Of a stretch of DNA of 64,000 bases, positions 1-64,000 are shown piece after piece (position 1 is the first letter of the stretch; each line of letters opens with the position of its first letter). Made by a program: the position numbers and the translations under genes. Origin of the DNA: Acetobacterium woodii (GTDB taxonomy: Bacteria > Bacillota > Clostridia > Eubacteriales > Eubacteriaceae); the NCBI GenBank assembly GCA_016213825.1, contig JACQZP010000021.1, positions 331,109 through 395,108 on the forward strand. The letters are read 5' to 3'. Below the pieces are notes generated by a model. The model made no database searches. It was not told the origin of the DNA and was given only the letters and a program-made list of their open reading frames with translations.

Positions 1-303
1 AACCGACTTTTAGAGTTGGATAAAGAAACGCTCGGTCTTTTTCAATCTGAGTCCTATGTACCTTACCTCCGAGTGTTAGGTTTTAATGAAAAAGGCAAAA
101 GCATCCTCAAGCAAATTAAAGAAAAAGGTGACCTGCCAATATTAACAAACCTAAAAAAGAGCCGCTTCAGCCTTTCTCCAATGCAGCGAAAAATGCTATA
201 CTATGATTGCCGGGCGACCGACTTACATAATCAATTCTACGAAAACAACTACTGCTATCATCGAGATTACATTCAAAGTCCCGTGCAATCGTGCAAATGC
301 TAA
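1..303 (+). CDS. tmcAL: tRNA(Met) cytidine acetate ligase TmcAL, C-terminal fragment
   Basis: The reading frame is open from base 1 to a TAA at 301-303, so only about the last 100 residues are in the window. The piece contains LRVLGFNEKGKSILKQI, LPILTNL and DCRATDLHNQFY, which I recognise as the C-terminal part of the YlbM/TmcAL nucleotidyltransferase-like family. The family forms acetylcytidine at the wobble position of elongator tRNA-Met from acetate and ATP in the cytoplasm. The ATP-binding N-terminal domain lies upstream of the window. The last residues are Cys-rich (SPVQSCKC), an unusual tail. No clear terminator is seen before the next gene. The family call is from memory of conserved motifs, without an alignment. 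Confidence 0.72.
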   Translation, partial: NRLLELDKETLGLFQSESYVPYLRVLGFNEKGKSILKQIKEKGDLPILTNLKKSRFSLSPMQRKMLYYDCRATDLHNQFYENNYCYHRDYIQSPVQSCKC

Positions 304-401
304 AGTTATTAAAATAAGTAATTGCCAAAGTGCCATGAGCTTTGTTCGATGTTTTTTAAATTCTCAAATGCCTAAAAGCTATTAAAACTAAGGAGATCTG
401 T

Positions 402-1970
402 ATGCCATTTTTTAACACCAAAAAAACAGAAATGCCGAAACGACCGATCCTTTATCCTCCCTGCGGCTCCGTTCAGGGGCAATTCCGAAAAGGTGTTTCC
501 AGCTATAAAGGAATCCCCTATGCACTACCACCAATCGGCCAAAGGCGATTTAGAGCACCTGAACCGATGGCCCCCTGGAAAGAAGTCCGGGATTGCTCAA
601 AACATGGTAACACCTCGCTGCAAATGGGAGGAATTACGGTCGATTCTCCCGGTACCTATCATATGGATGGTAAAAGTGAAGACTGTCTCTTTTTGAATAT
701 TTGGACACCAGCCCAGACGACGGTCGATCGATTTCCCGTTTACGTCTTCATCCACGGCGGTGCTTTTTCCTCTGGTTCTGGGTCTGAGATGGTCTATGAC
801 GGCGGCAGGATGGCCCAGGAAGGGGTCGTTGTGGTTACTATTAACTATCGTCTTGGTGCTCTAGGTTTTCTGGCCACCCGGGGGTTGCGTGAAGAATCTG
901 GAACCACTGGTAACTACGGATTACTTGATCAGATTCAGGCACTGCACTGGATCCAGGAAAACATCGCAGCTTTTGGTGGCGATCCTGATCAAGTCACCAT
1001 CGGCGGTCAATCCGCTGGTGCTTACAGTGTCACTGCGCTTTTGCTTTCGCCCCTGGCCAAAGGACTTTTTCATCAGGCCGTCATTGAAAGCGGTTCGATC
1101 TTCTCAATTTCAGCATTTTCCGTACTCAATCGTGGCGATATGGAAAAAACGCTGGATAATGGTAACCTCTTTTGTGATTTATACGGCATTGAAGATTCTC
1201 AAGCCGGTCTGAATGCCTTGAGAGATCTTCCCGGTGATATTTTTGCAGCGCTCTCGATGATCAAATCCGATCAGTCCACAGTTCCGAATGCGTTTAGTTT
1301 TTGGCCAGTATTCGATGGGGTTGTCCTCCCAGAAGATCCGGTAAAGGCACTTAAAAACGGTGATGTAAATAAGGTCAGAATTTTGATTGGCTATAATACT
1401 GCCGAATCCTCCTTATTCATCAAAGGTCATACGAATCTTGGTATTTATCAGATGCTTTGTTATCATATCTTCGGTCCAGACAATGCCCCGAAAGTTATGG
1501 ATCATTTCTTTGTCGATGCGGAACATTCTCCTCTGGAACGTGCGCAACAGATTTATACTTATTCAGCCTTTTTAATTGGCATGGTCATGATGGCAAAGGA
1601 ATATGCTCAATTGGGATTTGATGTTTATTTTTATAATTTCGATTATGATCCGGCGATCCTTAAAATAGTCGGATTGAATACTGCTCATGGCATGGAACTT
1701 CCTTTTGTATTTGGCAATGGGATTGGACAACGCCGCGCCACCAAAATCAGTAATTTGTCCTGGGTCATGCAGCAATCCTGGGTCAATTTTATAAAATATG
1801 GCAATCCAAATTTTAAGGAAGAATATAAAGGTCAAATTATCTGGCCAAAATTCGACTCTGAAAACAAATACATTATGGTTTTTGATGCGCGGCTCTCCAG
1901 CAGAAATCTTCCCAATCAGGAAGATTTAGCTTTTTTAGAAAATCTGATGTTTGCTGAGCTGGCGGAATAA
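402..1970 (+). CDS. Type B carboxylesterase (alpha/beta hydrolase)
   Basis: This 522-aa protein is a full-length member of the cholinesterase/carboxylesterase (COesterase) family, which hydrolyses carboxylic esters. It shows the conserved YKGIPYA near residue 35, SEDCLFLNIWTP near 92, an oxyanion-hole HGGAF at 118-122 and the nucleophile elbow GQSAG with Ser204. A likely acid residue lies in YNTAESS, and the likely catalytic His is in TAHGMELPFVF. There is no signal peptide, so it is probably cytoplasmic. The start is supported by AAGGAGATCT just upstream of ATG 402. It stands alone: the next gene starts 169 bases later with its own promoter-like sequence. The substrate cannot be predicted; para-nitrobenzyl-esterase-like enzymes are the nearest functional analogues. 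Confidence 0.9.
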   Translation: MPFFNTKKTEMPKRPILYPPCGSVQGQFRKGVSSYKGIPYALPPIGQRRFRAPEPMAPWKEVRDCSKHGNTSLQMGGITVDSPGTYHMDGKSEDCLFLNIWTPAQTTVDRFPVYVFIHGGAFSSGSGSEMVYDGGRMAQEGVVVVTINYRLGALGFLATRGLREESGTTGNYGLLDQIQALHWIQENIAAFGGDPDQVTIGGQSAGAYSVTALLLSPLAKGLFHQAVIESGSIFSISAFSVLNRGDMEKTLDNGNLFCDLYGIEDSQAGLNALRDLPGDIFAALSMIKSDQSTVPNAFSFWPVFDGVVLPEDPVKALKNGDVNKVRILIGYNTAESSLFIKGHTNLGIYQMLCYHIFGPDNAPKVMDHFFVDAEHSPLERAQQIYTYSAFLIGMVMMAKEYAQLGFDVYFYNFDYDPAILKIVGLNTAHGMELPFVFGNGIGQRRATKISNLSWVMQQSWVNFIKYGNPNFKEEYKGQIIWPKFDSENKYIMVFDARLSSRNLPNQEDLAFLENLMFAELAE

Positions 1971-2032
1971 TCATTCATCTAAAGAAAAATGCCATCATAC
2001 ATTAGCAAATGTCAATAATTATCGATTACAAC

Positions 2033-2061
2033 TTGCAAAACAGCGTAAGAAATGATACATT
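2033..2061 (+). promoter_or_regulatory. Candidate sigma-A promoter for the Cache-CheW gene
   Basis: TTGCAA at 2033-2038 and TACATT at 2056-2061 are separated by 17 bases, about 80 bases upstream of the ATG at 2140. The match to consensus is moderate. It is the best candidate in the 169-base gap after the esterase gene. Confidence 0.4.
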
Positions 2062-2139
2062 ATTTAATACAAAATTAGCAAAGATGCTTATTCTGGGTGA
2101 TTTATGCCATTAAGCGCTTTCTCGAAGAGGAGAAAATAA

Positions 2140-4710
2140 ATGATCGTATATAAACAAAAAGATTTTTTAAACTATATGCCAGATGTTCAGGAATGCAATA
2201 AAAGTATTTCTGATCTCAATGACCAATGGGATAATATTAAACTGCTATCAGAAATTAATTGCCCGATTCAGTCAAAAAGTGTTCTGCCGAATATGACCAA
2301 AATTCAAAGTGGTTTTATTGACTTACAGGAAGAACTGATTGATACCCTTGTTTCAGAAAAATTAAAAAAAATGGAACAGAAAATCATCTCTAAAACCCAG
2401 GTTGCTATTGATATCCTGATCCGCAATCTTTTCGAAAGAACGGCCGATATCGGTTTTCTGGCAACCGATGATGATATCCGTCGATTTGTCGAAAATGAAG
2501 CGCGAACAGAAAGTGATCGCAACCAGATTTTAAGTCGCATGCGCGAATATGTAGCCAAATATTCGGTCTATGAAGATATTATTGTACTTGATAATAATTA
2601 TCGGGTTCTTGCCAATCTTGATGAAAAAAATGAAATTCTGGGCAAACAAATCAAAGGCCCTAATCTCATCAAAACCATGGAAGGTGAAGTTCCTTTTGTT
2701 GAGTATTTCAAAAATTCAAAATTGCAATATGGGGATAGCAACTCACATGTCTTTTCCAGCCGAATCTGTCGGGAAGGTACATCCCAGGCCATTGGTCTGA
2801 TCTGTTTGTGCTTCCGCTTCGAAAATGAAATGGCGCAGATTTTTGAAAAACTGACCAATGATTATGACGGATCTGTGATGACCATCATTGATGATACCAA
2901 TACGGTTATTGCCAGCAGTGATGAAAATCACGTCCCCACCGGTATCGTCATTGAGCCAGTGGAGTCTGGCGTAAATGGTGTGATTTATTATCGTGGTTCT
3001 GATTATATTTCAAAAACCATTGCCACCCAAGGTTACCAAAAGTACTTTGGACTGGGATGGAAAGGTCATGTCATGATTCCGCTTAGCCTTGCTTTTCGGG
3101 ATAACCGGAACCTCAAAAACATCGATTCCTCTGTTACCTCAGGGCTAATGCATCAGGCTGATTCTTTTTCCACCGAACTGAATGAGATTATCAACAAAAC
3201 GCAAACCATTAATGGATCCCTAAAACGGATTGTTTATAATGGACAAATCATTGCCCGTGACGATAGCATCGATGCTGAGTATTCTCGTTTAAAACCGATT
3301 TTAAGGGCCATCGGGCGCATCGGCACCAATACCAGCAGCCTTTTTCAAAGCTCTGTTTCTAATCTGTTTTCAACCGTCGTATCGACGAGCCTTGTGGACA
3401 CCAGTTTTTTAGCATCACTTTGTGTGGATATCATGGACAGAAACCTGTACGAACGAGCCAACGACTGTCGCTGGTGGGCATTAGATTCTACTTTTCGTCG
3501 AATTCTTGCCAAAGATAAAGTTAGTGACAATGATAAAAAACAATTGACCGACATCTTGACTTATATTAATGACCTTTATACGGTTTATAGCAACTTATTT
3601 ATTTTTGACAAAACCGGAACCATTATTGCAGTGGCTAATCCAAACCGTTCAGAGGATGTTGGCAGAACATTAACTTATCCATATATTGATGAAATATTAT
3701 CAAATGCTAATCCTGAAAAATACTTCGTTTCTCCATTTGAGAAGACCGATTTATACGATAACCGTCATACCTATATCTATGGCGCTTCCATTACTGACTT
3801 TGATAATCATAGTCGAACCGTTGGCGGTATTGGTATTGTTTTTGACAGTGAAGACCAATTTAAAACCATTCTTGAAGAATCACTTCATACTGGTAATGAT
3901 ACCTTTGCCGTGTTTGCAGACCGGAAGAAGAAAATCATCTCATCCACAAACGATGCTTATGAAATTGGCTCAGTCTTAAATCTCCCAGATGAGCTCTTTA
4001 CTGTAGCCAACGGAAATACCCGTTCGGAAATTCTGGTTTATGAAAATAGTTACTATTCGATTGGTTGTGCCTGCTCCTCCAGTTATCGCGAATATAAAAA
4101 TTCTGATGGATATCATAACGATGTGATCGCCTTTGTGTTTGAAAAGATGGCCGATTATGCTGAAATTACCTTAACGAAATCAGCCGAAAAAGAAATTGAA
4201 CAATCTGATTTTGCCTTCTCAATGACCAATGACCATAAGAAACTGGCAACCTTTGTCATCAACGGACAGGTATATGGTATGGAGCAATCTTATGTGATTG
4301 AAGCATTAGAAGCCAGCAAAACCATTTCGGTTCCCGGAACAAATGCGGTTATCCGTGGTGCGGTAGAATTTAATGATAACTATTATGCTGTCGTTGATGC
4401 GCTGGCCCTTTTTAATAAAAACGAACCCAGTCACGATGCCTTCCACTTACTGATGCTTCAGCTTTCTGATGACGAAATGATCGCTATTCAGGTCGAAAAA
4501 CTGGTGAGCGTTCTTGAAATCAATTTAAATGATATTCAACCGGTTGAAATTTCCTCGGCAATTACTGGCATTATCTGCCTGACTGATGGTTCTAACCGAA
4601 CAATTCTGGAAATGGATCCCCAAATTATTCTGGAAAAACTCGTTGAAAATCAAGTTGATGAAGACCTGGAAGCGGCCCTGCCAATGTTAGAAGCCATGGG
4701 AACTGTTTAG
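2140..4710 (+). CDS. Soluble double-Cache protein with C-terminal CheW domain
   Basis: An 856-aa protein with no signal peptide and no convincing membrane helix. Two similar sensory modules can be seen. The first spans roughly residues 85-330 and opens with RNLFERTADIGFLATDDDIRRF. The second spans roughly 427-660 and opens with RNLYERANDCRWWALDSTFRRI. Each continues with a Cache/PAS-like strand pattern (IIVLDNNYRVLANLD; LFIFDKTGTIIAVANP). Residues about 704-845 match CheW (ATFVINGQVYGMEQSYVIEAL, VRGAVEFNDNYYAVVDALALF), which couples chemoreceptors to CheA. There is no MCP signalling hairpin or kinase domain. The likely role is a cytoplasmic ligand-responsive adaptor in chemotaxis (inference). 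SD AGAGGAGAAA precedes the ATG. The next gene starts 8 bases after the stop, so the two may be co-transcribed. Confidence 0.8.
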   Translation: MIVYKQKDFLNYMPDVQECNKSISDLNDQWDNIKLLSEINCPIQSKSVLPNMTKIQSGFIDLQEELIDTLVSEKLKKMEQKIISKTQVAIDILIRNLFERTADIGFLATDDDIRRFVENEARTESDRNQILSRMREYVAKYSVYEDIIVLDNNYRVLANLDEKNEILGKQIKGPNLIKTMEGEVPFVEYFKNSKLQYGDSNSHVFSSRICREGTSQAIGLICLCFRFENEMAQIFEKLTNDYDGSVMTIIDDTNTVIASSDENHVPTGIVIEPVESGVNGVIYYRGSDYISKTIATQGYQKYFGLGWKGHVMIPLSLAFRDNRNLKNIDSSVTSGLMHQADSFSTELNEIINKTQTINGSLKRIVYNGQIIARDDSIDAEYSRLKPILRAIGRIGTNTSSLFQSSVSNLFSTVVSTSLVDTSFLASLCVDIMDRNLYERANDCRWWALDSTFRRILAKDKVSDNDKKQLTDILTYINDLYTVYSNLFIFDKTGTIIAVANPNRSEDVGRTLTYPYIDEILSNANPEKYFVSPFEKTDLYDNRHTYIYGASITDFDNHSRTVGGIGIVFDSEDQFKTILEESLHTGNDTFAVFADRKKKIISSTNDAYEIGSVLNLPDELFTVANGNTRSEILVYENSYYSIGCACSSSYREYKNSDGYHNDVIAFVFEKMADYAEITLTKSAEKEIEQSDFAFSMTNDHKKLATFVINGQVYGMEQSYVIEALEASKTISVPGTNAVIRGAVEFNDNYYAVVDALALFNKNEPSHDAFHLLMLQLSDDEMIAIQVEKLVSVLEINLNDIQPVEISSAITGIICLTDGSNRTILEMDPQIILEKLVENQVDEDLEAALPMLEAMGTV

Positions 4711-4718
4711 GCTATGTC

Positions 4719-5321
4719 ATGTGTGGACGATATACCCTATCTTCCGAAAAAGAGGATCATGAAATAAAACAGCTCGTGGCAGCAGTTAATCGGAAATTTA
4801 ATGTTTTGATAAAAAACGGCGATATCCGCCCTTCAGATTTGGCCCCAGTTATTCGCCAGAGTTATTTTGATAAGGATGACAAAACCCTGGATTTAATGAA
4901 TTGGGGTTATGATCTTCCATATAAAAAAGGATTGATCATCAATGCCAGATCAGAAACTGTTTTGGAAAAGCCACTGTTTCGCGAAGACTTTATCAGCAGA
5001 CGTTGTTTAATTCCCGCTACAGGTTTTTATGAATGGGATCCAAACAAAAATCAGCACTTGTTTTATGCTGAAAAACTCATTTATTTTGCCGGGATATACA
5101 AATCAATTAATGGGGTAAACAAATATGTTGTCTTAACTAAATCACCAACTGCCCTTATCGCTGGGATACATGATCGCATGCCGGTCATTATTCCTCCTGA
5201 AATGGCTTCGACCTGGTTGACAGATCTAACGCTGGCAAGCGAACTATTAAAACAAGATTCTATTTTATTAAAAGAAAAAGCTTGTGACAACATTCAATTA
5301 AAATTCCCACTTGACCATTGA
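4719..5321 (+). CDS. SRAP-domain protein (YedK/HMCES family)
   Basis: A 200-aa SOS-response-associated peptidase-fold protein. This family forms a covalent thiazolidine bond between Cys2 and abasic sites in single-stranded DNA, protecting the lesion during replication. The diagnostic N-terminus MCGRYTL is present, with Cys2 exposed after removal of Met1. So are Asn75 in INARSET, Glu105 in GFYEWDP and His151 in GIHDRMPVII, the other conserved active-site residues. Asn75 and Glu105 fall at the same numbers as in E. coli YedK. It starts 8 bases after the Cache-CheW gene, without a strong SD of its own, suggesting translation from the same transcript. The family assignment is firm. Confidence 0.94.
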   Translation: MCGRYTLSSEKEDHEIKQLVAAVNRKFNVLIKNGDIRPSDLAPVIRQSYFDKDDKTLDLMNWGYDLPYKKGLIINARSETVLEKPLFREDFISRRCLIPATGFYEWDPNKNQHLFYAEKLIYFAGIYKSINGVNKYVVLTKSPTALIAGIHDRMPVIIPPEMASTWLTDLTLASELLKQDSILLKEKACDNIQLKFPLDH

Positions 5322-5390
5322 TCGCATGAATTACCCTTAATTTATGGTCGATACCACAATATGTCAAGCAATACTTGGTGATATTTCAAA

Positions 5391-5425
5391 AAGGTACGGA
5401 AAACAACATTTTCCGCACCTTTTTT
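5391..5425. terminator. Bidirectional intrinsic terminator
   Basis: Thirteen-base arms at 5391-5403 and 5409-5421 with a 5-base loop are followed by T-runs in both directions. One A-C mismatch on the plus strand becomes a G-U pair on the minus strand. It ends the SRAP transcript from the left and the Rieske ferredoxin transcript from the right. Confidence 0.85.
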
Positions 5426-5444
5426 ATTTCTTCTCAGGATTTAT

Positions 5445-5777
5445 TTATTCACCGACATCAATTAATATGTCTTTGTCTTCCAGCTTAACTGAATAACTTC
5501 GATCATCATCCACATCAAATTTCAAGAATAGAATCTTAGGTTTTCCCACTGCTTTTCCCGTTTTTGCATCAAATTTCGAACCATGTCGCGGACAGGTCAC
5601 CACCCCGGCTTCTAAGGTGCCTTTAAATAACGATCCGCCCATGTGTGGACATTTATTCGAAATAGCGTAAAAGCCATTTTCGATTTTGGTTAGTAAAATT
5701 TCTTGCTCATTCACAACAACCAGTTTTTTATCAGTTTTGTCAAACTCTTGTATTTCTGCAACTTTTTTATATCCCAT
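5445..5777 (-). CDS. Rieske [2Fe-2S] ferredoxin-like protein
   Basis: A single Rieske domain of about 110 aa with both cluster-binding boxes: CPH (Cys43, His45 counted from the chosen start) followed by MGGSL, and CPRH (Cys62, His65) followed by GSKFD. Proteins of this size are soluble ferredoxins that carry electrons to oxygenases or reductases. I chose the ATG at 5777, 12 bases inside the longest frame, because GGAGGA lies 6 bases upstream of it, whereas the first ATG overlaps that SD. It converges with the SRAP gene across a shared terminator. A ring-hydroxylase-like Rieske enzyme is encoded 0.5 kb away on the same strand and could be its partner (inference). Confidence 0.9.
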   Translation of the reverse strand: MGYKKVAEIQEFDKTDKKLVVVNEQEILLTKIENGFYAISNKCPHMGGSLFKGTLEAGVVTCPRHGSKFDAKTGKAVGKPKILFLKFDVDDDRSYSVKLEDKDILIDVGE

Positions 5778-5858
5778 TGCTTCCTCCATTTTTATACGAC
5801 CTTGAACTATTATTACCCCGTAATTTTAATTCCAAACAAAACAACCCATTCTTAACGA

Positions 5859-5887
5859 TTGACAAAATTTCACAAGGTGCCTATAAT
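5859..5887 (+). promoter_or_regulatory. Consensus sigma-A promoter for the DUF5661-like gene
   Basis: TTGACA at 5859-5864, a 17-base spacer, and TATAAT at 5882-5887 are both perfect consensus hexamers. The downstream ATG is at 5956, leaving a leader of roughly 60 bases. It predicts strong constitutive transcription of a very small gene. Confidence 0.88.
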
Positions 5888-5955
5888 GAGTTTATAAAAT
5901 TAAAATCCAACAAATGAAATCGACATGTTTCAAAATTTTTAGAAGAGGTGATTTT

Positions 5956-6228
5956 ATGTCAGCAAAAAAAGTGTTTACAACCGAACAGGCTAAAGAAATT
6001 GGTAGAATGCTTGGTATTAGTTGGAGTAAATTTGACATTGAACAATTTAGAATGGGAATGGATGTTGAGCTCGAACATGGCACGGACAATTCCCGCACCA
6101 ACGTAACCGGAGATGACCCCTTTGTAACCGGAAAAATTGCTTTGGCTCATCTCAATGAATTTCCTGATTATTATACCCGTCTTGAAAAAATGGAAAAAGA
6201 AGCCGAAGCCTTTTGGGAAGGCAAATAA
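5956..6228 (+). CDS. Small conserved protein, DUF5661-like
   Basis: A 90-aa acidic soluble protein. The segments FTTEQAKEIGRMLGI, FRMGMDVELEHG and GKIALAHLNEFPDYYTRLEKM match a small family of unknown function that I associate with DUF5661. The repeated His, Asp and Glu residues in DVELEHG and AHLNEFPDYY might bind a metal, but this is a guess. I take ATG 5956 rather than the upstream in-frame ATG at 5914, because AGAAGAGGTG sits at proper SD distance from 5956. The gene has its own consensus promoter and terminator, so it is a monocistronic unit between two divergently placed Rieske genes. Confidence 0.78.
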   Translation: MSAKKVFTTEQAKEIGRMLGISWSKFDIEQFRMGMDVELEHGTDNSRTNVTGDDPFVTGKIALAHLNEFPDYYTRLEKMEKEAEAFWEGK

Positions 6229-6276
6229 TCAATTTACTGATTATTGTTCTCTAAAACTGGTATTCATTTTACAAAC

Positions 6277-6313
6277 AAAAAGAGAATCCGTTGATTTGGG
6301 GATTCTCTTTTTT
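6277..6313 (+). terminator. Intrinsic terminator after the DUF5661-like gene
   Basis: A stem of about 12 pairs (AAAGAGAATCC with GGATTCTCTTT) with a 9-11 base loop is followed by a T-run. It lies 50 bases after the stop codon. The opposite-strand Rieske oxygenase gene ends at 6319, and an A-run on the left allows use in that direction too. Confidence 0.85.
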
Positions 6314-6318
6314 CGTAT

Positions 6319-7287
6319 TTATTCGCCTTTAAGTTGCGCTCTTTTTTTGCGGAATTCAATAATCGGAGCGTCCCCCTGGATAAGATTCTCATCCATTTTT
6401 AATTCTGTTTTCTTGGGAATTTGTGTAAGAACAACCCGCCGATCCTGATGTAGGATATAGCGATTACTGATATTACTAAATCGATTAACGATTTGTTTTA
6501 GCACCGGAAGTTTCATGAATTTTTGGTAAAATCTCAAATAAATCATCGTGTTTTCTTTATCAATTGGCGCAAAAACAGCCATTATCCTTACATCCGGACT
6601 GATTTTGTTTTGCCACATATTTGGCATTTGGAATTCAAGACTAAAAAAATTTTCATAATTTTCAATTTCCTGAGGTTTTAAAGGAATCGAAATACCGTCA
6701 TCAATGACATTATTCACATAAAAAGTCATTCTATTTTCTTCCCACTTGACCACCGGCCCATTCACCATGGTTTTATTCCCCCGTCCGATGGAGTTGGTAT
6801 GAACAAATGGCAGGTGAACGACATCCAACTGATTCTCGATTGCCCTGGTATAGTGCACCGGCCAGACTTCAGAAAGGCTTCCATATGAAAATCCCTCCCT
6901 CAGATATTCAAAAAACGGTATTTCTGGAAGTACTTCTTGAAACGCTCCGTACCAAAGCCAGATAAATCCATATTGTTCCTTTACCACATAGGCATTTACT
7001 TTATACCGATCTGGTACCAACGCATTTTTTCCATTTGCCGGTATTCTGATGACTTTACCGGTTCCATCATAGGCAAAACCGTGAAATGGACATCTGATTG
7101 TATTATCGACAAGGGTTCCTGTACTTAAGGATGCACCTCGATGACAGCATCGGTCAAATATACAATTAATCTTTCCGCTGTCATCTCTCCAAAGAACGAG
7201 TTTTTCACCCATTCGTGTTACGCCAATAGGTTTGTTCTTTTTGATTTCTTTAGACTCTAAAATACCATACCATTGATTCCTTATCAT
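6319..7287 (-). CDS. Rieske-type aromatic ring-hydroxylase alpha-subunit-like protein
   Basis: A 322-aa protein with an N-terminal Rieske domain: Cys47 and His49 in CCHRGASL, and Cys66 and His69 in CPFHGFAYD. A C-terminal catalytic-like domain carries ENQLDVVHLPFVH, giving Asp155, His158 and His163. This fits the 2-His-1-carboxylate mononuclear-iron site of the Rieske non-heme oxygenase family. Known members activate O2, which is surprising in a presumed strict anaerobe; an oxygen-scavenging, demethylase-like or other redox role is possible. It is somewhat shorter than classical dioxygenase alpha subunits and closer in length to one-component or pheophorbide-oxygenase-like members. The gene reads away from adk across a 177-base AT-rich gap. 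Confidence 0.85.
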   Translation of the reverse strand: MIRNQWYGILESKEIKKNKPIGVTRMGEKLVLWRDDSGKINCIFDRCCHRGASLSTGTLVDNTIRCPFHGFAYDGTGKVIRIPANGKNALVPDRYKVNAYVVKEQYGFIWLWYGAFQEVLPEIPFFEYLREGFSYGSLSEVWPVHYTRAIENQLDVVHLPFVHTNSIGRGNKTMVNGPVVKWEENRMTFYVNNVIDDGISIPLKPQEIENYENFFSLEFQMPNMWQNKISPDVRIMAVFAPIDKENTMIYLRFYQKFMKLPVLKQIVNRFSNISNRYILHQDRRVVLTQIPKKTELKMDENLIQGDAPIIEFRKKRAQLKGE

Positions 7288-7464
7288 AGCAGATCCCTCA
7301 TTTATGCGTCTGTTTTTTAACGCAAATTCTTCTATTACTCAATTCGAATAGTTAATAAAAAATAGACCCTTAATAAATTTTTTAGCAAAATTTGATTAAA
7401 GGTTATTTGGTCGACTATTTCGTTCACTTTCAATTAATTTGGCTGAAATTTACTGATCCATTTT
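7288..7464. other. 177-base intergenic stretch, adk to Rieske oxygenase
   Basis: AT-rich and without a reading frame of note. It must hold the promoter of the minus-strand Rieske oxygenase gene, but I see no well-matched promoter and no clear terminator hairpin after adk. Confidence 0.5.
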
Positions 7465-8115
7465 TTACTTATTGGCATCTACAATCTCACTGATTTGTGA
7501 GAAAATGTCCTGAATGCTGCCATCACCCTGTATCTTATGCAGAATTCCTTTTTCCTGGTAGAAATCCAGAATCGGTGCGGTTGTCTGACTATAAATGGTC
7601 AAACGGTCTAAAATAATATCCTCTTGATCATCCGCTCGATGGATCAATGCTGTTCCGCAAACATCGCATTTCCCTTCGATTTTAGGTGGATTATATTTGA
7701 TGTGATAGCTTTCACCACATTTTGGACAGACTCGTCGGCCTAAAATGCGATCAACAATGATTTCTTTGGGAACATCAATTAAAAAAACAAAATCAATGTG
7801 CTCTTCTTTCTTTTTTAAAATCAGATCCAGTGCCTTTGCCTGATTTTCATCCCGAGGAAATCCATCCAGCAAAAAACCTTTCTGGCAATCGTCTTTCTTC
7901 AACCGTTCTTCTACTAATGAAATCGTCAAACGATCGGGAACTAATTGGCCTTTCTGCATATATTCACTGATTTCTTTACCTTCAGGTGATCCCTCTTTAA
8001 TTTTGGTTCGAAAAATATCGCCTGTTGAAATATGTGGGATGCTCAAATGATCACAAATTAATTTTGCCTGAGTTCCTTTTCCTCCGCCAGGTGTTCCTAA
8101 TAAAATAATTCTCAA
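7465..8115 (-). CDS. adk: Adenylate kinase
   Basis: A 216-aa long-form adenylate kinase, which interconverts ATP plus AMP and two ADP in the cytoplasm. It has the P-loop GTPGGGKGT at residues 7-15, DGFPRDENQA and the LID domain RRVCPKCG with a second CDVCG. The four cysteines indicate a structural zinc site, as in many Gram-positive enzymes. I chose a TTG start at 8115: GGAGG lies 7 bases upstream of it, while the longer frame from 8130 would begin on the SD itself. Downstream of an HD-GYP gene by 42 bases on the same strand, probably in one transcript. It is not in its usual secY-adk-map context. Confidence 0.96.
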   Translation of the reverse strand: MRIILLGTPGGGKGTQAKLICDHLSIPHISTGDIFRTKIKEGSPEGKEISEYMQKGQLVPDRLTISLVEERLKKDDCQKGFLLDGFPRDENQAKALDLILKKKEEHIDFVFLIDVPKEIIVDRILGRRVCPKCGESYHIKYNPPKIEGKCDVCGTALIHRADDQEDIILDRLTIYSQTTAPILDFYQEKGILHKIQGDGSIQDIFSQISEIVDANK

Positions 8116-8157
8116 AAAAATAACCTCCAAATTTTATTTGTGCTTTAGTTATTTATT

Positions 8158-9228
8158 CTATTTCGCAAAATCCACAACCGTAATATTGAGGGCATTATGA
8201 TCGGCCAAGCATAGGTCAAATGGTTTTATTTTTGAATCGCCATTTTTTAAAATACGGATATTGGGACGCATGCAATAGCTTTCAAAATTATCAGTGACCA
8301 CGCCAACCAGACCATTACTTAACTTAACCGTCGTGCCAACCGGATACGGTGCAATTTTTGTAATAAATAATTTAACCAGGTCTGGATCAAATAAACTTGC
8401 CGTTCCACCCATAATGTATTCGATCGCTTCAGAAGGAATTAGTCCTTTCCGATAGGGGCGATCAGAAGTTAACGCATCATAAACATCCGCTATGGTAATA
8501 ATCCTTCCAAACACGGATATCTTTTCACCTTTGGCATTATTCGGATAACCACCACCTGAGAATTTTTCGTGATGATCTAAAATTCCTGCCTGGGCTGCAA
8601 TACTCCCAACAAATTCCTTGGCAAGGTATTCATAGCCTAAAAAAGAATGTTTTTTCATTTCCATAAATTCACTATCTGTCAGTGGCCCTTGCTTATGTAA
8701 AATTTCTTTGTTAACAAACACCTTTCCAATATCATGAAGCAGTGCCCCAAATCCCAAATTGCATAAGTCAGCTCGATCAAAACCCATGGCCGCACCAATC
8801 CCAATCGATAAAACCGCAACATTAACCGAATGAAAATAAGTATAATCATCAAATACTTTTAAATCCACCATGTTGAGCATCATTTCTTTATTTTTAAGGA
8901 TAACATCAACAATGGTTTCAACCTGATCTTCCATCTCGACAAATTTTTCTTTTTCAATTGGCAGATTGTTTTCTTTACAGATGAATATTTCTTTTATTCC
9001 ACTGACAGTCTTGGTCCGTAAACTACTATTTATTGTATTTACAATTGGTATGTCCTGAGTGTGATCGTCTTCTACATAAATACCATTACACTTGAGTTTG
9101 CGGATTCCATAGATCAGTTCTGCATTCAGAATGGTATTTCTTGGTAGCACCAGTTCGCCTCTTTCCCCATATAGATCCGATGCATTAACCATTCCTTCTC
9201 TCAAGCAAAATATTGGTACAAATCTCAT
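8158..9228 (-). CDS. HD-GYP domain protein, probable c-di-GMP phosphodiesterase
   Basis: A 356-aa soluble protein. The C-terminal two-thirds is an HD-GYP domain with His165-Asp166 in LLHDIGK, an HHEK...GGGYP box at 219-229, and downstream IADVYDALTSDRPYRKGL. HD-GYP enzymes degrade cyclic di-GMP (some cleave cGAMP). The key metal ligands appear present, so activity is plausible. The first 100 residues form a small domain of the type often found before HD-GYP in Clostridia, without REC or PAS features. AAGGAA precedes the ATG at 9228, and a consensus-like promoter lies about 130 bases upstream. With the degenerate GGDEF protein at 60.5 kb it is one of two c-di-GMP-related proteins in the window. 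Confidence 0.92.
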   Translation of the reverse strand: MRFVPIFCLREGMVNASDLYGERGELVLPRNTILNAELIYGIRKLKCNGIYVEDDHTQDIPIVNTINSSLRTKTVSGIKEIFICKENNLPIEKEKFVEMEDQVETIVDVILKNKEMMLNMVDLKVFDDYTYFHSVNVAVLSIGIGAAMGFDRADLCNLGFGALLHDIGKVFVNKEILHKQGPLTDSEFMEMKKHSFLGYEYLAKEFVGSIAAQAGILDHHEKFSGGGYPNNAKGEKISVFGRIITIADVYDALTSDRPYRKGLIPSEAIEYIMGGTASLFDPDLVKLFITKIAPYPVGTTVKLSNGLVGVVTDNFESYCMRPNIRILKNGDSKIKPFDLCLADHNALNITVVDFAK

Positions 9229-9354
9229 GTCGTATTCCTTCCATTGAAACTTTTCTATCGTTCATTCCTCTTTGAATGAATTGAGATATTATTATCTTGA
9301 AAATACATTGTTACTGCATTTTCATCTATTATTTAGTTTGTTTCTTTTAATACG

Positions 9355-9383
9355 ATGATATCTTTTTACCGAATTTTTGTCAA
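9355..9383 (-). promoter_or_regulatory. Sigma-A-type promoter for the HD-GYP gene
   Basis: On the minus strand TTGACA (9383-9378), a 17-base spacer and TATCAT (9360-9355). It lies about 130 bases upstream of the HD-GYP start, so the transcript has a leader of about 120 bases. Confidence 0.7.
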
Positions 9384-9419
9384 TAGCATTTTGAAAACGT
9401 TTGATAGAATCGCCAATAA

Positions 9420-9459
9420 AAAACGTCATTGTAATAAATGGCTAATACAATGACGTTTT
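9420..9459. terminator. Intrinsic terminator after the DUF1002 gene
   Basis: Perfect 14-base arms at 9420-9433 and 9446-9459 with a 12-base loop. A minus-strand T-run follows, so it terminates the DUF1002 transcript, which ends at 9487. The symmetry also allows plus-strand function. Confidence 0.85.
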
Positions 9460-9486
9460 ATTATTTGAATGCTAATAAAATTTAAC

Positions 9487-10314
9487 TTATTTGAAGTTAT
9501 TGAAAAAATTTCCTATTTCTTGAAAGAAACTTTGTACTTGCTGGAAAAAACCCTGAGTTCCCTGACTGGCCTCCATCAGCTTAATAAATGTATCGGGATC
9601 CATATTCAGCTCGTTGAATTTATTTACCAATGAGAGTATTTCTTCAATTTGCTGATCATCTAGAACCGTGTCATATTTTTTTGCAGTTTCCACAATTAAT
9701 TGTCGGATCTGATCATCGTTCATATTTTTAGTTTGGGCAATTTCACCCTTCAAACTATTGACTATCTTAACCGCATCATCACCAATGGCATCCTGAAGTT
9801 CGCCGACGACAACGACCTCTTCAACGGCAGTTGATTTCGCGGCCTCATCCAAACTGGTATTTGTTGCCGCTTCATATGCTTTATAGATACCGGTTAATGC
9901 GCCCGTTCCGGAGACTGGTGTATAGGCAGCGACAATCACCTTGGCATTCTTGATCCCGGCCGTGCCTAATGCTGATTTATACATTTCATCTGTTACCCAA
10001 TCAATATTATGCGTTTCCAAATTGATACCGCCTGATGATGCTTCCTGTACATAAACACTGGATAAGGCAAGGGTACCAATTTTGTCCAGTGACACCACCC
10101 CGTCCAGATACGCTCGCTCATCAGCATTGGTTACAATTGTTTCTTCAACATCGCCTCTTTTAATGTTAAAATAGCCATAAACGGTTTTTAATTGTGCTTC
10201 GGTATTATCAGCTCCAATCGCAACACAAGCACTTTTAGAATCGGCCAAAACCGGGCTTGTCATCGCCAATGATAAAACAATGGCCAGCATACTTAATCTT
10301 ATTCTCTTTTTCAT
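9487..10314 (-). CDS. Secreted DUF1002 family protein (YpuA-like)
   Basis: A 275-aa exported protein. A signal peptide (MKKRIRLSMLAIVLSLAM, then VLADS) ends near residue 25. The mature part has the family pattern ACVAIGADNTEAQLKTV, VSSLDKIGTLALSSVYVQ-like strands, and AKVIVAAYTPVSGTGALTGIYKAYE, which identify DUF1002 (YpuA of Bacillus). The C-terminal third is helical and ends FFQQVQSFFQEIGNFFNNF, an amphipathic Phe-rich stretch. Function is unknown; a sporulation or envelope role has been suggested for homologues. I start at 10314 because GAGGTGACAG lies just upstream; the longer frame adds 13 residues before the signal peptide. It is a single-gene unit with its own terminator. Confidence 0.85.
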   Translation of the reverse strand: MKKRIRLSMLAIVLSLAMTSPVLADSKSACVAIGADNTEAQLKTVYGYFNIKRGDVEETIVTNADERAYLDGVVSLDKIGTLALSSVYVQEASSGGINLETHNIDWVTDEMYKSALGTAGIKNAKVIVAAYTPVSGTGALTGIYKAYEAATNTSLDEAAKSTAVEEVVVVGELQDAIGDDAVKIVNSLKGEIAQTKNMNDDQIRQLIVETAKKYDTVLDDQQIEEILSLVNKFNELNMDPDTFIKLMEASQGTQGFFQQVQSFFQEIGNFFNNFK

Positions 10315-10455
10315 TCTGTCACCTCTTTTGTTTACTGTTATTGAAATTTTCAAATTTTAATAACATAATTATAATACCAATTAATCCTATTTTTTGACTT
10401 AATTCTAAAATAGCCATCATTGAAGTTAGAAATCTTACTGTAATTTAGCGGAAAT

Positions 10456-10491
10456 AAAAAAGAAAAGCCGACTGCTCAAGCAATCGACTTT
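10456..10491 (-). terminator. Terminator downstream of tRNA-Leu
   Basis: On the minus strand a 12-pair stem (AAAGTCGATTGC with GCAGTCGGCTTT, two G-U pairs) and a short loop are followed by a T-run. It starts about 12 bases after the tRNA CCA end. Confidence 0.8.
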
Positions 10492-10502
10492 GTACTTCAT
10501 AT

Positions 10503-10589
10503 TGGTGCGAGAAAAGGGACTTGAACCCTCACTGCATTGCTGCAACAGATCCCTCAAACCTGCGTGTCTGCCATTTCCACCATCCTCGC
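10503..10589 (-). tRNA. tRNA-Leu (anticodon GAG)
   Basis: An 87-nt class II tRNA on the minus strand with an encoded CCA end. The acceptor GCGAGGA pairs with TTCTCGC with one G-U pair. The anticodon stem CAGGT/ATCTG encloses the loop TTGAGGG, with GAG at 10555-10553. A long variable arm follows and the T-loop is TTCAAGT. It reads the Leu codons CUC and CUU. Confidence 0.96.
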
Positions 10590-10720
10590 GTAAGTGACAG
10601 GTTTTTTACCCTGTTTTCTTATTATAATGGAATGGCGAAAAAATATCAACAAGTTTTTTACTTTTCGCCCAATTTTTTCTTTTTCCCAATTATTTGAGTT
10701 TCAATTAATTGATCGATTTT

Positions 10721-11323
10721 TCATGCCAATGGTTTTCGATTGGATAAATACAGATCCAGGCTGATCAGCAAATCATCGAGACTACCGTTGTTTTCAATAA
10801 TCACATCTGCCAAAGCGACCTTTTCTTCATCAGGCATTTGCATATCAATTCGTTTCTGAGCTTGTTCTCGATTCAAGCCATCCCGTTCCATAATTCGTTT
10901 AATACGAATTTCTTTATCCGCCACAACTAGAATTGTCTGATCCACCGTATTCTGCAAATTCGCTTCAAAAAGGAGCGGACAGTCATAAATTATCACCGGC
11001 ATCCCCTTACTCTCATAAATACTGATTTCTTGATTATAAATTTTTTGTACTTCTGGATGAACGATGACATTGAGTTTTTTTCTGGCCTGGTCATCATTGG
11101 CAATGATTTCGCCCAACTTAAATCGATTCAATTCACCCGCTTCAGTTAAAATACCTTCCCCGAACGTATCAATGATTTTTTGGAGGCCGGGGCTTCCAAC
11201 TTCTACCGCCTGTCGGGCCAATTGATCGGCATCAATGACGACAAAATTAAACCGTTTTTTGAGAATATTGGTAACAGCGGATTTACCTGATGCAATCCCA
11301 CCGGTTAGACCAATCACTTTCAT
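10721..11323 (-). CDS. coaE: Dephospho-CoA kinase
   Basis: A 200-aa enzyme for the last step of coenzyme A synthesis, phosphorylation of the 3'-hydroxyl of dephospho-CoA. It has the P-loop LTGGIASGKSAV at residues 6-17, the conserved DADQLARQAVE, and the PLLFEANL segment followed by RIKRIMERDGL. Length is normal for the family. The start ATG 11323 is preceded by AGAGGTGGGTT. It follows polA by 12 bases on the same strand, the polA-coaE order common in Firmicutes. coaD, for the preceding pathway step, is encoded 15 kb away in this window. Confidence 0.96.
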   Translation of the reverse strand: MKVIGLTGGIASGKSAVTNILKKRFNFVVIDADQLARQAVEVGSPGLQKIIDTFGEGILTEAGELNRFKLGEIIANDDQARKKLNVIVHPEVQKIYNQEISIYESKGMPVIIYDCPLLFEANLQNTVDQTILVVADKEIRIKRIMERDGLNREQAQKRIDMQMPDEEKVALADVIIENNGSLDDLLISLDLYLSNRKPLA

Positions 11324-11335
11324 AACCCACCTCTG

Positions 11336-13978
11336 CTATTTAACATCATACCAGGAAGCACCACTGTTTACATCAACCGTTAGCGGAACACTGAGTTGGG
11401 CCGCACTTTCCATCTCTTCTTTTATCAAATACTCCACCCGTACTTGTTCGTTTTTAGGCGTATCAATGATTAATTCATCATGCACTTGGAGAATTAGTTC
11501 CGCTTCCAGATTTTCGTCATTTAAGCGATTATATACTTTGATCATCGCGAGCTTGATAATATCTGCGGCACTCCCTTGTATTGGCGTATTGAGAGCCATT
11601 CGCTCACCAGCCTGAACAAGCATCCCATTCCTTGAATTCATTTCGGGGATATACCGTCTTCTCCCCCAGATGGTAGTGACATACCCCTCTTCTTTGGCCT
11701 GTCGCTTGACATTTTCCATATATGCCTGGACCTTAGGATACCGGGCAAAGTAGCGGTTGATGTAATCCTGGGCCTCATTTCTGGAAATCCCAAGGTCTTT
11801 TCCCAGACTAAATGCCTGCTTACCATAGATCAATCCAAAATTAATGGCTTTAGCCTGACCACGTTGGGTGCGGGTAACCTCATCCAGAGCAACTCCGAAT
11901 ATTTCCGACGCGGTTCGAGTATGGATATCCTGCTCCTTAATAAATGCGTCAATCAGGTTTTCATCACCTGAGAGATGCGCAAGCACCCGCAGCTCAATTT
12001 GCGAATAATCCGCATCCACCAAAACACGATCTGAGGTTGATGGGACGAAAACCCGTCGGATTTCACGTCCCATTTCCGTTTTTATCGGAATGTTCTGCAA
12101 ATTCGGGTTTGAACTGCTGAGTCGCCCAGTTGCCGCCACCGTTTGATTAAAGGTTGAATAAATTTTATGGGTTTCGGGTTCAACAAAGGCCATCAGGCCC
12201 CGTCCGTAGGTTGAATCCAACTTTGATAACATGCGATAGTCAATGATTTTTTCGATAACGGGATGAAAGTGCACTAATTGTTCCAACACCTCTATGTTGG
12301 TTGAATAGCCAGTTTTTGTCTTCTTCACCACTGGCAGCTTCAGTTGTTCAAAAAGAATCTCGCCCAATTGTTTGGGCGAATTAATATTAAAGCCATCCGT
12401 CTCAGTCAGTTCATATATTTCAGTAGTCAAGCCTTTTAGTTTATTTTCAAATTCTTCAGAGAGAACTTCCAATTGAGCCAAATCAATTTTGAACCCCAGT
12501 TCTTCCATTGACACCATCACTTCCAACAAGGGCATTTCAATGGTTTTAAATAAGGTCATCATTTCAGTTTCTAGAAGTTCTTTTTCCAGCACTGCTTTTA
12601 AATTTTTTACCGTTTCACAATTCTTAACCACATAATCTGCCAACAGCTGTTCATCTAATCCATCCGCCCGGACTGTTTTTTTACCCTTTCCAAACATCTC
12701 TTCATCATCCAGGATGCTGAGATTCAGGTACTTAAAGGCCGCTGTTTTCAAATCATATCGCTGGTCTCCAGGGCTCAGCAGATAGGTCGCGATGTAGGTA
12801 TCAAACGCTTCCCTGACTTCAGTGATACCATTTTTATGAAGAATATGGATCAGATTTTTTAGGTCCTGACTGATAATGCCCAGTTCCTTTATATTTGGCA
12901 GATTTTTTAGTCTATTAAAGAATTCCAGACCCTCTACCGTTTCAGGATTTAAATAGTAATAATCCTGTGCAATCCCCAATGCTAAATAAATCTGTGTTTC
13001 TTCCTGGTGATAATAGATGATAACTTCATTGGTTTTCGAAAGCTTTTCAAACAATTTGTCCATGTCTGCGTTTGTTTTAATCCAAGTAAAGTCTAATGAT
13101 TTTTCAATGGTCTTGATTTCATCAGACGCATCTATTTTTGACAAGACCGTATTAAATTCCAATTCTTTAAGCAAAGCAATACTTTCGTCGTTAAAAATAT
13201 CGTGAAAGGCCAATTCTTCAAAATCACCTTCCCAGGGAACATCCAGTTTGATGGTTCCCAGCATCCGGCTCATGAAGGCATCATCTTTTCCGGAAATTAT
13301 TTTTTCTTTCTGTTTGCCTTTTTGTTCCTCAATGTTTTCGTAAATCTTTTCCAGTGATCCATATTGCTGTAATAACTTAATCGCCGTTTTTTCTCCAATC
13401 CCGGCAATCCCAGGGATATTATCCGACTTATCACCCATGAGCGCTTTTAAGTCGATCAGATCTTTGGGTGCCAACCCATATTGCTCTTTTATCCAGCCTT
13501 CATCGACTTCGTCCAATTGTGAAATACCTTTTTTGGTATACAGTACTTTTATATTTGAACATACTAACTGAAAGGCATCACGATCGCCCGTGATAATTTC
13601 AGTTTCAAGTCCTTTTTGAGAGCCCATTGTTGCCAGGGTTCCAATAATATCATCAGCTTCATAACTTTCCAACTCAAGAATAGCGATATTCATTTTAGAT
13701 AGCAGCTCTTTCAAGATTGGAAATTGTTCTTCTAAGGATTCAGGCATTTTATGTCGACCACCCTTGTATTCTTTATAGGCCAAATGCCTGAATGTTGGTT
13801 CTTTTAGGTCAAAAGCAACTCCCAAATAATCTGGTTGATACTCTTCCTGTATTTTTACTAATATGTTAACAAAACCATAAATGGCATTAGTTGGTACCCC
13901 TTTAGAATTGGACATTTCCCGGATGGCATAGAATGTCCGATAAAACAAGCTATTTCCATCAATTAAGATACTTTTCAT
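11336..13978 (-). CDS. polA: DNA polymerase I
   Basis: An 880-aa family A polymerase for Okazaki-fragment maturation and excision repair. The N-terminal 5'-3' exonuclease domain begins KSILIDGNSLFYRTFYA and carries YEADDIIGTLA, TGDRDAFQL, LMGDKSDNIPG and GIGEKTA. The middle 3'-5' exonuclease-like domain lacks an obvious DxE site, as in many Gram-positive enzymes. The polymerase domain has motif A DADYSQIELR, motif B RGQAKAINFGLIYG and motif C LQVHDELI. I chose ATG 13978. The longer frame to 14074 adds a 32-residue low-complexity tail that would cover the promoter region. A TATAAT-like -10 lies at 14050-14045 on the minus strand. Confidence 0.96.
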   Translation of the reverse strand: MKSILIDGNSLFYRTFYAIREMSNSKGVPTNAIYGFVNILVKIQEEYQPDYLGVAFDLKEPTFRHLAYKEYKGGRHKMPESLEEQFPILKELLSKMNIAILELESYEADDIIGTLATMGSQKGLETEIITGDRDAFQLVCSNIKVLYTKKGISQLDEVDEGWIKEQYGLAPKDLIDLKALMGDKSDNIPGIAGIGEKTAIKLLQQYGSLEKIYENIEEQKGKQKEKIISGKDDAFMSRMLGTIKLDVPWEGDFEELAFHDIFNDESIALLKELEFNTVLSKIDASDEIKTIEKSLDFTWIKTNADMDKLFEKLSKTNEVIIYYHQEETQIYLALGIAQDYYYLNPETVEGLEFFNRLKNLPNIKELGIISQDLKNLIHILHKNGITEVREAFDTYIATYLLSPGDQRYDLKTAAFKYLNLSILDDEEMFGKGKKTVRADGLDEQLLADYVVKNCETVKNLKAVLEKELLETEMMTLFKTIEMPLLEVMVSMEELGFKIDLAQLEVLSEEFENKLKGLTTEIYELTETDGFNINSPKQLGEILFEQLKLPVVKKTKTGYSTNIEVLEQLVHFHPVIEKIIDYRMLSKLDSTYGRGLMAFVEPETHKIYSTFNQTVAATGRLSSSNPNLQNIPIKTEMGREIRRVFVPSTSDRVLVDADYSQIELRVLAHLSGDENLIDAFIKEQDIHTRTASEIFGVALDEVTRTQRGQAKAINFGLIYGKQAFSLGKDLGISRNEAQDYINRYFARYPKVQAYMENVKRQAKEEGYVTTIWGRRRYIPEMNSRNGMLVQAGERMALNTPIQGSAADIIKLAMIKVYNRLNDENLEAELILQVHDELIIDTPKNEQVRVEYLIKEEMESAAQLSVPLTVDVNSGASWYDVK

Positions 13979-14096
13979 GTTGAACTCACTTTCTTTTTTC
14001 GATCTCTTTTTTATTCTTTTTTTCTCAATAAAACAAACATAGTTATTATACCAAAAGTATCGGACATTGAACATTGAATAAATTTAAAAACAATAC

Positions 14097-14125
14097 TTGA
14101 CAATTATAGTTGTCAGAGTTATCCT
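14097..14125 (+). promoter_or_regulatory. Candidate promoter of the XRE-DUF3169 unit
   Basis: TTGACA at 14097-14102, a 17-base spacer and TATCCT at 14120-14125. The first copy of the TGACAA-TTGTCA operator starts inside the -35 hexamer and fills the spacer, so a bound repressor would block the promoter. Confidence 0.6.
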
Positions 14126-14169
14126 ACTAGTGACAATAATAATTGTCACTATAGCAATTATTATTGTCA
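14098..14169. promoter_or_regulatory. Triple 18-bp palindromic operator
   Basis: Three copies of an 18-bp inverted repeat, consensus TGACAA-6 bases-TTGTCA, lie at 14098-14115, 14131-14148 and 14152-14169. The second copy is perfect, the first has two central mismatches, and the third has an altered left arm (TAGCAA). Start-to-start spacings are 33 and 21 bases, the latter two helical turns. They sit between divergent polA and the XRE gene and are the likely binding sites of that regulator (inference). Confidence 0.75.
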
Positions 14170-14196
14170 TTTTGAATGATGCTAAGGAGGTAACTT

Positions 14197-14400
14197 GTGG
14201 GATTGGAGAATCGTTTAAAACAATATCGGGCCCGAGATAATCTGAACCAGTCAGATTTGGGAAAATTAGTCGGGGCTTCCCGACAAACCATCAGTCTGAT
14301 TGAACGGGGTGATTATTCACCATCTGTTATTTTGGCTCTAAAAATCGCTAAAGTTTTTGGAACAACCGTTGAAGAATTGTTTTTATTAGAAGAGGAGTAA
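14197..14400 (+). CDS. XRE-family (Cro/CI-type) transcriptional regulator
   Basis: A 67-aa protein made of a single helix-turn-helix domain: LKQYRARDNLNQSDLGKLVG, then ASRQTISLIERGDYSPS and LALKIAKVFGTTVEELF. This is the compact YozG-like form without a ligand domain. It starts at GTG 14197 behind AAGGAGGT at good spacing. A DUF3169 membrane protein follows after 4 bases, a pairing I have seen repeatedly in Firmicutes. The upstream palindrome array suggests autoregulation. How the membrane protein would affect the regulator is unknown. Confidence 0.93.
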   Translation: MGLENRLKQYRARDNLNQSDLGKLVGASRQTISLIERGDYSPSVILALKIAKVFGTTVEELFLLEEE

Positions 14401-14404
14401 ACTT

Positions 14405-15148
14405 ATGAAAAAACAGAAACCAACGCTTAAATTTCTATCCATTATCTGCATTTCAGCCATATTAGGAGGTTTATTGGGCGGGAGCCTCATTCATTTTGAA
14501 GCTGTAATCTACCAAAGTATTATCAATCTCCAGGATTTTATTTTGAGAAATAATTATTTAATTCAATCCGTTATTTTAGGACTGTGTGCGGTAATTATAT
14601 TAATTGTCTTTTTCTCTGCTAAACGCAAATTAAAGCGATTAGAACAAAATGACGATGCTTTTTTTGATCAAATTGATCATCAACTTGGATTTTTGCTGCC
14701 ATTTATTTCAGCAACCATGATCGGCGGTTTGTGTTTATTTGGAATCACTGTTACTAATGCTTTAAATGAACCAGTTCTTCCTGGCCTAATCCTCTTTATG
14801 TTCAATACCGCCTTTACCCTAATTATGACGGTTCTTACCATCAAGCTGACAAAAATCTTATACCCTGAGAAAAAAGGCAATCCACTCGATTTTAACTTTG
14901 ATAAAGAATGGATTAAAAGCTGTGATGAAGCCGAAAAATTTGTGATTTATAAGGCTTCCTATCGGTGTTACCAGCTCATGAATTTTGTTTACTGCGGTGT
15001 CTTGACCCTTTTTCTCCTCATTTCAATTGTCATTAATATTGGCGTCTTTCCATATTTACTGATCGGATTTTTATGGATTACTCAAACCCTGATTTATGCA
15101 AAATCCGCCAACAAATTACAACATGGTCAATTGGACAATGTTCAATAA
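14405..15148 (+). CDS. DUF3169 family membrane protein
   Basis: A 247-aa integral membrane protein with about six hydrophobic helices in pairs: ISAILGGLLGG near residue 20, SVILGLCAVIILIVFF near 55, FISATMIGGLCLFGI near 100, LILFMFNTAFTLIMTVL near 127, MNFVYCGVLTLFLLISIV near 190 and IGVFPYLLIGFLWIT near 215. The arrangement and partner gene match the DUF3169 family, of unknown function. Translation is probably coupled to the XRE regulator, 4 bases upstream. A partner or target of the regulator is likely from the gene pairing alone. Confidence 0.8.
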   Translation: MKKQKPTLKFLSIICISAILGGLLGGSLIHFEAVIYQSIINLQDFILRNNYLIQSVILGLCAVIILIVFFSAKRKLKRLEQNDDAFFDQIDHQLGFLLPFISATMIGGLCLFGITVTNALNEPVLPGLILFMFNTAFTLIMTVLTIKLTKILYPEKKGNPLDFNFDKEWIKSCDEAEKFVIYKASYRCYQLMNFVYCGVLTLFLLISIVINIGVFPYLLIGFLWITQTLIYAKSANKLQHGQLDNVQ

Positions 15149-15174
15149 TTTTATTTCAATAGGAGCTGCTGACA

Positions 15175-15477
15175 ATGAAGAAAATATTAGCAAAAGCCCA
15201 AAATGAAGGTTGGACCTACCTTGCACAAGGTCTTGTTTGTGGAAATCGGATGGAATTTGTCAAAAATGAAAGGCGGATTGGAATCACCCTTAATCCGGCT
15301 TCCTATCAATTGACAAACATGTCGCCAACGCAAATGAAAACCGTGATGGAAGCTGACCGCTTATATTCTGAAAATGATCCCATTGTAGCCAAAATCCGAA
15401 ACCTGTCCTTTGAAGATCAAACCAATCTTACTGGTGTTGCCCGAGAGCTATTCTTATTAATTTGCGAAGAAGATTAA
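15175..15477 (+). CDS. Hypothetical 100-aa protein
   Basis: I do not recognise this family. It is a small soluble protein with no signal peptide, membrane segment or cysteine pair motif (only two Cys). It opens with MKKILAKAQNEGWTYLAQGL and includes NERRIGITLNPASYQL, which suggests a small alpha/beta fold. It starts 26 bases after the DUF3169 gene behind AGGAGCTG, so it is probably the third gene of the XRE unit. The shared hairpin at 15523-15565 closes the unit. Confidence 0.6.
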   Translation: MKKILAKAQNEGWTYLAQGLVCGNRMEFVKNERRIGITLNPASYQLTNMSPTQMKTVMEADRLYSENDPIVAKIRNLSFEDQTNLTGVARELFLLICEED

Positions 15478-15522
15478 CCTCACCAATAAGCTGCCATTTT
15501 AGTTTCTAATTCTTTTATCCAA

Positions 15523-15565
15523 AAAAGCACCGTTTTGATATGTATGGTATCAAAACGGTGCTTTT
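15523..15565. terminator. Strong 18-bp hairpin between convergent units
   Basis: Perfect 18-base arms at 15523-15540 and 15548-15565 with a 7-base loop. The minus strand has a T-run straight after the stem, so it most likely terminates the transhydrogenase operon that ends at 15637. It may also stop the XRE unit. Confidence 0.85.
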
Positions 15566-15636
15566 GGTAAAAAGTTATTCCGAGTTATTGTAACTAAGAT
15601 AAACATCTATTTTGAGACAGCAAGATAAACGGAAAT

Positions 15637-18600
15637 TTAATGTTTAATGACCTTATTCAATTCCCCTTGGATCTCATTCATCAGATAATCCGTATAGGGA
15701 ATTTCAGTGAAAAGACGTCCTTCGGTATATGGTTTGAGCGCAATCTCAACTGAATCAGTTTTCTGGTAATTGAGAATTTCGCCAACTCCAACATTTTTAA
15801 ATGCATCATTGGTTACCCCAATAGCTTTTAAAATTTTTCCCGGACAGGCTGATCCCAAATCAGTTGATAGAATATCGGCAATGGCTTGAGCCATTTTCAG
15901 ATTATTGAGTTCCAGCGAGTTCCCCACGGCTTTTTTAACCTTCAGCAATCGTCCTTCGGTATTCACAAAGGTCCCGTTCACTTCCGGGAAAGCCAGCGCC
16001 GGTAGCACCACGTCGGCTTTTTCGGCCGCTTGGGTCAGGTGGGTATCCTGAACCATCAGGAATTCATACCCGCTTAAGTCTGCATTCGGATCTTCGCCGA
16101 AGAGCAGCAGGGCTTTAGCATCTTTAATTACAGCAGGGGTATTGGTTACGCCCAGTGCATTCAGTCCGATGCTGTTGTTCTTATTCGCCACTCTGAAAAT
16201 ACCGCTGCGTTTGCCGTCGGTTTTACCCAGCAGTCCAAGGATATCGCCCACCAGAGCTGAAGCTTCAGCCGTGATATACTTGTCACCCAGGACAATGACC
16301 AAATTCTTGGCATTGACCAGACCTTCGCCAATGATCTGGGCTTCATCACAGATGTCAAAATCGGTCAGAGAAGCGGTTAAGACGTCCAGATTTTTTAGGT
16401 CTGTCTTTGTGGTGCGGTTCTCCAGGACATATTTGGTGATTTCGCCCAGGAACTCCAGATCATCACATTCGGTGATAAATTCATCGGCGATGTGATCATA
16501 ACCGCTTTCGAGATGGTTGATGACAAAGATGCTGGCACCATTTTTTGATGCCTGGGACAGCTTATACTTGACAATCGGATTGTTCACCGGCAACATGCCC
16601 AATACCAGGATGGTATCAGCGGTAACAATGGCGTTCATATCGGTGATTCCTGGTGTATTAATCAGCACCTCGGTCTCGCCGTGACTGCGGTTACTAAAGC
16701 TGAAAGTCTCCGCCCGCAGTACCTCGGCCAGCTGAGTGAAGGTATAAATTTCCTCATTGGTATACTTGGGGGAGATGCCCATCTTCACGGCATCAGCACT
16801 GTACCGGGCGGCGATGCTCTGGGATTTTTTGGCTATCGTCACCAGGGCATCGTACCAGGTAGCTTCTTCCAGCTCACCGGCTTTGCTTCTGATCAGCGGG
16901 GTGGTGATGCGATCGCCCCACTGGACCAGGTTGGTGCCAAAGCGGCCGCGGCCGCACATCACCCCCTGATTGAGGTCTTGGTGGTTTTTCTGCGGGATCG
17001 CTTTGATGATGGTATCACCCTTGGATTCGATGATGATCTGGCAGCCAGCGGAACAGTAGCCGCAGGTCGATGCGGTTTTGTCGGTATTCATGGGAATCTG
17101 TTTAATCCCGGTAAGGCCTTCTCTAAGCGCGCCGGTGGGACAAACCGAGATGCACATGCCACAGCTGACGCAGCCGGTGTCTTTCAGCGGTTGGCGGAGG
17201 GCCGGTTCGACAATGGTCTCAAAGCCCCGGTCAACCAGACCGAGGGCTTCGGCGCCGACGATTTCGTCGCAGACCCGGACACAGAGGCCGCAGGTGATGC
17301 ACTTGCTGTTGTCGCGGATGACAAAGGGATGGTCGTCCTGAATCTTGGCTTCCGGGTTCTTGCCCTTGAAGCGTTCAGGTTTAACATCATATTCATTGGC
17401 ATAGGCGATCAACTTACATTCAAAGTAATCCTGACAACCGCATTCAAGGCAGCGTTTGCCTTCTTCGACAGCCTGTAAGGGGTTGTAGCCTTCGACCACT
17501 TCCAGGAAGTTATCGTTACGCTCTTCTGGTAAGAGATGAACCATCACCGGGCGTTTGTTTTTCTTAATACTTTCCAGATAGTCCTGATCGACCGCTTCCC
17601 GGATGACAAAGTAGGGTTCGTGGTAGGCAATGGTTTCGCCGCTTAAATAGCCTTCGATAAAGGGCACCGCTTTTTTTGCATCGCCAACGGCTTTAATGAC
17701 AATTGAAGCGCCGCTGTTGATGCAGTCGCCGCCGGCAAAAACACCGTCGAGATTGGTCCGGAAGGTCTGTTCGTCGGCCAGCACAGTATTCCATTTGGTT
17801 AGCGCCAGACCATTTTCTCCGCCAATCCCATCGGGATTGATGCCCTGGCCAATGGCCAGAATCAGGGTATCGATGTCAAGGATCTCTTCTTCCCCTTCAA
17901 TCGGAACCGGGCTGCGTCGTCCACTGGCATCGGGTTCGCCGAGAGCCATTTTCTGGAGCCGGATTTTAACGATCTGGCAGTCGTCGCCTTTAATGACCTC
18001 GATGGGGTTGGTCAGGTTCTTAAAGATCACCCCTTCTTCTTCGGCTTCGCTGATTTCGATTTCCTCCGCCGGCATTTCGGCTTTAGTTCGGCGGTAGATG
18101 TTGTAGACTTCTTTAGCACCGAGCCGCAGGGCCGTCCGGCAGGCATCCATGGCGGTGTTGCCGCCGCCGACAATGGCGACTTTTTCGCCAAGGGTAATCG
18201 GTTCGTTGTTGGCCACCTGCTGCAGCAGTTCGATCCCACCGATGACACCTTTGGCGTCGATGCCGTCACATCTTAAGCCGGAGCTGGTCCAGGCACCTAA
18301 AGCCACATAGACGGCGTCATGAGTGTTGCGGATGGTTTCAAAGGGAAGATCAACACCGATGCGGGTGTTGTTTTTAAAGACCACCCCCATGTCTTCGATC
18401 AGTCCCACTTCTTCGTCAACGACGCCTTTGGGCAGGCGGTATTCAGGAATCCCGTAGCGGAGCATCCCACCCATTTTGGGCATGGCGTCATAAATGGTAA
18501 CGGCGTGGCCGGACTGGATCAGATAATAAGCGGCGGTGAGACCGCCGGGGCCGCCGCCGATAATACCAATTGATTTACCGGTAGCTGGTGCAATTTCTGG

Positions 18601-19152
18601 CATGAACATCTCATGGGTCATATCAAAGTCGGCGGCAAAGCGTTTGAGCCAGGCAATGGCGATCGGTTGATCGACGTCGCCGCGCCGGCAGGCATCTTCA
18701 CAGGGATGGGGACAGACCCGGCCAATGGCCCCGGGCAGGGGCAGTTGTTCTTTGATCAGCTTCAACGCTTCTTCGAATTCGCCATTGGCAATTAAGCCAA
18801 CATAGCCCTGGCAGTCGGTGGTGCCGGGACAGGCCCGTTTACAGGGAGCGACGCAGTCGCCGATGTGTTTGGAAAGTAACAGCTCCAGGTTGGTTTTGCG
18901 GGATTCAATCACCCGGGGGGTCCTGGTGCTGACCACCATGTTGTCGCTGATTTCGGTGGCGCAGGCTTTTAAAATCTTGGGAATTCCCGCAACTTCCACC
19001 ACACAGAGGCCGCAGGAACCGTAAATCTCCAGGCGGTCGTCATAGCACAGGGTGGGAATATCAATTGCATTTTCCCGGGCGACGTCTAAAATGGTTTGTC
19101 CGGGAATGCCGGTGACTTCTTTTCCATCGATGTTTAGTTTAAATTTTTTCAT
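15637..19152 (-). CDS. StnA-like large subunit: NuoG/GltD/molybdopterin-domain fusion
   Basis: A 1171-aa redox chain in one protein. Residues 1-75 are a NuoG-type [2Fe-2S] domain (Cys36, 47, 50, 63). About 96-175 hold GltD-type Fe-S cysteines (100, 104, 108, 114, 147, 151, 155). About 190-500 are a GltD-like flavin/NAD(P) reductase with FAD motif IIGGGPGG and VGGGNTA, whose RR at 354-355 suits NADPH. A CLECGCQDYFEC box (568-579) and two [4Fe-4S] motifs (618-628, 661-671) follow. From about 690 comes a formate-dehydrogenase/NuoG-like molybdopterin domain with Cys697, 700, 704, 733. Ser823 stands where catalytic Sec/Cys would be, so formate oxidation is unlikely. With the two genes upstream this fits the Stn ferredoxin-dependent NADH:NADP transhydrogenase. 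It follows stnB by 14 bases. Confidence 0.75.
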   Translation of the reverse strand: MKKFKLNIDGKEVTGIPGQTILDVARENAIDIPTLCYDDRLEIYGSCGLCVVEVAGIPKILKACATEISDNMVVSTRTPRVIESRKTNLELLLSKHIGDCVAPCKRACPGTTDCQGYVGLIANGEFEEALKLIKEQLPLPGAIGRVCPHPCEDACRRGDVDQPIAIAWLKRFAADFDMTHEMFMPEIAPATGKSIGIIGGGPGGLTAAYYLIQSGHAVTIYDAMPKMGGMLRYGIPEYRLPKGVVDEEVGLIEDMGVVFKNNTRIGVDLPFETIRNTHDAVYVALGAWTSSGLRCDGIDAKGVIGGIELLQQVANNEPITLGEKVAIVGGGNTAMDACRTALRLGAKEVYNIYRRTKAEMPAEEIEISEAEEEGVIFKNLTNPIEVIKGDDCQIVKIRLQKMALGEPDASGRRSPVPIEGEEEILDIDTLILAIGQGINPDGIGGENGLALTKWNTVLADEQTFRTNLDGVFAGGDCINSGASIVIKAVGDAKKAVPFIEGYLSGETIAYHEPYFVIREAVDQDYLESIKKNKRPVMVHLLPEERNDNFLEVVEGYNPLQAVEEGKRCLECGCQDYFECKLIAYANEYDVKPERFKGKNPEAKIQDDHPFVIRDNSKCITCGLCVRVCDEIVGAEALGLVDRGFETIVEPALRQPLKDTGCVSCGMCISVCPTGALREGLTGIKQIPMNTDKTASTCGYCSAGCQIIIESKGDTIIKAIPQKNHQDLNQGVMCGRGRFGTNLVQWGDRITTPLIRSKAGELEEATWYDALVTIAKKSQSIAARYSADAVKMGISPKYTNEEIYTFTQLAEVLRAETFSFSNRSHGETEVLINTPGITDMNAIVTADTILVLGMLPVNNPIVKYKLSQASKNGASIFVINHLESGYDHIADEFITECDDLEFLGEITKYVLENRTTKTDLKNLDVLTASLTDFDICDEAQIIGEGLVNAKNLVIVLGDKYITAEASALVGDILGLLGKTDGKRSGIFRVANKNNSIGLNALGVTNTPAVIKDAKALLLFGEDPNADLSGYEFLMVQDTHLTQAAEKADVVLPALAFPEVNGTFVNTEGRLLKVKKAVGNSLELNNLKMAQAIADILSTDLGSACPGKILKAIGVTNDAFKNVGVGEILNYQKTDSVEIALKPYTEGRLFTEIPYTDYLMNEIQGELNKVIKH

Positions 19153-19166
19153 TCTCCCACTCCTTT

Positions 19167-20918
19167 CTAGTCAATGATGACGGAATCAAATTTACAGACG
19201 GTGAAGCATTTGCCGCACTTGATGCAGATGTCCTGATTGATCTCATGGACCAGCTTCTTTTCGCCGGTAATGGCAGCTACCGGACAGTTCTTCTTACAGG
19301 CGCCGCAACCGACGCATTTGTCTTTGTCAATGGTATAGGTTAACAGCGGCTTGCAGCTTCTGGCGGTGCATTTATGATGATAAATATGGTCTTCATATTC
19401 GTTACGGAAATATTTGATGGTGGTCAGCACCGGGTTGGGGGCGGTCTGACCCAGCCCGCATAGGGAACCGTCTTTAATCTTGTAACAGAGTTCTTCGAGC
19501 AGTTCAATGTCGCCGTCCCGGCCTTCGCCCTGGGTAATCCGGTTGAGGATTTCGAGCATCCGGGTGGTGCCGACCCGGCAGTAGGTGCATTTGCCGCAGG
19601 ATTCTTTACAGGTGAAGTCCAGGAAGAACCGGGCCATGTCCACCATACAGGTGGTTTCATCCATGACAACCATCCCGCCGGAGCCCATAATGGCACCGGT
19701 TTTGGTGATTTCGGCGTAGTCAATCTGGGTATCCAAAAGACTGGCGGGAATACAGCCGCCGGAAGGGCCACCCATCTGTACGGCTTTAAAGGCTTTGTCC
19801 TGTTTAATCCCACCGCCGATGTCAAAAATAACATCTTTTAGGGTCAGACCCATGGGGATCTCCACCAGACCGCCTTTTTTGACCTTGCCGGTTAAGGCAA
19901 AGACCTTGGTGCCCTTGCTTTCTTTGGTGCCCAGAGCGGCATAGGCCGCGCCGCCGTTGCGAAAGATCCAAGGAACATTGGCAAAGGTTTCGACGTTGTT
20001 GATGTTGGTGGGTTTGTTCCAGTAGCCTTTCTGGGCCGGGAAGGGGGGCTTTAACCGGGGCATTCCCCGTTCGCCTTCTAGTGAAGCGATCAGCGCGGTT
20101 TCTTCGCCGCAGACAAAGGCCCCGGCGCCGGCTTTGATGCGCAGATCGAAGGCGAATCCGGTGCCGAAAATATCGTTGCCGAGATAGCCTTTTTCCCGGG
20201 CCTGATCAATGGCCTTCTGGAGCCGGACGATGGCCAGGGGGTATTCGGCCCGGACGTAGACGATCCCTTCGTTGGCGCCGATGGCCCGGGCACCGATGAG
20301 CATCCCTTCGATTAAAGCATGGGGATCGCTTTCGAGGACAGAGCGGTCCATGAAGGCCCCGGGGTCGCCTTCATCGGCGTTACAGACCATATATTTGGTG
20401 GTTCCGGGGGATTTTTTGGCGGCGTCCCATTTGAACCAGGTCGGGAAACCGGCGCCGCCCCGACCTTTTAAGCCGGCGATTTTGACGGTTTCGATGATGG
20501 CCTCGGGGGTCATTTCAGTCAGGCATTTTCGGGCGGCGGCGTAACCGTCAACAGCCAGATAGTCATCAATCTGCTCGGGATCAATGATCCCAGAGTTTCT
20601 CAGGACAATTCGTTGCTGTTTACCGATCATGGTGAGATCATCCTGGGAGATCCGTAAATCTGCCAGTTCTTGTTGGGCAATCACATAATCGTCGATAATC
20701 CGCCGGGCATCGTCGGTGGTGACGTTGACGAAGGTAACTTTATTGCCGGCATCGTCAACCACGTCAACAATGGGTTCCAGGTAACAGGTACCGATACAGC
20801 CGGTCTGTTCAACGGACAGCGCCAGTCCTTTTTCGGCGATGATCGCTTCAAAAGCGGTCTGAACCTTATGGGCGCCGGCGGCGATGCCGCAGCTGCCTGA
20901 TCCGATAATCACTTTCAT
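19167..20918 (-). CDS. StnB-like subunit: NuoF/HydB-type flavoprotein
   Basis: A 583-aa subunit of the bifurcating NuoF family. Residues 1-80 are a thioredoxin-like [2Fe-2S] domain in which only Cys10, 41 and 45 of the usual four ligands are seen. The core has the FMN/NADH loop KGRGGAGFPTWFKW at 151-164 and NADEGDPGAF at 180-189, an SLBB region, and a [4Fe-4S] site at Cys441, 444, 447 and 487. The C-terminus carries two ferredoxin-like [4Fe-4S] motifs (535-545, 565-575). This architecture is that of HydB in electron-bifurcating hydrogenases and StnB in Stn transhydrogenase. No H-cluster subunit is present nearby. It overlaps the NuoE-like gene by 4 bases (ATGA). Confidence 0.85.
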   Translation of the reverse strand: MKVIIGSGSCGIAAGAHKVQTAFEAIIAEKGLALSVEQTGCIGTCYLEPIVDVVDDAGNKVTFVNVTTDDARRIIDDYVIAQQELADLRISQDDLTMIGKQQRIVLRNSGIIDPEQIDDYLAVDGYAAARKCLTEMTPEAIIETVKIAGLKGRGGAGFPTWFKWDAAKKSPGTTKYMVCNADEGDPGAFMDRSVLESDPHALIEGMLIGARAIGANEGIVYVRAEYPLAIVRLQKAIDQAREKGYLGNDIFGTGFAFDLRIKAGAGAFVCGEETALIASLEGERGMPRLKPPFPAQKGYWNKPTNINNVETFANVPWIFRNGGAAYAALGTKESKGTKVFALTGKVKKGGLVEIPMGLTLKDVIFDIGGGIKQDKAFKAVQMGGPSGGCIPASLLDTQIDYAEITKTGAIMGSGGMVVMDETTCMVDMARFFLDFTCKESCGKCTYCRVGTTRMLEILNRITQGEGRDGDIELLEELCYKIKDGSLCGLGQTAPNPVLTTIKYFRNEYEDHIYHHKCTARSCKPLLTYTIDKDKCVGCGACKKNCPVAAITGEKKLVHEINQDICIKCGKCFTVCKFDSVIID

Positions 20919-21499
20919 GCGTTTACCTCCTGGGCGCTGATCTCTGAATCCATTGGATCCTGACCGGCTTTTTCTTTTAATTCGGCCAAGATATGGGTGA
21001 CCTTGTCGCGGGTCAACTGACCATAGGTATCGTCATTGATCATCATCACCGGTGACAAACTACAGCAGCCCAGACAGGCGACGTTGTTCAGGGTGAACAA
21101 CCCATCGGGGGTGGTTTCACCCTCGGTGATATCCAGGTAGTCCATCACGGCTTCTTCGACCTGTTTGGAGCCGTTGACATGACAGGCGGTGCCTTGGCAC
21201 AGCATGATCAGGTATTTCCCCACCGGTTTAAAGCGGAACTGGGTGTAGAAGGTGGCAACCCCGTAAACCTTGGCAATGGCGGTGTGGGTCTCAAGAGCAA
21301 TATAGCGCATCAGCTCCACCGATAAAAAGCCGTAAAGCTCCTGGGCTTTCTGGAGGATCGTAATCAAGCTGCCGGGGATGTCGGCGTAGCGATCCAATAC
21401 TGGGGAAAGCTCCTCAAAGGGATTGGGCTGGTCGCCGTGGCAACCGCAACCGCAGTCGGGTTCATGCGCATGGTGGTGGTCGTGTATTTCTTGACTCAT
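20915..21499 (-). CDS. StnC-like subunit: NuoE-type [2Fe-2S] protein
   Basis: A 194-aa NuoE/HydC-family protein. The thioredoxin-like [2Fe-2S] domain has Cys101 and Cys106 in CQGTACHVNG and Cys142 and Cys146 in ACLGCCSLSP, all four ligands. In this family the subunit docks next to the flavin subunit. An extra N-terminal tail is rich in metal ligands: HDHHHAH followed by CGCGCHG within residues 6-22, which is unusual for NuoE and might bind zinc, iron or nickel. It is the first gene of the three-gene operon and starts behind AAAGGAGTTTTAT. The likely role is an electron-transfer partner of the StnB-like flavoprotein. Confidence 0.85.
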   Translation of the reverse strand: MSQEIHDHHHAHEPDCGCGCHGDQPNPFEELSPVLDRYADIPGSLITILQKAQELYGFLSVELMRYIALETHTAIAKVYGVATFYTQFRFKPVGKYLIMLCQGTACHVNGSKQVEEAVMDYLDITEGETTPDGLFTLNNVACLGCCSLSPVMMINDDTYGQLTRDKVTHILAELKEKAGQDPMDSEISAQEVNA

Positions 21500-21554
21500 A
21501 TAATAAAACTCCTTTCAATTTCGGCAGTTAAGTTATTGTTTTTTATTCTTTATA

Positions 21555-21600
21555 ATTATACACTTTTTTTAGCAGAAAAAATTGTACATTTGCGTACAAT
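21555..21600 (-). promoter_or_regulatory. Promoter and 18-bp palindrome of the stn-like operon
   Basis: On the minus strand a TATAAT -10 lies at 21560-21555, with no good -35 match. A palindrome ATTGTAC-6-GTACAAT at 21581-21600 covers the -35 side. Its TTGT...ACAA ends and 18-bp length resemble binding sites of the NADH-sensing repressor Rex, though the inner bases differ from the usual consensus. Confidence 0.5.
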
Positions 21601-21635
21601 TTAAGTAAATAATTTAAAAAACTGTAAATGTTATA

Positions 21636-21664
21636 GACCGCTGAAAAATAAATTTCCAGCGGTC
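21636..21664 (-). terminator. Hairpin after ilvBN
   Basis: GACCGCTG at 21636-21643 pairs with CAGCGGTC at 21657-21664. It lies 36 bases after the ilvN stop, but no clear T-run follows on the minus strand, so termination strength is uncertain. Confidence 0.45.
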
Positions 21665-21699
21665 ATGTTTGTACGATTTTTCTTTTATTTATGTTTGCG

Positions 21700-22197
21700 T
21701 TAATGGGATAAAATCTTTGCTCCCCGTTGTAAGCCGGTATCTCCTGATCGAACGAACTCTAAAATGCCATAGGGTTCAACCATCTCAAAGAAGCCTTCGA
21801 TTTTATAACGAGTTCCGGTAATTTCGATAACGAGACTTTCTCTGGCTACATCAACAATATTGGCCCGGAACATATTAGCAATTTCGACAATCTGAGATCG
21901 GGTTGTATCATCGGCTTTCACCTTGATAAACACCAATTCTCTAATAATTGATTCGTCCGGTTTCAGTTCAATAACGGTAATCACATCAATCAGTTTGTTC
22001 AGCTGCTTTTTTATCTGAGTCAGAATTTGATCATCACCTGTAACAGTGATAGTAATCCGCGAAAGCTCCGCATTTTCAGTTGTTCCCACAGTAAGGCTGT
22101 CAATATTGTAACCACGTCTAGCAAAAAGCCCAGAAATGCGACTAAGTACCCCGAAATTATTTTCTACTAATAAAGATAAACAGGTTTTTTTCTCCAT
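21700..22197 (-). CDS. ilvN: Acetolactate synthase small (regulatory) subunit
   Basis: A 165-aa ACT-domain protein. The N-terminus KKTCLSLLVENNFGVLSRISGLFARRGYNI is characteristic of IlvN/IlvH, followed by SRITITVTGDD. The second half is the ALS_ss_C domain (RELVFIKVKADD, FRANIVDVARESLVIEITG). It activates the catalytic subunit and gives feedback inhibition by valine. I use the ATG at 22197 behind GGGAGAGTGATT; the longer frame to 22242 overlaps the 3' end of ilvB and adds nothing conserved. It lies 11 bases after ilvB. Confidence 0.96.
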   Translation of the reverse strand: MEKKTCLSLLVENNFGVLSRISGLFARRGYNIDSLTVGTTENAELSRITITVTGDDQILTQIKKQLNKLIDVITVIELKPDESIIRELVFIKVKADDTTRSQIVEIANMFRANIVDVARESLVIEITGTRYKIEGFFEMVEPYGILEFVRSGDTGLQRGAKILSH

Positions 22198-22208
22198 AAT
22201 CACTCTCC

Positions 22209-23855
22209 CTAAATCCTTATGAAATCTGGATGAACCTGACATTGTATCAAGGTTGGACCCTGATGTTTTATTGCCTCAGGTAAAACCTTGTTAAAGTCAT
22301 CGTTTTTATCGACCTTATAGTGTTTGATACCATAAGCCTCAGCCAATTTCATAAAATCAATGTCAAAATTAATATCCGTACCGCTGTAATGGCCTTTTCC
22401 ATAATTGTCAAATTGCAATTGTCTTACCATTCCCAGCTTGGTATTAGTAATTAAAATAATATTTACATTCAATTGATGTTCGGCAATGACACCCAGTTCT
22501 CCCATACTCATCTGAAAGCTGCCATCACCGCAGACAATGAATATCTGTTTGGGTTGATCCAATGTGGCAAAGCTTGCCCCGGCGGCGGCAGGAATGCTGT
22601 AACCCATGGTACCCAAACCACCCGATGTAAAGTATTTTCGATCTTTAATAATGTGATAATACAGTGCCGACCAAATTTGGTTTAAACCAACGTCGGCTAC
22701 GACAGTGGCGTTATCTGAGGTGACTTCGGACATGGAGCGGAACAACACCTTGGGATTAATTAAATCGCTGCAGGGTGGATCGGCGTCATAAACCAACGGA
22801 TTAAGTTCCTTGATTTTGTCAATTTCGGCCAACCATCCACTTCGATCTTTCAAAGTATCTTTTTGTAACAAATCGGTTAAAACTGTTTTTGCATCCCCAA
22901 CGATGGGAATACTTGTCTCCATATTTTTACCAATTTCGGCTGGATCGATATCAATATGAACAAATTCGGTATTGTTCTCAAAACTGGTGAGTTTCGAAGT
23001 TGCTCGGTTGGACATCCGTGCACCAATATTGATGATCAAATCTGCGCCATTCATGACCACATTTGAATATGCGTAACCATGACTGCCAACGATGCCGCAA
23101 TAGAGCGGGTGATCTTCCGGAAAAGCACCTATCCCCATCAGTGAAGTAATTACTGGGATATTATTTTTTTCAGCAAATGCCAGCAGTTCTTTTTCGGCGT
23201 GACCTAAGACAACCCCACCGCCAGCGTAAATAACCGGTTTATCGGCTTCTTTAATTTTTTTAATGGCTCTTTTGACCTGACCACTGTGACCGCTCTGATT
23301 AGGTTTATATCCTAAAATATCGACCTTATCATAAGTCAGTCCAGTTTTGACATTTTCCAATTGGACATCTCTGGGGATATCAATCAGCACCGGTCCCGGT
23401 CGACCCGTCGAAGCAATATGAAAGGCCTCTCTAATAATTCTCGGGATGTCCGCTGCATCCTGGACAAGATAACTATGCTTCGTAAAGGGAGCAGTTGCTC
23501 CGGTGATATCAGCCTCTTGAAAGGCATCCGTCCCAATCAAAGCCCGATCCACCTGGCCAGTAATGGCAACGATTGGAATTGAATCAAGGTAAGCGGTTGC
23601 AATACCGGTTACCAGATTGGTTGCTCCGGGTCCCGATGTTGCCAAACATACGCCAACACGTCCCGATTCTCTGGCATATCCACTCGCATAATGCGGTGCT
23701 GTTTGCTCGTTTCGCACTAAAATATGTTTAATCGGAGATGTTCTAAATGCTTCATAGAGGGGTAGTAAAGCACCTCCCGGATAACCAAACACAAACTCAA
23801 CATTTTCTCGTTCGAGACATTTTAAAATTAATTTTGATGCTAACAGTGGAATCAC
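22209..23855 (-). CDS. ilvB: Acetolactate synthase large (catalytic) subunit
   Basis: A roughly 545-aa ThDP enzyme that condenses two pyruvates, or pyruvate and 2-ketobutyrate, for valine, leucine and isoleucine synthesis. It has FGYPGGALLPLYEAF, the catalytic-Glu loop VRNEQTAPHYASGYAR, GPGATNLVTG, the FAD-region segments SLMGIGAF and ADLIINIGAR, and the ThDP motif CGDGSFQMSMGEL. The start is uncertain: the first GTG (23855) overlaps the only good SD (AAGGGAG), while a CTG at 23846 sits 8 bases from it. The promoter lies so close that the leader is about 20 bases, leaving no room for a T-box or attenuator. Confidence 0.95.
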   Translation of the reverse strand: MIPLLASKLILKCLERENVEFVFGYPGGALLPLYEAFRTSPIKHILVRNEQTAPHYASGYARESGRVGVCLATSGPGATNLVTGIATAYLDSIPIVAITGQVDRALIGTDAFQEADITGATAPFTKHSYLVQDAADIPRIIREAFHIASTGRPGPVLIDIPRDVQLENVKTGLTYDKVDILGYKPNQSGHSGQVKRAIKKIKEADKPVIYAGGGVVLGHAEKELLAFAEKNNIPVITSLMGIGAFPEDHPLYCGIVGSHGYAYSNVVMNGADLIINIGARMSNRATSKLTSFENNTEFVHIDIDPAEIGKNMETSIPIVGDAKTVLTDLLQKDTLKDRSGWLAEIDKIKELNPLVYDADPPCSDLINPKVLFRSMSEVTSDNATVVADVGLNQIWSALYYHIIKDRKYFTSGGLGTMGYSIPAAAGASFATLDQPKQIFIVCGDGSFQMSMGELGVIAEHQLNVNIILITNTKLGMVRQLQFDNYGKGHYSGTDINFDIDFMKLAEAYGIKHYKVDKNDDFNKVLPEAIKHQGPTLIQCQVHPDFIRI

Positions 23856-23878
23856 TCCCTTTTTAAGTATTTCCGGTT

Positions 23879-23907
23879 ATCATATTAAATTTCGGACCTT
23901 TTGTCAA
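23879..23907 (-). promoter_or_regulatory. Promoter of ilvBN
   Basis: On the minus strand TTGACA (23907-23902), a 17-base spacer and TATGAT (23884-23879). Transcription would start near 23872, only about 20 bases before the coding start. Confidence 0.8.
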
Positions 23908-23961
23908 TGTCTTTTTTTTATTTGAACGAGCAGTTTTTTGTTTGTTAGTATTCGCTCAATT

Positions 23962-25137
23962 TTATTTATTTTTATAAATCGTTAATTTGCCGAGCATTGG
24001 GGTTTTTACTGTAATTGCCCCAACTGGACACATTTCCTGGCAACAGTAGCATCTGATACATCGATTATAGAAATATAAGGGATATTTTCGACGCTTTCGT
24101 TCAACTATCCGGATTGCTTTTTTCTCGACCGGACAACTTTTTTCACAAACGCCGCAGCCAATGCATTTTTCCTTATCGACGACCGGTTTTGGGATGATAA
24201 AATCCTGAATCGGTTTTAAAAAAGAAAGTGTTGATGGCTCTTTTTCACTGACTGGCAATCGCACCACATCAAAATCGGATTTGTAGAATTTTTCCAGCGG
24301 TTCTCCCATAATTTCAATGTTTTCCTCAGACCAAAAACCTAATTCCATTTCTTCGCCATAGGTGATGGTTGGGACAAAGGTCGGATCCAGGTTAATCATT
24401 CTGGCAAAGGTAGCATCCAAGGCCACCGGATCATCTGACACCAATAAGACCTTCATTGGGACTGGTTTTCCGGAGGCCGGCCCATTCCCCTCCATCGCAC
24501 TAATGCCGTCCATAACAAAAAGCCTCAATTTAGGAATCAGATAACGGTTCAAATCGACTAACATCTTAGAAAAGCTTCTCACATTCGGATAATGCGCGTG
24601 AGACATTCCTTTGTTCAGACCATAGACACAGCCAAACTGATTTTTTATTGCACCAGTGATCCGGGTGAGACCATGTGTTTTCATTTTCGACAAACTGATA
24701 ATGGCATCGCTCTCTAACACACCCTGGGCGATATCAAACTTCTTTGTACCAATTCCCAGAAAAAAATCCATCTGCTGACCATGACTGAATTCTTTCAGCG
24801 GAATTTCATACTTATCGGCAATCGCTGCCAGACCACTCTCTTTGGCAGCGCCTGTCGGTGAACCAAAGCCAGGAGAATCTCCATAGCTTAAATGATTGAT
24901 CTCGGCTTCTTTTAATAACCGAATCATCGCCTCAAAAACAGCCGGATGCGTAGTAACACCAGCATCTGGATTTTTCCCTCTTAACAAATTCGGTTTGAGT
25001 AAAACTCGCTCCTGGTTATTTACAAACTGTTCAATTCCTCCTAAAAGTTCAACGGCAGTTTTTAATTTTTCATAAACCAGTTCATTATCATAAGACTCAC
25101 ATCCCATAATAACTACTCGAGATTTTTTATTTTCCAT
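23962..25137 (-). CDS. DUF362 protein with two [4Fe-4S] ferredoxin motifs
   Basis: A 391-aa protein. The DUF362 domain fills residues 1-300, with RVLLKPNLL, DSPGFGSPTGAAKESGL and the repeated SLSKMKTHGLT...GAIKNQFG. The C-terminal 70 residues carry CIGCGVCEKSC and CIRCYCCQEMC, two [4Fe-4S] sites. DUF362 ferredoxin fusions are common in anaerobes and of unknown function. The start ATG 25137 is preferred over TTG 25146 because AAAGAGG lies 10 bases upstream of the ATG. It overlaps the cvfB 3' end by 11 bases, indicating co-transcription. A substrate cannot be named. Confidence 0.88.
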   Translation of the reverse strand: MENKKSRVVIMGCESYDNELVYEKLKTAVELLGGIEQFVNNQERVLLKPNLLRGKNPDAGVTTHPAVFEAMIRLLKEAEINHLSYGDSPGFGSPTGAAKESGLAAIADKYEIPLKEFSHGQQMDFFLGIGTKKFDIAQGVLESDAIISLSKMKTHGLTRITGAIKNQFGCVYGLNKGMSHAHYPNVRSFSKMLVDLNRYLIPKLRLFVMDGISAMEGNGPASGKPVPMKVLLVSDDPVALDATFARMINLDPTFVPTITYGEEMELGFWSEENIEIMGEPLEKFYKSDFDVVRLPVSEKEPSTLSFLKPIQDFIIPKPVVDKEKCIGCGVCEKSCPVEKKAIRIVERKRRKYPLYFYNRCIRCYCCQEMCPVGAITVKTPMLGKLTIYKNK

Positions 25138-25966
25138 TTTTTTCAATGCCTCTTTCCGTAATTTTAATTTTTTTCTCTTTTAATAATTTACCCACTGCAC
25201 GCTTAAAAGAACTCTTGCTCATATCTAATTCTTTTTTTATTATGTATGCGTCAGTCTTATCATTATACGGTAAGAAACCTTGACTTTCATTTAATTTTGT
25301 TAATATCATAATAGCGTCTTTGGGAATTTCTTTATATGCTTTTTTATTTGGACTCAAAACCAGTTTTCCGTCATTGCGAAGTTCTGCTACTCGGGCATGA
25401 ACTTTTTCCCCACAATGAATATCCGAATTAGCGTCTTTTGTCAGAATCAATCCATGATATAAGTTATCAATTGCTACAAAGGCACCAATCTCCGGATTAA
25501 TTTGGTAGACATACCCTTCTACCCAGTCACCAACCTTGTAAGGTGCCCCCACTTTTAATAATGGATATATTTTCATGGTTGCACATAAACGGTCACTCTT
25601 ATCGGTATAGAGATTAACCAGATAATCGCGTCCTTTGAGTACCTTCATGGTTTGCTCATTATAGGGAAGCAACAGATCTTTTTCCAATCCCCAATCCATA
25701 AATGCTCCGACCTTGGTAACATCAGCAACCTTAAGTACTGCAAATTCACCCAGTTGAATTTTAGGTTCCCGCATTGTTGAAATCAGACGGTCCTTTGAAT
25801 CACGATACACAAACACTTCAATTTCATTGCCAACCCGGGAATTTCTTGACACTTCTTTTTCGGGTAACAAAACCACATCTTTTTCATCGGTTCCGTCAGA
25901 TAAATATGCGCCAATCGGTGTAATCCGTTCTATTTTTAATATTTGTACTTTTCCTACTGTTATCAT
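25127..25966 (-). CDS. cvfB: CvfB-like S1-domain RNA-binding protein
   Basis: A 279-aa protein with tandem S1-like domains and a C-terminal winged helix. The family pattern is clear: the N-terminus ITPIGAYLSDG with VLLPEKE, then VTKVGAFMDWGLEKDLLLPYNEQ, a third S1 segment INPEIGAFVAIDN, and the end SKSSFKRAVGKLLKEKKI. CvfB/YitL proteins bind RNA and affect virulence-factor expression in Staphylococcus; the role here is unknown. The gene is preceded by a terminator of the coaD-linked unit and overlaps the DUF362 gene, so both form one transcript. The ATG at 25966 is followed by ITVGKVQ, the normal N-terminus. Confidence 0.9.
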   Translation of the reverse strand: MITVGKVQILKIERITPIGAYLSDGTDEKDVVLLPEKEVSRNSRVGNEIEVFVYRDSKDRLISTMREPKIQLGEFAVLKVADVTKVGAFMDWGLEKDLLLPYNEQTMKVLKGRDYLVNLYTDKSDRLCATMKIYPLLKVGAPYKVGDWVEGYVYQINPEIGAFVAIDNLYHGLILTKDANSDIHCGEKVHARVAELRNDGKLVLSPNKKAYKEIPKDAIMILTKLNESQGFLPYNDKTDAYIIKKELDMSKSSFKRAVGKLLKEKKIKITERGIEKNGK

Positions 25967-26000
25967 TTCTTAAACCTCGTTTATTTTAGTGAATAGGCAT

Positions 26001-26030
26001 AAAAAAGGCCGTGTTCATCACACAACCCTT
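26001..26030 (-). terminator. Terminator after the coiled-coil gene
   Basis: On the minus strand AAGG...GTGT pairs with ACAC...CCTT around a short loop, with an internal mismatch, followed by TTTTTT. It lies just after the stop of the 26042-26488 gene. Confidence 0.65.
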
Positions 26031-26041
26031 GTTTTACCAAA

Positions 26042-26488
26042 TTATTTCATGTTTTTTAGTTCGCGCCGATTCTGTTCAATTTGATCGTTCATTTCTTTTA
26101 ACTGAATTTGAAAACTATACAATAATTTATCGGCATAATTTTGTGTGCCGGTTTTTAATGCTTTAGCACTGACATTTGCGTTTTTCATAATCTCGTTGGC
26201 ATTTGCCGTTGCACTTTTCGTAATTTCATTGGTATCGATTAATTCTCTTAATCGCTTTTCTGCTTCGGCTTTGATGTGATCTGCTTCGCTTTGTGCCGCA
26301 AAAATAATTTTCTTTCGCTCTGCAACTATTTTTTTTGCTTCCGCCAATTCTTCCGGTAGTGAATCTCTTATTTCGTCAATGATATCTATAACTTCTTCAG
26401 GATTTACTAACGCTTTAGATGAAAAGGGAAGCGTGTTTCCTTTTTCCACGACTTCTTCTAATTCTGCTAATAAGTCAAGTACCCTCAT
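26042..26488 (-). CDS. Coiled-coil protein of unknown function, coaD-linked
   Basis: A 148-aa charged protein, mostly helical. Residues 45-95 (AEAKKIVAERKKIIFAAQSE, then EAEKRLRELI) form a coiled coil like that of V/F-type ATPase stator subunits, and annotation pipelines often label such proteins ATPase. There is no nucleotide-binding motif or signal peptide. A second helix (YADKLLYSFQIQLKEMNDQI) ends the protein. I start at the ATG at 26488, whose ATGA overlaps the coaD stop; GAGGAAGG is at proper distance. The same gene order after coaD is familiar in Clostridia, so it is a real conserved gene despite the unknown role. Confidence 0.75.
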   Translation of the reverse strand: MRVLDLLAELEEVVEKGNTLPFSSKALVNPEEVIDIIDEIRDSLPEELAEAKKIVAERKKIIFAAQSEADHIKAEAEKRLRELIDTNEITKSATANANEIMKNANVSAKALKTGTQNYADKLLYSFQIQLKEMNDQIEQNRRELKNMK

Positions 26489-26982
26489 TTCATACATCCT
26501 TCCTCATACTTCTTTTGTACTGCTCTTTCAACGTTTTTGGGGAGAAAATCAGACACATCTCCCTGATATTTAACAAGTTCTTTTACTAATGTCGAGCTTA
26601 AATAAGAATGTTTATTACTGGTTATCATAAAAAATGTTTCAATCTCATTATCAAGATGCTTATTCGTTAATGCCATTTGAAACTCATATTCAAAATCCAA
26701 AAAAGCGCGAAGCCCCTTGACAATGATATTGGTATTTCTCATTCTCACATAATCAATGAGGAGACCATCATAGAAATCAACCTCCACATTTTCAATTCCA
26801 TGAAGACAATCTTTAATCAGCTCCACACGTTCCTCACAGGTGAAAAGATATTTTTTGGTGCTGTTAACCATCACGCAAACAATCACCTGATCAAATATTT
26901 TCGTCGCTCTTTCTATCATATCAAGATGACCTTTGGTAATGGGATCAAAACTCCCTGGGTAAACTGCAATTTTCAAGCTCAT
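26485..26982 (-). CDS. coaD: Phosphopantetheine adenylyltransferase
   Basis: A 165-aa enzyme for the fourth step of coenzyme A synthesis, joining AMP to 4'-phosphopantetheine. It has the nucleotidyltransferase motif YPGSFDPITKGHLDMI (the HxGH-type TKGH), the strand VKGLRAFLDFEYEFQMA and the C-terminal SSTLVKEL. Length is typical. The ATG at 26982 has GGAGAATT upstream. It overlaps rsmD by 38 bases and the coiled-coil gene by 4, the common rsmD-coaD order. Confidence 0.97.
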   Translation of the reverse strand: MSLKIAVYPGSFDPITKGHLDMIERATKIFDQVIVCVMVNSTKKYLFTCEERVELIKDCLHGIENVEVDFYDGLLIDYVRMRNTNIIVKGLRAFLDFEYEFQMALTNKHLDNEIETFFMITSNKHSYLSSTLVKELVKYQGDVSDFLPKNVERAVQKKYEEGCMK

Positions 26983-27541
26983 AATTCTCCCTAGAATAAT
27001 AACTAATTGTCGTGATACCGTATTTTTTTGACTTATAACATGACAATTTATTTTTTACTAATGGCATTATAACAGATTTTTCTGTTTCTATCACTAATTT
27101 TCCATTTTCAGAAAGAATTTCTTTTTCAGAAAGAATTTCCAGTAAATTTTGGATTTCCTCAACCTGAGAATAAGGCGGATCAATAAATATGATATCACAC
27201 CTTACTTTTTTTTGTTCCAGCATTTCCACACCGCTTAACGCAGATTGATTAAATACCTTCGCATGATCTTCATACCCAAGCAAGGTAATGTTTTTTCTAG
27301 TTATTTGGATACTCTCTCTGGAAACATCAAAAAAATACGCCTGATCGACTCCCCGACTCAGGGCTTCCAGTCCCATCGCCCCAGTTCCCGAGAACAGATC
27401 AACAAACACTTTTGCCTGCCGTATGTCATTTTGAAGGCTATTGAAAATTGCCCCCTTTATTTTATCTGTTGTCGGTCTGACCTTATTTCCTGTGATTTCG
27501 ACTAGTTTTTTACCACGTTTTTCACCGGCAATAATCCGCAT
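26945..27541 (-). CDS. rsmD: 16S rRNA (guanine-N2)-methyltransferase RsmD
   Basis: A 198-aa SAM-dependent methyltransferase for G966 of 16S rRNA (E. coli numbering). It begins MRIIAGEKRGKKL and has VRPTTDKIKGAIFN, the SAM loop DLFSGTGAMGLEALSRG and the catalytic DIIFIDPPYS. The start is supported by AAGGAGACAAA. The last 15 residues extend 38 bases into coaD, so the two genes share sequence in different frames. It follows recG by 9 bases. Confidence 0.95.
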   Translation of the reverse strand: MRIIAGEKRGKKLVEITGNKVRPTTDKIKGAIFNSLQNDIRQAKVFVDLFSGTGAMGLEALSRGVDQAYFFDVSRESIQITRKNITLLGYEDHAKVFNQSALSGVEMLEQKKVRCDIIFIDPPYSQVEEIQNLLEILSEKEILSENGKLVIETEKSVIMPLVKNKLSCYKSKKYGITTISYYSRENYELENCSLPREF

Positions 27542-27550
27542 TTTGTCTCC

Positions 27551-29590
27551 TTAATTAAATGAAACTTCCTCTATATCCAGATAAAATGATTTCAGCACTT
27601 CATTTCGAAATGTCATCATTTTTTCATCATTTGATGCAAACACAACTTCGGCGATTTTTTTGGTGCGACTGATTAACGCCAGTTCTTCCATCGGATTAAG
27701 TAACCCCAAGCGAGGTAACCCATGTTGCTTAAATCCGAAATAATCACCAGGTCCCCGGAGACGAAAATCTTCATCGGCAATTTTTCTGCCACTTGTATTG
27801 TTAACAATGACCTTCATCCGAGAGATGGTCTCCTCGCTTTTGGAATTGGTCACCAGAAAACAAAAGGATTGATGAATTCCCCGGCCGACTCGGCCCCGCA
27901 GTTGATGCAGTTGGGATAAACCAAACCGCTCAGCGCTGAGAATCACTATCGTACTGACGTTGGGTACATCAATACCAACTTCAATAATACTGGTCGCCAC
28001 CAGACAATGAATTTCGCCCTGATTGAAAGATTGGACAATCGCTTCCTTAGCTTCGTTTTTCAGCCGACCATGAAGACAAGCCACCTGATATCGGGCATCG
28101 ATTTTTTGAAGCAGTTCCAAATATACTGATTCCGTGTCACGAACCTCATCCAGTTCTTCGGATGCCTCAATGAAAGGACAGATGACAAAAGTCTGTCGGC
28201 CTTTATCCATCTCATCTTGCAAGAATTTCAAAATTTTATGAAATGAAGCTTCGTTATAACAATAGGTTTTTATCGGTTTGCGGCCTTTGGGCAGCTCATC
28301 GATATAAGAAACTGACAGATCTCCATATAGAATCAATGCCAGGGTTCGGGGAATCGGCGTGGCACTCATTACCATGTTATGAGGTTGATTCCCTTTTAGC
28401 GATAGCCGACTGCGTTGTTTGACTCCAAACCGATGCTGTTCATCGGTGATCACCAGTCCCAGATTGTAATAATCCACAGCGTCCTGAATCAGAGCATGGG
28501 TACCAATAATCACGGATACTTCGCCCTTGGAAACCCGCTCTAGAATTTCCCGCTTTTCTTTTACTTTTAAGCTTCCGGTAATCACTTCCGCGGAAATACC
28601 AGTGTGCTTTAACAGCTCTTTAAAACTGCGCCCATGCTGTTGCGCTAAAATCTCAGTGGGCGCCATATATGCGGTTTGATAGCCATTTTGAGCCATTAAA
28701 CAAGACGCTATGATGGCAATGACCGTTTTTCCTGAGCCCACATCTCCCTGTACCAGCCGATTCATTACCTGACCGCTTTTTAAATCTGCAATCATGTCAT
28801 TAATCACGGATCGCTGACTGGTTGTCAAATCATAGGGCAAACTGCTGATAAAGGGTTCTAAGCCCGAGAATAAATTAACTTCAATGTCCGAGTATCGTTT
28901 ATCCAAAGAATTGGACAAGATTCCCATGTTAATTTTCAGCGCCTCATTAAATTTAAGTCGCTCGATGCCCTGCAAGACATCTTCAGCTTTTTGCGGAAAA
29001 TGGATGACCTTTAATGCACTCTTTAAATCCAATAATCTTTCAGCTAATCTTATTTGCTCCGGCATCGGATCCGGTAGATCTAAATCGTCAGTGAATATTT
29101 GACTGAGCATTTTGGGCAAAACATTCTTGGGCAATCCCTGAATACTTTTATATAACGGTGTTAATTCGAAAAAATTACCGGGATTATTGGCACGAACAAA
29201 CTGCGGATTAGTAATTTTTGTCCCACCATAGGCCTTTTTTATCTTACCATAAAAATAATAATCCTCATTTTCGATAAAACTACTTTTCAAATAGGGCTGA
29301 TTAAAAAAAACGGCTGAAACCTTTTTTTCTTCCCAAAGCAGTGGCACAGTTAAAATAGAAAGATTACCGCGAATCCGTTGAACCCTCCCACTGTCTAAAA
29401 CAGTGGCTTTGATAGAGATTTCCTGATCTTCAGAAAATTCACCGGGTGTTCCCAGGACATTACGGTCAAGGTATTTTCTTGGGTAGCAAGACAAAAGATT
29501 TCCGATCGTTTTAATACCAGCGCTTTCCAAAATCTCTTTTCGCTTTGGCCCGACTCCTTTTATTTGTCCCAGTGAATCTTCCCATTTCAT
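27551..29590 (-). CDS. recG: ATP-dependent DNA helicase RecG
   Basis: A 679-aa superfamily 2 helicase that reverses stalled forks and migrates Holliday junctions. The N-terminal wedge region starts IKGVGPKRKEILESAGI. The helicase core has Walker A GDVGSGKTVIA, motif II TDEQHRFG, motif III MSATPIPRT and motif VI QLRGRVGRG. All are intact, in contrast to PriA at 41-43 kb. I chose ATG 29590, with GAGG 8 bases upstream; a TTG at 29617 would add nine residues. It follows the yloV/fakA gene as in Bacillus. Confidence 0.97.
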   Translation of the reverse strand: MKWEDSLGQIKGVGPKRKEILESAGIKTIGNLLSCYPRKYLDRNVLGTPGEFSEDQEISIKATVLDSGRVQRIRGNLSILTVPLLWEEKKVSAVFFNQPYLKSSFIENEDYYFYGKIKKAYGGTKITNPQFVRANNPGNFFELTPLYKSIQGLPKNVLPKMLSQIFTDDLDLPDPMPEQIRLAERLLDLKSALKVIHFPQKAEDVLQGIERLKFNEALKINMGILSNSLDKRYSDIEVNLFSGLEPFISSLPYDLTTSQRSVINDMIADLKSGQVMNRLVQGDVGSGKTVIAIIASCLMAQNGYQTAYMAPTEILAQQHGRSFKELLKHTGISAEVITGSLKVKEKREILERVSKGEVSVIIGTHALIQDAVDYYNLGLVITDEQHRFGVKQRSRLSLKGNQPHNMVMSATPIPRTLALILYGDLSVSYIDELPKGRKPIKTYCYNEASFHKILKFLQDEMDKGRQTFVICPFIEASEELDEVRDTESVYLELLQKIDARYQVACLHGRLKNEAKEAIVQSFNQGEIHCLVATSIIEVGIDVPNVSTIVILSAERFGLSQLHQLRGRVGRGIHQSFCFLVTNSKSEETISRMKVIVNNTSGRKIADEDFRLRGPGDYFGFKQHGLPRLGLLNPMEELALISRTKKIAEVVFASNDEKMMTFRNEVLKSFYLDIEEVSFN

Positions 29591-29626
29591 GGTTTTAGCC
29601 TCATGTTTCTTTTTCAATAAATCCTG

Positions 29627-31240
29627 TTATTCGACTGATACAATGTAATAGTATAATGGTTGACCGCCATAATGCATTTCAACGTCGCAATCCTCAAAGC
29701 TTTCGGCAATTTCCTCAACCAGCATATTGGCATCATCTTCTGAGACATCTTTTCCATAATAAATCGATATCAGCTCACTGTCCTCATTCACCATGTCATT
29801 TAACAGGTCTTCAGTCACTTGTTTAATATTTTTTCCGGTAAACTTTATTTCACCACCGGTAATACCAATAATATTCGATTTTTTGATTTTTAAGCCATTT
29901 ATTTTAGTGTCTCTGACCGCGTAAGTTACTTCTCCGGTAGCAACCTGATTAATCGATTCCGACATAGCCGATTCGTTTTCTTCTGGTTTAACTTCTGGCG
30001 AAAATGCCAGCATGGCGGCTATACACTGAGGAATGTTCTTAGATGCGATGACATGAACATGTTTGTCCGAGATCTCACTGGCTTGCTTGGCGGCCATGAT
30101 GATGTTGCTGTTATTGGGAAAAATAAAAATGGTTTCGGCATTTAACTTATCCACTTCATTCAGGAAATCCTGGGTACTGGGATTCATGGTCTGTCCACCA
30201 GAAATAACCCGGGTTACGCCTAAATCTTTAAACAGCTTTGTTAATCCTTCTCCCGGAGAAACGGCGATAAATCCATAAGGAATTGGAGCTTCTTCAACCT
30301 TTGTCCCCTTGGTGGAAAACTGTTCTCGCATATTATCGATTTTTATTCGGATCAGACTGCCCAGACTGCTGGCTCGCTCTAAAGCCAAACCGGGATTATC
30401 AGTGTGTAAATGAACCTTGATGATTTCATCGTCTTTAACCACAACAACGCTATCCCCAAGGGTGTTTAAGTACTCTCGCAGATCATTGTCATCTACTTCA
30501 GCGGCTTCTTTAATGATAAACTCGGTACAATAACCAAAGGTGATATCTTCGGGTTTCATATGAGAATCATCGACGAATTTATCCAGATCACTTTTTTTAA
30601 GCTCAATTTCCACGCCCAGTTCTTCATTCAGAAGCGCTTTCAGAGCACCTTCAACAATATAAATAAGGCCTTGTCCACCGGCATCAACCACTCCTGCTTC
30701 TTTTAGGACCGGAAGCATTTCCGGAGTTTTTTTCAATGTGACCTTGCCGTGATTGATCACATCCGTCATAAAGCTTTCCAGATTGTCATAGGATTCGTAA
30801 TTCGCCATGGCAAATTCACCCATTTCCCGGGCAACGGTTAGAATGGTTCCTTCAGTTGGTTTCATTACCGCTTTATAGGCTACATCTGCAGCCAGCTTTA
30901 AAGCGCCTGCCAATGAAGGGATATCCAGGTCTTCCTGAGCTTTACAGCCTTCGGCAAACCCTCTTAGTAATTGGGAAAGAATAACCCCTGAATTTCCCCT
31001 AGCACCGATTAAAGCTCCCGAAGAAGCTGTTTTAGCAACACTGTATACGTTAAGTTTTTCGATTTTATCAAATTCCGATACCGAGTGACTGAAGGTCAGT
31101 GACATGTTTGTTCCTGTATCACCATCCGGCACCGGAAAAACATTAAGCTCATCCACAATTCGTTTGTTTATTTCTAAATTTTTCGCCCCATAACGAAACA
31201 TTTTTACCAGCATTTCACCGTCAATTGTCTGGGTCTTCAT
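29627..31240 (-). CDS. DAK2-domain protein YloV, fatty acid kinase FakA-like
   Basis: A 537-aa protein. The N-terminal DAK2 (Dha kinase phosphatase-like) domain has LNVFPVPDGDTGTNMSLT and ARGNSGVILSQLLRGFAEG, the ATP/Mg site. A FakA middle domain (PEDITFGYCTEFII, VHLHTDNPG) and a C-terminal domain with SGGQTMNPSTQDFL and FPNNSNIIMAAKQA follow. FakA phosphorylates fatty acids bound to FakB so that they can enter phospholipids. No fakB is visible in the window. The start ATG 31240 lies behind GGAGGACAGA. It follows the Asp23-family gene by 12 bases, the yloU-yloV pair of Firmicutes. Confidence 0.92.
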   Translation of the reverse strand: MKTQTIDGEMLVKMFRYGAKNLEINKRIVDELNVFPVPDGDTGTNMSLTFSHSVSEFDKIEKLNVYSVAKTASSGALIGARGNSGVILSQLLRGFAEGCKAQEDLDIPSLAGALKLAADVAYKAVMKPTEGTILTVAREMGEFAMANYESYDNLESFMTDVINHGKVTLKKTPEMLPVLKEAGVVDAGGQGLIYIVEGALKALLNEELGVEIELKKSDLDKFVDDSHMKPEDITFGYCTEFIIKEAAEVDDNDLREYLNTLGDSVVVVKDDEIIKVHLHTDNPGLALERASSLGSLIRIKIDNMREQFSTKGTKVEEAPIPYGFIAVSPGEGLTKLFKDLGVTRVISGGQTMNPSTQDFLNEVDKLNAETIFIFPNNSNIIMAAKQASEISDKHVHVIASKNIPQCIAAMLAFSPEVKPEENESAMSESINQVATGEVTYAVRDTKINGLKIKKSNIIGITGGEIKFTGKNIKQVTEDLLNDMVNEDSELISIYYGKDVSEDDANMLVEEIAESFEDCDVEMHYGGQPLYYYIVSVE

Positions 31241-31252
31241 TCTGTCCTCCAT

Positions 31253-31597
31253 TTATACACGCACGCTTACAACATTCACGCTTATTCGTTTCACTTTTAA
31301 TGATGTTTCTTTTTCTACCCGATATTTTACATTGGAAATGATATTTTCAGCAACAACTGAAATTTTGATAGCATATTCCACAATGACATATAAGTCAATC
31401 ACTAAGCGGTCATCTTCAATGGTTACACCTACGCCCTTGTTTGCCTGCTCTCCTGAAAGAATTTCGATTAATCCATCTTTCCCACGTTTATGAGCCATGC
31501 CTACCAAGCCATAACACTCCATGGCGGCGTTTCCGGCAATATCTGCAATTGCTTTTCGGGTAATATCAATATATCCTAACTCACTATTTACTTTCAT
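31253..31597 (-). CDS. Asp23/Gls24 family envelope stress protein (YloU)
   Basis: A 114-aa Asp23-family protein. It begins with YIDITRKAIADIAGNAAMECYGLVGMA and has GVGVTIEDDRLVIDLYVIVEYAIKI, the characteristic core. No signal peptide or membrane segment is seen; relatives associate with the cell envelope or lipid metabolism. The start is supported by AAGGAGCAATT. It is the first gene of the asp23-yloV-recG unit and has its own promoter facing away from rpmB. Confidence 0.92.
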   Translation of the reverse strand: MKVNSELGYIDITRKAIADIAGNAAMECYGLVGMAHKRGKDGLIEILSGEQANKGVGVTIEDDRLVIDLYVIVEYAIKISVVAENIISNVKYRVEKETSLKVKRISVNVVSVRV

Positions 31598-31626
31598 CGA
31601 ATTGCTCCTTTATTTTTTCTTTCTCT

Positions 31627-31655
31627 ATTTTACATAATAATTCCACTTAAGTCAA
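31627..31655 (-). promoter_or_regulatory. Promoter of the asp23-yloV-recG unit
   Basis: Minus strand TTGACT (31655-31650), 17-base spacer, TAAAAT (31632-31627), 30 bases before the start codon. Its -35 lies within 10 bases of the divergent rpmB -35. Confidence 0.65.
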
Positions 31656-31663
31656 AATTTCTA

Positions 31664-31693
31664 TTGCAATATTTTTATTTTTCATGATATAAT
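31664..31693 (+). promoter_or_regulatory. rpmB: Promoter of rpmB
   Basis: TTGCAA at 31664-31669, an 18-base spacer and TATAAT at 31688-31693, followed 43 bases later by the start codon with the strong SD GGGAGGT. Confidence 0.7.
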
Positions 31694-31735
31694 ACACCTT
31701 GTTTTATAAAAGGTAAGCGTAAGGGAGGTTATGTC

Positions 31736-31924
31736 ATGGCTAAAGAATGTTTTGTATGTAAAAAAACCGTTGTAAGTGGCAACCAGGTTAGTCATTCAAA
31801 TAAACACAATAAACGAGTTTGGAAACCCAATTTGCAAAGAGTTAAAGTTGTAATTGAAGGTACACCACAACGAATTAGTGTTTGTACACGTTGTTTGAGA
31901 TCCGGTAAAGTCGAAAGAGCTTAG
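31736..31924 (+). CDS. rpmB: 50S ribosomal protein L28
   Basis: A 62-aa ribosomal protein of the large subunit. It has the sequence pattern GNQVSHSNKHNKRVWKPNLQ and VCTRCLRSGKVERA. It is a zinc-ribbon (C+) form, with CFVC near the start and CTRC near the end. The gene is alone on the plus strand between minus-strand thiN and asp23, as in Bacillus, and has its own promoter and terminator. Confidence 0.98.
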   Translation: MAKECFVCKKTVVSGNQVSHSNKHNKRVWKPNLQRVKVVIEGTPQRISVCTRCLRSGKVERA

Positions 31925-31950
31925 TCTCTGTATCTTCGGAAAGATAGTAG

Positions 31951-31977
31951 AAGAGTCTTTTTATAAGGCTCTTTTTT
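31951..31977 (+). terminator. Intrinsic terminator after rpmB
   Basis: AAGAGTC (31951-31957) pairs with GGCTCTT (31967-31973) with one G-U pair, followed by a T-run. It starts 27 bases after the stop codon. Confidence 0.85.
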
Positions 31978-32056
31978 CTTTTTGAATCGCCTGCACCGCG
32001 CCGATTCTGTCGAAATAAGAATCGGACTATTTTATCTTCAATTTATCGCTATCTCG

Positions 32057-32692
32057 TCAATCTTTCGGGATAATAACCAAAAGCATTCCCTGTTTGAAAG
32101 CTATTTTTTGATTTTCCAGATTTGTCACGTTACTGATACCATAGGGGTTATTCATTGTCATTCGGCCTTCATCAATCGGGTATTCAAATCCTGTGATCGT
32201 CAATCCTTCGACGTCTCCTCCAATTGGCAGTAATGAAACTACGGTACCAATCGGTAATTGAAATTCTGCTGTTCTTCCGATTAATCGAATAATATTATTT
32301 TCATTAACTATTTCAGCCTTAATATCTGCATCGAAGAAGCGTTTCAGCAAATAAATATTTCCCAGACTATGATCCATTCGCGATCCCAGCCCGCCGAGAA
32401 TCGTTACTTCTTTGGCACCAATTGCAATCGCATGCGCAATCGCCAGCTCAGTATCGGTCTCATCTTTTTTTGGTGGAAAATATAAAAATTCACGCCCCTG
32501 ATAGAAAGCCTTTGTTTCTTCTGTGATTGAATCCATATCTCCTAAAATGATATCTGGCCGGACATTGAGTTCTTTGGCATAATTTGCCCCGCCATCAGCG
32601 CAGATGATGTAATCCGGCTTAATTTTTACTAAATAATCTTCATAAAAGACCTTGTTCTGATATTCACCATTTGTAAAAATGACAGCTTTCAT
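32057..32692 (-). CDS. thiN: Thiamine pyrophosphokinase
   Basis: A 211-aa enzyme that transfers pyrophosphate from ATP to thiamine, giving thiamine diphosphate, needed by the acetolactate synthase nearby among others. It shows YIICADGGANYAKEL, the acidic ILGDMDSITEE, FPPKKDETDTELAI and ILGGLGSRMDHSLGN. Its ATG overlaps the rsgA stop by 4 bases, so it is translated from the same mRNA. No TPP riboswitch is possible at this junction. Confidence 0.95.
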   Translation of the reverse strand: MKAVIFTNGEYQNKVFYEDYLVKIKPDYIICADGGANYAKELNVRPDIILGDMDSITEETKAFYQGREFLYFPPKKDETDTELAIAHAIAIGAKEVTILGGLGSRMDHSLGNIYLLKRFFDADIKAEIVNENNIIRLIGRTAEFQLPIGTVVSLLPIGGDVEGLTITGFEYPIDEGRMTMNNPYGISNVTNLENQKIAFKQGMLLVIIPKD

Positions 32693-33579
32693 CGATACTG
32701 TTCCTTTTTTATTTCATCCAGCAAACTTAAATAATGCTCATAACGAACTGGGCTGATTTCACCGGCTTTCACCGCTTTTTTGACATCACATCCCGGCTCT
32801 TCATTGTGAAGGCAACTCTTGAAACGACACTTCCCTCTTGAAAATTCAGGGAAATATTCTCTGAGCTCTTCTGGTTCAATCATTTCTGAGATCTTATATG
32901 ATGAAAATCCTGGTGTGTCCAGCAGAAATCCACCATTTTTGGTATCCAGCAATTCCACATGACGGGTGGTGTGTTTTCCTCTTTTTAGCTTCTGACTCAG
33001 CGCACCTGTTTCCATGGTTTGGTCTTCGCACAGATAGTTTGCCATTGTCGACTTACCAACCCCGGATGGACCTGCCATAAAAGCTGTTTTTCCGCCTATT
33101 TCACCAACAATCTCGTCCATTGTCCCGGTATCATCCTTACTGAAAAAAAAGAGTTTATATGGGGTTTTTTCATAGATTTCTCTAATAGCAGCTTCCTCTG
33201 ATGAACTTGTTAGATCTTTTTTAGTGAAACACACGATCGGTTCCACATTTTGAATTTCTGAACTGATTAACAGCATATCCAAAAGCAGCATATTTGGTTT
33301 TGGGTTTTTCATCGAAAAAACAATGAGACCAATATCAACATTGGCCACCGGTGGTCTTAAAAAGATATTCTTTCGTGGCAGAATCGATTCAATCATCCAT
33401 TCTCCTGGGTTATCGGACTGAATCAACACCTCATCGCCAACTGTTGGGATAATTTTCTGGTGCCTTAACACACCTCTGGCTTTACATTCCAGAACACCAT
33501 TATGGATATTTGTTTTTACATAATAAAATCCGCCAATTCCCTTAATTATCTTTCCAGTTACGTGTTCGTTTGATATCAA
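32689..33579 (-). CDS. rsgA: Ribosome small subunit-dependent GTPase RsgA
   Basis: A 296-aa circularly permuted GTPase for late 30S maturation. It has an N-terminal OB fold (GFYYVKTNIHNGVLECKARG). The motifs come in permuted order: G4 CFTKKDL, G1 GPSGVGKSTMAN, then G3 DTPGFSSY. The C-terminal zinc site is CRFKSCLH plus a later Cys. Length is normal. It follows prkC on the same strand across a 157-base gap with a long hairpin, and thiN overlaps its end. The stp-prkC-rsgA-thiN order is the Bacillus arrangement. Confidence 0.96.
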   Translation of the reverse strand: MISNEHVTGKIIKGIGGFYYVKTNIHNGVLECKARGVLRHQKIIPTVGDEVLIQSDNPGEWMIESILPRKNIFLRPPVANVDIGLIVFSMKNPKPNMLLLDMLLISSEIQNVEPIVCFTKKDLTSSSEEAAIREIYEKTPYKLFFFSKDDTGTMDEIVGEIGGKTAFMAGPSGVGKSTMANYLCEDQTMETGALSQKLKRGKHTTRHVELLDTKNGGFLLDTPGFSSYKISEMIEPEELREYFPEFSRGKCRFKSCLHNEEPGCDVKKAVKAGEISPVRYEHYLSLLDEIKKEQYR

Positions 33580-33624
33580 ATAATAAGCCTCCTCATTTAT
33601 TTTTGTGGGTTTTGCTAATATAAA

Positions 33625-33718
33625 TACGGGTTTTTATAATCAATTAAACCATCATCCCAGACGAACCTTTCATCGAAATGTGCGAATTGAATGAATAATT
33701 GTTATATAAAAACCCGTA
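33625..33718. repeat. Long hairpin between prkC and rsgA
   Basis: Perfect 14-base arms (33625-33638 and 33705-33718) can be extended with a bulge through AATTG to about 20 pairs, around a loop of roughly 50 bases. There is no T-run, so it does not look like a plain terminator. An mRNA processing or stability element is possible. Confidence 0.7.
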
Positions 33719-33736
33719 AGTCTCAATAAAATTTAA

Positions 33737-35656
33737 TTAAAAGTCGATGTAGCCAGTTCCGACGCTGGTCCCATCAATAAATACTTCATATGTTTCTCGA
33801 CCATAACCTTCAACATTAACAGAGAAAACATCATCTGACATATTTGTACCTTCATAGATCACCTTATCACTTTTGTCTGTGGCTGATAAAACAACCTTAA
33901 CCTTAACCGATTTTGCCGGTGTCGTTTGAATATATTCACTTAAATCAATGGTTAATTTCTGGGTAGATATTTTCCCGCTGCTGACGACAATGGCCACATC
34001 TGACCCTTTGGCAACTTGATTCCCATCAGTGGGGGATTGTCTTATGACCATACCCTTTGCATAATCGGTACTAGCTTCATTAGTGACAGTTCCAACAGTC
34101 AGACCGGCGTTCTTAATCGTGCTTTTTGCATCTGTTTCAGTTTGTCCAACCACACTTGGGACCGTAATCAGATCCTCACCCTTGCTGACATAGATTGTTA
34201 CCTTTGTTCCTTCATTAGCAGTTGTCGCGCCGTTAGGGTTCATTTGAAAGACGATATCCGCATTGTAGTTACTGTTATACTCTCGTTTGATTTCACCCAC
34301 AACGAAGTTAGCTGCTTCAATGGCTTTGACTGCATCTGCCTCGCTCATGCCGATAACCGAAGGAATTGTTCCGGTTTTAACACCCTTACTGACTGTTACC
34401 TTGACGGTTTTTCCACTTTGCAGTTCTTTACCGCTTTCTGGATTTTGAGTGATGATTAACCCCGCTGCAACATCAGCGTTATAAACTTCTTTTTCAACTT
34501 CCAGAACCAAATCCAGTTTTTCCAAGGTTGTCTTGGCTTCGGCCGTCGTTTTTCCTTTAATATCCGGCACTTCAACCGTTTTTCCTGAAAAGAAAGCATA
34601 AGCCATGATGCCCATTGCCACCACTGCCACTGCCGCAAATACTGCGATTAAAATAATCTTGCGTTTCTTTTTTCGGGCAGCGGTTTCCTTAGGGGTTTCA
34701 TAATAATACTCGTCGTCATCCTCATCTTCTTCAGGATGCACCGTTGCATGACTCCCGGTATTTTCAACATGAAAAAGGCCTTCGCGCATAATGTGGGTGT
34801 CATTGCCCAAATGGTTTCCTTCGCCCGCGCCGAAACTTGAATTTTCAAGAACCGCTTCAAGATCTTCCATCAGTTCATCCGTATTTTGATACCGTTCATC
34901 TGGTTTTTTCTGGGTCAATTTGATAACGATCTGATTAACCCGTTCAGGAATTTTAGGTTCCAACATTTTTGGCGGAACGATCTCTTCCTGGATATGTTTA
35001 ATTGCTATCGTTACCGTATTTTCTTCATCAAAAGGCAGCTTTCCTGTCAACAGTTCATAGTATAAAATCCCCAGCGAATAGAGATCTGAACGTTCATCCA
35101 CAAATCCACCTTTGGCCTGTTCGGGTGAAATATAATGGACCGAACCCATGGTTTGATTGGTCATCGTGACGGTTGAACTGGTGATCGCCCGGGCAATCCC
35201 GAAATCAGCTACCTTGGGAACCAGATCTCTGGTTAATAAAATATTATGAGGCTTAATATCCCGATGGATAATTTTATTCTCGTGGGCACAACGTAAGGCA
35301 TTGGATATATCCATCACAAAACGAGTTGCTTCGGTATAATCCAAGCGTCCTTTTCGCATCAAATACTGTTTTAGGGTAATGCCATCAACATATTCCATAA
35401 TAATGTAGTAGATATTATCCTGGACGCCAACATCATAAACACCGACGATATTAGGATGGGATAAACAGGCAACTGCCTGGGATTCTCGATCGAATTTTTT
35501 TATAAACTGTTCATTTTCTGTATATTCTTCGCGAAGTACTTTCACTGCAACATAACGATTCAGTTTTAAATCCCGTGCTTTATAAACATAGGCCATTCCG
35601 CCTCGTCCTATTAGCTCTACAATTTCATAACGTTTTCCCAATGTTCTACTGAGCAT
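33737..35656 (-). CDS. prkC: PASTA-domain serine/threonine kinase PrkC
   Basis: A 639-aa membrane kinase sensing peptidoglycan fragments. The cytoplasmic kinase domain (1-270) has a Gly-rich loop IGRGGMAYVY at 16-25, Lys39, catalytic Asp133 in HRDIKPHN and DFG at 151-153. A charged linker, one membrane helix (about 333-355) and three extracellular PASTA repeats follow (starts VPDIKG, IPSVIG, VPSVVG). The last 80 residues form an additional beta-rich extracellular domain. It overlaps the phosphatase gene stp by 11 bases, so kinase and phosphatase are made together. The kinase controls cell-wall growth, spore germination or translation factors in relatives. Confidence 0.96.
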   Translation of the reverse strand: MLSRTLGKRYEIVELIGRGGMAYVYKARDLKLNRYVAVKVLREEYTENEQFIKKFDRESQAVACLSHPNIVGVYDVGVQDNIYYIIMEYVDGITLKQYLMRKGRLDYTEATRFVMDISNALRCAHENKIIHRDIKPHNILLTRDLVPKVADFGIARAITSSTVTMTNQTMGSVHYISPEQAKGGFVDERSDLYSLGILYYELLTGKLPFDEENTVTIAIKHIQEEIVPPKMLEPKIPERVNQIVIKLTQKKPDERYQNTDELMEDLEAVLENSSFGAGEGNHLGNDTHIMREGLFHVENTGSHATVHPEEDEDDDEYYYETPKETAARKKKRKIILIAVFAAVAVVAMGIMAYAFFSGKTVEVPDIKGKTTAEAKTTLEKLDLVLEVEKEVYNADVAAGLIITQNPESGKELQSGKTVKVTVSKGVKTGTIPSVIGMSEADAVKAIEAANFVVGEIKREYNSNYNADIVFQMNPNGATTANEGTKVTIYVSKGEDLITVPSVVGQTETDAKSTIKNAGLTVGTVTNEASTDYAKGMVIRQSPTDGNQVAKGSDVAIVVSSGKISTQKLTIDLSEYIQTTPAKSVKVKVVLSATDKSDKVIYEGTNMSDDVFSVNVEGYGRETYEVFIDGTSVGTGYIDF

Positions 35657-36392
35657 TTGGCACTCCTTCCAAAGGTTTAAATAGCACGACAGTGATATTG
35701 TCCTTACCTCCGTTTATGTTGGCCAGATCGATGAGTTTTTTAGCTGCATCTTCCAGGCTATTTTCCATTATTATTGTCTTCATATCCTGATCGCAAACCA
35801 TATTAAAAAGACCATCCGAACAGATCAAATAAACCGCATCGGGATTTATCTCATAGCGATAAAAATCCACATTTACTGAATTATCAGTTCCCAGAGCTCG
35901 GGTAATGACGTTTTTCTGCGGATGTATTTCCGCCTCTTCCTGAGTTATTTTTCCTTCGTCGACTAAGATCTGAACCAGTGAATGATCTTTTGTCAGGCGG
36001 ATAATCTCATCGCTTGTGATGCAATAGGTGCGGCTGTCGCCAACATGACAAATACATAAATAGTTCCCGTCAACAATACACATGGTTAAAGTGGTTGCCA
36101 TGCCCAAACGTGCAGGTTCATCGTCACCTATTTTTTTCAGCTCCAAATTGATCGATTTCACAAAGGACATCATTTCTTCGGGATCAAAATAGTTGCGAAT
36201 TCCAGATAGGTTATTTTTAATAAAATCCACCGCAGTTTTGCTTGCTATTTCCCCACTCCGGTGGCCTCCCAAACCATCTGCCACTGCAAAAACATAAGAA
36301 ATACGATCAACGTTTTTTATGGTTGCTGCCAAGTAGGCATCTTGATTCACCTTTCTTAGTGATCCAACATTGGATCCATAGGCACATTTCAT
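35646..36392 (-). CDS. stp: PP2C-family serine/threonine phosphatase Stp/PrpC
   Basis: A 248-aa metal-dependent phosphatase that reverses PrkC phosphorylation. It has VGSLRKVNQDAYL, the metal-binding VADGLGGHRSGE, CICHVGDSRTY and the C-terminal GGKDNITVVLF. No membrane segment is present. It overlaps rlmN by 4 bases (ATGA) and prkC by 11, forming rlmN-stp-prkC as in other Firmicutes. Confidence 0.96.
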   Translation of the reverse strand: MKCAYGSNVGSLRKVNQDAYLAATIKNVDRISYVFAVADGLGGHRSGEIASKTAVDFIKNNLSGIRNYFDPEEMMSFVKSINLELKKIGDDEPARLGMATTLTMCIVDGNYLCICHVGDSRTYCITSDEIIRLTKDHSLVQILVDEGKITQEEAEIHPQKNVITRALGTDNSVNVDFYRYEINPDAVYLICSDGLFNMVCDQDMKTIIMENSLEDAAKKLIDLANINGGKDNITVVLFKPLEGVPNAQ

Positions 36393-37420
36393 ACACTCAC
36401 CTTATCCTCATATCTTTTTTTTCGAAGCTGACCACATGCGGCATCAATTTCTCTCCCCATTTTACGTCTCAACGTAACATTTATTCCCTGTTTTTCCAAT
36501 TCGGCCTGAAAATAACCCAATCGGCTACTTTCTTTGTAGTCAGTTTCCTGAACCTCATTTAAACCAATCAGATTTAAATGGTTTTGACTTCCTTTTAAAA
36601 GTTTCACTAATCCGGCAATATCTTCATCCCGATCATTGTAGCTTTCAATCAATGCGTATTCATAAGTAATGCGTCGGCCAGTCTTGTCAAAATAAGCTTT
36701 GCATGCTGCCATCAACGGTTCCAGATCGTATTGCTTAGCAATGGGCATTAACATTCTACGGCGATCGGCAAAGGCCGAGTGTAACGAAATCGCAAGGTTT
36801 ATTTGCAGATTTTCGTCTGCTAACGCTTCAATCCCCGGAATAATGCCACAGGTGGAAAGACTTATTTTTCGCTGTCCGATTCCAAAACCGGTATTGGCGA
36901 TTCGAATAAATTTAATTACTTCGTGATAGTTTTCAAGTGGTTCACCAATACCCATGATCACAATATTTGAAATGCGCAGTTTTTCTTCTTTTTCTGCTAA
37001 ATATATTTGATCTAAAATTTCAGCGGCGCTTAAATCTCTTATTTTGCCGCCTCGAGTGGAGGCACAGAATTTGCACCCCATATTACATCCAACCTGTGTT
37101 GACACACATAAAGAAGCACCATGATCATAGTGCATTAACACAGCTTCAATGTACTGACCATCATAAAGCTCAATCAAATATTTCTTCGTACCATCGTACT
37201 GGTCTTTTTGGACCTCCTCAATTCTACCATGAGTTAATTCAAAATTATTCATCAACTTTTCTCTTAACTGACTGGAAAAATTGGTCATTTCTTTGAAATC
37301 TGCACATCTCTTCTCATACAACCATTGGTATAACTGACGACCGCGATACTTCGCTTCGCCAATGTCAGCCATGAGAGTTTCACATTCATTTATGTCTTTG
37401 CCAAAAATATTTTCCTTCAT
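36389..37420 (-). CDS. rlmN: Dual-specificity 23S rRNA/tRNA methyltransferase RlmN
   Basis: A 343-aa radical SAM enzyme that methylates C2 of adenosine 2503 in 23S rRNA and adenosine 37 in some tRNAs. The radical SAM motif is CNMGCKFC (CxxxCxxC). FSSQLREKL, SNIVIMGIGEPL and the C-terminal catalytic Cys in DAACGQL are present. The start is supported by its fit to the family N-terminus and a free upstream gap. It begins the rlmN-stp-prkC chain. Confidence 0.96.
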   Translation of the reverse strand: MKENIFGKDINECETLMADIGEAKYRGRQLYQWLYEKRCADFKEMTNFSSQLREKLMNNFELTHGRIEEVQKDQYDGTKKYLIELYDGQYIEAVLMHYDHGASLCVSTQVGCNMGCKFCASTRGGKIRDLSAAEILDQIYLAEKEEKLRISNIVIMGIGEPLENYHEVIKFIRIANTGFGIGQRKISLSTCGIIPGIEALADENLQINLAISLHSAFADRRRMLMPIAKQYDLEPLMAACKAYFDKTGRRITYEYALIESYNDRDEDIAGLVKLLKGSQNHLNLIGLNEVQETDYKESSRLGYFQAELEKQGINVTLRRKMGREIDAACGQLRKKRYEDKVSV

Positions 37421-37600
37421 GTTTTACTCCTAAACTATCAGAGAAGCATTACACTCAACGGGATGCTTTACATAGATTATTATATTATATCAAAAAATTT
37501 GATTGAATTCAATTTTTTCAAAGTTCTTTTTGTCTGTTTGATTTGGAAAGTCATCTTTGGATAAATTCGAAGATGACTTTCCAAAATAGTATTTTTAGAT
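37421..37600. repeat. Intergenic stretch with perfect 16-bp hairpin
   Basis: The gap between rsmB and rlmN (same strand) contains 16-base perfect arms at 37542-37557 and 37570-37585 with a 12-base loop. It could stop or attenuate rsmB read-through, though no T-run follows on either strand. The rest is AT-rich, without clear promoter hexamers. Confidence 0.65.
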
Positions 37601-38923
37601 TTATTTCTTCAACAAGCACATAAAAAAGCTGTCGCATCCATCCATTAACGGGCTGGTATAGGTATAGGCCTCACCATTTTTATCTGGTACGATCTTCACA
37701 TCTGGATACTTGTTTAATATCTTGTTGATCTGGTTTTCATTTTCATCTTTATTAATGGTACATGTTGAATAAAGCAATTCGCCGCCTGCTTTTAAATATC
37801 GGACCGCATTTTCAAGCAGATTCGCCTGAATCTTGACCAATTCTTTTCGCCCCTCTTTGGTACTGTGGTACTTTATTTCCGGTTTTCGTCTGATTACCCC
37901 GAGGCCGGTACAGGGGGCATCCAGCAATATTTTATCATAACGCATTTCATCTGCTTCCAAAAGAACGCAGCCATTCTGATCTTCGAGCTCGATATTTGTG
38001 CAACCCAGCCGTTGCATGCTCTGTTTTACGAGATTTAACCGATTAGCAAAGACGTCACGTCCAATTATCTGGCCTTCGTTATTCATCAACTGACTGATAT
38101 AGGTGGTTTTTCCGCCTGGTGCCGCACACATGTCCAATACCTGCTGACCTGGCTGTGGATTCAGACGTTCAACGGTAAGCATGGCGGCCTGATCCTGCAT
38201 CATAAAATGACCTTCACGATATAAATGCGTATTTTCAATATTATTCTCGAAAACACCCAGGTTTGCTAGTTGTATTGCGTTGGGTGACAGTATCCCGGGA
38301 AGAGCTTCAACACCAAAAGCTTTTAATTCCTGAATCAATTGATCTCGTGATGTTTTTAAGGTATTACAGCGGATGGTAAAAGGTGGTTTTTCATTAAGCA
38401 TGGGAATAATGGTTTCTGCTTTCTCGACGCCATATACTTCGTAATATTTATGAACAATCCATAGCGGCACCGAATAACGGATAGACAAAGCTTCTTTTTC
38501 ATTATCCCAGTTTTCGAATTTAAATTCTTTACCATCTTTTTCAATTTTTCGCATAATATTTCTCAGTACCCCATTAATGAACCCTTTAGCTTGAGGTTGT
38601 ATTTCAGCGGCTAAATTGACCGATTCGTTAACAATGGCATAATTGGGGATCTTATCCAAAAAGTAAATTTGATAGATGGCGATTCTTAGTATTTCGCTAA
38701 CCTCTTTGTGGAGTTTATTCACCGGCCGGCTACTTTGCTGTTTGATAATGTAATCCAGATATATCTGGTTTTGCAGACACCCATAGACAATGTTTAAATA
38801 AAGGCGTCGATCTTCGTCTTTCAGGGGATAATTACTAAGCACCCGTTTAATCTCAAGATTTGAATAGGCACCTTCATAATTAATTTTCAAGAGCGTTTCT
38901 AAAGCTTGTTTGCGAATATTCAT
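37601..38923 (-). CDS. rsmB: 16S rRNA (cytosine-C5)-methyltransferase RsmB
   Basis: A 440-aa enzyme that methylates C967 of 16S rRNA (E. coli numbering). The N-terminal NusB-like domain starts IRKQALETLLKINYEGAYSN. The SAM domain has DMCAAPGGKTTYISQLM, the catalytic Cys in LLDAPCTGLGVIRRKPEI and the second Cys in YSTCTINKDENE. Length is typical. It shares one base with the metallopeptidase gene upstream, and fmt lies beyond that, the fmt-rsmB order of many bacteria with one insertion. Confidence 0.96.
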   Translation of the reverse strand: MNIRKQALETLLKINYEGAYSNLEIKRVLSNYPLKDEDRRLYLNIVYGCLQNQIYLDYIIKQQSSRPVNKLHKEVSEILRIAIYQIYFLDKIPNYAIVNESVNLAAEIQPQAKGFINGVLRNIMRKIEKDGKEFKFENWDNEKEALSIRYSVPLWIVHKYYEVYGVEKAETIIPMLNEKPPFTIRCNTLKTSRDQLIQELKAFGVEALPGILSPNAIQLANLGVFENNIENTHLYREGHFMMQDQAAMLTVERLNPQPGQQVLDMCAAPGGKTTYISQLMNNEGQIIGRDVFANRLNLVKQSMQRLGCTNIELEDQNGCVLLEADEMRYDKILLDAPCTGLGVIRRKPEIKYHSTKEGRKELVKIQANLLENAVRYLKAGGELLYSTCTINKDENENQINKILNKYPDVKIVPDKNGEAYTYTSPLMDGCDSFFMCLLKK

Positions 38924-39621
38924 CAGTCTCTTGAACCTCTCAAAATAACAAGCCGAAGCAGCGTTAACAATGACATCAGCGCAGCCGCCACATAAGTAAG
39001 CGCTGCTGCTTTTAAAACTTTTTTAACGCCGACTTCTTCTCCTGGCTGGATCAGATTATTGTCAACCAAAGCTGCGATGGCGCGTTTACTGGCATTAAAT
39101 TCTACTGGCAGGGTGATCACGCTGAATAGCAATGCGAGCGAAAACAGGATAATCCCCAAATCCATAAACATCACTCCCCAGGATGATTGGGCAAAGAAAA
39201 AACCCAAAATAAAAATCGGCCAGGCCAGATTCGAGGCAAATCCTGTAATTGGCACAATAAAGCTTCTGAATCGCAGTGGCCAATATCCTTCGGCATCCTG
39301 AATAGCGTGTCCTGTTTCATGAGCAGCAATCCCAACTGCGGCGACACTGGCTTGCTGACCAACCCCGGATGATAATCGCATAACTTTATGTCTGGGATCA
39401 TAGTGATCGGTTAAATTTCCTGCGACATTTTCAATGTCGATGGTATTTAAACCATTGGCATTTAATAATCTCCGGGCAGCATCAGCACCGGTCATGCCAT
39501 TTTTGGTGGCGACTTTACTATATGCTTTATAAGCACTGCTCACCTGATGTTGAGCATAGGCTGCAAATATTAAACCGGGAATGAGTAGCAAAAAAGTCAT
39601 ATCAAAAGGTACAAAAAACAT
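38923..39621 (-). CDS. Membrane zinc metallopeptidase, YugP family
   Basis: A 232-aa membrane protein with an HExxH zinc site, HETGH at 101-105, in AVGIAAHETGHAIQDAEGYWPL. Hydrophobic helices are at the N-terminus (FDMTFLLLIPGLIFAAYA), near 125-170 (two or three helices) and at the C-terminus (AAALTYVAAALMSLLTLL). This is the neutral zinc metallopeptidase family of Bacillus YugP; substrates are unknown. It sits between fmt and rsmB in one operon, as in many Clostridia. Confidence 0.9.
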   Translation of the reverse strand: MFFVPFDMTFLLLIPGLIFAAYAQHQVSSAYKAYSKVATKNGMTGADAARRLLNANGLNTIDIENVAGNLTDHYDPRHKVMRLSSGVGQQASVAAVGIAAHETGHAIQDAEGYWPLRFRSFIVPITGFASNLAWPIFILGFFFAQSSWGVMFMDLGIILFSLALLFSVITLPVEFNASKRAIAALVDNNLIQPGEEVGVKKVLKAAALTYVAAALMSLLTLLRLVILRGSRD

Positions 39622-39685
39622 AGCTATTCCTCCTTATATCGTAACTGAACTAATTCTATCATAGTATCCTAAAGAACTGCTTAGA

Positions 39686-40627
39686 CTAGTTTAAAATTGT
39701 TCCGATTTCCATTTTTTTACCGCGCAAAACAATGGTTGTTTTCATTCTTTTTTTTCCAGGAATTTGTACTTCCCCAATTTTAATTGCACTATCATTTGTT
39801 TTTACAATCAGTCCCTCCCGATCGCTGGCAACCAGCACCGTACCTGGCTCTTCATTACCTGTCCACAGAACAACCTCAGGTAAAAAACATTTAATTTTAT
39901 CTTCCTGATAGATCATATATGCTCCTGGCGTTGGATCCGTTCCATTCATGAGCGCTAATATTTCCCGACTGTTTTTTGTCCAATCAATGTGCCCAGTGTT
40001 CTTGAGTATTTTTTCTGCATAAGTCGCCAGAGCTTCATCTTGAATGACCGGTTTGATTTTATCATTTAATAAACCGCTCAATGTGGTGACTAATAAAGCT
40101 CCTCCCAGAACAGCTAATTCTTGATAGAGACTTGCAAACGTCGTTGTGTCAGTAATCGAACATTCTGCTTTAGCGAGCATCTCACCGGTATCCATCCCTT
40201 CGCTCATTTGCATAATCGTTATCCCGGTTTTAGTTTTACCATCAATGATCGCGCGTTGAATCGGTGCCGCGCCACGGTATTCCGGCAACAGCGAACCATG
40301 AATATTTAATGCACCATAGGTTGGCATCTCTAAAATTTCTTTTGATAGCATCTGTCCATAAGCAGCAACGATAAAAATATCTGCTTCATAACTTCTTAAT
40401 TGTTCCACAAATTCGGGATCTTTCACTTTTTCAGGTTGTAAAACAGCAATACCTAATGCTAACGCTTTCGCCTTTAAAGGCAGAATTTCAATCTTGTTAC
40501 CTCTTTTATTCGGCCGATCTGGCTGACAAACGACGGCGACAACCTGATAGTTTTCTGAAACCAGTTTTTCCAGCGCCGGAACCCCAAAGTCGGTGGTTCC
40601 CATGAAGATCACTTTCATTGTTTTCAT
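39686..40627 (-). CDS. fmt: Methionyl-tRNA formyltransferase
   Basis: A 313-aa enzyme that formylates initiator Met-tRNA using 10-formyl-tetrahydrofolate, a Wood-Ljungdahl pathway intermediate in acetogens. It has MGTTDFGVPALE, AAYGQMLSKEIL, the signature NIHGSLLPEYRGAAPIQRAII and TGITIMQMSEGMDTGEML. The ATG overlaps the def stop by 4 bases. A second ATG lies three codons in. Deformylation by Def, encoded just upstream, completes the cycle. Confidence 0.96.
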   Translation of the reverse strand: MKTMKVIFMGTTDFGVPALEKLVSENYQVVAVVCQPDRPNKRGNKIEILPLKAKALALGIAVLQPEKVKDPEFVEQLRSYEADIFIVAAYGQMLSKEILEMPTYGALNIHGSLLPEYRGAAPIQRAIIDGKTKTGITIMQMSEGMDTGEMLAKAECSITDTTTFASLYQELAVLGGALLVTTLSGLLNDKIKPVIQDEALATYAEKILKNTGHIDWTKNSREILALMNGTDPTPGAYMIYQEDKIKCFLPEVVLWTGNEEPGTVLVASDREGLIVKTNDSAIKIGEVQIPGKKRMKTTIVLRGKKMEIGTILN

Positions 40628-41064
40628 TTTTCAACGCGATCAATAAATAGAATTCCATCCAGGTGATCCAATTCATGACAAACCGCTCTGGCCAGCAAAT
40701 CTGAACAGAAAAGTTGAAAAAGCGTGCCATCCAGGTCAGTCGCTTCAACCACCAGTGATTCTGGTCGTTTAACCATTCCTGATTGTTCGGGAAGACTGAG
40801 ACAGGCTTCTTCATCAACTTCTTCGCCTTCGGTTGAAATAATCGTTGGATTGATAAAGGTCATCGGTCCATCACCCACATCAACAACAAACAACCGTTTT
40901 AAAATACCAACCTGGGGCGCAGCCAAACCAACTCCCTCTGCTTTTTTCATGGTTTCAACCATATCGTTATTTAATGTTACAATTTTTTCATCAATTTCTT
41001 CGATGTCCCGCGATTTCTTTCTAAGAATTGGGTCATCATCGATCCTTATTTGTCTGATTGCCAT
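40624..41064 (-). CDS. def: Peptide deformylase
   Basis: A 146-aa metalloenzyme that removes the formyl group from nascent proteins. The three motifs are GVGLAAPQVG, EACLSLP (the usual Gly before Cys is Ala here) and HELDHLDG, giving the Cys and two His metal ligands. I chose ATG 41064 with AGGAGGAG just upstream; the longer frame to 41169 only adds a non-conserved segment. It follows priA by 109 bases and overlaps fmt. Confidence 0.95.
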   Translation of the reverse strand: MAIRQIRIDDDPILRKKSRDIEEIDEKIVTLNNDMVETMKKAEGVGLAAPQVGILKRLFVVDVGDGPMTFINPTIISTEGEEVDEEACLSLPEQSGMVKRPESLVVEATDLDGTLFQLFCSDLLARAVCHELDHLDGILFIDRVEK

Positions 41065-41173
41065 CTGCTCCTCCTGTTTTGTTATTACTACCAAGCTAGT
41101 CACGCGAGTGCACCTGGTTTTATGTTCTGTTTCGTAATTACTACTATTATTAAAGCTGCGTTTGTACAAAATT

Positions 41174-43570
41174 TTATAAATTGATTTGTATGGATACTTT
41201 TGATTTCAACCCTTCAATAATACCAAGTTTGATTATCTTAGGCATTAGATTTTGAAATACATTGGGTTCTGAAAGTTTCAGCACGATTTGATAGGTAATA
41301 TTACCGCCTTTAACAACCCCGATTCGGACCGGTTTGTAAATTTCAAATGATTGGCCGATTTGTTTTAATTCACTTTTCAAAGCAACATAGAGTCGGAAAG
41401 CGTCATTTTCGGCATCCTTATCATGTGGCTGAAAAACACCAAAGCTGATCATGTTAACAACTGGCGGATATTTCATCAGCTCTCGATATCTTATTTCGCC
41501 ACGATAAAATTCCTGATAACTTTCATTTTTGATCGAATAAATTGTTTCATTATCTGGCTCGTGAGTCTGAATCAGTCCGATTGTTTGTGCGTCCATGGCC
41601 TTTTCAAAAAAAAGACGATAGGTCTGATAAACAATTTCAGCCGCCTGATAATTTCCCTGATTCAGATCTCGATCGATCAGAACTGCTGCCGCTACCCCGA
41701 CATTTACTAAATTAAAATGTTTAACAATAACCTGTGTTCCTATTAAAATATCAATCTCACCATGTGATAGTGCCTTATTTATTCTTTTTATCTCAGTTCG
41801 GTTCATATTTCCCTGGACGATTTCAACGCGTTTGCCTGGAAAAGCTTTTCTGATATATTCTTCCAACTGCTCAATGCCAAAACCCATATGTCTGATTTTA
41901 TCACTACCACAAGCCGAACATTGCCGCGGAACCGGTTTTTTATAACCACAATAATGGCAATGAAGTGCCTGATCATGATTAAAGTACTTTAAAGAAACAC
42001 CGCAGTTTGGGCATTTCTCAAGATGACCACAATTTCGGCAAAAAACACTGTTTGCATAACCTTTATTATTTATAAACAACACGTTGATCCGGTTATGATT
42101 TAACGAATCGCGCATTTGTTTAAGTAATTCACGACTCAAAATGCCCATATTGCCCTGATGCATTTCCTTTTGCATATCAACAATTTGAATTGTATTGCGC
42201 TGAATTTGAGGTTCCCCAATTTGGATGCTATCCATTTCTTTTTTTTGAATTTGATACCAGGTTGCAATCCTTGGTATTGTATCTGCCAAGATATAGGCTG
42301 CTCCCATAATCTCACTCGTCTTTTTTGCGATATCGGTAATGTGAAACTTTGGGGTTGAAATGGTTATATGTGATGCATCATGTTCATCATCAATAATAAT
42401 CAAACCAAGGTTTTTAAATGGTAAAAACAAAGCAGATCGCACGCCAATTACGACCTGAACCGCTCCGTCTTTTACCTTGCTATATAAATCAGCTCGTTGC
42501 TTTGGCGTTAAGCGGCCATGAAAAACACCAACCCGGTCACCAAAGTACTTATAAAACATTTCCATTCGCTGGAAGGTCATATTAACTTCTGGAAAAATAA
42601 TAACCGATGATTTACCCAATTTTAATTGATCTTCGATTGCTTTAAAAAACAGTCGATATTTGCTGGCTCCGTCAAAAACATGAAAAAATACACCGGTTCT
42701 TTTTCTGATTGATTTCAGACATTGTTTAAAATAAAACTGTTCCTTTTCTGTTAAAACGACTGTCTGCTCACTTTTTTGTATTACTGACAAATAATCAGCT
42801 GTCTGACTTGGTAATTTTGGTAGGTATTGACGCACATAGTTTTTCTTGATCAGTGGGTTTAGACTTTTTTCAAATTGGGTCGAGAGCATTTTCAGTTCCC
42901 CAGCCGACATATCCTTGAGTAATAAATAATCAAGTAGCATCCGCTGATTTTTTCCGATTTTTTTATCAAGAGTGATTGCTTCTCGCCCGATCTCTGTTAA
43001 CTGGTATAGTGTCGCCGCCGAATTATTGTCCTCACTGGACACAATTAAAGTTTTCCAGCTTTTCTCAGTATCGACGACTTTTTTTTCAATCAGACCATTT
43101 AAAGTGGCTCGATCTTCCAACTTGACTTTATTCAGTGTGAGCGCTACATTTTTTCCATTAAAATAATGTTCAATAAACCAGTGCTCCTTTAGATCGAGCT
43201 CAAGATTGTCTTTTCTAAAATAGTAATGAATTTCCTGACTGATTTTAACAGACATCGTAAAGTAAGAAAGGGCTTCATAAAATAAAGAACAATAGGAGGT
43301 CTTCATCCAAAGACACAATTCTATTTGTTCTTTATTTAAAACGGGCTGACTATCAATATTCTCAATAATTTCTTTAATTCTGCCTGAATAATCAGTTGCT
43401 TCCTTAATAAATACAACAAAACCTTCCACCCGCCGATTTCCGTTTCCAAATAAAACAACCACACGCATCCCAACTTTTAGAACCGATTCCAATTGTTGTG
43501 GAATGCGATAATCGTAAGCATGATCAATGCGCTTGTTCTTTTGGTTTAAAAAAACTTCGGCAATTTTCAC
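41174..43570 (-). CDS. priA: PriA-like primosomal protein N' with degenerate helicase motifs
   Basis: A 798-aa PriA homologue by position and architecture: the N-terminal DNA-binding domain (AEVFLNQKNKRIDHAYDYRIP), a helicase-like core, and the zinc-binding insert with all eight Cys (511, 514, 520, 523, 538, 541, 551, 554). Several ATPase motifs are altered. Walker A, normally GxTGSGKT, reads VFDGASKY at 298-305, keeping Lys304 only. Motif III SATP is replaced near 429-434 (ADTIPR). Motif VI AGRAGR is missing near 655-660 (FEKAMD). Motif II DDEH (394-397) and GTQ of motif V remain. The gene is intact at full length, so it may act as an ATP-independent restart or loading protein. Sits between rpoZ and def as in normal priA operons. 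Confidence 0.88.
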   Translation of the reverse strand: MKIAEVFLNQKNKRIDHAYDYRIPQQLESVLKVGMRVVVLFGNGNRRVEGFVVFIKEATDYSGRIKEIIENIDSQPVLNKEQIELCLWMKTSYCSLFYEALSYFTMSVKISQEIHYYFRKDNLELDLKEHWFIEHYFNGKNVALTLNKVKLEDRATLNGLIEKKVVDTEKSWKTLIVSSEDNNSAATLYQLTEIGREAITLDKKIGKNQRMLLDYLLLKDMSAGELKMLSTQFEKSLNPLIKKNYVRQYLPKLPSQTADYLSVIQKSEQTVVLTEKEQFYFKQCLKSIRKRTGVFFHVFDGASKYRLFFKAIEDQLKLGKSSVIIFPEVNMTFQRMEMFYKYFGDRVGVFHGRLTPKQRADLYSKVKDGAVQVVIGVRSALFLPFKNLGLIIIDDEHDASHITISTPKFHITDIAKKTSEIMGAAYILADTIPRIATWYQIQKKEMDSIQIGEPQIQRNTIQIVDMQKEMHQGNMGILSRELLKQMRDSLNHNRINVLFINNKGYANSVFCRNCGHLEKCPNCGVSLKYFNHDQALHCHYCGYKKPVPRQCSACGSDKIRHMGFGIEQLEEYIRKAFPGKRVEIVQGNMNRTEIKRINKALSHGEIDILIGTQVIVKHFNLVNVGVAAAVLIDRDLNQGNYQAAEIVYQTYRLFFEKAMDAQTIGLIQTHEPDNETIYSIKNESYQEFYRGEIRYRELMKYPPVVNMISFGVFQPHDKDAENDAFRLYVALKSELKQIGQSFEIYKPVRIGVVKGGNITYQIVLKLSEPNVFQNLMPKIIKLGIIEGLKSKVSIQINL

Positions 43571-43583
43571 AATCGTCTGGGTC

Positions 43584-43874
43584 CTATTCCATCACAATTG
43601 ACGCATCTTTATTTTCTTCGGCGTCAAAGAGCAGTACTTCCGTTTCATTAGTCTCTTCAAGTAATTCAGCTTCTGGGGTGTGAACTCGATGGACGCAATG
43701 AATCATTTCTTCAGAGATCTCATTGGTTGCGATGGTAACCGGGTTATCTATTTTTATTTTTACCAGCGGCTCGTCACCATCGACTATTTCTCTGGCTCGC
43801 TTTGCTGTTGCCAATACCAGTGAATATTTATTGTCCGCCAATTTAATTAAATCATTTAATGCAGGATATCGCAT
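43584..43874 (-). CDS. rpoZ: RNA polymerase omega subunit
   Basis: A 96-aa protein beginning MRYPALNDLIKLADNKYSLVLATAKRAREI, the omega signature. Omega stabilises the beta-prime subunit during RNA polymerase assembly. The C-terminal tail is acidic (EAELLEETNETEVLLFDAEE) and longer than the minimal form. It lies 3 bases after gmk and 13 before priA; coaBC, which usually follows rpoZ in Firmicutes, is absent here. Confidence 0.92.
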   Translation of the reverse strand: MRYPALNDLIKLADNKYSLVLATAKRAREIVDGDEPLVKIKIDNPVTIATNEISEEMIHCVHRVHTPEAELLEETNETEVLLFDAEENKDASIVME

Positions 43875-43877
43875 TCG

Positions 43878-44564
43878 TTACCTCCCAAGTATATCTTCAA
43901 TTTTATTTTTAAGTCGTTCCGTTCGGCATTTTTCTGCCGTTATAATACTCTGCACTCTTTGTGCGGCATCTTCAAGATCATCATTGATGACAATATAGCT
44001 GTAATCATCAGCATTTTTCATTTCTTCATAGGCGCAATTCAAGCGCATTTCCATTTGTTCTTTGCTCTCAGTTCCCCGTTCTTCGATCCGTCGTCGCAAT
44101 TCCTGCATTGATGGCGGAACAATAAAAATATAAATGCCTTCTTTATAGTTGACCCGAACCTTCGCTGCCCCTTGGATATCAATCTCTAAAATGACATCAA
44201 ATCCTGAATTTAATAAATTTTCCACATAATCTTTTGGTGTTCCATAATAGTTTTCATAGACTGTCGCATATTCCAGGTATTGTCCTTGTTTGATTCTTTC
44301 TTCAAAACTTTCCTTAGCAATATAAAAATATTCTCGACCATGTTTCTCATTGTTTCTTGGCTGACGTGTTGTTTCAGAAATTGACAGCCGCAGATCTGGG
44401 TTCTTTTGGCAGATAATCTTACAAACACTCCCTTTGCCGGCACAGGATGGTCCTGAAATGACAATGAGAATCCCTTTCTCTCTTTCGAAAAAAGATTCAG
44501 TTAATTGTTCTTCTTTTAATTCTTTAGTTACTACTGGACAATCACTCATAGACTTATTTAACAC
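43878..44564 (-). CDS. gmk: Guanylate kinase
   Basis: A roughly 223-228 aa enzyme that phosphorylates GMP to GDP. It has the P-loop ISGPSCAGKGSVCK, the GMP-binding TTRQPRNNEKHGREYFY and DVILEIDIQGAAKV. About 29 residues precede the usual start, a charged N-terminal extension. The start is uncertain: GTG 44564 abuts the yicC stop and lacks SD spacing, while ATG 44549 has its SD (GGGG) 14 bases away. rpoZ follows after 3 bases, the classic gmk-rpoZ pair. Confidence 0.95.
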   Translation of the reverse strand: MLNKSMSDCPVVTKELKEEQLTESFFEREKGILIVISGPSCAGKGSVCKIICQKNPDLRLSISETTRQPRNNEKHGREYFYIAKESFEERIKQGQYLEYATVYENYYGTPKDYVENLLNSGFDVILEIDIQGAAKVRVNYKEGIYIFIVPPSMQELRRRIEERGTESKEQMEMRLNCAYEEMKNADDYSYIVINDDLEDAAQRVQSIITAEKCRTERLKNKIEDILGR

Positions 44565-44566
44565 CC

Positions 44567-45445
44567 CTACTCAATATTTTGTATTTGTTCTCTAATTTTT
44601 TCAATCTCACTTTTTACATCAACTACAATATTTGCAATGGCTAAATCACTGGCTTTTGACCCAATCGTATTGATCTCACGATTCACTTCCTGAATCAGAA
44701 AATCCAGTTTACGGCCAACTGGTTCGGTTTCCTCAACCATTCCCTCCAGTCGAACCAAATGGCTTTGAAGTCGGGTTAATTCTTCGTCGATGTTCAGCTT
44801 GTCTGTCATAAGGGCTACCTCCGTCAATAGACGTTTTTCATCTATTTCAACGGACTCTACATAAGAAGTTATTTTATCCCGCAGTTCATCTCGATATCGC
44901 TCCAACATATTCGGACTTTTATCTTTTATCTCTTGAACATGCTCTCGGATATAACGACAACGATTGACCACATCTTTTTTAAGAGCGCTTCCTTCGCGTT
45001 CTCGACTGGCATCCACCTCCGTAAGTGTTTTTATTAACACCGGTTGAATTTTTAACCAGATGCTCTCATAATCATCGATATCTTCCTCAATCATAATGAC
45101 ATCTGGAAACTTTGAAATCAACGATAAACTCAAGTCGTCGCCAATCATTGAGTCAAGTCGACGAATTTCATTTAATACCGAAATATAATTTTTGGCTAAA
45201 TCCTTATTAAAAACAATTTGCCGATTTTTTGTACCTAATTCCGTGTATTTTATGAAAATCTCAATCCGTCCTCGGGAAATACTTTGTGAGACTGTATTTC
45301 TGATTTTCTCTTCAATTGGATTAAGGGTTTTTGGAATTTTAATAAAAAAATCTCTAAACCGATGGTTAATTGTTTTAATTTCAATTGAACAATCGATTTC
45401 CTCATCACGATAATCTTTCCGCCCAAAGCCTGTCATACTTTTCAT
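44567..45445 (-). CDS. YicC/YloC family endoribonuclease
   Basis: A 292-aa protein of the YicC family, recently linked to RNA cleavage. It begins MKSMTGFGRKDYRDEEIDCSIEIKTINHRF and ends with GRKLDFLIQEVNREINTIGSKA, both family signatures. It is the first gene of the long minus-strand housekeeping unit. remA, which lies between yicC/yloC and gmk in Bacillus, is missing: gmk starts 2 bases after the stop. Confidence 0.93.
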   Translation of the reverse strand: MKSMTGFGRKDYRDEEIDCSIEIKTINHRFRDFFIKIPKTLNPIEEKIRNTVSQSISRGRIEIFIKYTELGTKNRQIVFNKDLAKNYISVLNEIRRLDSMIGDDLSLSLISKFPDVIMIEEDIDDYESIWLKIQPVLIKTLTEVDASREREGSALKKDVVNRCRYIREHVQEIKDKSPNMLERYRDELRDKITSYVESVEIDEKRLLTEVALMTDKLNIDEELTRLQSHLVRLEGMVEETEPVGRKLDFLIQEVNREINTIGSKASDLAIANIVVDVKSEIEKIREQIQNIE

Positions 45446-45795
45446 GATGTTTCTCCATTTCCATTTTAATCCACCCAGTTAATTTCAGCTTCCTGCTATT
45501 CAAAACGAAATTATTGCCAGGCCAATGCATTTTTTGTAATTACAATTTAATACCAACCAACTGTTAGATTATTAGGTACGATGACTAAAAATTCGATTTT
45601 ATTACATAGCTACCTAATCCATACACTATATCTAATTCTCATATAAAAGTCAATAATTCCCTACTTATTAAACACTAAATAGCATTCACTTTTACATTTC
45701 TTAATTGTTTCTTAGGTCTTTGTTTTTAAAAGCCTTTTCCATCCTGCCATAACATGATAAAATCATCCCATCGATTTGAAAGGAGCATTAATAAC
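45446..45795. other. Divergent promoter region, yicC and rqcH
   Basis: About 350 AT-rich bases between divergent genes. It contains the yicC-operon promoter at 45625-45653, a perfect 12-bp palindrome TTGTAATTACAA at 45534-45545 inside the long yicC leader, and weak promoter-like hexamers for rqcH (TTTTCC at 45735, TAAAAT at 45758). I see no gene. Confidence 0.6.
45625..45653 (-). promoter_or_regulatory. Promoter of the yicC-gmk-rpoZ-priA operon
   Basis: Minus strand TTGACT (45653-45648), 17-base spacer, TATAGT (45630-45625). The mRNA leader before yicC would be about 170 bases, long enough for regulation. Confidence 0.65.
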
Positions 45796-47565
45796 ATGGC
45801 TTATGATGGCGTTACCCTATATCACTTAATAAACGAATTTAAAACTCTCTTAATCGGAGGACGGATCCGAAAAATCTATCAACCTGAAACAGATGAGGTC
45901 CGCATTTTAGTTAACCAGGGAAATCAAAAATATCATCTGTTATTATCTGCCAATGCCAGTAATCCCAGAGCATACATTACCGAAAAAATAAAAGAAAATC
46001 CCAGTGCTCCACCTAATTTTTGCATGGTCCTGAGAAAGTACATTTTAAACGGCACAATTGTGGATATTGCTCAACATGAAACCGATCGAATGATGGAAAT
46101 TTCCATTTCTTCGAAGAACGATTTTAATGAAACAGTTGTACGAAAACTATTAGTAGAAATAATGGGTCGAAACAGCAATATTATCCTGGTTGACGAATCG
46201 ATGAAAATCCTGGATTCGATGAAAAAAGTCGGTTCCACCTCCAGCCGTTACCGCCAGATTCTTCCCGGCCGGGACTATATTTATCCACCTGAAAATAACC
46301 GCCTTGGATTTTTTGATATCAGTGTAGATACCTTTAATGATCGTTTAACAAATTATGAAGATGTGACGGTTGAAAAATTCTTTATACAGGCTTTTCTTGG
46401 AATTAGTCCGAACATTGGTAGAGAAATTGCTTTTCGAAGCGGTATTGATCCCAATCTCAAAATAGCTGATCTCAGTAAGAAACAAAAACAATTTTTATAC
46501 GAAAGTTTTTCCCAGGTTGTTTCTGATATTAAAGCAAAAGCTGAACCCGGCATTATTTATCTAGGCAGAAAAATGGTCGATTTTTCAACCGTTGATCTCC
46601 ATTATTTGCGTGATGAACACCGCTGCGAACCCTACGCATCCATTTCCAAAATGCTGGAGGACTACTATTTCAAGCGTGATAAAGCGCTTCGATTTAAAAC
46701 CAGAGCCGCCAATCTCCGTCAGCAGCTTGATATTCTGATTAAAAAAAATATCAAAAAACTGGACAACCTGCAACAGGATGTCGCGACATCGCATAAAAAT
46801 GAAAAATTCAAACTTTATGGTGATCTGATCACGGCAAATATCTATGCCATTGAAAAAGGTCAGGAAACAGCAACATTGATAAATTACTATGATCCTGACT
46901 ATCAAACGATTGAAATTCCCTTAAAAGTCAACCGAACCCCGGCCCAGAACGCCCAGCACTACTACAAAAAATATAATAAAAGCAAAATCGCATTGCAGCA
47001 TCTGGCTGGCTATATTTTAGAAACCGAAGAAAAAATTTACTATCTGGAAAGCCTGATCAACAGCCTTGAACAGTCTACCGAATTAACTGAACTGGATGAA
47101 ATTCGCCATGAATTCCTGCATTCCGAATTTAATAAAAAAGCCCTTTCCAAAGAAGACAAGAAAAAGCAGGCACCTTCAAAACCATTGCACTATCTTTCAT
47201 CCGAAGGCTTTCATATTTTTGTTGGTAAAAATAATTATCAAAATGATTTTATCTCGACCAAAATGGGCAAAAACGAGGATTGCTGGCTGCATGTTAAAGA
47301 TGCTCCGGGTTCTCATGTGCTGATTGTTGCCGGCGGTCGTTTTATTACTGAGAAAACCCTGTTAGAAGCCGGCAATCTAGCTGCATGGTACAGTAAGTCA
47401 AGGGGCTCCAGTAATGTACCGGTTGATTATCTGGAGTTTAAATATTTAAAAAAACCCAGCAAGGCAAAACCAGGGATGGTTATTTTTACCAACCAAAACA
47501 CCATGTATGTAACCCCAAGCCAAGATGGCGTTGAAGCGATGGATGTGGTTGTTGATCAAATTTAG
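45796..47565 (+). CDS. rqcH: Ribosome quality control protein RqcH (NFACT, YloA/FbpA-like)
   Basis: A 589-aa NFACT protein that recruits tRNA-Ala to stalled 50S subunits for C-terminal alanine tailing; relatives were first described as fibronectin-binding proteins. It has the N-terminal FYDGVTLYHLI-like opening (MAYDGVTLYHLINEF), LRKYILNG, an MGRNSNIIL segment, a coiled-coil middle (residues 300-430) and the C-terminal NFACT-R domain with GKNNYQNDFISTK, DCWLHVKDAPGSHV and VDYLEFKYLKKPSK. ATG 45796 is chosen because AAAGGAG lies 10 bases upstream. It is divergent from yicC and converges with an RluD-family gene across one base. Confidence 0.94.
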   Translation: MAYDGVTLYHLINEFKTLLIGGRIRKIYQPETDEVRILVNQGNQKYHLLLSANASNPRAYITEKIKENPSAPPNFCMVLRKYILNGTIVDIAQHETDRMMEISISSKNDFNETVVRKLLVEIMGRNSNIILVDESMKILDSMKKVGSTSSRYRQILPGRDYIYPPENNRLGFFDISVDTFNDRLTNYEDVTVEKFFIQAFLGISPNIGREIAFRSGIDPNLKIADLSKKQKQFLYESFSQVVSDIKAKAEPGIIYLGRKMVDFSTVDLHYLRDEHRCEPYASISKMLEDYYFKRDKALRFKTRAANLRQQLDILIKKNIKKLDNLQQDVATSHKNEKFKLYGDLITANIYAIEKGQETATLINYYDPDYQTIEIPLKVNRTPAQNAQHYYKKYNKSKIALQHLAGYILETEEKIYYLESLINSLEQSTELTELDEIRHEFLHSEFNKKALSKEDKKKQAPSKPLHYLSSEGFHIFVGKNNYQNDFISTKMGKNEDCWLHVKDAPGSHVLIVAGGRFITEKTLLEAGNLAAWYSKSRGSSNVPVDYLEFKYLKKPSKAKPGMVIFTNQNTMYVTPSQDGVEAMDVVVDQI

Positions 47566-47566
47566 A

Positions 47567-48484
47567 CTATTTTAGTTCCTTTAGTATCTTTTTAAAATTC
47601 TCTGGCACCGGTGCCTTAAAGATTAGTTTTTCCCCAGTTCGGGGGTGGATAAAACCCAAGGTATACGCATGGAGACATTGACCATCTGTTTTAAAGGGAT
47701 TGTTCTTGTCGCCTCTGCCGTACAATGGATCCCCAGCCAGCGGATGACCGATTTTTTCCATATGAACCCGAATCTGATGGGTACGTCCTGTTTCCAGCTG
47801 AAAGCGTAGCAGTGTATATTGCGAATAGCGTTTAATCACTTCAAAATGCGTAATGGCTGTTTTAGAATTCTTTTCTACCACAGCCATTTTTATGCGAAGC
47901 TGCTCATGTCGGCCAATTGGCATATCCACCGTCCCCTTATTTGGTTTAACATTTCCTTTAACTAAGCCATAGTAGCGTCTAAGAATGGTATGTTCTTTAA
48001 GTTGTTCCGATAAACTCCGATGGGCCATATCGTTTTTGGCAATCATCAGCAACCCTGAGGTATCCTTATCAATGCGGTGGATAATTCCCGGCCGCATGAC
48101 CCCGTTAATATTCGACAGATTTTTGGTATGAAAAAGCAGACCATTCACCAAGGTCCCGGTGCTGTTACCCGGGGCCGGATGAACCACCATTCCCTGAGGC
48201 TTATTTACCACGATCACGTCCTCATCTTCATAAACAATAGTCAGGGGAATGTCTTCGGCCACCATATGACATTCTGTCGGTTCAGGGATCACCAGGCTAA
48301 TGTTTTCGCCCCCTTTTAAATGGTAACTGGCTTTCTTTTTTTGACCGCTTACCAGAACATCGCCAGAAGCGATCAGTCGTTTTATATATTCTCTTGAATA
48401 ATCTCCCGGCAATGTACAACAAAAATGATCCAGTCGTTCATCTGTTTCTGCTGGCACGATATATTCAAAACGTTGTTTATTCAT
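47567..48484 (-). CDS. RluA/RluD family pseudouridine synthase
   Basis: A 305-aa RNA-modifying enzyme. An N-terminal S4-like domain (RLDHFCCTLPG, SREYIKRLIASGDVLVSGQ) precedes the catalytic domain with the Asp motif HRIDKDTSGLLMIAKN, KPQGMVVHPAPGN and LETGRTHQIRVH. Relatives modify 23S rRNA helix 69 (RluD). I start at 48484 behind TAAGGAGAAG; the longer frame adds 48 non-conserved residues upstream. Its stop and that of rqcH are one base apart, so terminators must lie inside the opposing genes. Confidence 0.95.
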   Translation of the reverse strand: MNKQRFEYIVPAETDERLDHFCCTLPGDYSREYIKRLIASGDVLVSGQKKKASYHLKGGENISLVIPEPTECHMVAEDIPLTIVYEDEDVIVVNKPQGMVVHPAPGNSTGTLVNGLLFHTKNLSNINGVMRPGIIHRIDKDTSGLLMIAKNDMAHRSLSEQLKEHTILRRYYGLVKGNVKPNKGTVDMPIGRHEQLRIKMAVVEKNSKTAITHFEVIKRYSQYTLLRFQLETGRTHQIRVHMEKIGHPLAGDPLYGRGDKNNPFKTDGQCLHAYTLGFIHPRTGEKLIFKAPVPENFKKILKELK

Positions 48485-48503
48485 AAAGAACTTCTCCTTA
48501 GTA

Positions 48504-49241
48504 TTATATGTAACGATCAACTTCCAATCGAATATTTCCTTTTTTTGTCCGCTCATCCATGCTGATGATCTTAGCTTTTCCTTTTCCCCGGAGAGAAATA
48601 ATATCTCCCGCTTGCAGTCTGAAATCATTTTTGCTTATTTCTGTATAATTCACCCGCACCTTGCCCTGTTTAATAAACACAAGGCTATTCTGTCTTGAAA
48701 ACCCCCATATTTTATTGATAATGCCGTCCAACCGATTAGACGCGACGACGACCGATAGCCGTTTAAAATTCTTTTCAAAACTGCTAATCTCTGAACCTTC
48801 TTTAATTCGGGTTTTTATTTCTCGACCTTTGATCTGATTTAGATTGATCCATAAAAAATCTTGAAGCCGCTTGTGCGCAATGATCTGCACTTTATCATCA
48901 GCCACATCAATATCACCAATACTTTCTCGGGTAATTCCCAGATGCATGAGCTCCCCAAGAACATTGCGATGATCAATCGGAATTGTTTTATCAAACTCGA
49001 TGGCAAAGATCGGCCATTGAAGCTCCTCTTCCGATATATAATCCGGATAAATGCATAACATTTTTCGTTCTGCATCCGGGTGTCCTCCAAAAAACAGATA
49101 AGGGACACCATTATTCCTAATGGTGTCCGCTATTTTCTTTTGAAAAACTTCATCATAAAAATCAAAGAATTGAGGTTCGAAAGTTTTGTTGCAAGCATCC
49201 GCTATCCGTGATAATAAAAAATAATCTTTTTTATCTGTCAT
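48504..49241 (-). CDS. S4-domain RNA-binding protein YlmH (RqcP2-like)
   Basis: A 245-aa protein with a C-terminal S4 domain (VVASNRLDGIINKIWGFSRQ, RLQAGDIISLRGKGKAK). The first two-thirds is the YlmH-specific domain (FFDFYDEVF, PYLFFGGHPDAERKMLCIYP, RNVLGELMHLGITRESIGDI). YlmH binds peptidyl-tRNA-50S complexes in ribosome quality control and is linked to the division genes. ATG 49241 follows GAAGGGATG. Part of sepF-yggT-ylmH. It shares a pathway with rqcH encoded 1 kb away. Confidence 0.93.
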   Translation of the reverse strand: MTDKKDYFLLSRIADACNKTFEPQFFDFYDEVFQKKIADTIRNNGVPYLFFGGHPDAERKMLCIYPDYISEEELQWPIFAIEFDKTIPIDHRNVLGELMHLGITRESIGDIDVADDKVQIIAHKRLQDFLWINLNQIKGREIKTRIKEGSEISSFEKNFKRLSVVVASNRLDGIINKIWGFSRQNSLVFIKQGKVRVNYTEISKNDFRLQAGDIISLRGKGKAKIISMDERTKKGNIRLEVDRYI

Positions 49242-49279
49242 AAGACATCCCTTCACATTAATATGCTTGATTAAATTCA

Positions 49280-49549
49280 TTAAAATATCAGCATAACTAC
49301 CATCTTATAGATTGGAAATAATACGATTTGCATTAATAATATCGCTGCAAAAGCCGATAAATCCAATGGTCCAATTACCGTAAAACGTCGCAATGGCGAT
49401 AAAATAGGTTCTGTTAAGCCGTAAATAGTTTTGACAATGATATTATTCGGATCTGGGTTGACCCAGCTTAAAATGATGTTGGCGATAATTAACAGTGTCA
49501 CAAGTTCAAATAATAAATTACCCGCCTGAATGAGAATTCCCTGGATCAT
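49280..49549 (-). CDS. YggT/YlmG family membrane protein
   Basis: An 89-aa membrane protein with two hydrophobic segments (LLFELVTLLIIANIILSW; LSAFAAILLMQIVLFPIY). The loop between them has the YggT-type GLTEPILSPLRRF. It is linked to nucleoid and cell-division organisation. I start at 49549, with AGG 6 bases upstream; a longer frame overlaps the end of sepF. It lies between sepF and ylmH, the ylmFGH order. Confidence 0.88.
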   Translation of the reverse strand: MIQGILIQAGNLLFELVTLLIIANIILSWVNPDPNNIIVKTIYGLTEPILSPLRRFTVIGPLDLSAFAAILLMQIVLFPIYKMVVMLIF

Positions 49550-49556
49550 AAAAAAC

Positions 49557-50045
49557 CTATTCCATATCCTCATCCCACTCTAAAATTGGCGCATTGAAAT
49601 CCAAATCATCCTGTTGAGGATTGGTTAAAACCGCTACCGCTTTTGGGGCTAAAATAAATACGTTATCCGCAATCTTATTAATTGATCCATCCAGTGCAAA
49701 GAGAGCACCACTTAAAAAATCAAATATTTTGCGACCATTTTCATAATCGGTATTTTTTAGATTAAGTACCACTGTTTTATTGTTCCGGATTTTATTACAA
49801 ATACTTGGAGCATCTTTGAAAACTTCAGGTTCCAACACTAAAACTTCTGGACCGTCGTCAAGGGATAATTCACTGCGTCTTGAGGGAGTTGTCTTTTTAG
49901 CCTTTGGAGCACTAAACGCGCTTTTAGTGTCTTCGGTGTCGTTATCATAAACATCTTCTTCGTAGATTTCATCATAACCATCCTCATTGTCTACTTCCAT
50001 GCCAAAAACCTTAATAATTTTATCCTTAAATTTTTCTGCTGCCAT
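49557..50045 (-). CDS. sepF: Cell division protein SepF
   Basis: A 162-aa FtsZ-binding protein. The N-terminal amphipathic helix (AAEKFKDKIIKVFGM) would bind the membrane; an acidic linker (EDGYDEIYEEDVYDNDTED) follows. The core has LVLEPEVFKDAPSI, NNKTVVLNL and GRKIFDFLSGALFALDGSINK. The start has AGGAGATATA upstream. It anchors Z rings and is encoded with yggS upstream and yggT downstream. Confidence 0.95.
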   Translation of the reverse strand: MAAEKFKDKIIKVFGMEVDNEDGYDEIYEEDVYDNDTEDTKSAFSAPKAKKTTPSRRSELSLDDGPEVLVLEPEVFKDAPSICNKIRNNKTVVLNLKNTDYENGRKIFDFLSGALFALDGSINKIADNVFILAPKAVAVLTNPQQDDLDFNAPILEWDEDME

Positions 50046-50059
50046 TGTATATCTCCTAA

Positions 50060-50707
50060 CTAACTAAATATTTTGCGTCCAACTCTTATCATATTGGAGC
50101 CTTCTTCTATTGCAATGGTATAATCATCAGTCATACCCATGGACAGATAGTTCATTTCTAAAACCTCGTCCATAGATTCCTCTTTTATTCTATCATAAAT
50201 TTTTTTTAATTCCACAAAAATCTCACGAATTTTATCATTATTTTGGGTTAATGGTCCCATTGCCATCAGTCCTTTGACTTTAACAAACTGATATTTAGGC
50301 AAGGATTCGAGAACGATCCCCAGTTCTTCAATGAGAATCCCTGACTTACTGTCCTCGCGCGCTAAATTCAATTGAAGCAGTACATCTGTTACGATTCCTT
50401 GTTTTTTTCCTTCCCGCTCAATCACATCAAGTAATTCGATCGAGTCAACAGAATGGATCAGAAACGTTTTTCCAATCAGATATTTTACCTTATTTTTTTG
50501 CAAGTGTCCGATAAAATGCCATCTTGGACGATCTCCTAAAATTTCGTGTTTTATTAGAAAATCTTGAACCTTGCTTTCGCCAAGATCATAGACCCCTGCA
50601 TCCAATACCGCTTGGGTATCTTCCACACTTTGATACTTGGAAACAGCAACGAGTGTAACTTGTTCTGGTATTTCGGATTTGATTCGATTAATATTGTCTG
50701 AAATCAC
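50060..50707 (-). CDS. YggS family pyridoxal phosphate homeostasis protein (YlmE)
   Basis: A 215-aa PLP-binding protein. It has the PLP lysine in LVAVSKYQS, YDLGESKVQDFLIKH, WHFIGHLQKNKVKYL and MNYLSMGMTDDYTIAI. The start appears to be GTG 50707, with AAGGA 11 bases upstream. It lies 14 bases before sepF, as in the ylmEFGH cluster, and 14 bases after the frameshifted envelope gene. Confidence 0.93.
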   Translation of the reverse strand: MISDNINRIKSEIPEQVTLVAVSKYQSVEDTQAVLDAGVYDLGESKVQDFLIKHEILGDRPRWHFIGHLQKNKVKYLIGKTFLIHSVDSIELLDVIEREGKKQGIVTDVLLQLNLAREDSKSGILIEELGIVLESLPKYQFVKVKGLMAMGPLTQNNDKIREIFVELKKIYDRIKEESMDEVLEMNYLSMGMTDDYTIAIEEGSNMIRVGRKIFS

Positions 50708-50721
50708 TGGTTTTCACATCC

Positions 50722-51959
50722 TTAAGGATACACACTGATACGCATGCCGCTACTTAAGCTGGGATTGTCCACAGATTTTAAAATAGCATTACCGTTATTG
50801 TACTTTTCTACAACAACCGGTAGTGAATCGCTGAAATAGCCTTTTGTCACAGTATCTATCATAGTTTCTTCATCTTTTTTATAAACAGCACTTCCTGGTA
50901 TCTCGTAGGCACTATAATCTTGAATGTATACATCGGATTTTCCAATTACAACTTGTGAAAAATCATTGACATAATCTTTAAGCATTAATACAATAATTTT
51001 TTGACTACCTTCATCAATAACATTGACAAAGTAGCCGGAATAAACGCGATTGTTATATTCAAACCGAAGTTTTGGAAAATAATAGAGCTGATCAACACGT
51101 TTGATTAAGAAATCATAATAATCTTGATCGATCCCACTATCTGCCGTTCCCATCAATTCAGTTTTGAGGGTGACTACTTCGTCTTCACCCATTATTTTTT
51201 TATCGCTCGGAATTGAGAATGCAACATAAACATGGTCATTATTGACGACTTTAAGGACATTCTCTGATTCTTGATCAACTTTACTGACCGTTTTCAAGAA
51301 TGTCGAATTAATGTACGGCAACATACTTTCGCTTAGAGTTTTTTCAACTGGCTTAATGGTCGTATAAACATAACCACTGGACAACAGACCCAATTCATTA
51401 AGTGCAATGTTTCTTGGTACACCACCCAACAAACCGACCAGTGTTTGACGTTTCTGCTGCAACGCCGGTAAATCAAGACCCATATATTGAACAGCTTCAA
51501 TTAGAAATTTCTTTCTTTCCCGTTCAGTTTCTCCGATTTGATTGGTAATATTAGATATGCCCGAATAGTTGGACACAATATCACCAATGATGCGGCTCCA
51601 ATTATTATAATATTCCTCAGTAATGATCGTATCGATAACTGCGATCTGTTCATTCAGATAATCAGTATTGACAACCTTTGGAGAATTTGTCAATGGTTTG
51701 TATCCATTCGCTTTTTCACCTTCTAAAAGCGAAAGATCGCTTGCCTGAAAATTATCGATTACCCGATAATCGATATCTTTAAAAAAATACATTTCGGTTT
51801 TATATGATTCAGTATATTGCTTTTTTTCAAGCAACATGCTCATATTACTTCGATAACTGAAAAAAAAGATTATTGCTACAATAAAAAAAAAACGATGCCA
51901 ACAATAATATTTCTTAATGAATTGACCCGTCTATTATTTTTTCTCTTAATTTGTCCCAT
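50722..51959 (-). CDS. Membrane-anchored HlyD-like envelope protein, frameshifted in a poly-A tract
   Basis: The intact part (50722-51843, 373 aa) lacks any signal sequence. Just upstream in another frame lies an ATG (51959) with AAGGTGAATAT, coding MGQIKRKNNRRVNSLRNII, then a hydrophobic stretch that hits a stop. A run of ten As at 51883-51892 separates the two. One additional A would join them into a single protein with an N-terminal membrane anchor (VGIVFFFIVAIIFFFSY). The main domain has beta-rich segments (YVYTTIKPVEK, GYFVNVIDEGSQKIIVLML, DVYIQDYSAYEIPGSAV) like HlyD-family periplasmic adaptors found before yggS-sepF in related anaerobes. It may be a sequencing error, a slippage-regulated gene or a pseudogene. 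Confidence 0.75.
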
Positions 51960-51979
51960 ATATTCACCTTATATAAAAA

Positions 51980-52056
51980 TGGTCTGAGTGAGAGGATTTG
52001 AACCTCCGGCCTCTTGACCCCCAGTCAAGCGCGCTACCAAGCTGCGCTACACCCAG
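51980..52056 (-). tRNA. tRNA-Pro (anticodon GGG)
   Basis: A 77-nt tRNA on the minus strand with an encoded CCA. The acceptor CTGGGTG pairs with CACTCAG with one G-U pair. The anticodon stem CTTGA/TCAAG holds the loop CTGGGGG with GGG at 52022-52020, and the T-loop is TTCAAAT. It reads the Pro codons CCC and CCU. Confidence 0.96.
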
Positions 52057-52269
52057 ACAGTAAATATATTATAATGATAAATGAAGGATTAATCAAGTTT
52101 TTTTTTATTTAATTCATTTAATTCAGTAAAATTTATTTTATTTTAAGGGTATCTGCGCTTAAAACTTGCAGATACCCTTAAAATTAAAGATTCATTCGTG
52201 ACGCTATTGGCGTTTTATTGTTTCTGTTGCTTCAATAATGCTTATAGTTATATGTTTATATTTCTTTTA
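52057..52269. other. Intergenic stretch aspS to tRNA-Pro with 16-bp hairpin
   Basis: Perfect 16-base arms at 52141-52156 and 52168-52183 with an 11-base loop lie 87 bases after the aspS stop. They are the likely aspS terminator, although the following minus-strand bases are AT-rich rather than a pure T-run. No gene is seen. Confidence 0.6.
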
Positions 52270-54039
52270 TTACAGTTCATCAATACTGATACCCAGATCA
52301 ATGAGTTGATCCAAGCTAGCACTGGCCGGAGCATCCATCATCAGACAGCCATGGTTCTGGGTTTTTGGAAATGCAATAACATCACGGATATTTTCGTTAT
52401 CGGTGAGTAGCATAACCAATCGGTCTAAACCAAATGCTAATCCACCATGAGGAGGGGTTCCATATTTCAGTGCTTCCAGCAGGAAGCCAAATTGTTCCCA
52501 TGCTGATTCCTGGGTAAAACCAAGTGCTTTAAATACTTTTTCCTGAATCCCCTGGTTATGAATACGAATGCTACCGCCACCTAATTCGACACCATTAACA
52601 ACCATATCATAAGCATCTGCACGAACTTTTAACAGATCTGTTTCCAGATATTGCAAGTCCTCTTCTAACGGCATCGTAAATGGATGATGTTTCGCAGTAT
52701 AACGTCCAGCTTCTACGTCGTATTCGAGTAGTGGAAAATCTGTTACCCACAGAAAATTGTACTGGTCTTTTAAATCATATTCTAATTTACGTGCCAGTTC
52801 CAAACGCAATTGGCCTAGAGCATTACAAACTATTTCGTTGGTATCAGCAATAATGAAGATTAAATCGCCTGGTTCTGCATCGGTTATTTTGAAGATCGCT
52901 TCTTTTTCTGCTTCCGAGATAAATTTTAGAATTGGCGATTTCATTTCATCTTCTGATACATCAATCCAGGCCAGACCCTTAGCCTTATAAATCTTGGCAA
53001 AGTTCTCCAGTCCTTTAATTCCTTTTTTGCTTAATTTGTCTTGAGCTCCTTTGGCATTAATGGCACGAACGCTTCCGCCTTTTTTCACGGCACCGGAAAA
53101 TACTTTGAATTCTGAATTTTCGACAATTTCGGATAAGTCAATCAGTTTTAATCCAAATCGGGTGTCTGGCTTGTCGGAACCATATTGATCCATGGCTTCC
53201 TGATAGGTCATTCGCACCATTGGGGTTTGAACTTCAACACCTTTGACTTCTTTCATGATTTTAGCAATCATATCTTCGTTGATTTTTATAATATCATCTT
53301 TATCGATGAAAGACATTTCCATATCAATCTGAGTAAACTCCGGTTGACGATCTTGTCTTAAATCTTCATCTCTGAAACATTTTGCCACTTGATAGTAACG
53401 ATCTACTCCAGAAATCATTAAAATTTGTTTGTATAACTGGGGTGATTGGGGCAGTCCGAAGAATTTCCCTTTTTGAACCCGGGATGGTACCAGGAAATCT
53501 CTGGCTCCTTCAGGGGTTGGTTTGGCTAGCATTGGGGTCTCAACTTCCAGGAATCCTTGTTCGTTTAAGAAGTTTCTGGCGATAGCTGCTGTTTGATGGC
53601 GAATCCTCAAGATCTTTTGATATTTCGGTTTTCTTAAATCCAGATATCGATATTTTAAACGTACTGCTTCATTGGTCTGATCATTATCTTCAATATAAAT
53701 CGGTGGTGTTTCTGAAGAATCCAGAATTTTCAGTTCATTAATCTCGACTTCAATTTCACCGGTTGGTATATTTTTATTGACATTTTCTGGACTTCTTAGT
53801 ACGACCGTCCCTTTAACAGACAGGACATATTCATTTCTAACCTTTTCAGCGATCTCAAATGCTTCCGGTCTTTCTTCATTAACTACAAGCTGAATCTTTC
53901 CTGAGCGGTCTCTTAAATCAATAAAAAGAACCCCGCCAAGGTTTCGACGATTATCTACCCAGCCTGCCAGTTGAACGACCTGACCAACATTATCAGCTGA
54001 TAATTCTCCACACATGGTATTTCTATAATAAGTATTCAT
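52270..54039 (-). CDS. aspS: Aspartate--tRNA ligase
   Basis: A 589-aa class II synthetase charging tRNA-Asp. The N-terminal OB fold ([24 protein letters not shown]), motif 2 ([18 protein letters not shown]) and motif 3 ([13 protein letters not shown]) are visible, with a GAD insertion domain between (residues about 290-410), the bacterial form. The start is supported by CGGAGGTAGA. A promoter with perfect hexamers lies 50 bases upstream. Whether it also charges tRNA-Asn cannot be told from the sequence. Confidence 0.98.
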
Positions 54040-54087
54040 TCTACCTCCGACATATATAATAATTTATTTTATCTTCTTAACCTTTAT

Positions 54088-54117
54088 ATTATAATGAAGT
54101 TGTTAGGAAGATGTCAA
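54088..54117 (-). promoter_or_regulatory. aspS: Promoter of aspS
   Basis: Minus strand TTGACA (54117-54112), 18-base spacer, TATAAT (54093-54088). The leader is about 40 bases, too short for a T-box. Confidence 0.82.
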
Positions 54118-54165
54118 GCGGGAATGCCAAGAACTGGTAAAAGAAGGAAATTTTTTAATTGCCTA

Positions 54166-54199
54166 AAAAAAGAAGATAGATTTCTCTATCTCCTTTTTT
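54166..54199 (-). terminator. Terminator of the surface-protein operon
   Basis: AAAAAAGGAGATAG pairs with CTATCTTCTTTTTT (one G-U pair) around a 6-base loop on the minus strand, ending in a T-run. It lies 34 bases after the small membrane protein gene. Confidence 0.88.
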
Positions 54200-54232
54200 G
54201 ATTAATCACTTAATCTGAATTCTTTAGGCACG

Positions 54233-54424
54233 TTATGCTGTCTTTGAATCGACTGATTTGTCAGCCCATCGTTCTGCTAATTGATCTTCAAAATCCTTCT
54301 CGCGTTTTTTCTGATTGTGACGATGCACAATGAAAATAACGACAATTGCTATAAGAACAATTAAAGCCGGAATGTCCCAGATACAAAATCCCAACGTTGA
54401 ATGTGTGAAAATTGCTTCTAACAT
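54233..54424 (-). CDS. Small membrane protein linked to the surface protein
   Basis: A 63-aa protein with one membrane helix (PALIVLIAIVVIFIVHRH) and a charged cytoplasmic tail (KKREKDFEDQLAERW). I do not recognise the family. It starts 14 bases after the giant surface-protein gene, behind GAGGAGGATT, and is followed by the terminator. The tight linkage suggests a helper in anchoring or export of the large protein (inference). Confidence 0.75.
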   Translation of the reverse strand: MLEAIFTHSTLGFCIWDIPALIVLIAIVVIFIVHRHNQKKREKDFEDQLAERWADKSVDSKTA

Positions 54425-54438
54425 TTTTAATCCTCCTC

Positions 54439-57400
54439 TTAACTTATTCTTTCTGGATCTTTATGATCATCTTCTGCGATCATTGTTCTTAATTCAAAAA
54501 TATGTTCCTGTCGCTTTTTCATGCTTCTTGTGTAAAGAATCAAGATTAATAAAGCGAGCAGTAGAATTAAGAAGTGAAGTATACAGCATTTGTGTTCATC
54601 CAGTTCAGTGCTTGCTAGTGGTGTTTTTTGATCTTCAATCGTTGTTGTATTTCCTGCTGCAAGTGGTGTTGCTGGATCAGCAATGGTTGTTAATCCAACT
54701 GCTGCTGGTACTAGTGCTGCAACCGGCGTCACTACAGCTGGTGTAACTGCTGCTGGGGTAACCGGCGTCGCTGGTGTTACTGGCACAACTGGAATTGCTG
54801 TCCAAGTAGCCGTGATGTTTACATCATTCGCTGGCATGTTGAATTTTCCATCAGTTGCAATAACTCCGCTAACTACCCATCCGTTAAAGGTATAACCGTT
54901 TCGGACAGGAATCTGTGTTGATACGATCTCTGGTGTTCCAACTAAAATACTAGTTTGATTGCCAGGCATATTGGTGACATTGTTAGCTCCAGGGATGTAG
55001 TTGATGTTATTCCATTGACCATCCGCTTTGCTGTAGATAACTATAGCACTGTAACCATTAACACCCATGGTGCCACTGACTACAATTGGATTGGCATTAT
55101 AGCCTGGAATAGACCCGCTGGTCTTACTAAAGTTTTCACCAAAGTTAAGTTTTTCATTAACTGTAGCTGGCAAGGCAGAAAGGTCGCCTTCCTGGCCAAC
55201 TGCGTATTGATAGATAATGGTCAAGTCGTATTGATTGACCTTCCATGTAGCTGTGATATTAACATCATTAGCTGGCATAGTAAATGCACCATCAACTGCA
55301 GTTGCGCCGCTTACTTCCCATCCTGTAAAGGTGTATCCGGTTCTAACCGGTACCTGAGTTGATACGGTTTGTTGAGTACCAGCAACAATATTGGTCTGAT
55401 TGGCAGGCATATTGGTAACACCTGTGGCTCCAGGTAAGTAGTTGATGTTACTTACCGTGATCGACATTGGTAAAATTGTGAATGTACCGTTCACTGTTTC
55501 AATATCATAGTTTCTGTAAATATCGCTTGGATAGCTGTATTCACCATCATAGAAACTGGACATTGCAGCCATATCAGAGTTGCTGAATTCTCGTAGATTC
55601 ACATAAATGTCATAAGTTCCAACATCTTCACCTGGTTCTCTAGTCAATGAGTAATCGACTGTATCGTCACCTAAGAGCCCTACAACTGTTGCAGTTAGCT
55701 TAGGATCTGTAGTACCAAGAGTTTTGGACTTATCATTTGCTGTGATTGTTACTTGTTTCTTTTGAATCGTCAGAGTTCCGTTAACTGTCGTGATACTGTA
55801 GTTTTCTGTGACTGGTTCTCCGTTGGCGTCAAAAATCTGGATGCCTTCATTGAAAGTCACAGGGTAATCTCCAACATCTGTTCCACTTCCTAATGCTGTA
55901 GCTTGAATACTATAACCTGTTGGCAACGGAATGCTTGTTGTAAATCCTGTCAAGGTTTGTTCTGAGCCGTTATAGGTAAATGTGTCACTGTTTGCGGTTA
56001 AGGTAATGTCCTGTGTCCATTGGGCAACATAGGTTTTGCTGCCGTCAACTGTTGTTTTTAACTCAGGACTCCAGCCGGTGAAGGTGTAGCCCGGGTTATG
56101 GTTATTGACTGCATCCGGTGCAGATGGGGTTTGACTGCCGTAATCCAGATTATTGGTGGTGCTGATTCCGAAGGTTCCCTGTGTCCCTGGTTCGTAGCTG
56201 ACACTGTATTGACCTTTGAAGTACACTTTTAATACGGTCGTTCCATCGCCTTGAATGGTTGCTTCAAAGACGTTCCCGGCACTGCTGTCTAATGCATATC
56301 CGCTTGGTGCAGTTTTATCCGCATCCGTCATACTGGCATTGATGCCGGTTTTTCCGGTGCGTTCCGTTTTACTGGTCGCTACACTTGGATAGGTTCCGTC
56401 TGTTCCCTGCTGGTAGGTTTCCACTGTATACTTGGTATCGGTGTTGGCCGTCCATTGGGCAACATAGGTTTTGCTGCCGTCAACTGTTGTTTTTAACTCA
56501 GGACTCCAGCCGGTGAAGGTGTAGCCTGCTTTTCCGGTAACAGTCGGTGCGGCCGGTGTGTCAGCGCCATAGACTAGGTTGCCCGTTGTCTGTTTGCTGA
56601 ATGTCCCCTGGGTTCCCGGATCATAGCTTACGCTGTATTTATCCTGGTTCCATTGGGCTGTATAGGTCACACTTCCGGTTACCTTATCTGTTTTCACAGG
56701 ACTCCAGCCAGTAAAGGTGTAGCCTGCCTGTCCGGTAACGGCCGGTGCGGCCGGTGTGTCAGCGCCATAGACTAGATTGCCCGTTGTCTGTTTGCTGAAT
56801 GTCCCCTGGGTTCCCGGATCATAGCTGACGCTATATTTACACTTTGAATAGTATAACCTCAGTGCAGTATTTCCATCTGCAGTAATAAATTCTTCTGTCT
56901 TACTATCCACAGCTCCTGCTGCATAAGCATATCCAGGATAATCTTTTATATTATCCTTATCATATACTTTTGCATTTGTCGTTCCTGTTTTGACTATTGT
57001 ATCCGTAGGAACTTTTGGATAAGTACTATCAGCATTTTGCAAATAGTGTTCTACTTTATATTGTGTTGCATCGCTTTCCGTCCACTGCGCGTATAAAGTA
57101 ACTGCACTATCCAGTTTTACACTGCTTCCTGCTGCATAATTAGTTCCTGATCCATTCATTGCTGCATTCCATCCATTAAAGACATAACCTGCTCTAGTTA
57201 ATGTGCCTTTACTAGCGACAGTCACATTTGTTCCAATTGGATATTGCACAGCACTCGGTACATCCCCAGTCCAATCGTTACAGTTTGGATTATAGGTTAA
57301 TGTTATTTTTTCTCGGTCTTGTACTACTCCATCAACATGCCAAGTTGATTCATGTTTGATTACATACCAAACAACATACTGAGTTGCTGGATTGTATGAT

Positions 57401-60090
57401 GGGAATACACTAATTATTTGGTCGTCTGATGGAATTGAATTTAAGTTTGCAAGTACAGCACCGTAATCATTATTTACATTTTTTTGTACTTTTAATGTTC
57501 CATCAATTCTTATTCCATCACTATACAATGACGAAGAATAACCACTTGGTTCATATGGGATTTTTCCGTCATAACGAACATAAAAATAAGCAGTTTCTGC
57601 TGTTTTACTTCCCCATATCGCATAGAGAGTTTCATTTTTTGTTACTTTGTAAAGATCACCTTCGTGGTAAATTAAACTCGTATATTGTGAATTACTGTTT
57701 GCATCAATATTTGTGCTCCATCCAATAAACTCACAATTTGATTTTTCACCAGGCGAACCAGGCATGGTTATTTCTGTACCATTTGTTTCAGTGATAGGTG
57801 ATGCAGAGATATTTCCACCGTTTGAATTAAAGGTGATGGTGCTACCTAGCACAGAAACATAAAACATTTCTTTTGCACTACCTGTTTTTGTTTGGTTCAT
57901 AGATGTGTAGGTGTATGTATATACATGGGAAATCACAACATCTCCGGGCTTTTTGCCATAAACAACAACTTGTTTTTTATCTGCTGACGGAGTAAAATCA
58001 ATGAATTCACTCCCACTGTCTACCTTCCAAGTATCTGAAGTTATGGTTTTTGTTGTTACTGTGTCAATATTATAAAGACTGGCTAATGTTATAGCATCTT
58101 TATAATTTATTTTATAAGTATTGGCTGAAGTTTGACCATTACCTGTTCCTCGATTGGTTCCTGCAACTACATAAATCGAAAAGTGATTCGTTTCAAAATC
58201 AACTGATGTTGATCCACCTGTTGCTAAAGGTTCCGCTGAAGTACAGTCATTAGTAACATGAAAAGCTTCCATTTGGTCGCCTTCTAAAGAAAGTGATGCA
58301 AACGTGATCCGAACGTTACCTGTTGGTTGAATGGCATTTCCATCTTTATCCAGAATAGTGATATCAAATGCTTTCAGGTCAGTGACTTCTTTATCATCAC
58401 TTACAGCATTTTCAATGGCACCTTCCACACTTGCGCTGTTGATAGCCACTGCATTAAGCTGTGAACCTTCAGGAAGTGTTCCTTCTGGTGCAAACAGAGT
58501 AATAAGTACGCCATTAACTGTGGTTTTAAATGATACTTCTGGTTTTGCTTCTTTGACTTCCACCGTTATGGTTTCAATGTAACTCACATTATTTCCAGAT
58601 TCGATTATATCGGTCTGGGTTGTATCGATCACATTGGTTGCTTCTGTCGTTGGATTGACGGTTGTACTATCACTTATTGGATTTTCAGGTGCTACAGTCG
58701 CTTTTGTTTCTGATTGATAGGTATGAGTTAAAGTGACTGTTCCTGTTTTTGTTCCAGTGATTTTAGCACTGTTGCCATCAGAGACCACTGTGATGTTATC
58801 ATTGTCAGCAATCCAGGCATGTTCTGTTCCGGTCTGACCGATAATCGTAATTGGATCCTCTCCAATCGCAATTTCGTAGCTGCCTCCGTTTACCACAACA
58901 GGTGCTACGGGGTTTATTACCGGTTTTTTATCTTCTGATGCTGCAACGATAACTGTTATACTACCTGTTACACCATTCTTGGTTGTAGCCGTGATTGTCG
59001 TGTTCCCTGGAGAAATCCCAGTGACCGTTCCATCAGCGGCTACCGTAGCCACACTTACATTGCTGGATGTCCAGACAACTGAATTATCCATTAGTTCTGA
59101 AGATAAAACCGTTGCCGTAACGCTGGTTGTACTTCCAGCTAAGATTGAATTAGCTCCAGCTACTACAGTAACACTGGTTGCCGGTACAACATCAATAGGC
59201 TCCTCTGCTGGTGTTGAAGGCAATTCTGGCTTCGTTGGTGAAGTACCAGGTTCCGGCTCAACAACTGGCAGTTCAATCTGAAATGGGGGTGGGGTTACTG
59301 GTGTAACTGTCCCTGTACCATTTCCTGAATCAACTGGATCAGCAGGTTTTATCACGCTGTCAACTGGGCTATTCAATTCTGGAATTTTGTCAAAAACAAT
59401 ATTGATTGTGGTTTCTTTAGCAATGTTATCAATTTGATAAGCATTTATTGCTGGTGATGCCACGTCAATTCCGTCCACTTTCACACTCGAAATTTTGTAT
59501 CCATCTTTTGGTGTAATACGAAAGGCAAAAGATTTACCTTCTTCAATCTCTTTTGTGAAGCTGTCTGGATTTACTGCTGCTAAATCAACGGCAATGGTTC
59601 CATTTTCTGACGATCCGACATTGAACCTTACATTGAATTTTTTGACTTCAGCTGCTTTTTCAGCTGCTGCTTTTTCAGCTGCTGCTTTCTCAGCTGCTGC
59701 CTGATCTGCTGCTGCTTTCTCAGCTGCTGCCTGATCTGCTGCCGCTTTCTCAGCTGCTGCCTGATCTGCTGCCGCTTTGTCCGCTGCTGCCTGATCAGCT
59801 GCCGCTTTGTCCGCTGCTGCTTTTTCAGCTGCAGGATCAGCTATTACTGGTGTTGCCACTGCTGGTGGTGTTTCCACTGCTGGTGGTGTTTCCACTGCTG
59901 GTGGTGTTTCCACTGCTGGTGGTGTTTCCACTGCTGGTGTTTCCACTGCTGGTGTTTCCACTGCTGGTGTTTCAGTCATTGCTTGATCCGGTTCCATTGC
60001 ATAAGCGACAATTGCATCTACTCCTGACATTTGAAACAACATCATAAAAGCCAAGAACATTGCCATTATCCGTCTAAACTTATTAAACAT
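54439..60090 (-). CDS. Giant repetitive surface protein (Ig-like, InlB B-repeat, MBG domains)
   Basis: An 1883-aa exported protein. The signal peptide (residues 1-31) starts with FNKFRRIMAMFLAFMMLFQM. A spacer of ETPAV/ETPPAV repeats (about 39-80) and an Ala-rich AAADQAAAEK segment (about 86-150) follow. Then come a beta domain, a bacterial Ig-like 2 domain near 305-385 (VWTSSNVSVATVAADGTVTG), Thr-rich domains, and several InlB B-type repeats with GYTFTGWSP from about 745 to 1300. An MBG-like part (TANSDTFTYNGSEQTLTGF, TANDKSKTLGT) and two NINYLPGA-type modules follow. The C-terminus has one membrane helix (CCILHFLILLLALLILIL) and a basic tail, with no LPXTG. It is probably an adhesin or biofilm protein. 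SD GGAAGGAGGT precedes the start. Confidence 0.85.
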   Translation of the reverse strand: MFNKFRRIMAMFLAFMMLFQMSGVDAIVAYAMEPDQAMTETPAVETPAVETPAVETPPAVETPPAVETPPAVETPPAVATPVIADPAAEKAAADKAAADQAAADKAAADQAAAEKAAADQAAAEKAAADQAAAEKAAAEKAAAEKAAEVKKFNVRFNVGSSENGTIAVDLAAVNPDSFTKEIEEGKSFAFRITPKDGYKISSVKVDGIDVASPAINAYQIDNIAKETTINIVFDKIPELNSPVDSVIKPADPVDSGNGTGTVTPVTPPPFQIELPVVEPEPGTSPTKPELPSTPAEEPIDVVPATSVTVVAGANSILAGSTTSVTATVLSSELMDNSVVWTSSNVSVATVAADGTVTGISPGNTTITATTKNGVTGSITVIVAASEDKKPVINPVAPVVVNGGSYEIAIGEDPITIIGQTGTEHAWIADNDNITVVSDGNSAKITGTKTGTVTLTHTYQSETKATVAPENPISDSTTVNPTTEATNVIDTTQTDIIESGNNVSYIETITVEVKEAKPEVSFKTTVNGVLITLFAPEGTLPEGSQLNAVAINSASVEGAIENAVSDDKEVTDLKAFDITILDKDGNAIQPTGNVRITFASLSLEGDQMEAFHVTNDCTSAEPLATGGSTSVDFETNHFSIYVVAGTNRGTGNGQTSANTYKINYKDAITLASLYNIDTVTTKTITSDTWKVDSGSEFIDFTPSADKKQVVVYGKKPGDVVISHVYTYTYTSMNQTKTGSAKEMFYVSVLGSTITFNSNGGNISASPITETNGTEITMPGSPGEKSNCEFIGWSTNIDANSNSQYTSLIYHEGDLYKVTKNETLYAIWGSKTAETAYFYVRYDGKIPYEPSGYSSSLYSDGIRIDGTLKVQKNVNNDYGAVLANLNSIPSDDQIISVFPSYNPATQYVVWYVIKHESTWHVDGVVQDREKITLTYNPNCNDWTGDVPSAVQYPIGTNVTVASKGTLTRAGYVFNGWNAAMNGSGTNYAAGSSVKLDSAVTLYAQWTESDATQYKVEHYLQNADSTYPKVPTDTIVKTGTTNAKVYDKDNIKDYPGYAYAAGAVDSKTEEFITADGNTALRLYYSKCKYSVSYDPGTQGTFSKQTTGNLVYGADTPAAPAVTGQAGYTFTGWSPVKTDKVTGSVTYTAQWNQDKYSVSYDPGTQGTFSKQTTGNLVYGADTPAAPTVTGKAGYTFTGWSPELKTTVDGSKTYVAQWTANTDTKYTVETYQQGTDGTYPSVATSKTERTGKTGINASMTDADKTAPSGYALDSSAGNVFEATIQGDGTTVLKVYFKGQYSVSYEPGTQGTFGISTTNNLDYGSQTPSAPDAVNNHNPGYTFTGWSPELKTTVDGSKTYVAQWTQDITLTANSDTFTYNGSEQTLTGFTTSIPLPTGYSIQATALGSGTDVGDYPVTFNEGIQIFDANGEPVTENYSITTVNGTLTIQKKQVTITANDKSKTLGTTDPKLTATVVGLLGDDTVDYSLTREPGEDVGTYDIYVNLREFSNSDMAAMSSFYDGEYSYPSDIYRNYDIETVNGTFTILPMSITVSNINYLPGATGVTNMPANQTNIVAGTQQTVSTQVPVRTGYTFTGWEVSGATAVDGAFTMPANDVNITATWKVNQYDLTIIYQYAVGQEGDLSALPATVNEKLNFGENFSKTSGSIPGYNANPIVVSGTMGVNGYSAIVIYSKADGQWNNINYIPGANNVTNMPGNQTSILVGTPEIVSTQIPVRNGYTFNGWVVSGVIATDGKFNMPANDVNITATWTAIPVVPVTPATPVTPAAVTPAVVTPVAALVPAAVGLTTIADPATPLAAGNTTTIEDQKTPLASTELDEHKCCILHFLILLLALLILILYTRSMKKRQEHIFELRTMIAEDDHKDPERIS
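56015..56091. repeat. 77-bp exact repeat, copy 1
   Basis: Bases 56015-56091 recur exactly at 56450-56526, 435 bases away. They encode part of adjacent B-type repeat modules of the surface protein. Exact identity implies recent duplication or gene conversion. Confidence 0.9.
56450..56526. repeat. 77-bp exact repeat, copy 2
   Basis: Second copy of the 77-bp repeat at 56015-56091. It leads straight into the next repeat family at 56545. Confidence 0.9.
56545..56628. repeat. 84-bp near-exact repeat, copy 1
   Basis: Bases 56545-56628 recur at 56743-56826 with one mismatch, at a 198-base (66-codon) spacing, the length of one B-type repeat module. This shows tandem module duplication. Confidence 0.88.
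56743..56826. repeat. 84-bp near-exact repeat, copy 2
   Basis: Second copy of the repeat at 56545-56628, one module upstream in the protein. Confidence 0.88.
59648..59833. repeat. Ala-rich 15/30-bp tandem repeat
   Basis: About six units of 30 bases built on a 15-base core, coding AAADQAAAEK-type sequence near the N-terminus of the surface protein. Copy-number change in steps of 15 would keep the frame. Confidence 0.85.
59856..59973. repeat. ETPPAV/ETPAV 18- and 15-bp tandem repeats
   Basis: About four 18-base units coding ETPPAV followed by about three 15-base units coding ETPAV. They form a Pro-rich spacer after the signal peptide. Both unit lengths preserve the reading frame. Confidence 0.88.
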
Positions 60091-60520
60091 AAATACCTCC
60101 TTCCATATAATTTTTTGAATGCATTTTTCTTACCATTTACTACCTCTCTACTTTAGATTTTTCTTCTCCAGTTATGTTGACTCAAACATTTTAAACATGT
60201 CTATTCCCTCCTTTCAATTAAAAACCATTTTTGCATTCGTCTCATCATTTCTTCATCCCTCCTTCTACTTAATTTACTTTTATTATTTCAATAGTTTTTC
60301 CCCTTATTATATAAAGACTGTTTTATGAAACAAAACAGGTCAATTTATATATATATTTATAATTTCTTTTCATGAAATGAATGAGCTTTAAATTAAATTT
60401 ATTTCAAAAATTAAATTTAACGCAATTTTTAAATTTAATAAGTCTTGAGATTTTTAGTAAATAAGCTATAATTAATCATGTAACTTATTTATTAAATACG
60501 TATTTTAGAGGATAACTATT
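60091..60520. other. 430-base AT-rich divergent intergenic region
   Basis: Separates the minus-strand surface-protein gene from the plus-strand GGDEF gene. It is very AT-rich, with Phe/Tyr-rich shadow frames but no convincing gene. A promoter for the GGDEF gene is at 60445-60472. I see no clear promoter for the surface protein, which may depend on an alternative sigma factor such as the ECF factor at 61.3 kb (speculation). Confidence 0.6.
60445..60472 (+). promoter_or_regulatory. Promoter of the GGDEF gene
   Basis: TTGAGA at 60445-60450, a 16-base spacer and TATAAT at 60467-60472, about 50 bases before the ATG. Confidence 0.6.
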
Positions 60521-61219
60521 ATGAAACAATTTAGACCTTATAAACTTTTCCAAAGTATAACAATGCTTTTTTTTGCAATATTATGCTTTAGCCTTGCTCT
60601 ATATATCAGTCATCTTAATCTACCAAAAGCTCAAAATGTTTATCTGACTTTTCTATTTATTTGTATATTAATCGTGTTTATTATCAATTTTATTTGTATT
60701 CTTCTAGATCTATCATTATTTCAAAAAATGAGCCTCGATTATTTTGATGTAAACAAAATAGCCTATTTAGACCAATTAACCGGCAAATCAAATCGTTTTA
60801 GCTTCGATTTATTATTGAAAGATTTTGCAACGGTTGATGAACTTCCTGAAATTGGATGCATTTCATTTTCTCTCATCAATTTACCATCAATTAATGAGAC
60901 CAAAGGGTATCAGCAGGGAGATGAAATCATACGGGATTTTGCAGAAATGCTTAATGAAGTCAGCGATAATTTTGGAATTTTCGGAAGAAACAGTGGTAAT
61001 GAGTTTATTGTTGTCATAAGAAAATGCAATCTTGAAAAAATCGATGCCTTACTAAAAGAATTAAATATACAAGTATATGGACATAATACACTTTTAAACT
61101 ATCAGGGGATCAATTATCGTTATGGTTATGTTTTAAATTGTGAAGAACATTATGGTACTATCTCACAGATTATTTCCTCATCTATACAAAAAATGCAAAA
61201 TAATAAGGATTGTCAGTAG
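60521..61219 (+). CDS. Membrane GGDEF-domain protein with degenerate active site
   Basis: A 232-aa protein with two N-terminal membrane helices (SITMLFFAILCFSLALYI; VYLTFLFICILIVFIINFICI) and a GGDEF domain. The DxLTGxxNR-type entry is DQLTGKSNRFSF. The active-site loop, normally GG(D/E)EF, reads SGNEF at 158-162, so the catalytic acidic residue is Asn. Diguanylate cyclase activity is unlikely; a c-di-GMP-independent or GTP-binding sensory role is possible. It lies 50 bases before the ECF sigma gene on the same strand. Confidence 0.85.
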   Translation: MKQFRPYKLFQSITMLFFAILCFSLALYISHLNLPKAQNVYLTFLFICILIVFIINFICILLDLSLFQKMSLDYFDVNKIAYLDQLTGKSNRFSFDLLLKDFATVDELPEIGCISFSLINLPSINETKGYQQGDEIIRDFAEMLNEVSDNFGIFGRNSGNEFIVVIRKCNLEKIDALLKELNIQVYGHNTLLNYQGINYRYGYVLNCEEHYGTISQIISSSIQKMQNNKDCQ

Positions 61220-61269
61220 CATTAATCAGTTTATTTAAAATTTTCTAGTATAAATAGAGAGGGGATTCT

Positions 61270-61857
61270 ATGGCAGAGTATGATTTTAACTATATCGCAC
61301 TGTTAGTAAAAAAGGCACAATTCAATGATAGTGATGCTTTTGCAGAACTATATTCGCTCACATATAAAAGTCAATACATTTACGCATGCAATTATTTAAA
61401 GGATAAAGACCTTGCGCAGGATGCCCTTCAAGAAATTTATATACTTGTGCTGAAAAACATCCACACTTTAAAGGAGCCCCAGGTTTTTATTTCATGGTTG
61501 AAACAAATATCTTTTCGTGTTTGCTATGATATGAATCACAGCAAACAAACGATTGAAGCCAAAGAAGGCGCAAGTGACGAAGAACTGGCATATGTTTATG
61601 ACGAACATATTGACAATAATCCTGAGGCTAAGATTATGATGACATCAAAGCAGATGAAAATTCAAAATGCGATAAAAAAATTACCGACAATGGAGCGAGA
61701 TGCTTTACTTTTAAAATTTGTTTCAAATATGAAGCAGGAGGAAATCGCCAGATATATGGGATGTAGTTTAAGCTCGGTGAAACGATATTTATCTAAAGGC
61801 AGGAAACATTTATATAATATTCAGCTTGAGGAGGAGACAAATGAGCTTCAATACTAA
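61270..61857 (+). CDS. ECF-type RNA polymerase sigma factor
   Basis: A 195-aa sigma-70 family factor with only regions 2 and 4. Region 2 has AFAELYSLTYKSQYIYACNYL and DLAQDALQEIYILVL. Region 4 has LPTMERDALLLKFVSNMKQEEIARYMGCSLSSVKRYLSKGRKHL. GAGAGGGG precedes the ATG. The next gene overlaps its end by 17 bases and encodes a single-pass membrane protein, the usual sigma/anti-sigma layout. Its target promoters are unknown; neighbouring surface genes are candidates. Confidence 0.93.
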   Translation: MAEYDFNYIALLVKKAQFNDSDAFAELYSLTYKSQYIYACNYLKDKDLAQDALQEIYILVLKNIHTLKEPQVFISWLKQISFRVCYDMNHSKQTIEAKEGASDEELAYVYDEHIDNNPEAKIMMTSKQMKIQNAIKKLPTMERDALLLKFVSNMKQEEIARYMGCSLSSVKRYLSKGRKHLYNIQLEEETNELQY

Positions 61858-62317
61858 AAAATCAAACGAACAATTGCCTGATATACCCATAGATCAAGCT
61901 GAAAAAACCCTGGAAAATGTTTTTAATGCATGCAACAAAGAACCCAATAAAACGCCTCTCACTTTGCTGATGGTCGAACATAAAAACATTATGCGTTTTC
62001 ATCGCGCAATCATATCACTATGTGTTATTGGTCTTGTTTTTTTGATAATTTGTCCGCTTTTATTTATACGGCCTCAATTTAGTTTAAATTCGCAATCGAT
62101 CAATCAAGATATGATCACTATGAATATTGAAGTTTCAAAGATTATGAAGCCGGTTTCTATTGATGTAACCATGAATAATAAACCTTTGCCCATCAAGAAA
62201 ATATCTGATTCTTTATATTTAGTGGAGATAACCGACAATGGCGAATTGGAAGTTATTGTCACTGGTTTTAATTATCAGCAAAGCTTAAAAACATCAACAA
62301 TCACCAACTTGAAATAG
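61841..62317 (+). CDS. Single-pass membrane protein, probable anti-sigma factor
   Basis: A 158-aa protein with one membrane helix (AIISLCVIGLVFLIICPLLF, about residues 58-78), a cytoplasmic N-terminal half and an extracellular beta-rich C-terminal half. It lacks a zinc-binding HxxxCxxC motif. I start at ATG 61841 because AGGAGGAGACAA lies just upstream. Position directly after, and overlapping, the ECF sigma gene is the main evidence for an anti-sigma role; the sequence itself is not recognised. Confidence 0.7.
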   Translation: MSFNTKKSNEQLPDIPIDQAEKTLENVFNACNKEPNKTPLTLLMVEHKNIMRFHRAIISLCVIGLVFLIICPLLFIRPQFSLNSQSINQDMITMNIEVSKIMKPVSIDVTMNNKPLPIKKISDSLYLVEITDNGELEVIVTGFNYQQSLKTSTITNLK

Positions 62318-62360
62318 TTATTTAAACAATGATACCCTTTATGAAAGGACGGATTAATTT

Positions 62361-63290
62361 ATGTACAAAATGCATTTGTACAAAATTTATATAGCAAGCA
62401 TTCTATTGCTTGCATTATTAATGACTTCATGTACTAACTCTAGCAATACTGTATCGACCGTTAATTCGTCCGGGACTCGAGAAAATTCTCCAGTTGTAAG
62501 AAAACCGACAGCAGATGGCCTTACCACCTATGGTTCAGGTGACGTAGTAATTGATGCTTCTCATATAGATCAAGGCTATGTGCTTATCAATTATGAGGGT
62601 TCAAATCCAAATGTAAAATTGCAAATCACGGATCCAACTGGTATTCTTTATACATATAATTTACATAGCAGTGGATATGAAACCTTCCCGTTAACTGGAG
62701 GAAATGGTAATTACCAAATTGTTATTTTTGAAAACGTAAGTGGCGATCAATACGCCACAGCTTTTTCTCAATCCATTGACGTAAGTATCTTAAATGAGTA
62801 TGATCCATATCTTTACCCTAATGAATATGTAAATTTTAATTCTGATTCTAAAACAGTTGCCAAAGCTAGCGAACTAGCTGCTGGTTCAAAAACTGATTTA
62901 GAGGTCGTGACAAATGTCTATAATTATGTAATCAAGAATATCAAATATGACAATAGTAAAGCTACTTCAGTAAAAAGTGGTTATCTTCCAGTCGTTGATG
63001 AAATATTGGCAAGCGGTACTGGCATTTGTTTTGATTATGCTGCAGTAATGGCGACCATGCTGCGCTCTCAGGATATCCCCACACGTCTTGAAGTTGGTTA
63101 TGCTGGAACCGCCTACCATGCCTGGGTCAGTGTCCATTTGGATGATTTGGGTTGGGTGAATGGCATTATAGAATTTGACGGAACGCAATGGAAGCTTATG
63201 GATCCAACCTTTGCTTCCAATAACTCTGAAAGTGCGTTAAAAGATTTTATTGGAGATGGCAGTAAATACCAAACAAAATATATTTATTAA
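62361..63290 (+). CDS. Transglutaminase-like lipoprotein
   Basis: A 309-aa exported lipoprotein. The signal peptide has the lipobox LMTSC near residue 24. The C-terminal transglutaminase-core domain carries a full Cys-His-Asp triad: Cys223 in GTGICFDYAAVM, His253 in YHAWVSV and Asp281 in LMDPTF. A beta-rich domain (residues 55-150) precedes it. Such proteins are probably cysteine peptidases or transpeptidases acting on surface proteins or peptidoglycan. It lies 43 bases after the putative anti-sigma gene, within the same plus-strand unit. Confidence 0.9.
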   Translation: MYKMHLYKIYIASILLLALLMTSCTNSSNTVSTVNSSGTRENSPVVRKPTADGLTTYGSGDVVIDASHIDQGYVLINYEGSNPNVKLQITDPTGILYTYNLHSSGYETFPLTGGNGNYQIVIFENVSGDQYATAFSQSIDVSILNEYDPYLYPNEYVNFNSDSKTVAKASELAAGSKTDLEVVTNVYNYVIKNIKYDNSKATSVKSGYLPVVDEILASGTGICFDYAAVMATMLRSQDIPTRLEVGYAGTAYHAWVSVHLDDLGWVNGIIEFDGTQWKLMDPTFASNNSESALKDFIGDGSKYQTKYIY

Positions 63291-63327
63291 CTTCGTAAAT
63301 AGTTCTATCCAAAAGGAGGATTTAATA

Positions 63328-64000
63328 TTGACCACTCATCAACGAAAACCACTGACAAATAACGAAATTTATACTTTTTGCGAACAAATGGGGATGATTC
63401 TCAAAGCAGGTATTTCTTCGATAGAAGGCATTTCAATTATGCTTGAAGATGCCAGTGAAGGCGAAGGAAAAAACATCCTCGATGAAATCTACACCCAGCT
63501 CGATTTAACTGGTAGTTTGTATTCAGCTTTGGCTTCCACCCATGTGTTTCCCAAATACGTGTTGGATATGATAAATCTTGGTGAAACATCTGGAAAGTTA
63601 GACGAAGTAATGGATTCTCTTGCTCTTTATTACCAACGGGAAGAAAATATTTCTTTGGGAATAAAAAATGCCATCATGTATCCCTTGATTATGATTGGAA
63701 TGATGATTTTAGTCATTTCAGTATTAATTGTAAAAGTAATGCCGATTTTTAATCAGGTTTTTATTCAATTAGGCAGTGAAATGACTGGATTTTCCAGAGG
63801 TGTTTTAGATTTCGGTACTACACTAAGCCGTTATTCGGCTATATTTGTAATTCTGATTGCTTTACTTTTAATTTTGGGCTTATATTTCAATAAATCCAAT
63901 AGCGGTAGAGAGAAATTAAAACATTTCGGCTCAAAGTTCTTTTTAACCAAAAATTTGTATGAAAAAATAGCATTAGGGCGATTTACAAATGGTCTGGCGA
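63328..64000 (+). CDS. Type II secretion/type IV pilus inner-membrane protein GspF/PilC (partial)
   Basis: The frame is open from TTG 63328 to the window end (224 residues seen). It starts behind AAAGGAGGA at good spacing. The T2SSF domain is clear: FCEQMGMILKAGISSIEGISIM, ALASTHVFPKYVLDMINLGE and SGKLDEVMDSLALYY. Two membrane helices follow (YPLIMIGMMILVISVLIV and SAIFVILIALLLILGLYF). A second T2SSF repeat should start at the very end. It builds the platform of a pilus or pseudopilus; partner genes would lie beyond 64000. Confidence 0.9.
   Translation, partial: MTTHQRKPLTNNEIYTFCEQMGMILKAGISSIEGISIMLEDASEGEGKNILDEIYTQLDLTGSLYSALASTHVFPKYVLDMINLGETSGKLDEVMDSLALYYQREENISLGIKNAIMYPLIMIGMMILVISVLIVKVMPIFNQVFIQLGSEMTGFSRGVLDFGTTLSRYSAIFVILIALLLILGLYFNKSNSGREKLKHFGSKFFLTKNLYEKIALGRFTNGLA

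Follow-up and report, generated by a model that had tools for sequence, protein, structure and literature searches.

The PriA proteins of Actinobacteria are probably helicase-inactive. In one account, the actinobacterial protein is described as a putative orthologue, smaller and very divergent (PMC1193525). As a kind, the PriA pseudohelicase is known since 2015, when the protein of Deinococcus radiodurans, with poor matches to motifs I and II and Arg in place of the Walker A Lys, was reported to have no measurable ATPase and negligible unwinding, and to bind single-stranded DNA, forks and DnaB (PMC4504706, Lopper et al. 2015). Among engineered variants of Escherichia coli PriA, K230R reportedly lacks ATPase as well as helicase activity (PMC4504706), and the ATPase-dead K230A has been used in DnaB-loading assays (PMC10175261). 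The PriA-PriB pathway is said to operate in vivo without need of the ATPase and helicase activities (PMC10175261), and the PriA-PriC pathway is described as one that requires the PriA helicase (PMC13220808). Bacillus subtilis PriA recruits DnaD, DnaB and DnaI; whether it needs its motor is described as unclear, and RadA/Sms has been proposed to expose the lagging strand in that species (PMC10804225).

Here, we describe a PriA homologue from a 64,000-nucleotide stretch of DNA (hereafter the window), which belongs to a family that is probably Eubacteriaceae, with the window near Acetobacterium; a fragment from an Acetobacterium metagenome-assembled genome is 97% identical to the window PriA over 144 residues and stops before Walker A. 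Like E. coli and B. subtilis PriA, the protein has the domain order 3' DNA-binding domain (3'BD), WH, two lobes with a zinc insert, and C-terminal domain (CTD), and shares their predicted fold and eight zinc Cys; unlike them, it has no Walker A, SATP or GRxGR, and its lobes lack their usual strong conservation. The D. radiodurans protein has likewise lost its ATPase motifs, and its inactivity was demonstrated biochemically. In contrast to the changes described for that protein, none of motifs I, III and VI survives here and the Lys column is variable; the window PriA also comes from another phylum and is accompanied by a DnaD-type loader. Given the different phyla, the two losses are presumed to have separate origins. 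The E. coli K230A and K230R proteins differ in a single engineered residue, whereas here the erasure is natural and family-wide.

Among the open-licence titles listed, none reported loss of PriA motifs in Eubacteriaceae or other Bacillota, though such a report may exist elsewhere; reports of PriA pseudohelicases among the open-licence matches listed concerned Deinococcus only, and no open-licence paper joining PriA, Acetobacterium and helicase was found. Judged by the open-licence papers listed, it is new that a whole family shares the loss, that it recurs in the phylum and that it reaches motifs I, III and VI, and so is the map of the released constraint.

The priA locus and its motor motifs

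The features of the locus and the former motor motifs, the latter placed by alignment, are as follows.

41174..43570, minus strand: priA, 798 aa, GTG start, motor motifs lost
43256..43570, minus strand: priA 3' DNA-binding domain, spanning residues 1-105, with its Pfam PF17764 match at 6-102
41909..42040, minus strand: priA zinc region, Cys 511 through Cys 554, with its eight Cys intact
41180..41560, minus strand: priA C-terminal domain, residues 671-797, retained
42656..42679, minus strand: former Walker A, VFDGASKY, residues 298-305, aligned to GVTGSGKT
42380..42391, minus strand: former motif II DEEH, now DDEH, residues 394-397
42272..42283, minus strand: former motif III SATP, now DTIP, residues 430-433
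41591..41614, minus strand: former motif VI QVAGRAGR, now LFFEKAMD, residues 653-660
43584..43874, minus strand: rpoZ (omega), neighbour upstream of priA
40624..41169, minus strand: def (peptide deformylase), neighbour downstream of priA
39686..40627, minus strand: fmt (methionyl-tRNA formyltransferase), neighbour downstream of priA

The window protein is PriA by descent, on the combined evidence of profile, architecture, eight-Cys zinc region and predicted fold. It scored 379.5 bits against TIGR00595 (cut-off 230.35), its match to NF004066 spanned residues 3-797 at a score below that profile's own cut-off of 813, Pfam recognized the 3'BD and the PriA zinc ribbon, and the best matches in a PDB sequence search were PriA chains. 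All eight zinc Cys are present (511, 514, 520, 523, 538, 541, 551 and 554). The gene is flanked by gmk and rpoZ upstream and by def and fmt downstream, and priA adjoining def and rpoZ is presumably also the arrangement in B. subtilis. Elsewhere in the window, a 1883-aa frame (54439-60090, minus strand) carries Listeria-Bacteroides repeats with Big_2 and MBG domains and likely encodes a cell-surface protein.

None of the motifs of an active helicase (Walker A GxTGSGKT, motif II DEEH, motif VI QxxGRxGR) is found in the window PriA. Aligned with the E. coli protein, GVTGSGKTE is replaced by VFDGASKYR, which retains a Lys (K304) at the position of the Walker A lysine; IDEEHD has become IDDEHD, leaving motif II half kept; LGSATP reads LADTIP, within a motif III stretch LADTIPR; and TQVAGRAG corresponds to RLFFEKAM, within a motif VI region YRLFFEKAMD. 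The preliminary description of this DNA had reported a full-length priA beside rpoZ and def with an intact eight-Cys site, a Walker A reading VFDGASKY, a motif III reading ADTIPR and a motif VI without AGRAGR, and each of these readings was reproduced. Its remark that the nearby RecG keeps all its motifs was likewise borne out, as the window RecG (27551-29617, minus strand) reads GDVGSGKT, DEQH, SATP and QLRGRVGR. This RecG, motifs intact, scored 652 bits, just below the curated recG cut-off of 659.4.

The possibility that the true motifs lie elsewhere in the protein or in another frame was rejected by pattern searches. The patterns G-x4-GK, G-x-TG-x-GK, SATP, DExH and GRxGR do not occur anywhere in the window PriA, and neither Walker A nor GRxGR occurs in the six frames of window positions 40901-43900; since no substitute was found in the protein or in the six frames, the real motifs are not located elsewhere. 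An intact second priA was also rejected, both in the window's own genome, where the remaining matches were frames of 691 and 1156 aa recognized by the RecG and Mfd profiles, and in the family, where none of the 40 genomes held a second match of PriA strength (TIGR00595; next separate matches at E 1e-15 or weaker, among the matches listed by E-value).

From an alignment of the window PriA with 54 PriA proteins of named loci, AlphaFold2 produced a model with pLDDT 83.3 and pTM 0.78. The nine best PDB matches to this model in Foldseek were PriA chains, headed by fork-bound E. coli PriA (8fak_H) with a TM score of 0.85 by target and 0.69 by query length, at an rmsd of 8.7 over the whole chain. In the secondary structure of the model, which contains no ligand, a strand at 293-298 leads into a helix from 301, and since this predicted helix begins before K304, the phosphate-binding loop looks closed in the model.

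Loss in one family and the release of constraint

PriA was taken from each of the family's 40 genomes (9 genera) and, among the 27 remaining genomes in the order, from 23, the four left out (G047, G053, G054 and G062) being drafts of 79-93% completeness with no PriA match or a fragment. Two family rows (L024 and L025) are cut and lack their N-terminal part, leaving 38 that cover Walker A. In none of these is the Walker A Thr present, and the lysine column holds Lys in 19, Arg in 11 and other residues in 8. SATP and GRxGR are absent from all 40 family rows, the SATP Ser column reading Asp in 37 and Glu in 3, and in motif VI the second Arg column is never Arg and the first is Arg in 9. Motif II is variable (Asp in 31/40, His in 17/40), and the Pro-Glu of motif Ia is mostly kept. 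Some old active-site columns have been newly fixed, with Asp or Glu at the SATP Ser in 40/40 and two motif VI columns occupied by Phe in 36/40 and 37/40. Each of the eight zinc Cys is present in every family row, and the PriA match in one draft (G038) is split into two pieces of one frame. In the sister families, by comparison, GxTGSGKT, motif II Asp-Glu and His, and GRxGR are all present in 23/23 rows, and motif III reads SATP in 22 and TATP in one. These family and sister counts mark the loss as a trait of one family inside the order, present in exactly one of the five families sampled, and the alternatives of a loss confined to the genus or spread over the order were rejected. In PriA loci from a contig scan, Walker A was fully covered in 78 of at least 80 and read GxTxxGKT in all 78; because these loci were found with patterns that include the motif II stretch, they are a biased sample from other groups, and their alignment served for folding only.

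Trees of PriA and RecG from 12 family and 15 sister genomes, built without an outgroup, both separate the family from the sisters by a branch with 100/100 support, and midpoint rooting of the RecG tree places it amid sister families whose PriA is intact. Given this position, and as PriA is generally intact across the class (391-genome scan), one loss on the family stem would be the simplest account, a placement that depends on trees lacking an outgroup and on PriA being intact in other groups.

Relative to the RecG tree, the PriA tree had a length of 2.82 in the family and of 0.84 in the sisters, a 3.35-fold difference. Among 15 sequences of the genus (105 pairs, mostly saturated), median dN/dS was 0.136 for whole PriA and 0.126 for lobe 1 over the 13 of 105 pairs with pS of 0.02-0.6, and mean pN/pS was 0.31 over all 105 mostly saturated pairs. 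Judged by these ratios, the priA gene is maintained under purifying selection and is not in decay. The window PriA thus has the hallmark of a pseudohelicase, catalytic residues lost in a gene that is retained and selected.

Where constraint was released can be read from a map of mean pairwise identity divided by the RecG identity of the same pairs, in which a stop shortens the RecG row of one genome (G029) to a 616-aa frame. From sisters to family, this ratio changed from 0.86 to 0.90 in the 3'BD, from 0.68 to 0.48 in the linker/WH, from 1.32 to 0.53 in lobe 1, from 1.34 to 0.69 in lobe 2a, from 1.49 to 0.81 in the zinc region, from 1.51 to 0.69 in lobe 2b and from 0.85 to 0.55 in the CTD. By this measure, the lobes and the zinc region have passed from most conserved to ordinary, the linker and the CTD are also looser, and the 3'BD is unchanged. 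The pattern was the same among pairs matched for a RecG identity of 0.45-0.60 (51 from the family, 12 from the sisters), with lobe 1 at 0.27 in the family against 0.62 in the sisters and the 3'BD at 0.46 against 0.48. The zinc region and the CTD of E. coli PriA carry partner surfaces, and because both have lost conservation in the family, its partner contacts may have changed.

Within the 3'BD, D20 of the window PriA aligns with E. coli Asp17, which a review describes as crucial for recognition of the 3' base (PMC4129139), and Asp stands at this column in 33/40 family and 13/23 sister rows. Ten columns of the domain (Q10, N12, K13, R14, D73, L85, C86, F97, Y98 and F104) are at 87% or more in the 38 family rows and below 60% for the commonest residue in sisters, frequencies (residues 10-14 and 73-104) that come from unevenly sampled family rows.

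Recurrence in the class and phylum

A scan of 391 genomes of the class, 8 of them from the motor-dead family, revealed no further motor-dead PriA by score. Eleven low scorers were re-examined and most were cut by contig ends or broken frames; in the two whose motifs were read (L069 and L076), Walker A is intact. One of these (L076, G306:C9:58160-59428, from another family of the class) is a 612-aa PriA frame with GVTGSGKTE, DEEH, SATP and GRAGR that is without the zinc-ribbon stretch, a mirror image of the window PriA. Fifteen class genomes, mostly incomplete drafts, gave only matches to PriA of RecG/Mfd level; the one among them that was re-examined (G133, rated 100% complete) had no PriA match above that level.

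In the phylum, 219 genomes of at least 95% completeness were scanned and 6 of 7 low scorers were re-examined, G633 being left out. Two of them (G494 and G606) were cut by contig ends and keep Walker A. Besides the window's own genome, four phylum genomes encode a PriA of 668-746 aa without Walker A, SATP or GRxGR, namely, L214 (G507), L217 (G622), L218 (G628) and L215 (G647). They fall into three further families, G507 and G622 sharing one. All four keep the eight zinc Cys, and no second match of PriA strength was found in these four genomes in the phylum scan. Outliers were picked by a drop in profile score, and since such a search misses losses of the Lys-to-Arg type that change a single residue, the number of losses is a lower bound.

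An Mfd tree of 7 motor-dead genomes (3 of the window's family) and 23 intact ones requires three or more changes, and still does so when the count is limited to starred branches. Two rows, G446 with an odd long frame and G471 with a 727-aa frame, were in this first tree and were dropped from the rerun and the AU test. Constraining the seven motor-dead genomes, a group defined by its trait of motor loss, to a common origin cost 328.5 log units in a quick tree of 28 rows (p-AU 2.3e-7), and a common origin was rejected. On the Mfd tree, the four motor-dead genomes outside the window's family would represent two losses. The preliminary description had suggested parallel loss, and the backing for it is now stronger than was claimed, with at least three losses inside the phylum on this tree.

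A probable fork landmark without a motor, and rival readings

In its own genome, the window PriA is accompanied by a protein with two DnaB_2 domains (DnaD-type), whose gene immediately precedes that of an AAA+ protein of the DnaC/DnaI/IstB type reading GPPGVGKT. A DnaB_2 protein was found in 64 of the 67 genomes of the order, including 48/48 of the better ones. Among the motor-dead genomes elsewhere in the phylum, matches were clear in G647 and weak in G507 and G622. The profile search found none in the motor-dead G628 and none in the intact G504, so different lineages may rely on different loader partners.

We consider it likely that the window PriA is a pseudohelicase with a dead ATPase and that it continues to mark abandoned forks for a DnaD-type helicase loader. 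Fork binding, loader recruitment and the lack of ATPase are inferred for this protein, fork recognition and recruitment of the DnaD-type loader on the strength of what is described for D. radiodurans, E. coli and B. subtilis PriA. The protein would bind an abandoned fork or D-loop via the leading-strand 3' end and the fork junction and would leave the lagging strand un-unwound, serving as a passive landmark at which the DnaD-like protein and the AAA+ loader could place the replicative helicase. Recruitment would occur on forks with an open lagging strand, and forks with a duplex lagging strand would depend on a different enzyme for their opening or be handled by other pathways. The preliminary description had likewise proposed a lost motor with retained fork-recognition parts, a view that the family alignment, the selection and rate analyses and the predicted fold uphold.

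How forks with a duplex lagging strand are handled admits a variant of this main reading, compatible with it, in which the motor is outsourced and another helicase opens the lagging strand, instead of restart being limited to open forks. We regard this variant as possible but doubtful. RecG is present and intact in the window's own genome, and other 3'-5' helicases such as PcrA or RecQ would be expected there. The RadA/Sms proposal for B. subtilis (PMC10804225) offers a precedent. A further departure would be that PriA still binds nucleotide, perhaps with slow hydrolysis at a rebuilt site, and that ATP acts as a conformational switch without a motor. Since the Walker A Lys is kept in 19/38 rows, the motif II Asp in 31/40 and the His in 17/40, the PriA of the family may still bind nucleotide weakly, and the mostly kept motif Ia Pro-Glu would suit a switch; but with the Walker A Thr lost in 38/38 and the second motif VI Arg in 40/40, Arg or other residues in 19 of 38 rows at the lysine column, and a phosphate loop that looks closed in the model, we judge such a switch improbable.

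Still less likely is that PriA has left replication restart for a new role, such as a regulator that blocks polymerase at forks. The novel residues fixed at the SATP Ser and in motif VI could be taken as signs of such a role, whereas the 3'-end-binding domain, the eight Cys, the predicted fold and the DnaD-type loader have all been kept. The roughly 3.4-fold greater relative length of the PriA tree in the family might suggest a decaying gene, but the same loss in 40/40 genomes, with PriA frames free of stops in the match, all zinc ligands kept and a dN/dS of about 0.14, leaves hardly any room for decay or sequence error; a pseudogene was rejected on these grounds, and the preliminary description was right to discount sequence error.

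The motor-dead PriA as a marker of forks for the loader suggests that restart can run without a PriA motor. We tentatively propose that, with the motor lost repeatedly in the phylum, the indispensable core of PriA may be a 3'-end fork sensor and loader platform to which the helicase is an add-on, and that in the family the dead ATP site was perhaps rebuilt as a fixed interface, with Asp/Glu at the SATP Ser and Phe-Phe in motif VI, that keeps PriA in one fork-bound state or touches the loader. A family with a motor-dead PriA only and a DnaD-type loader is a natural experiment, for which the intact sister families are controls. The constraint map, with the 3'-end domain kept and the lobes released, points to the indispensable part of the protein and bears on PriA as a drug target, and the present data add at least three lineages of motor-dead PriA. 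On the contig with the loader pair (L167:723-2703, contig C21), the DnaD-type and AAA+ frames overlap by 14 bases in an operon-like arrangement, and the frame beyond them (2937-4253) resembles murA by eye.
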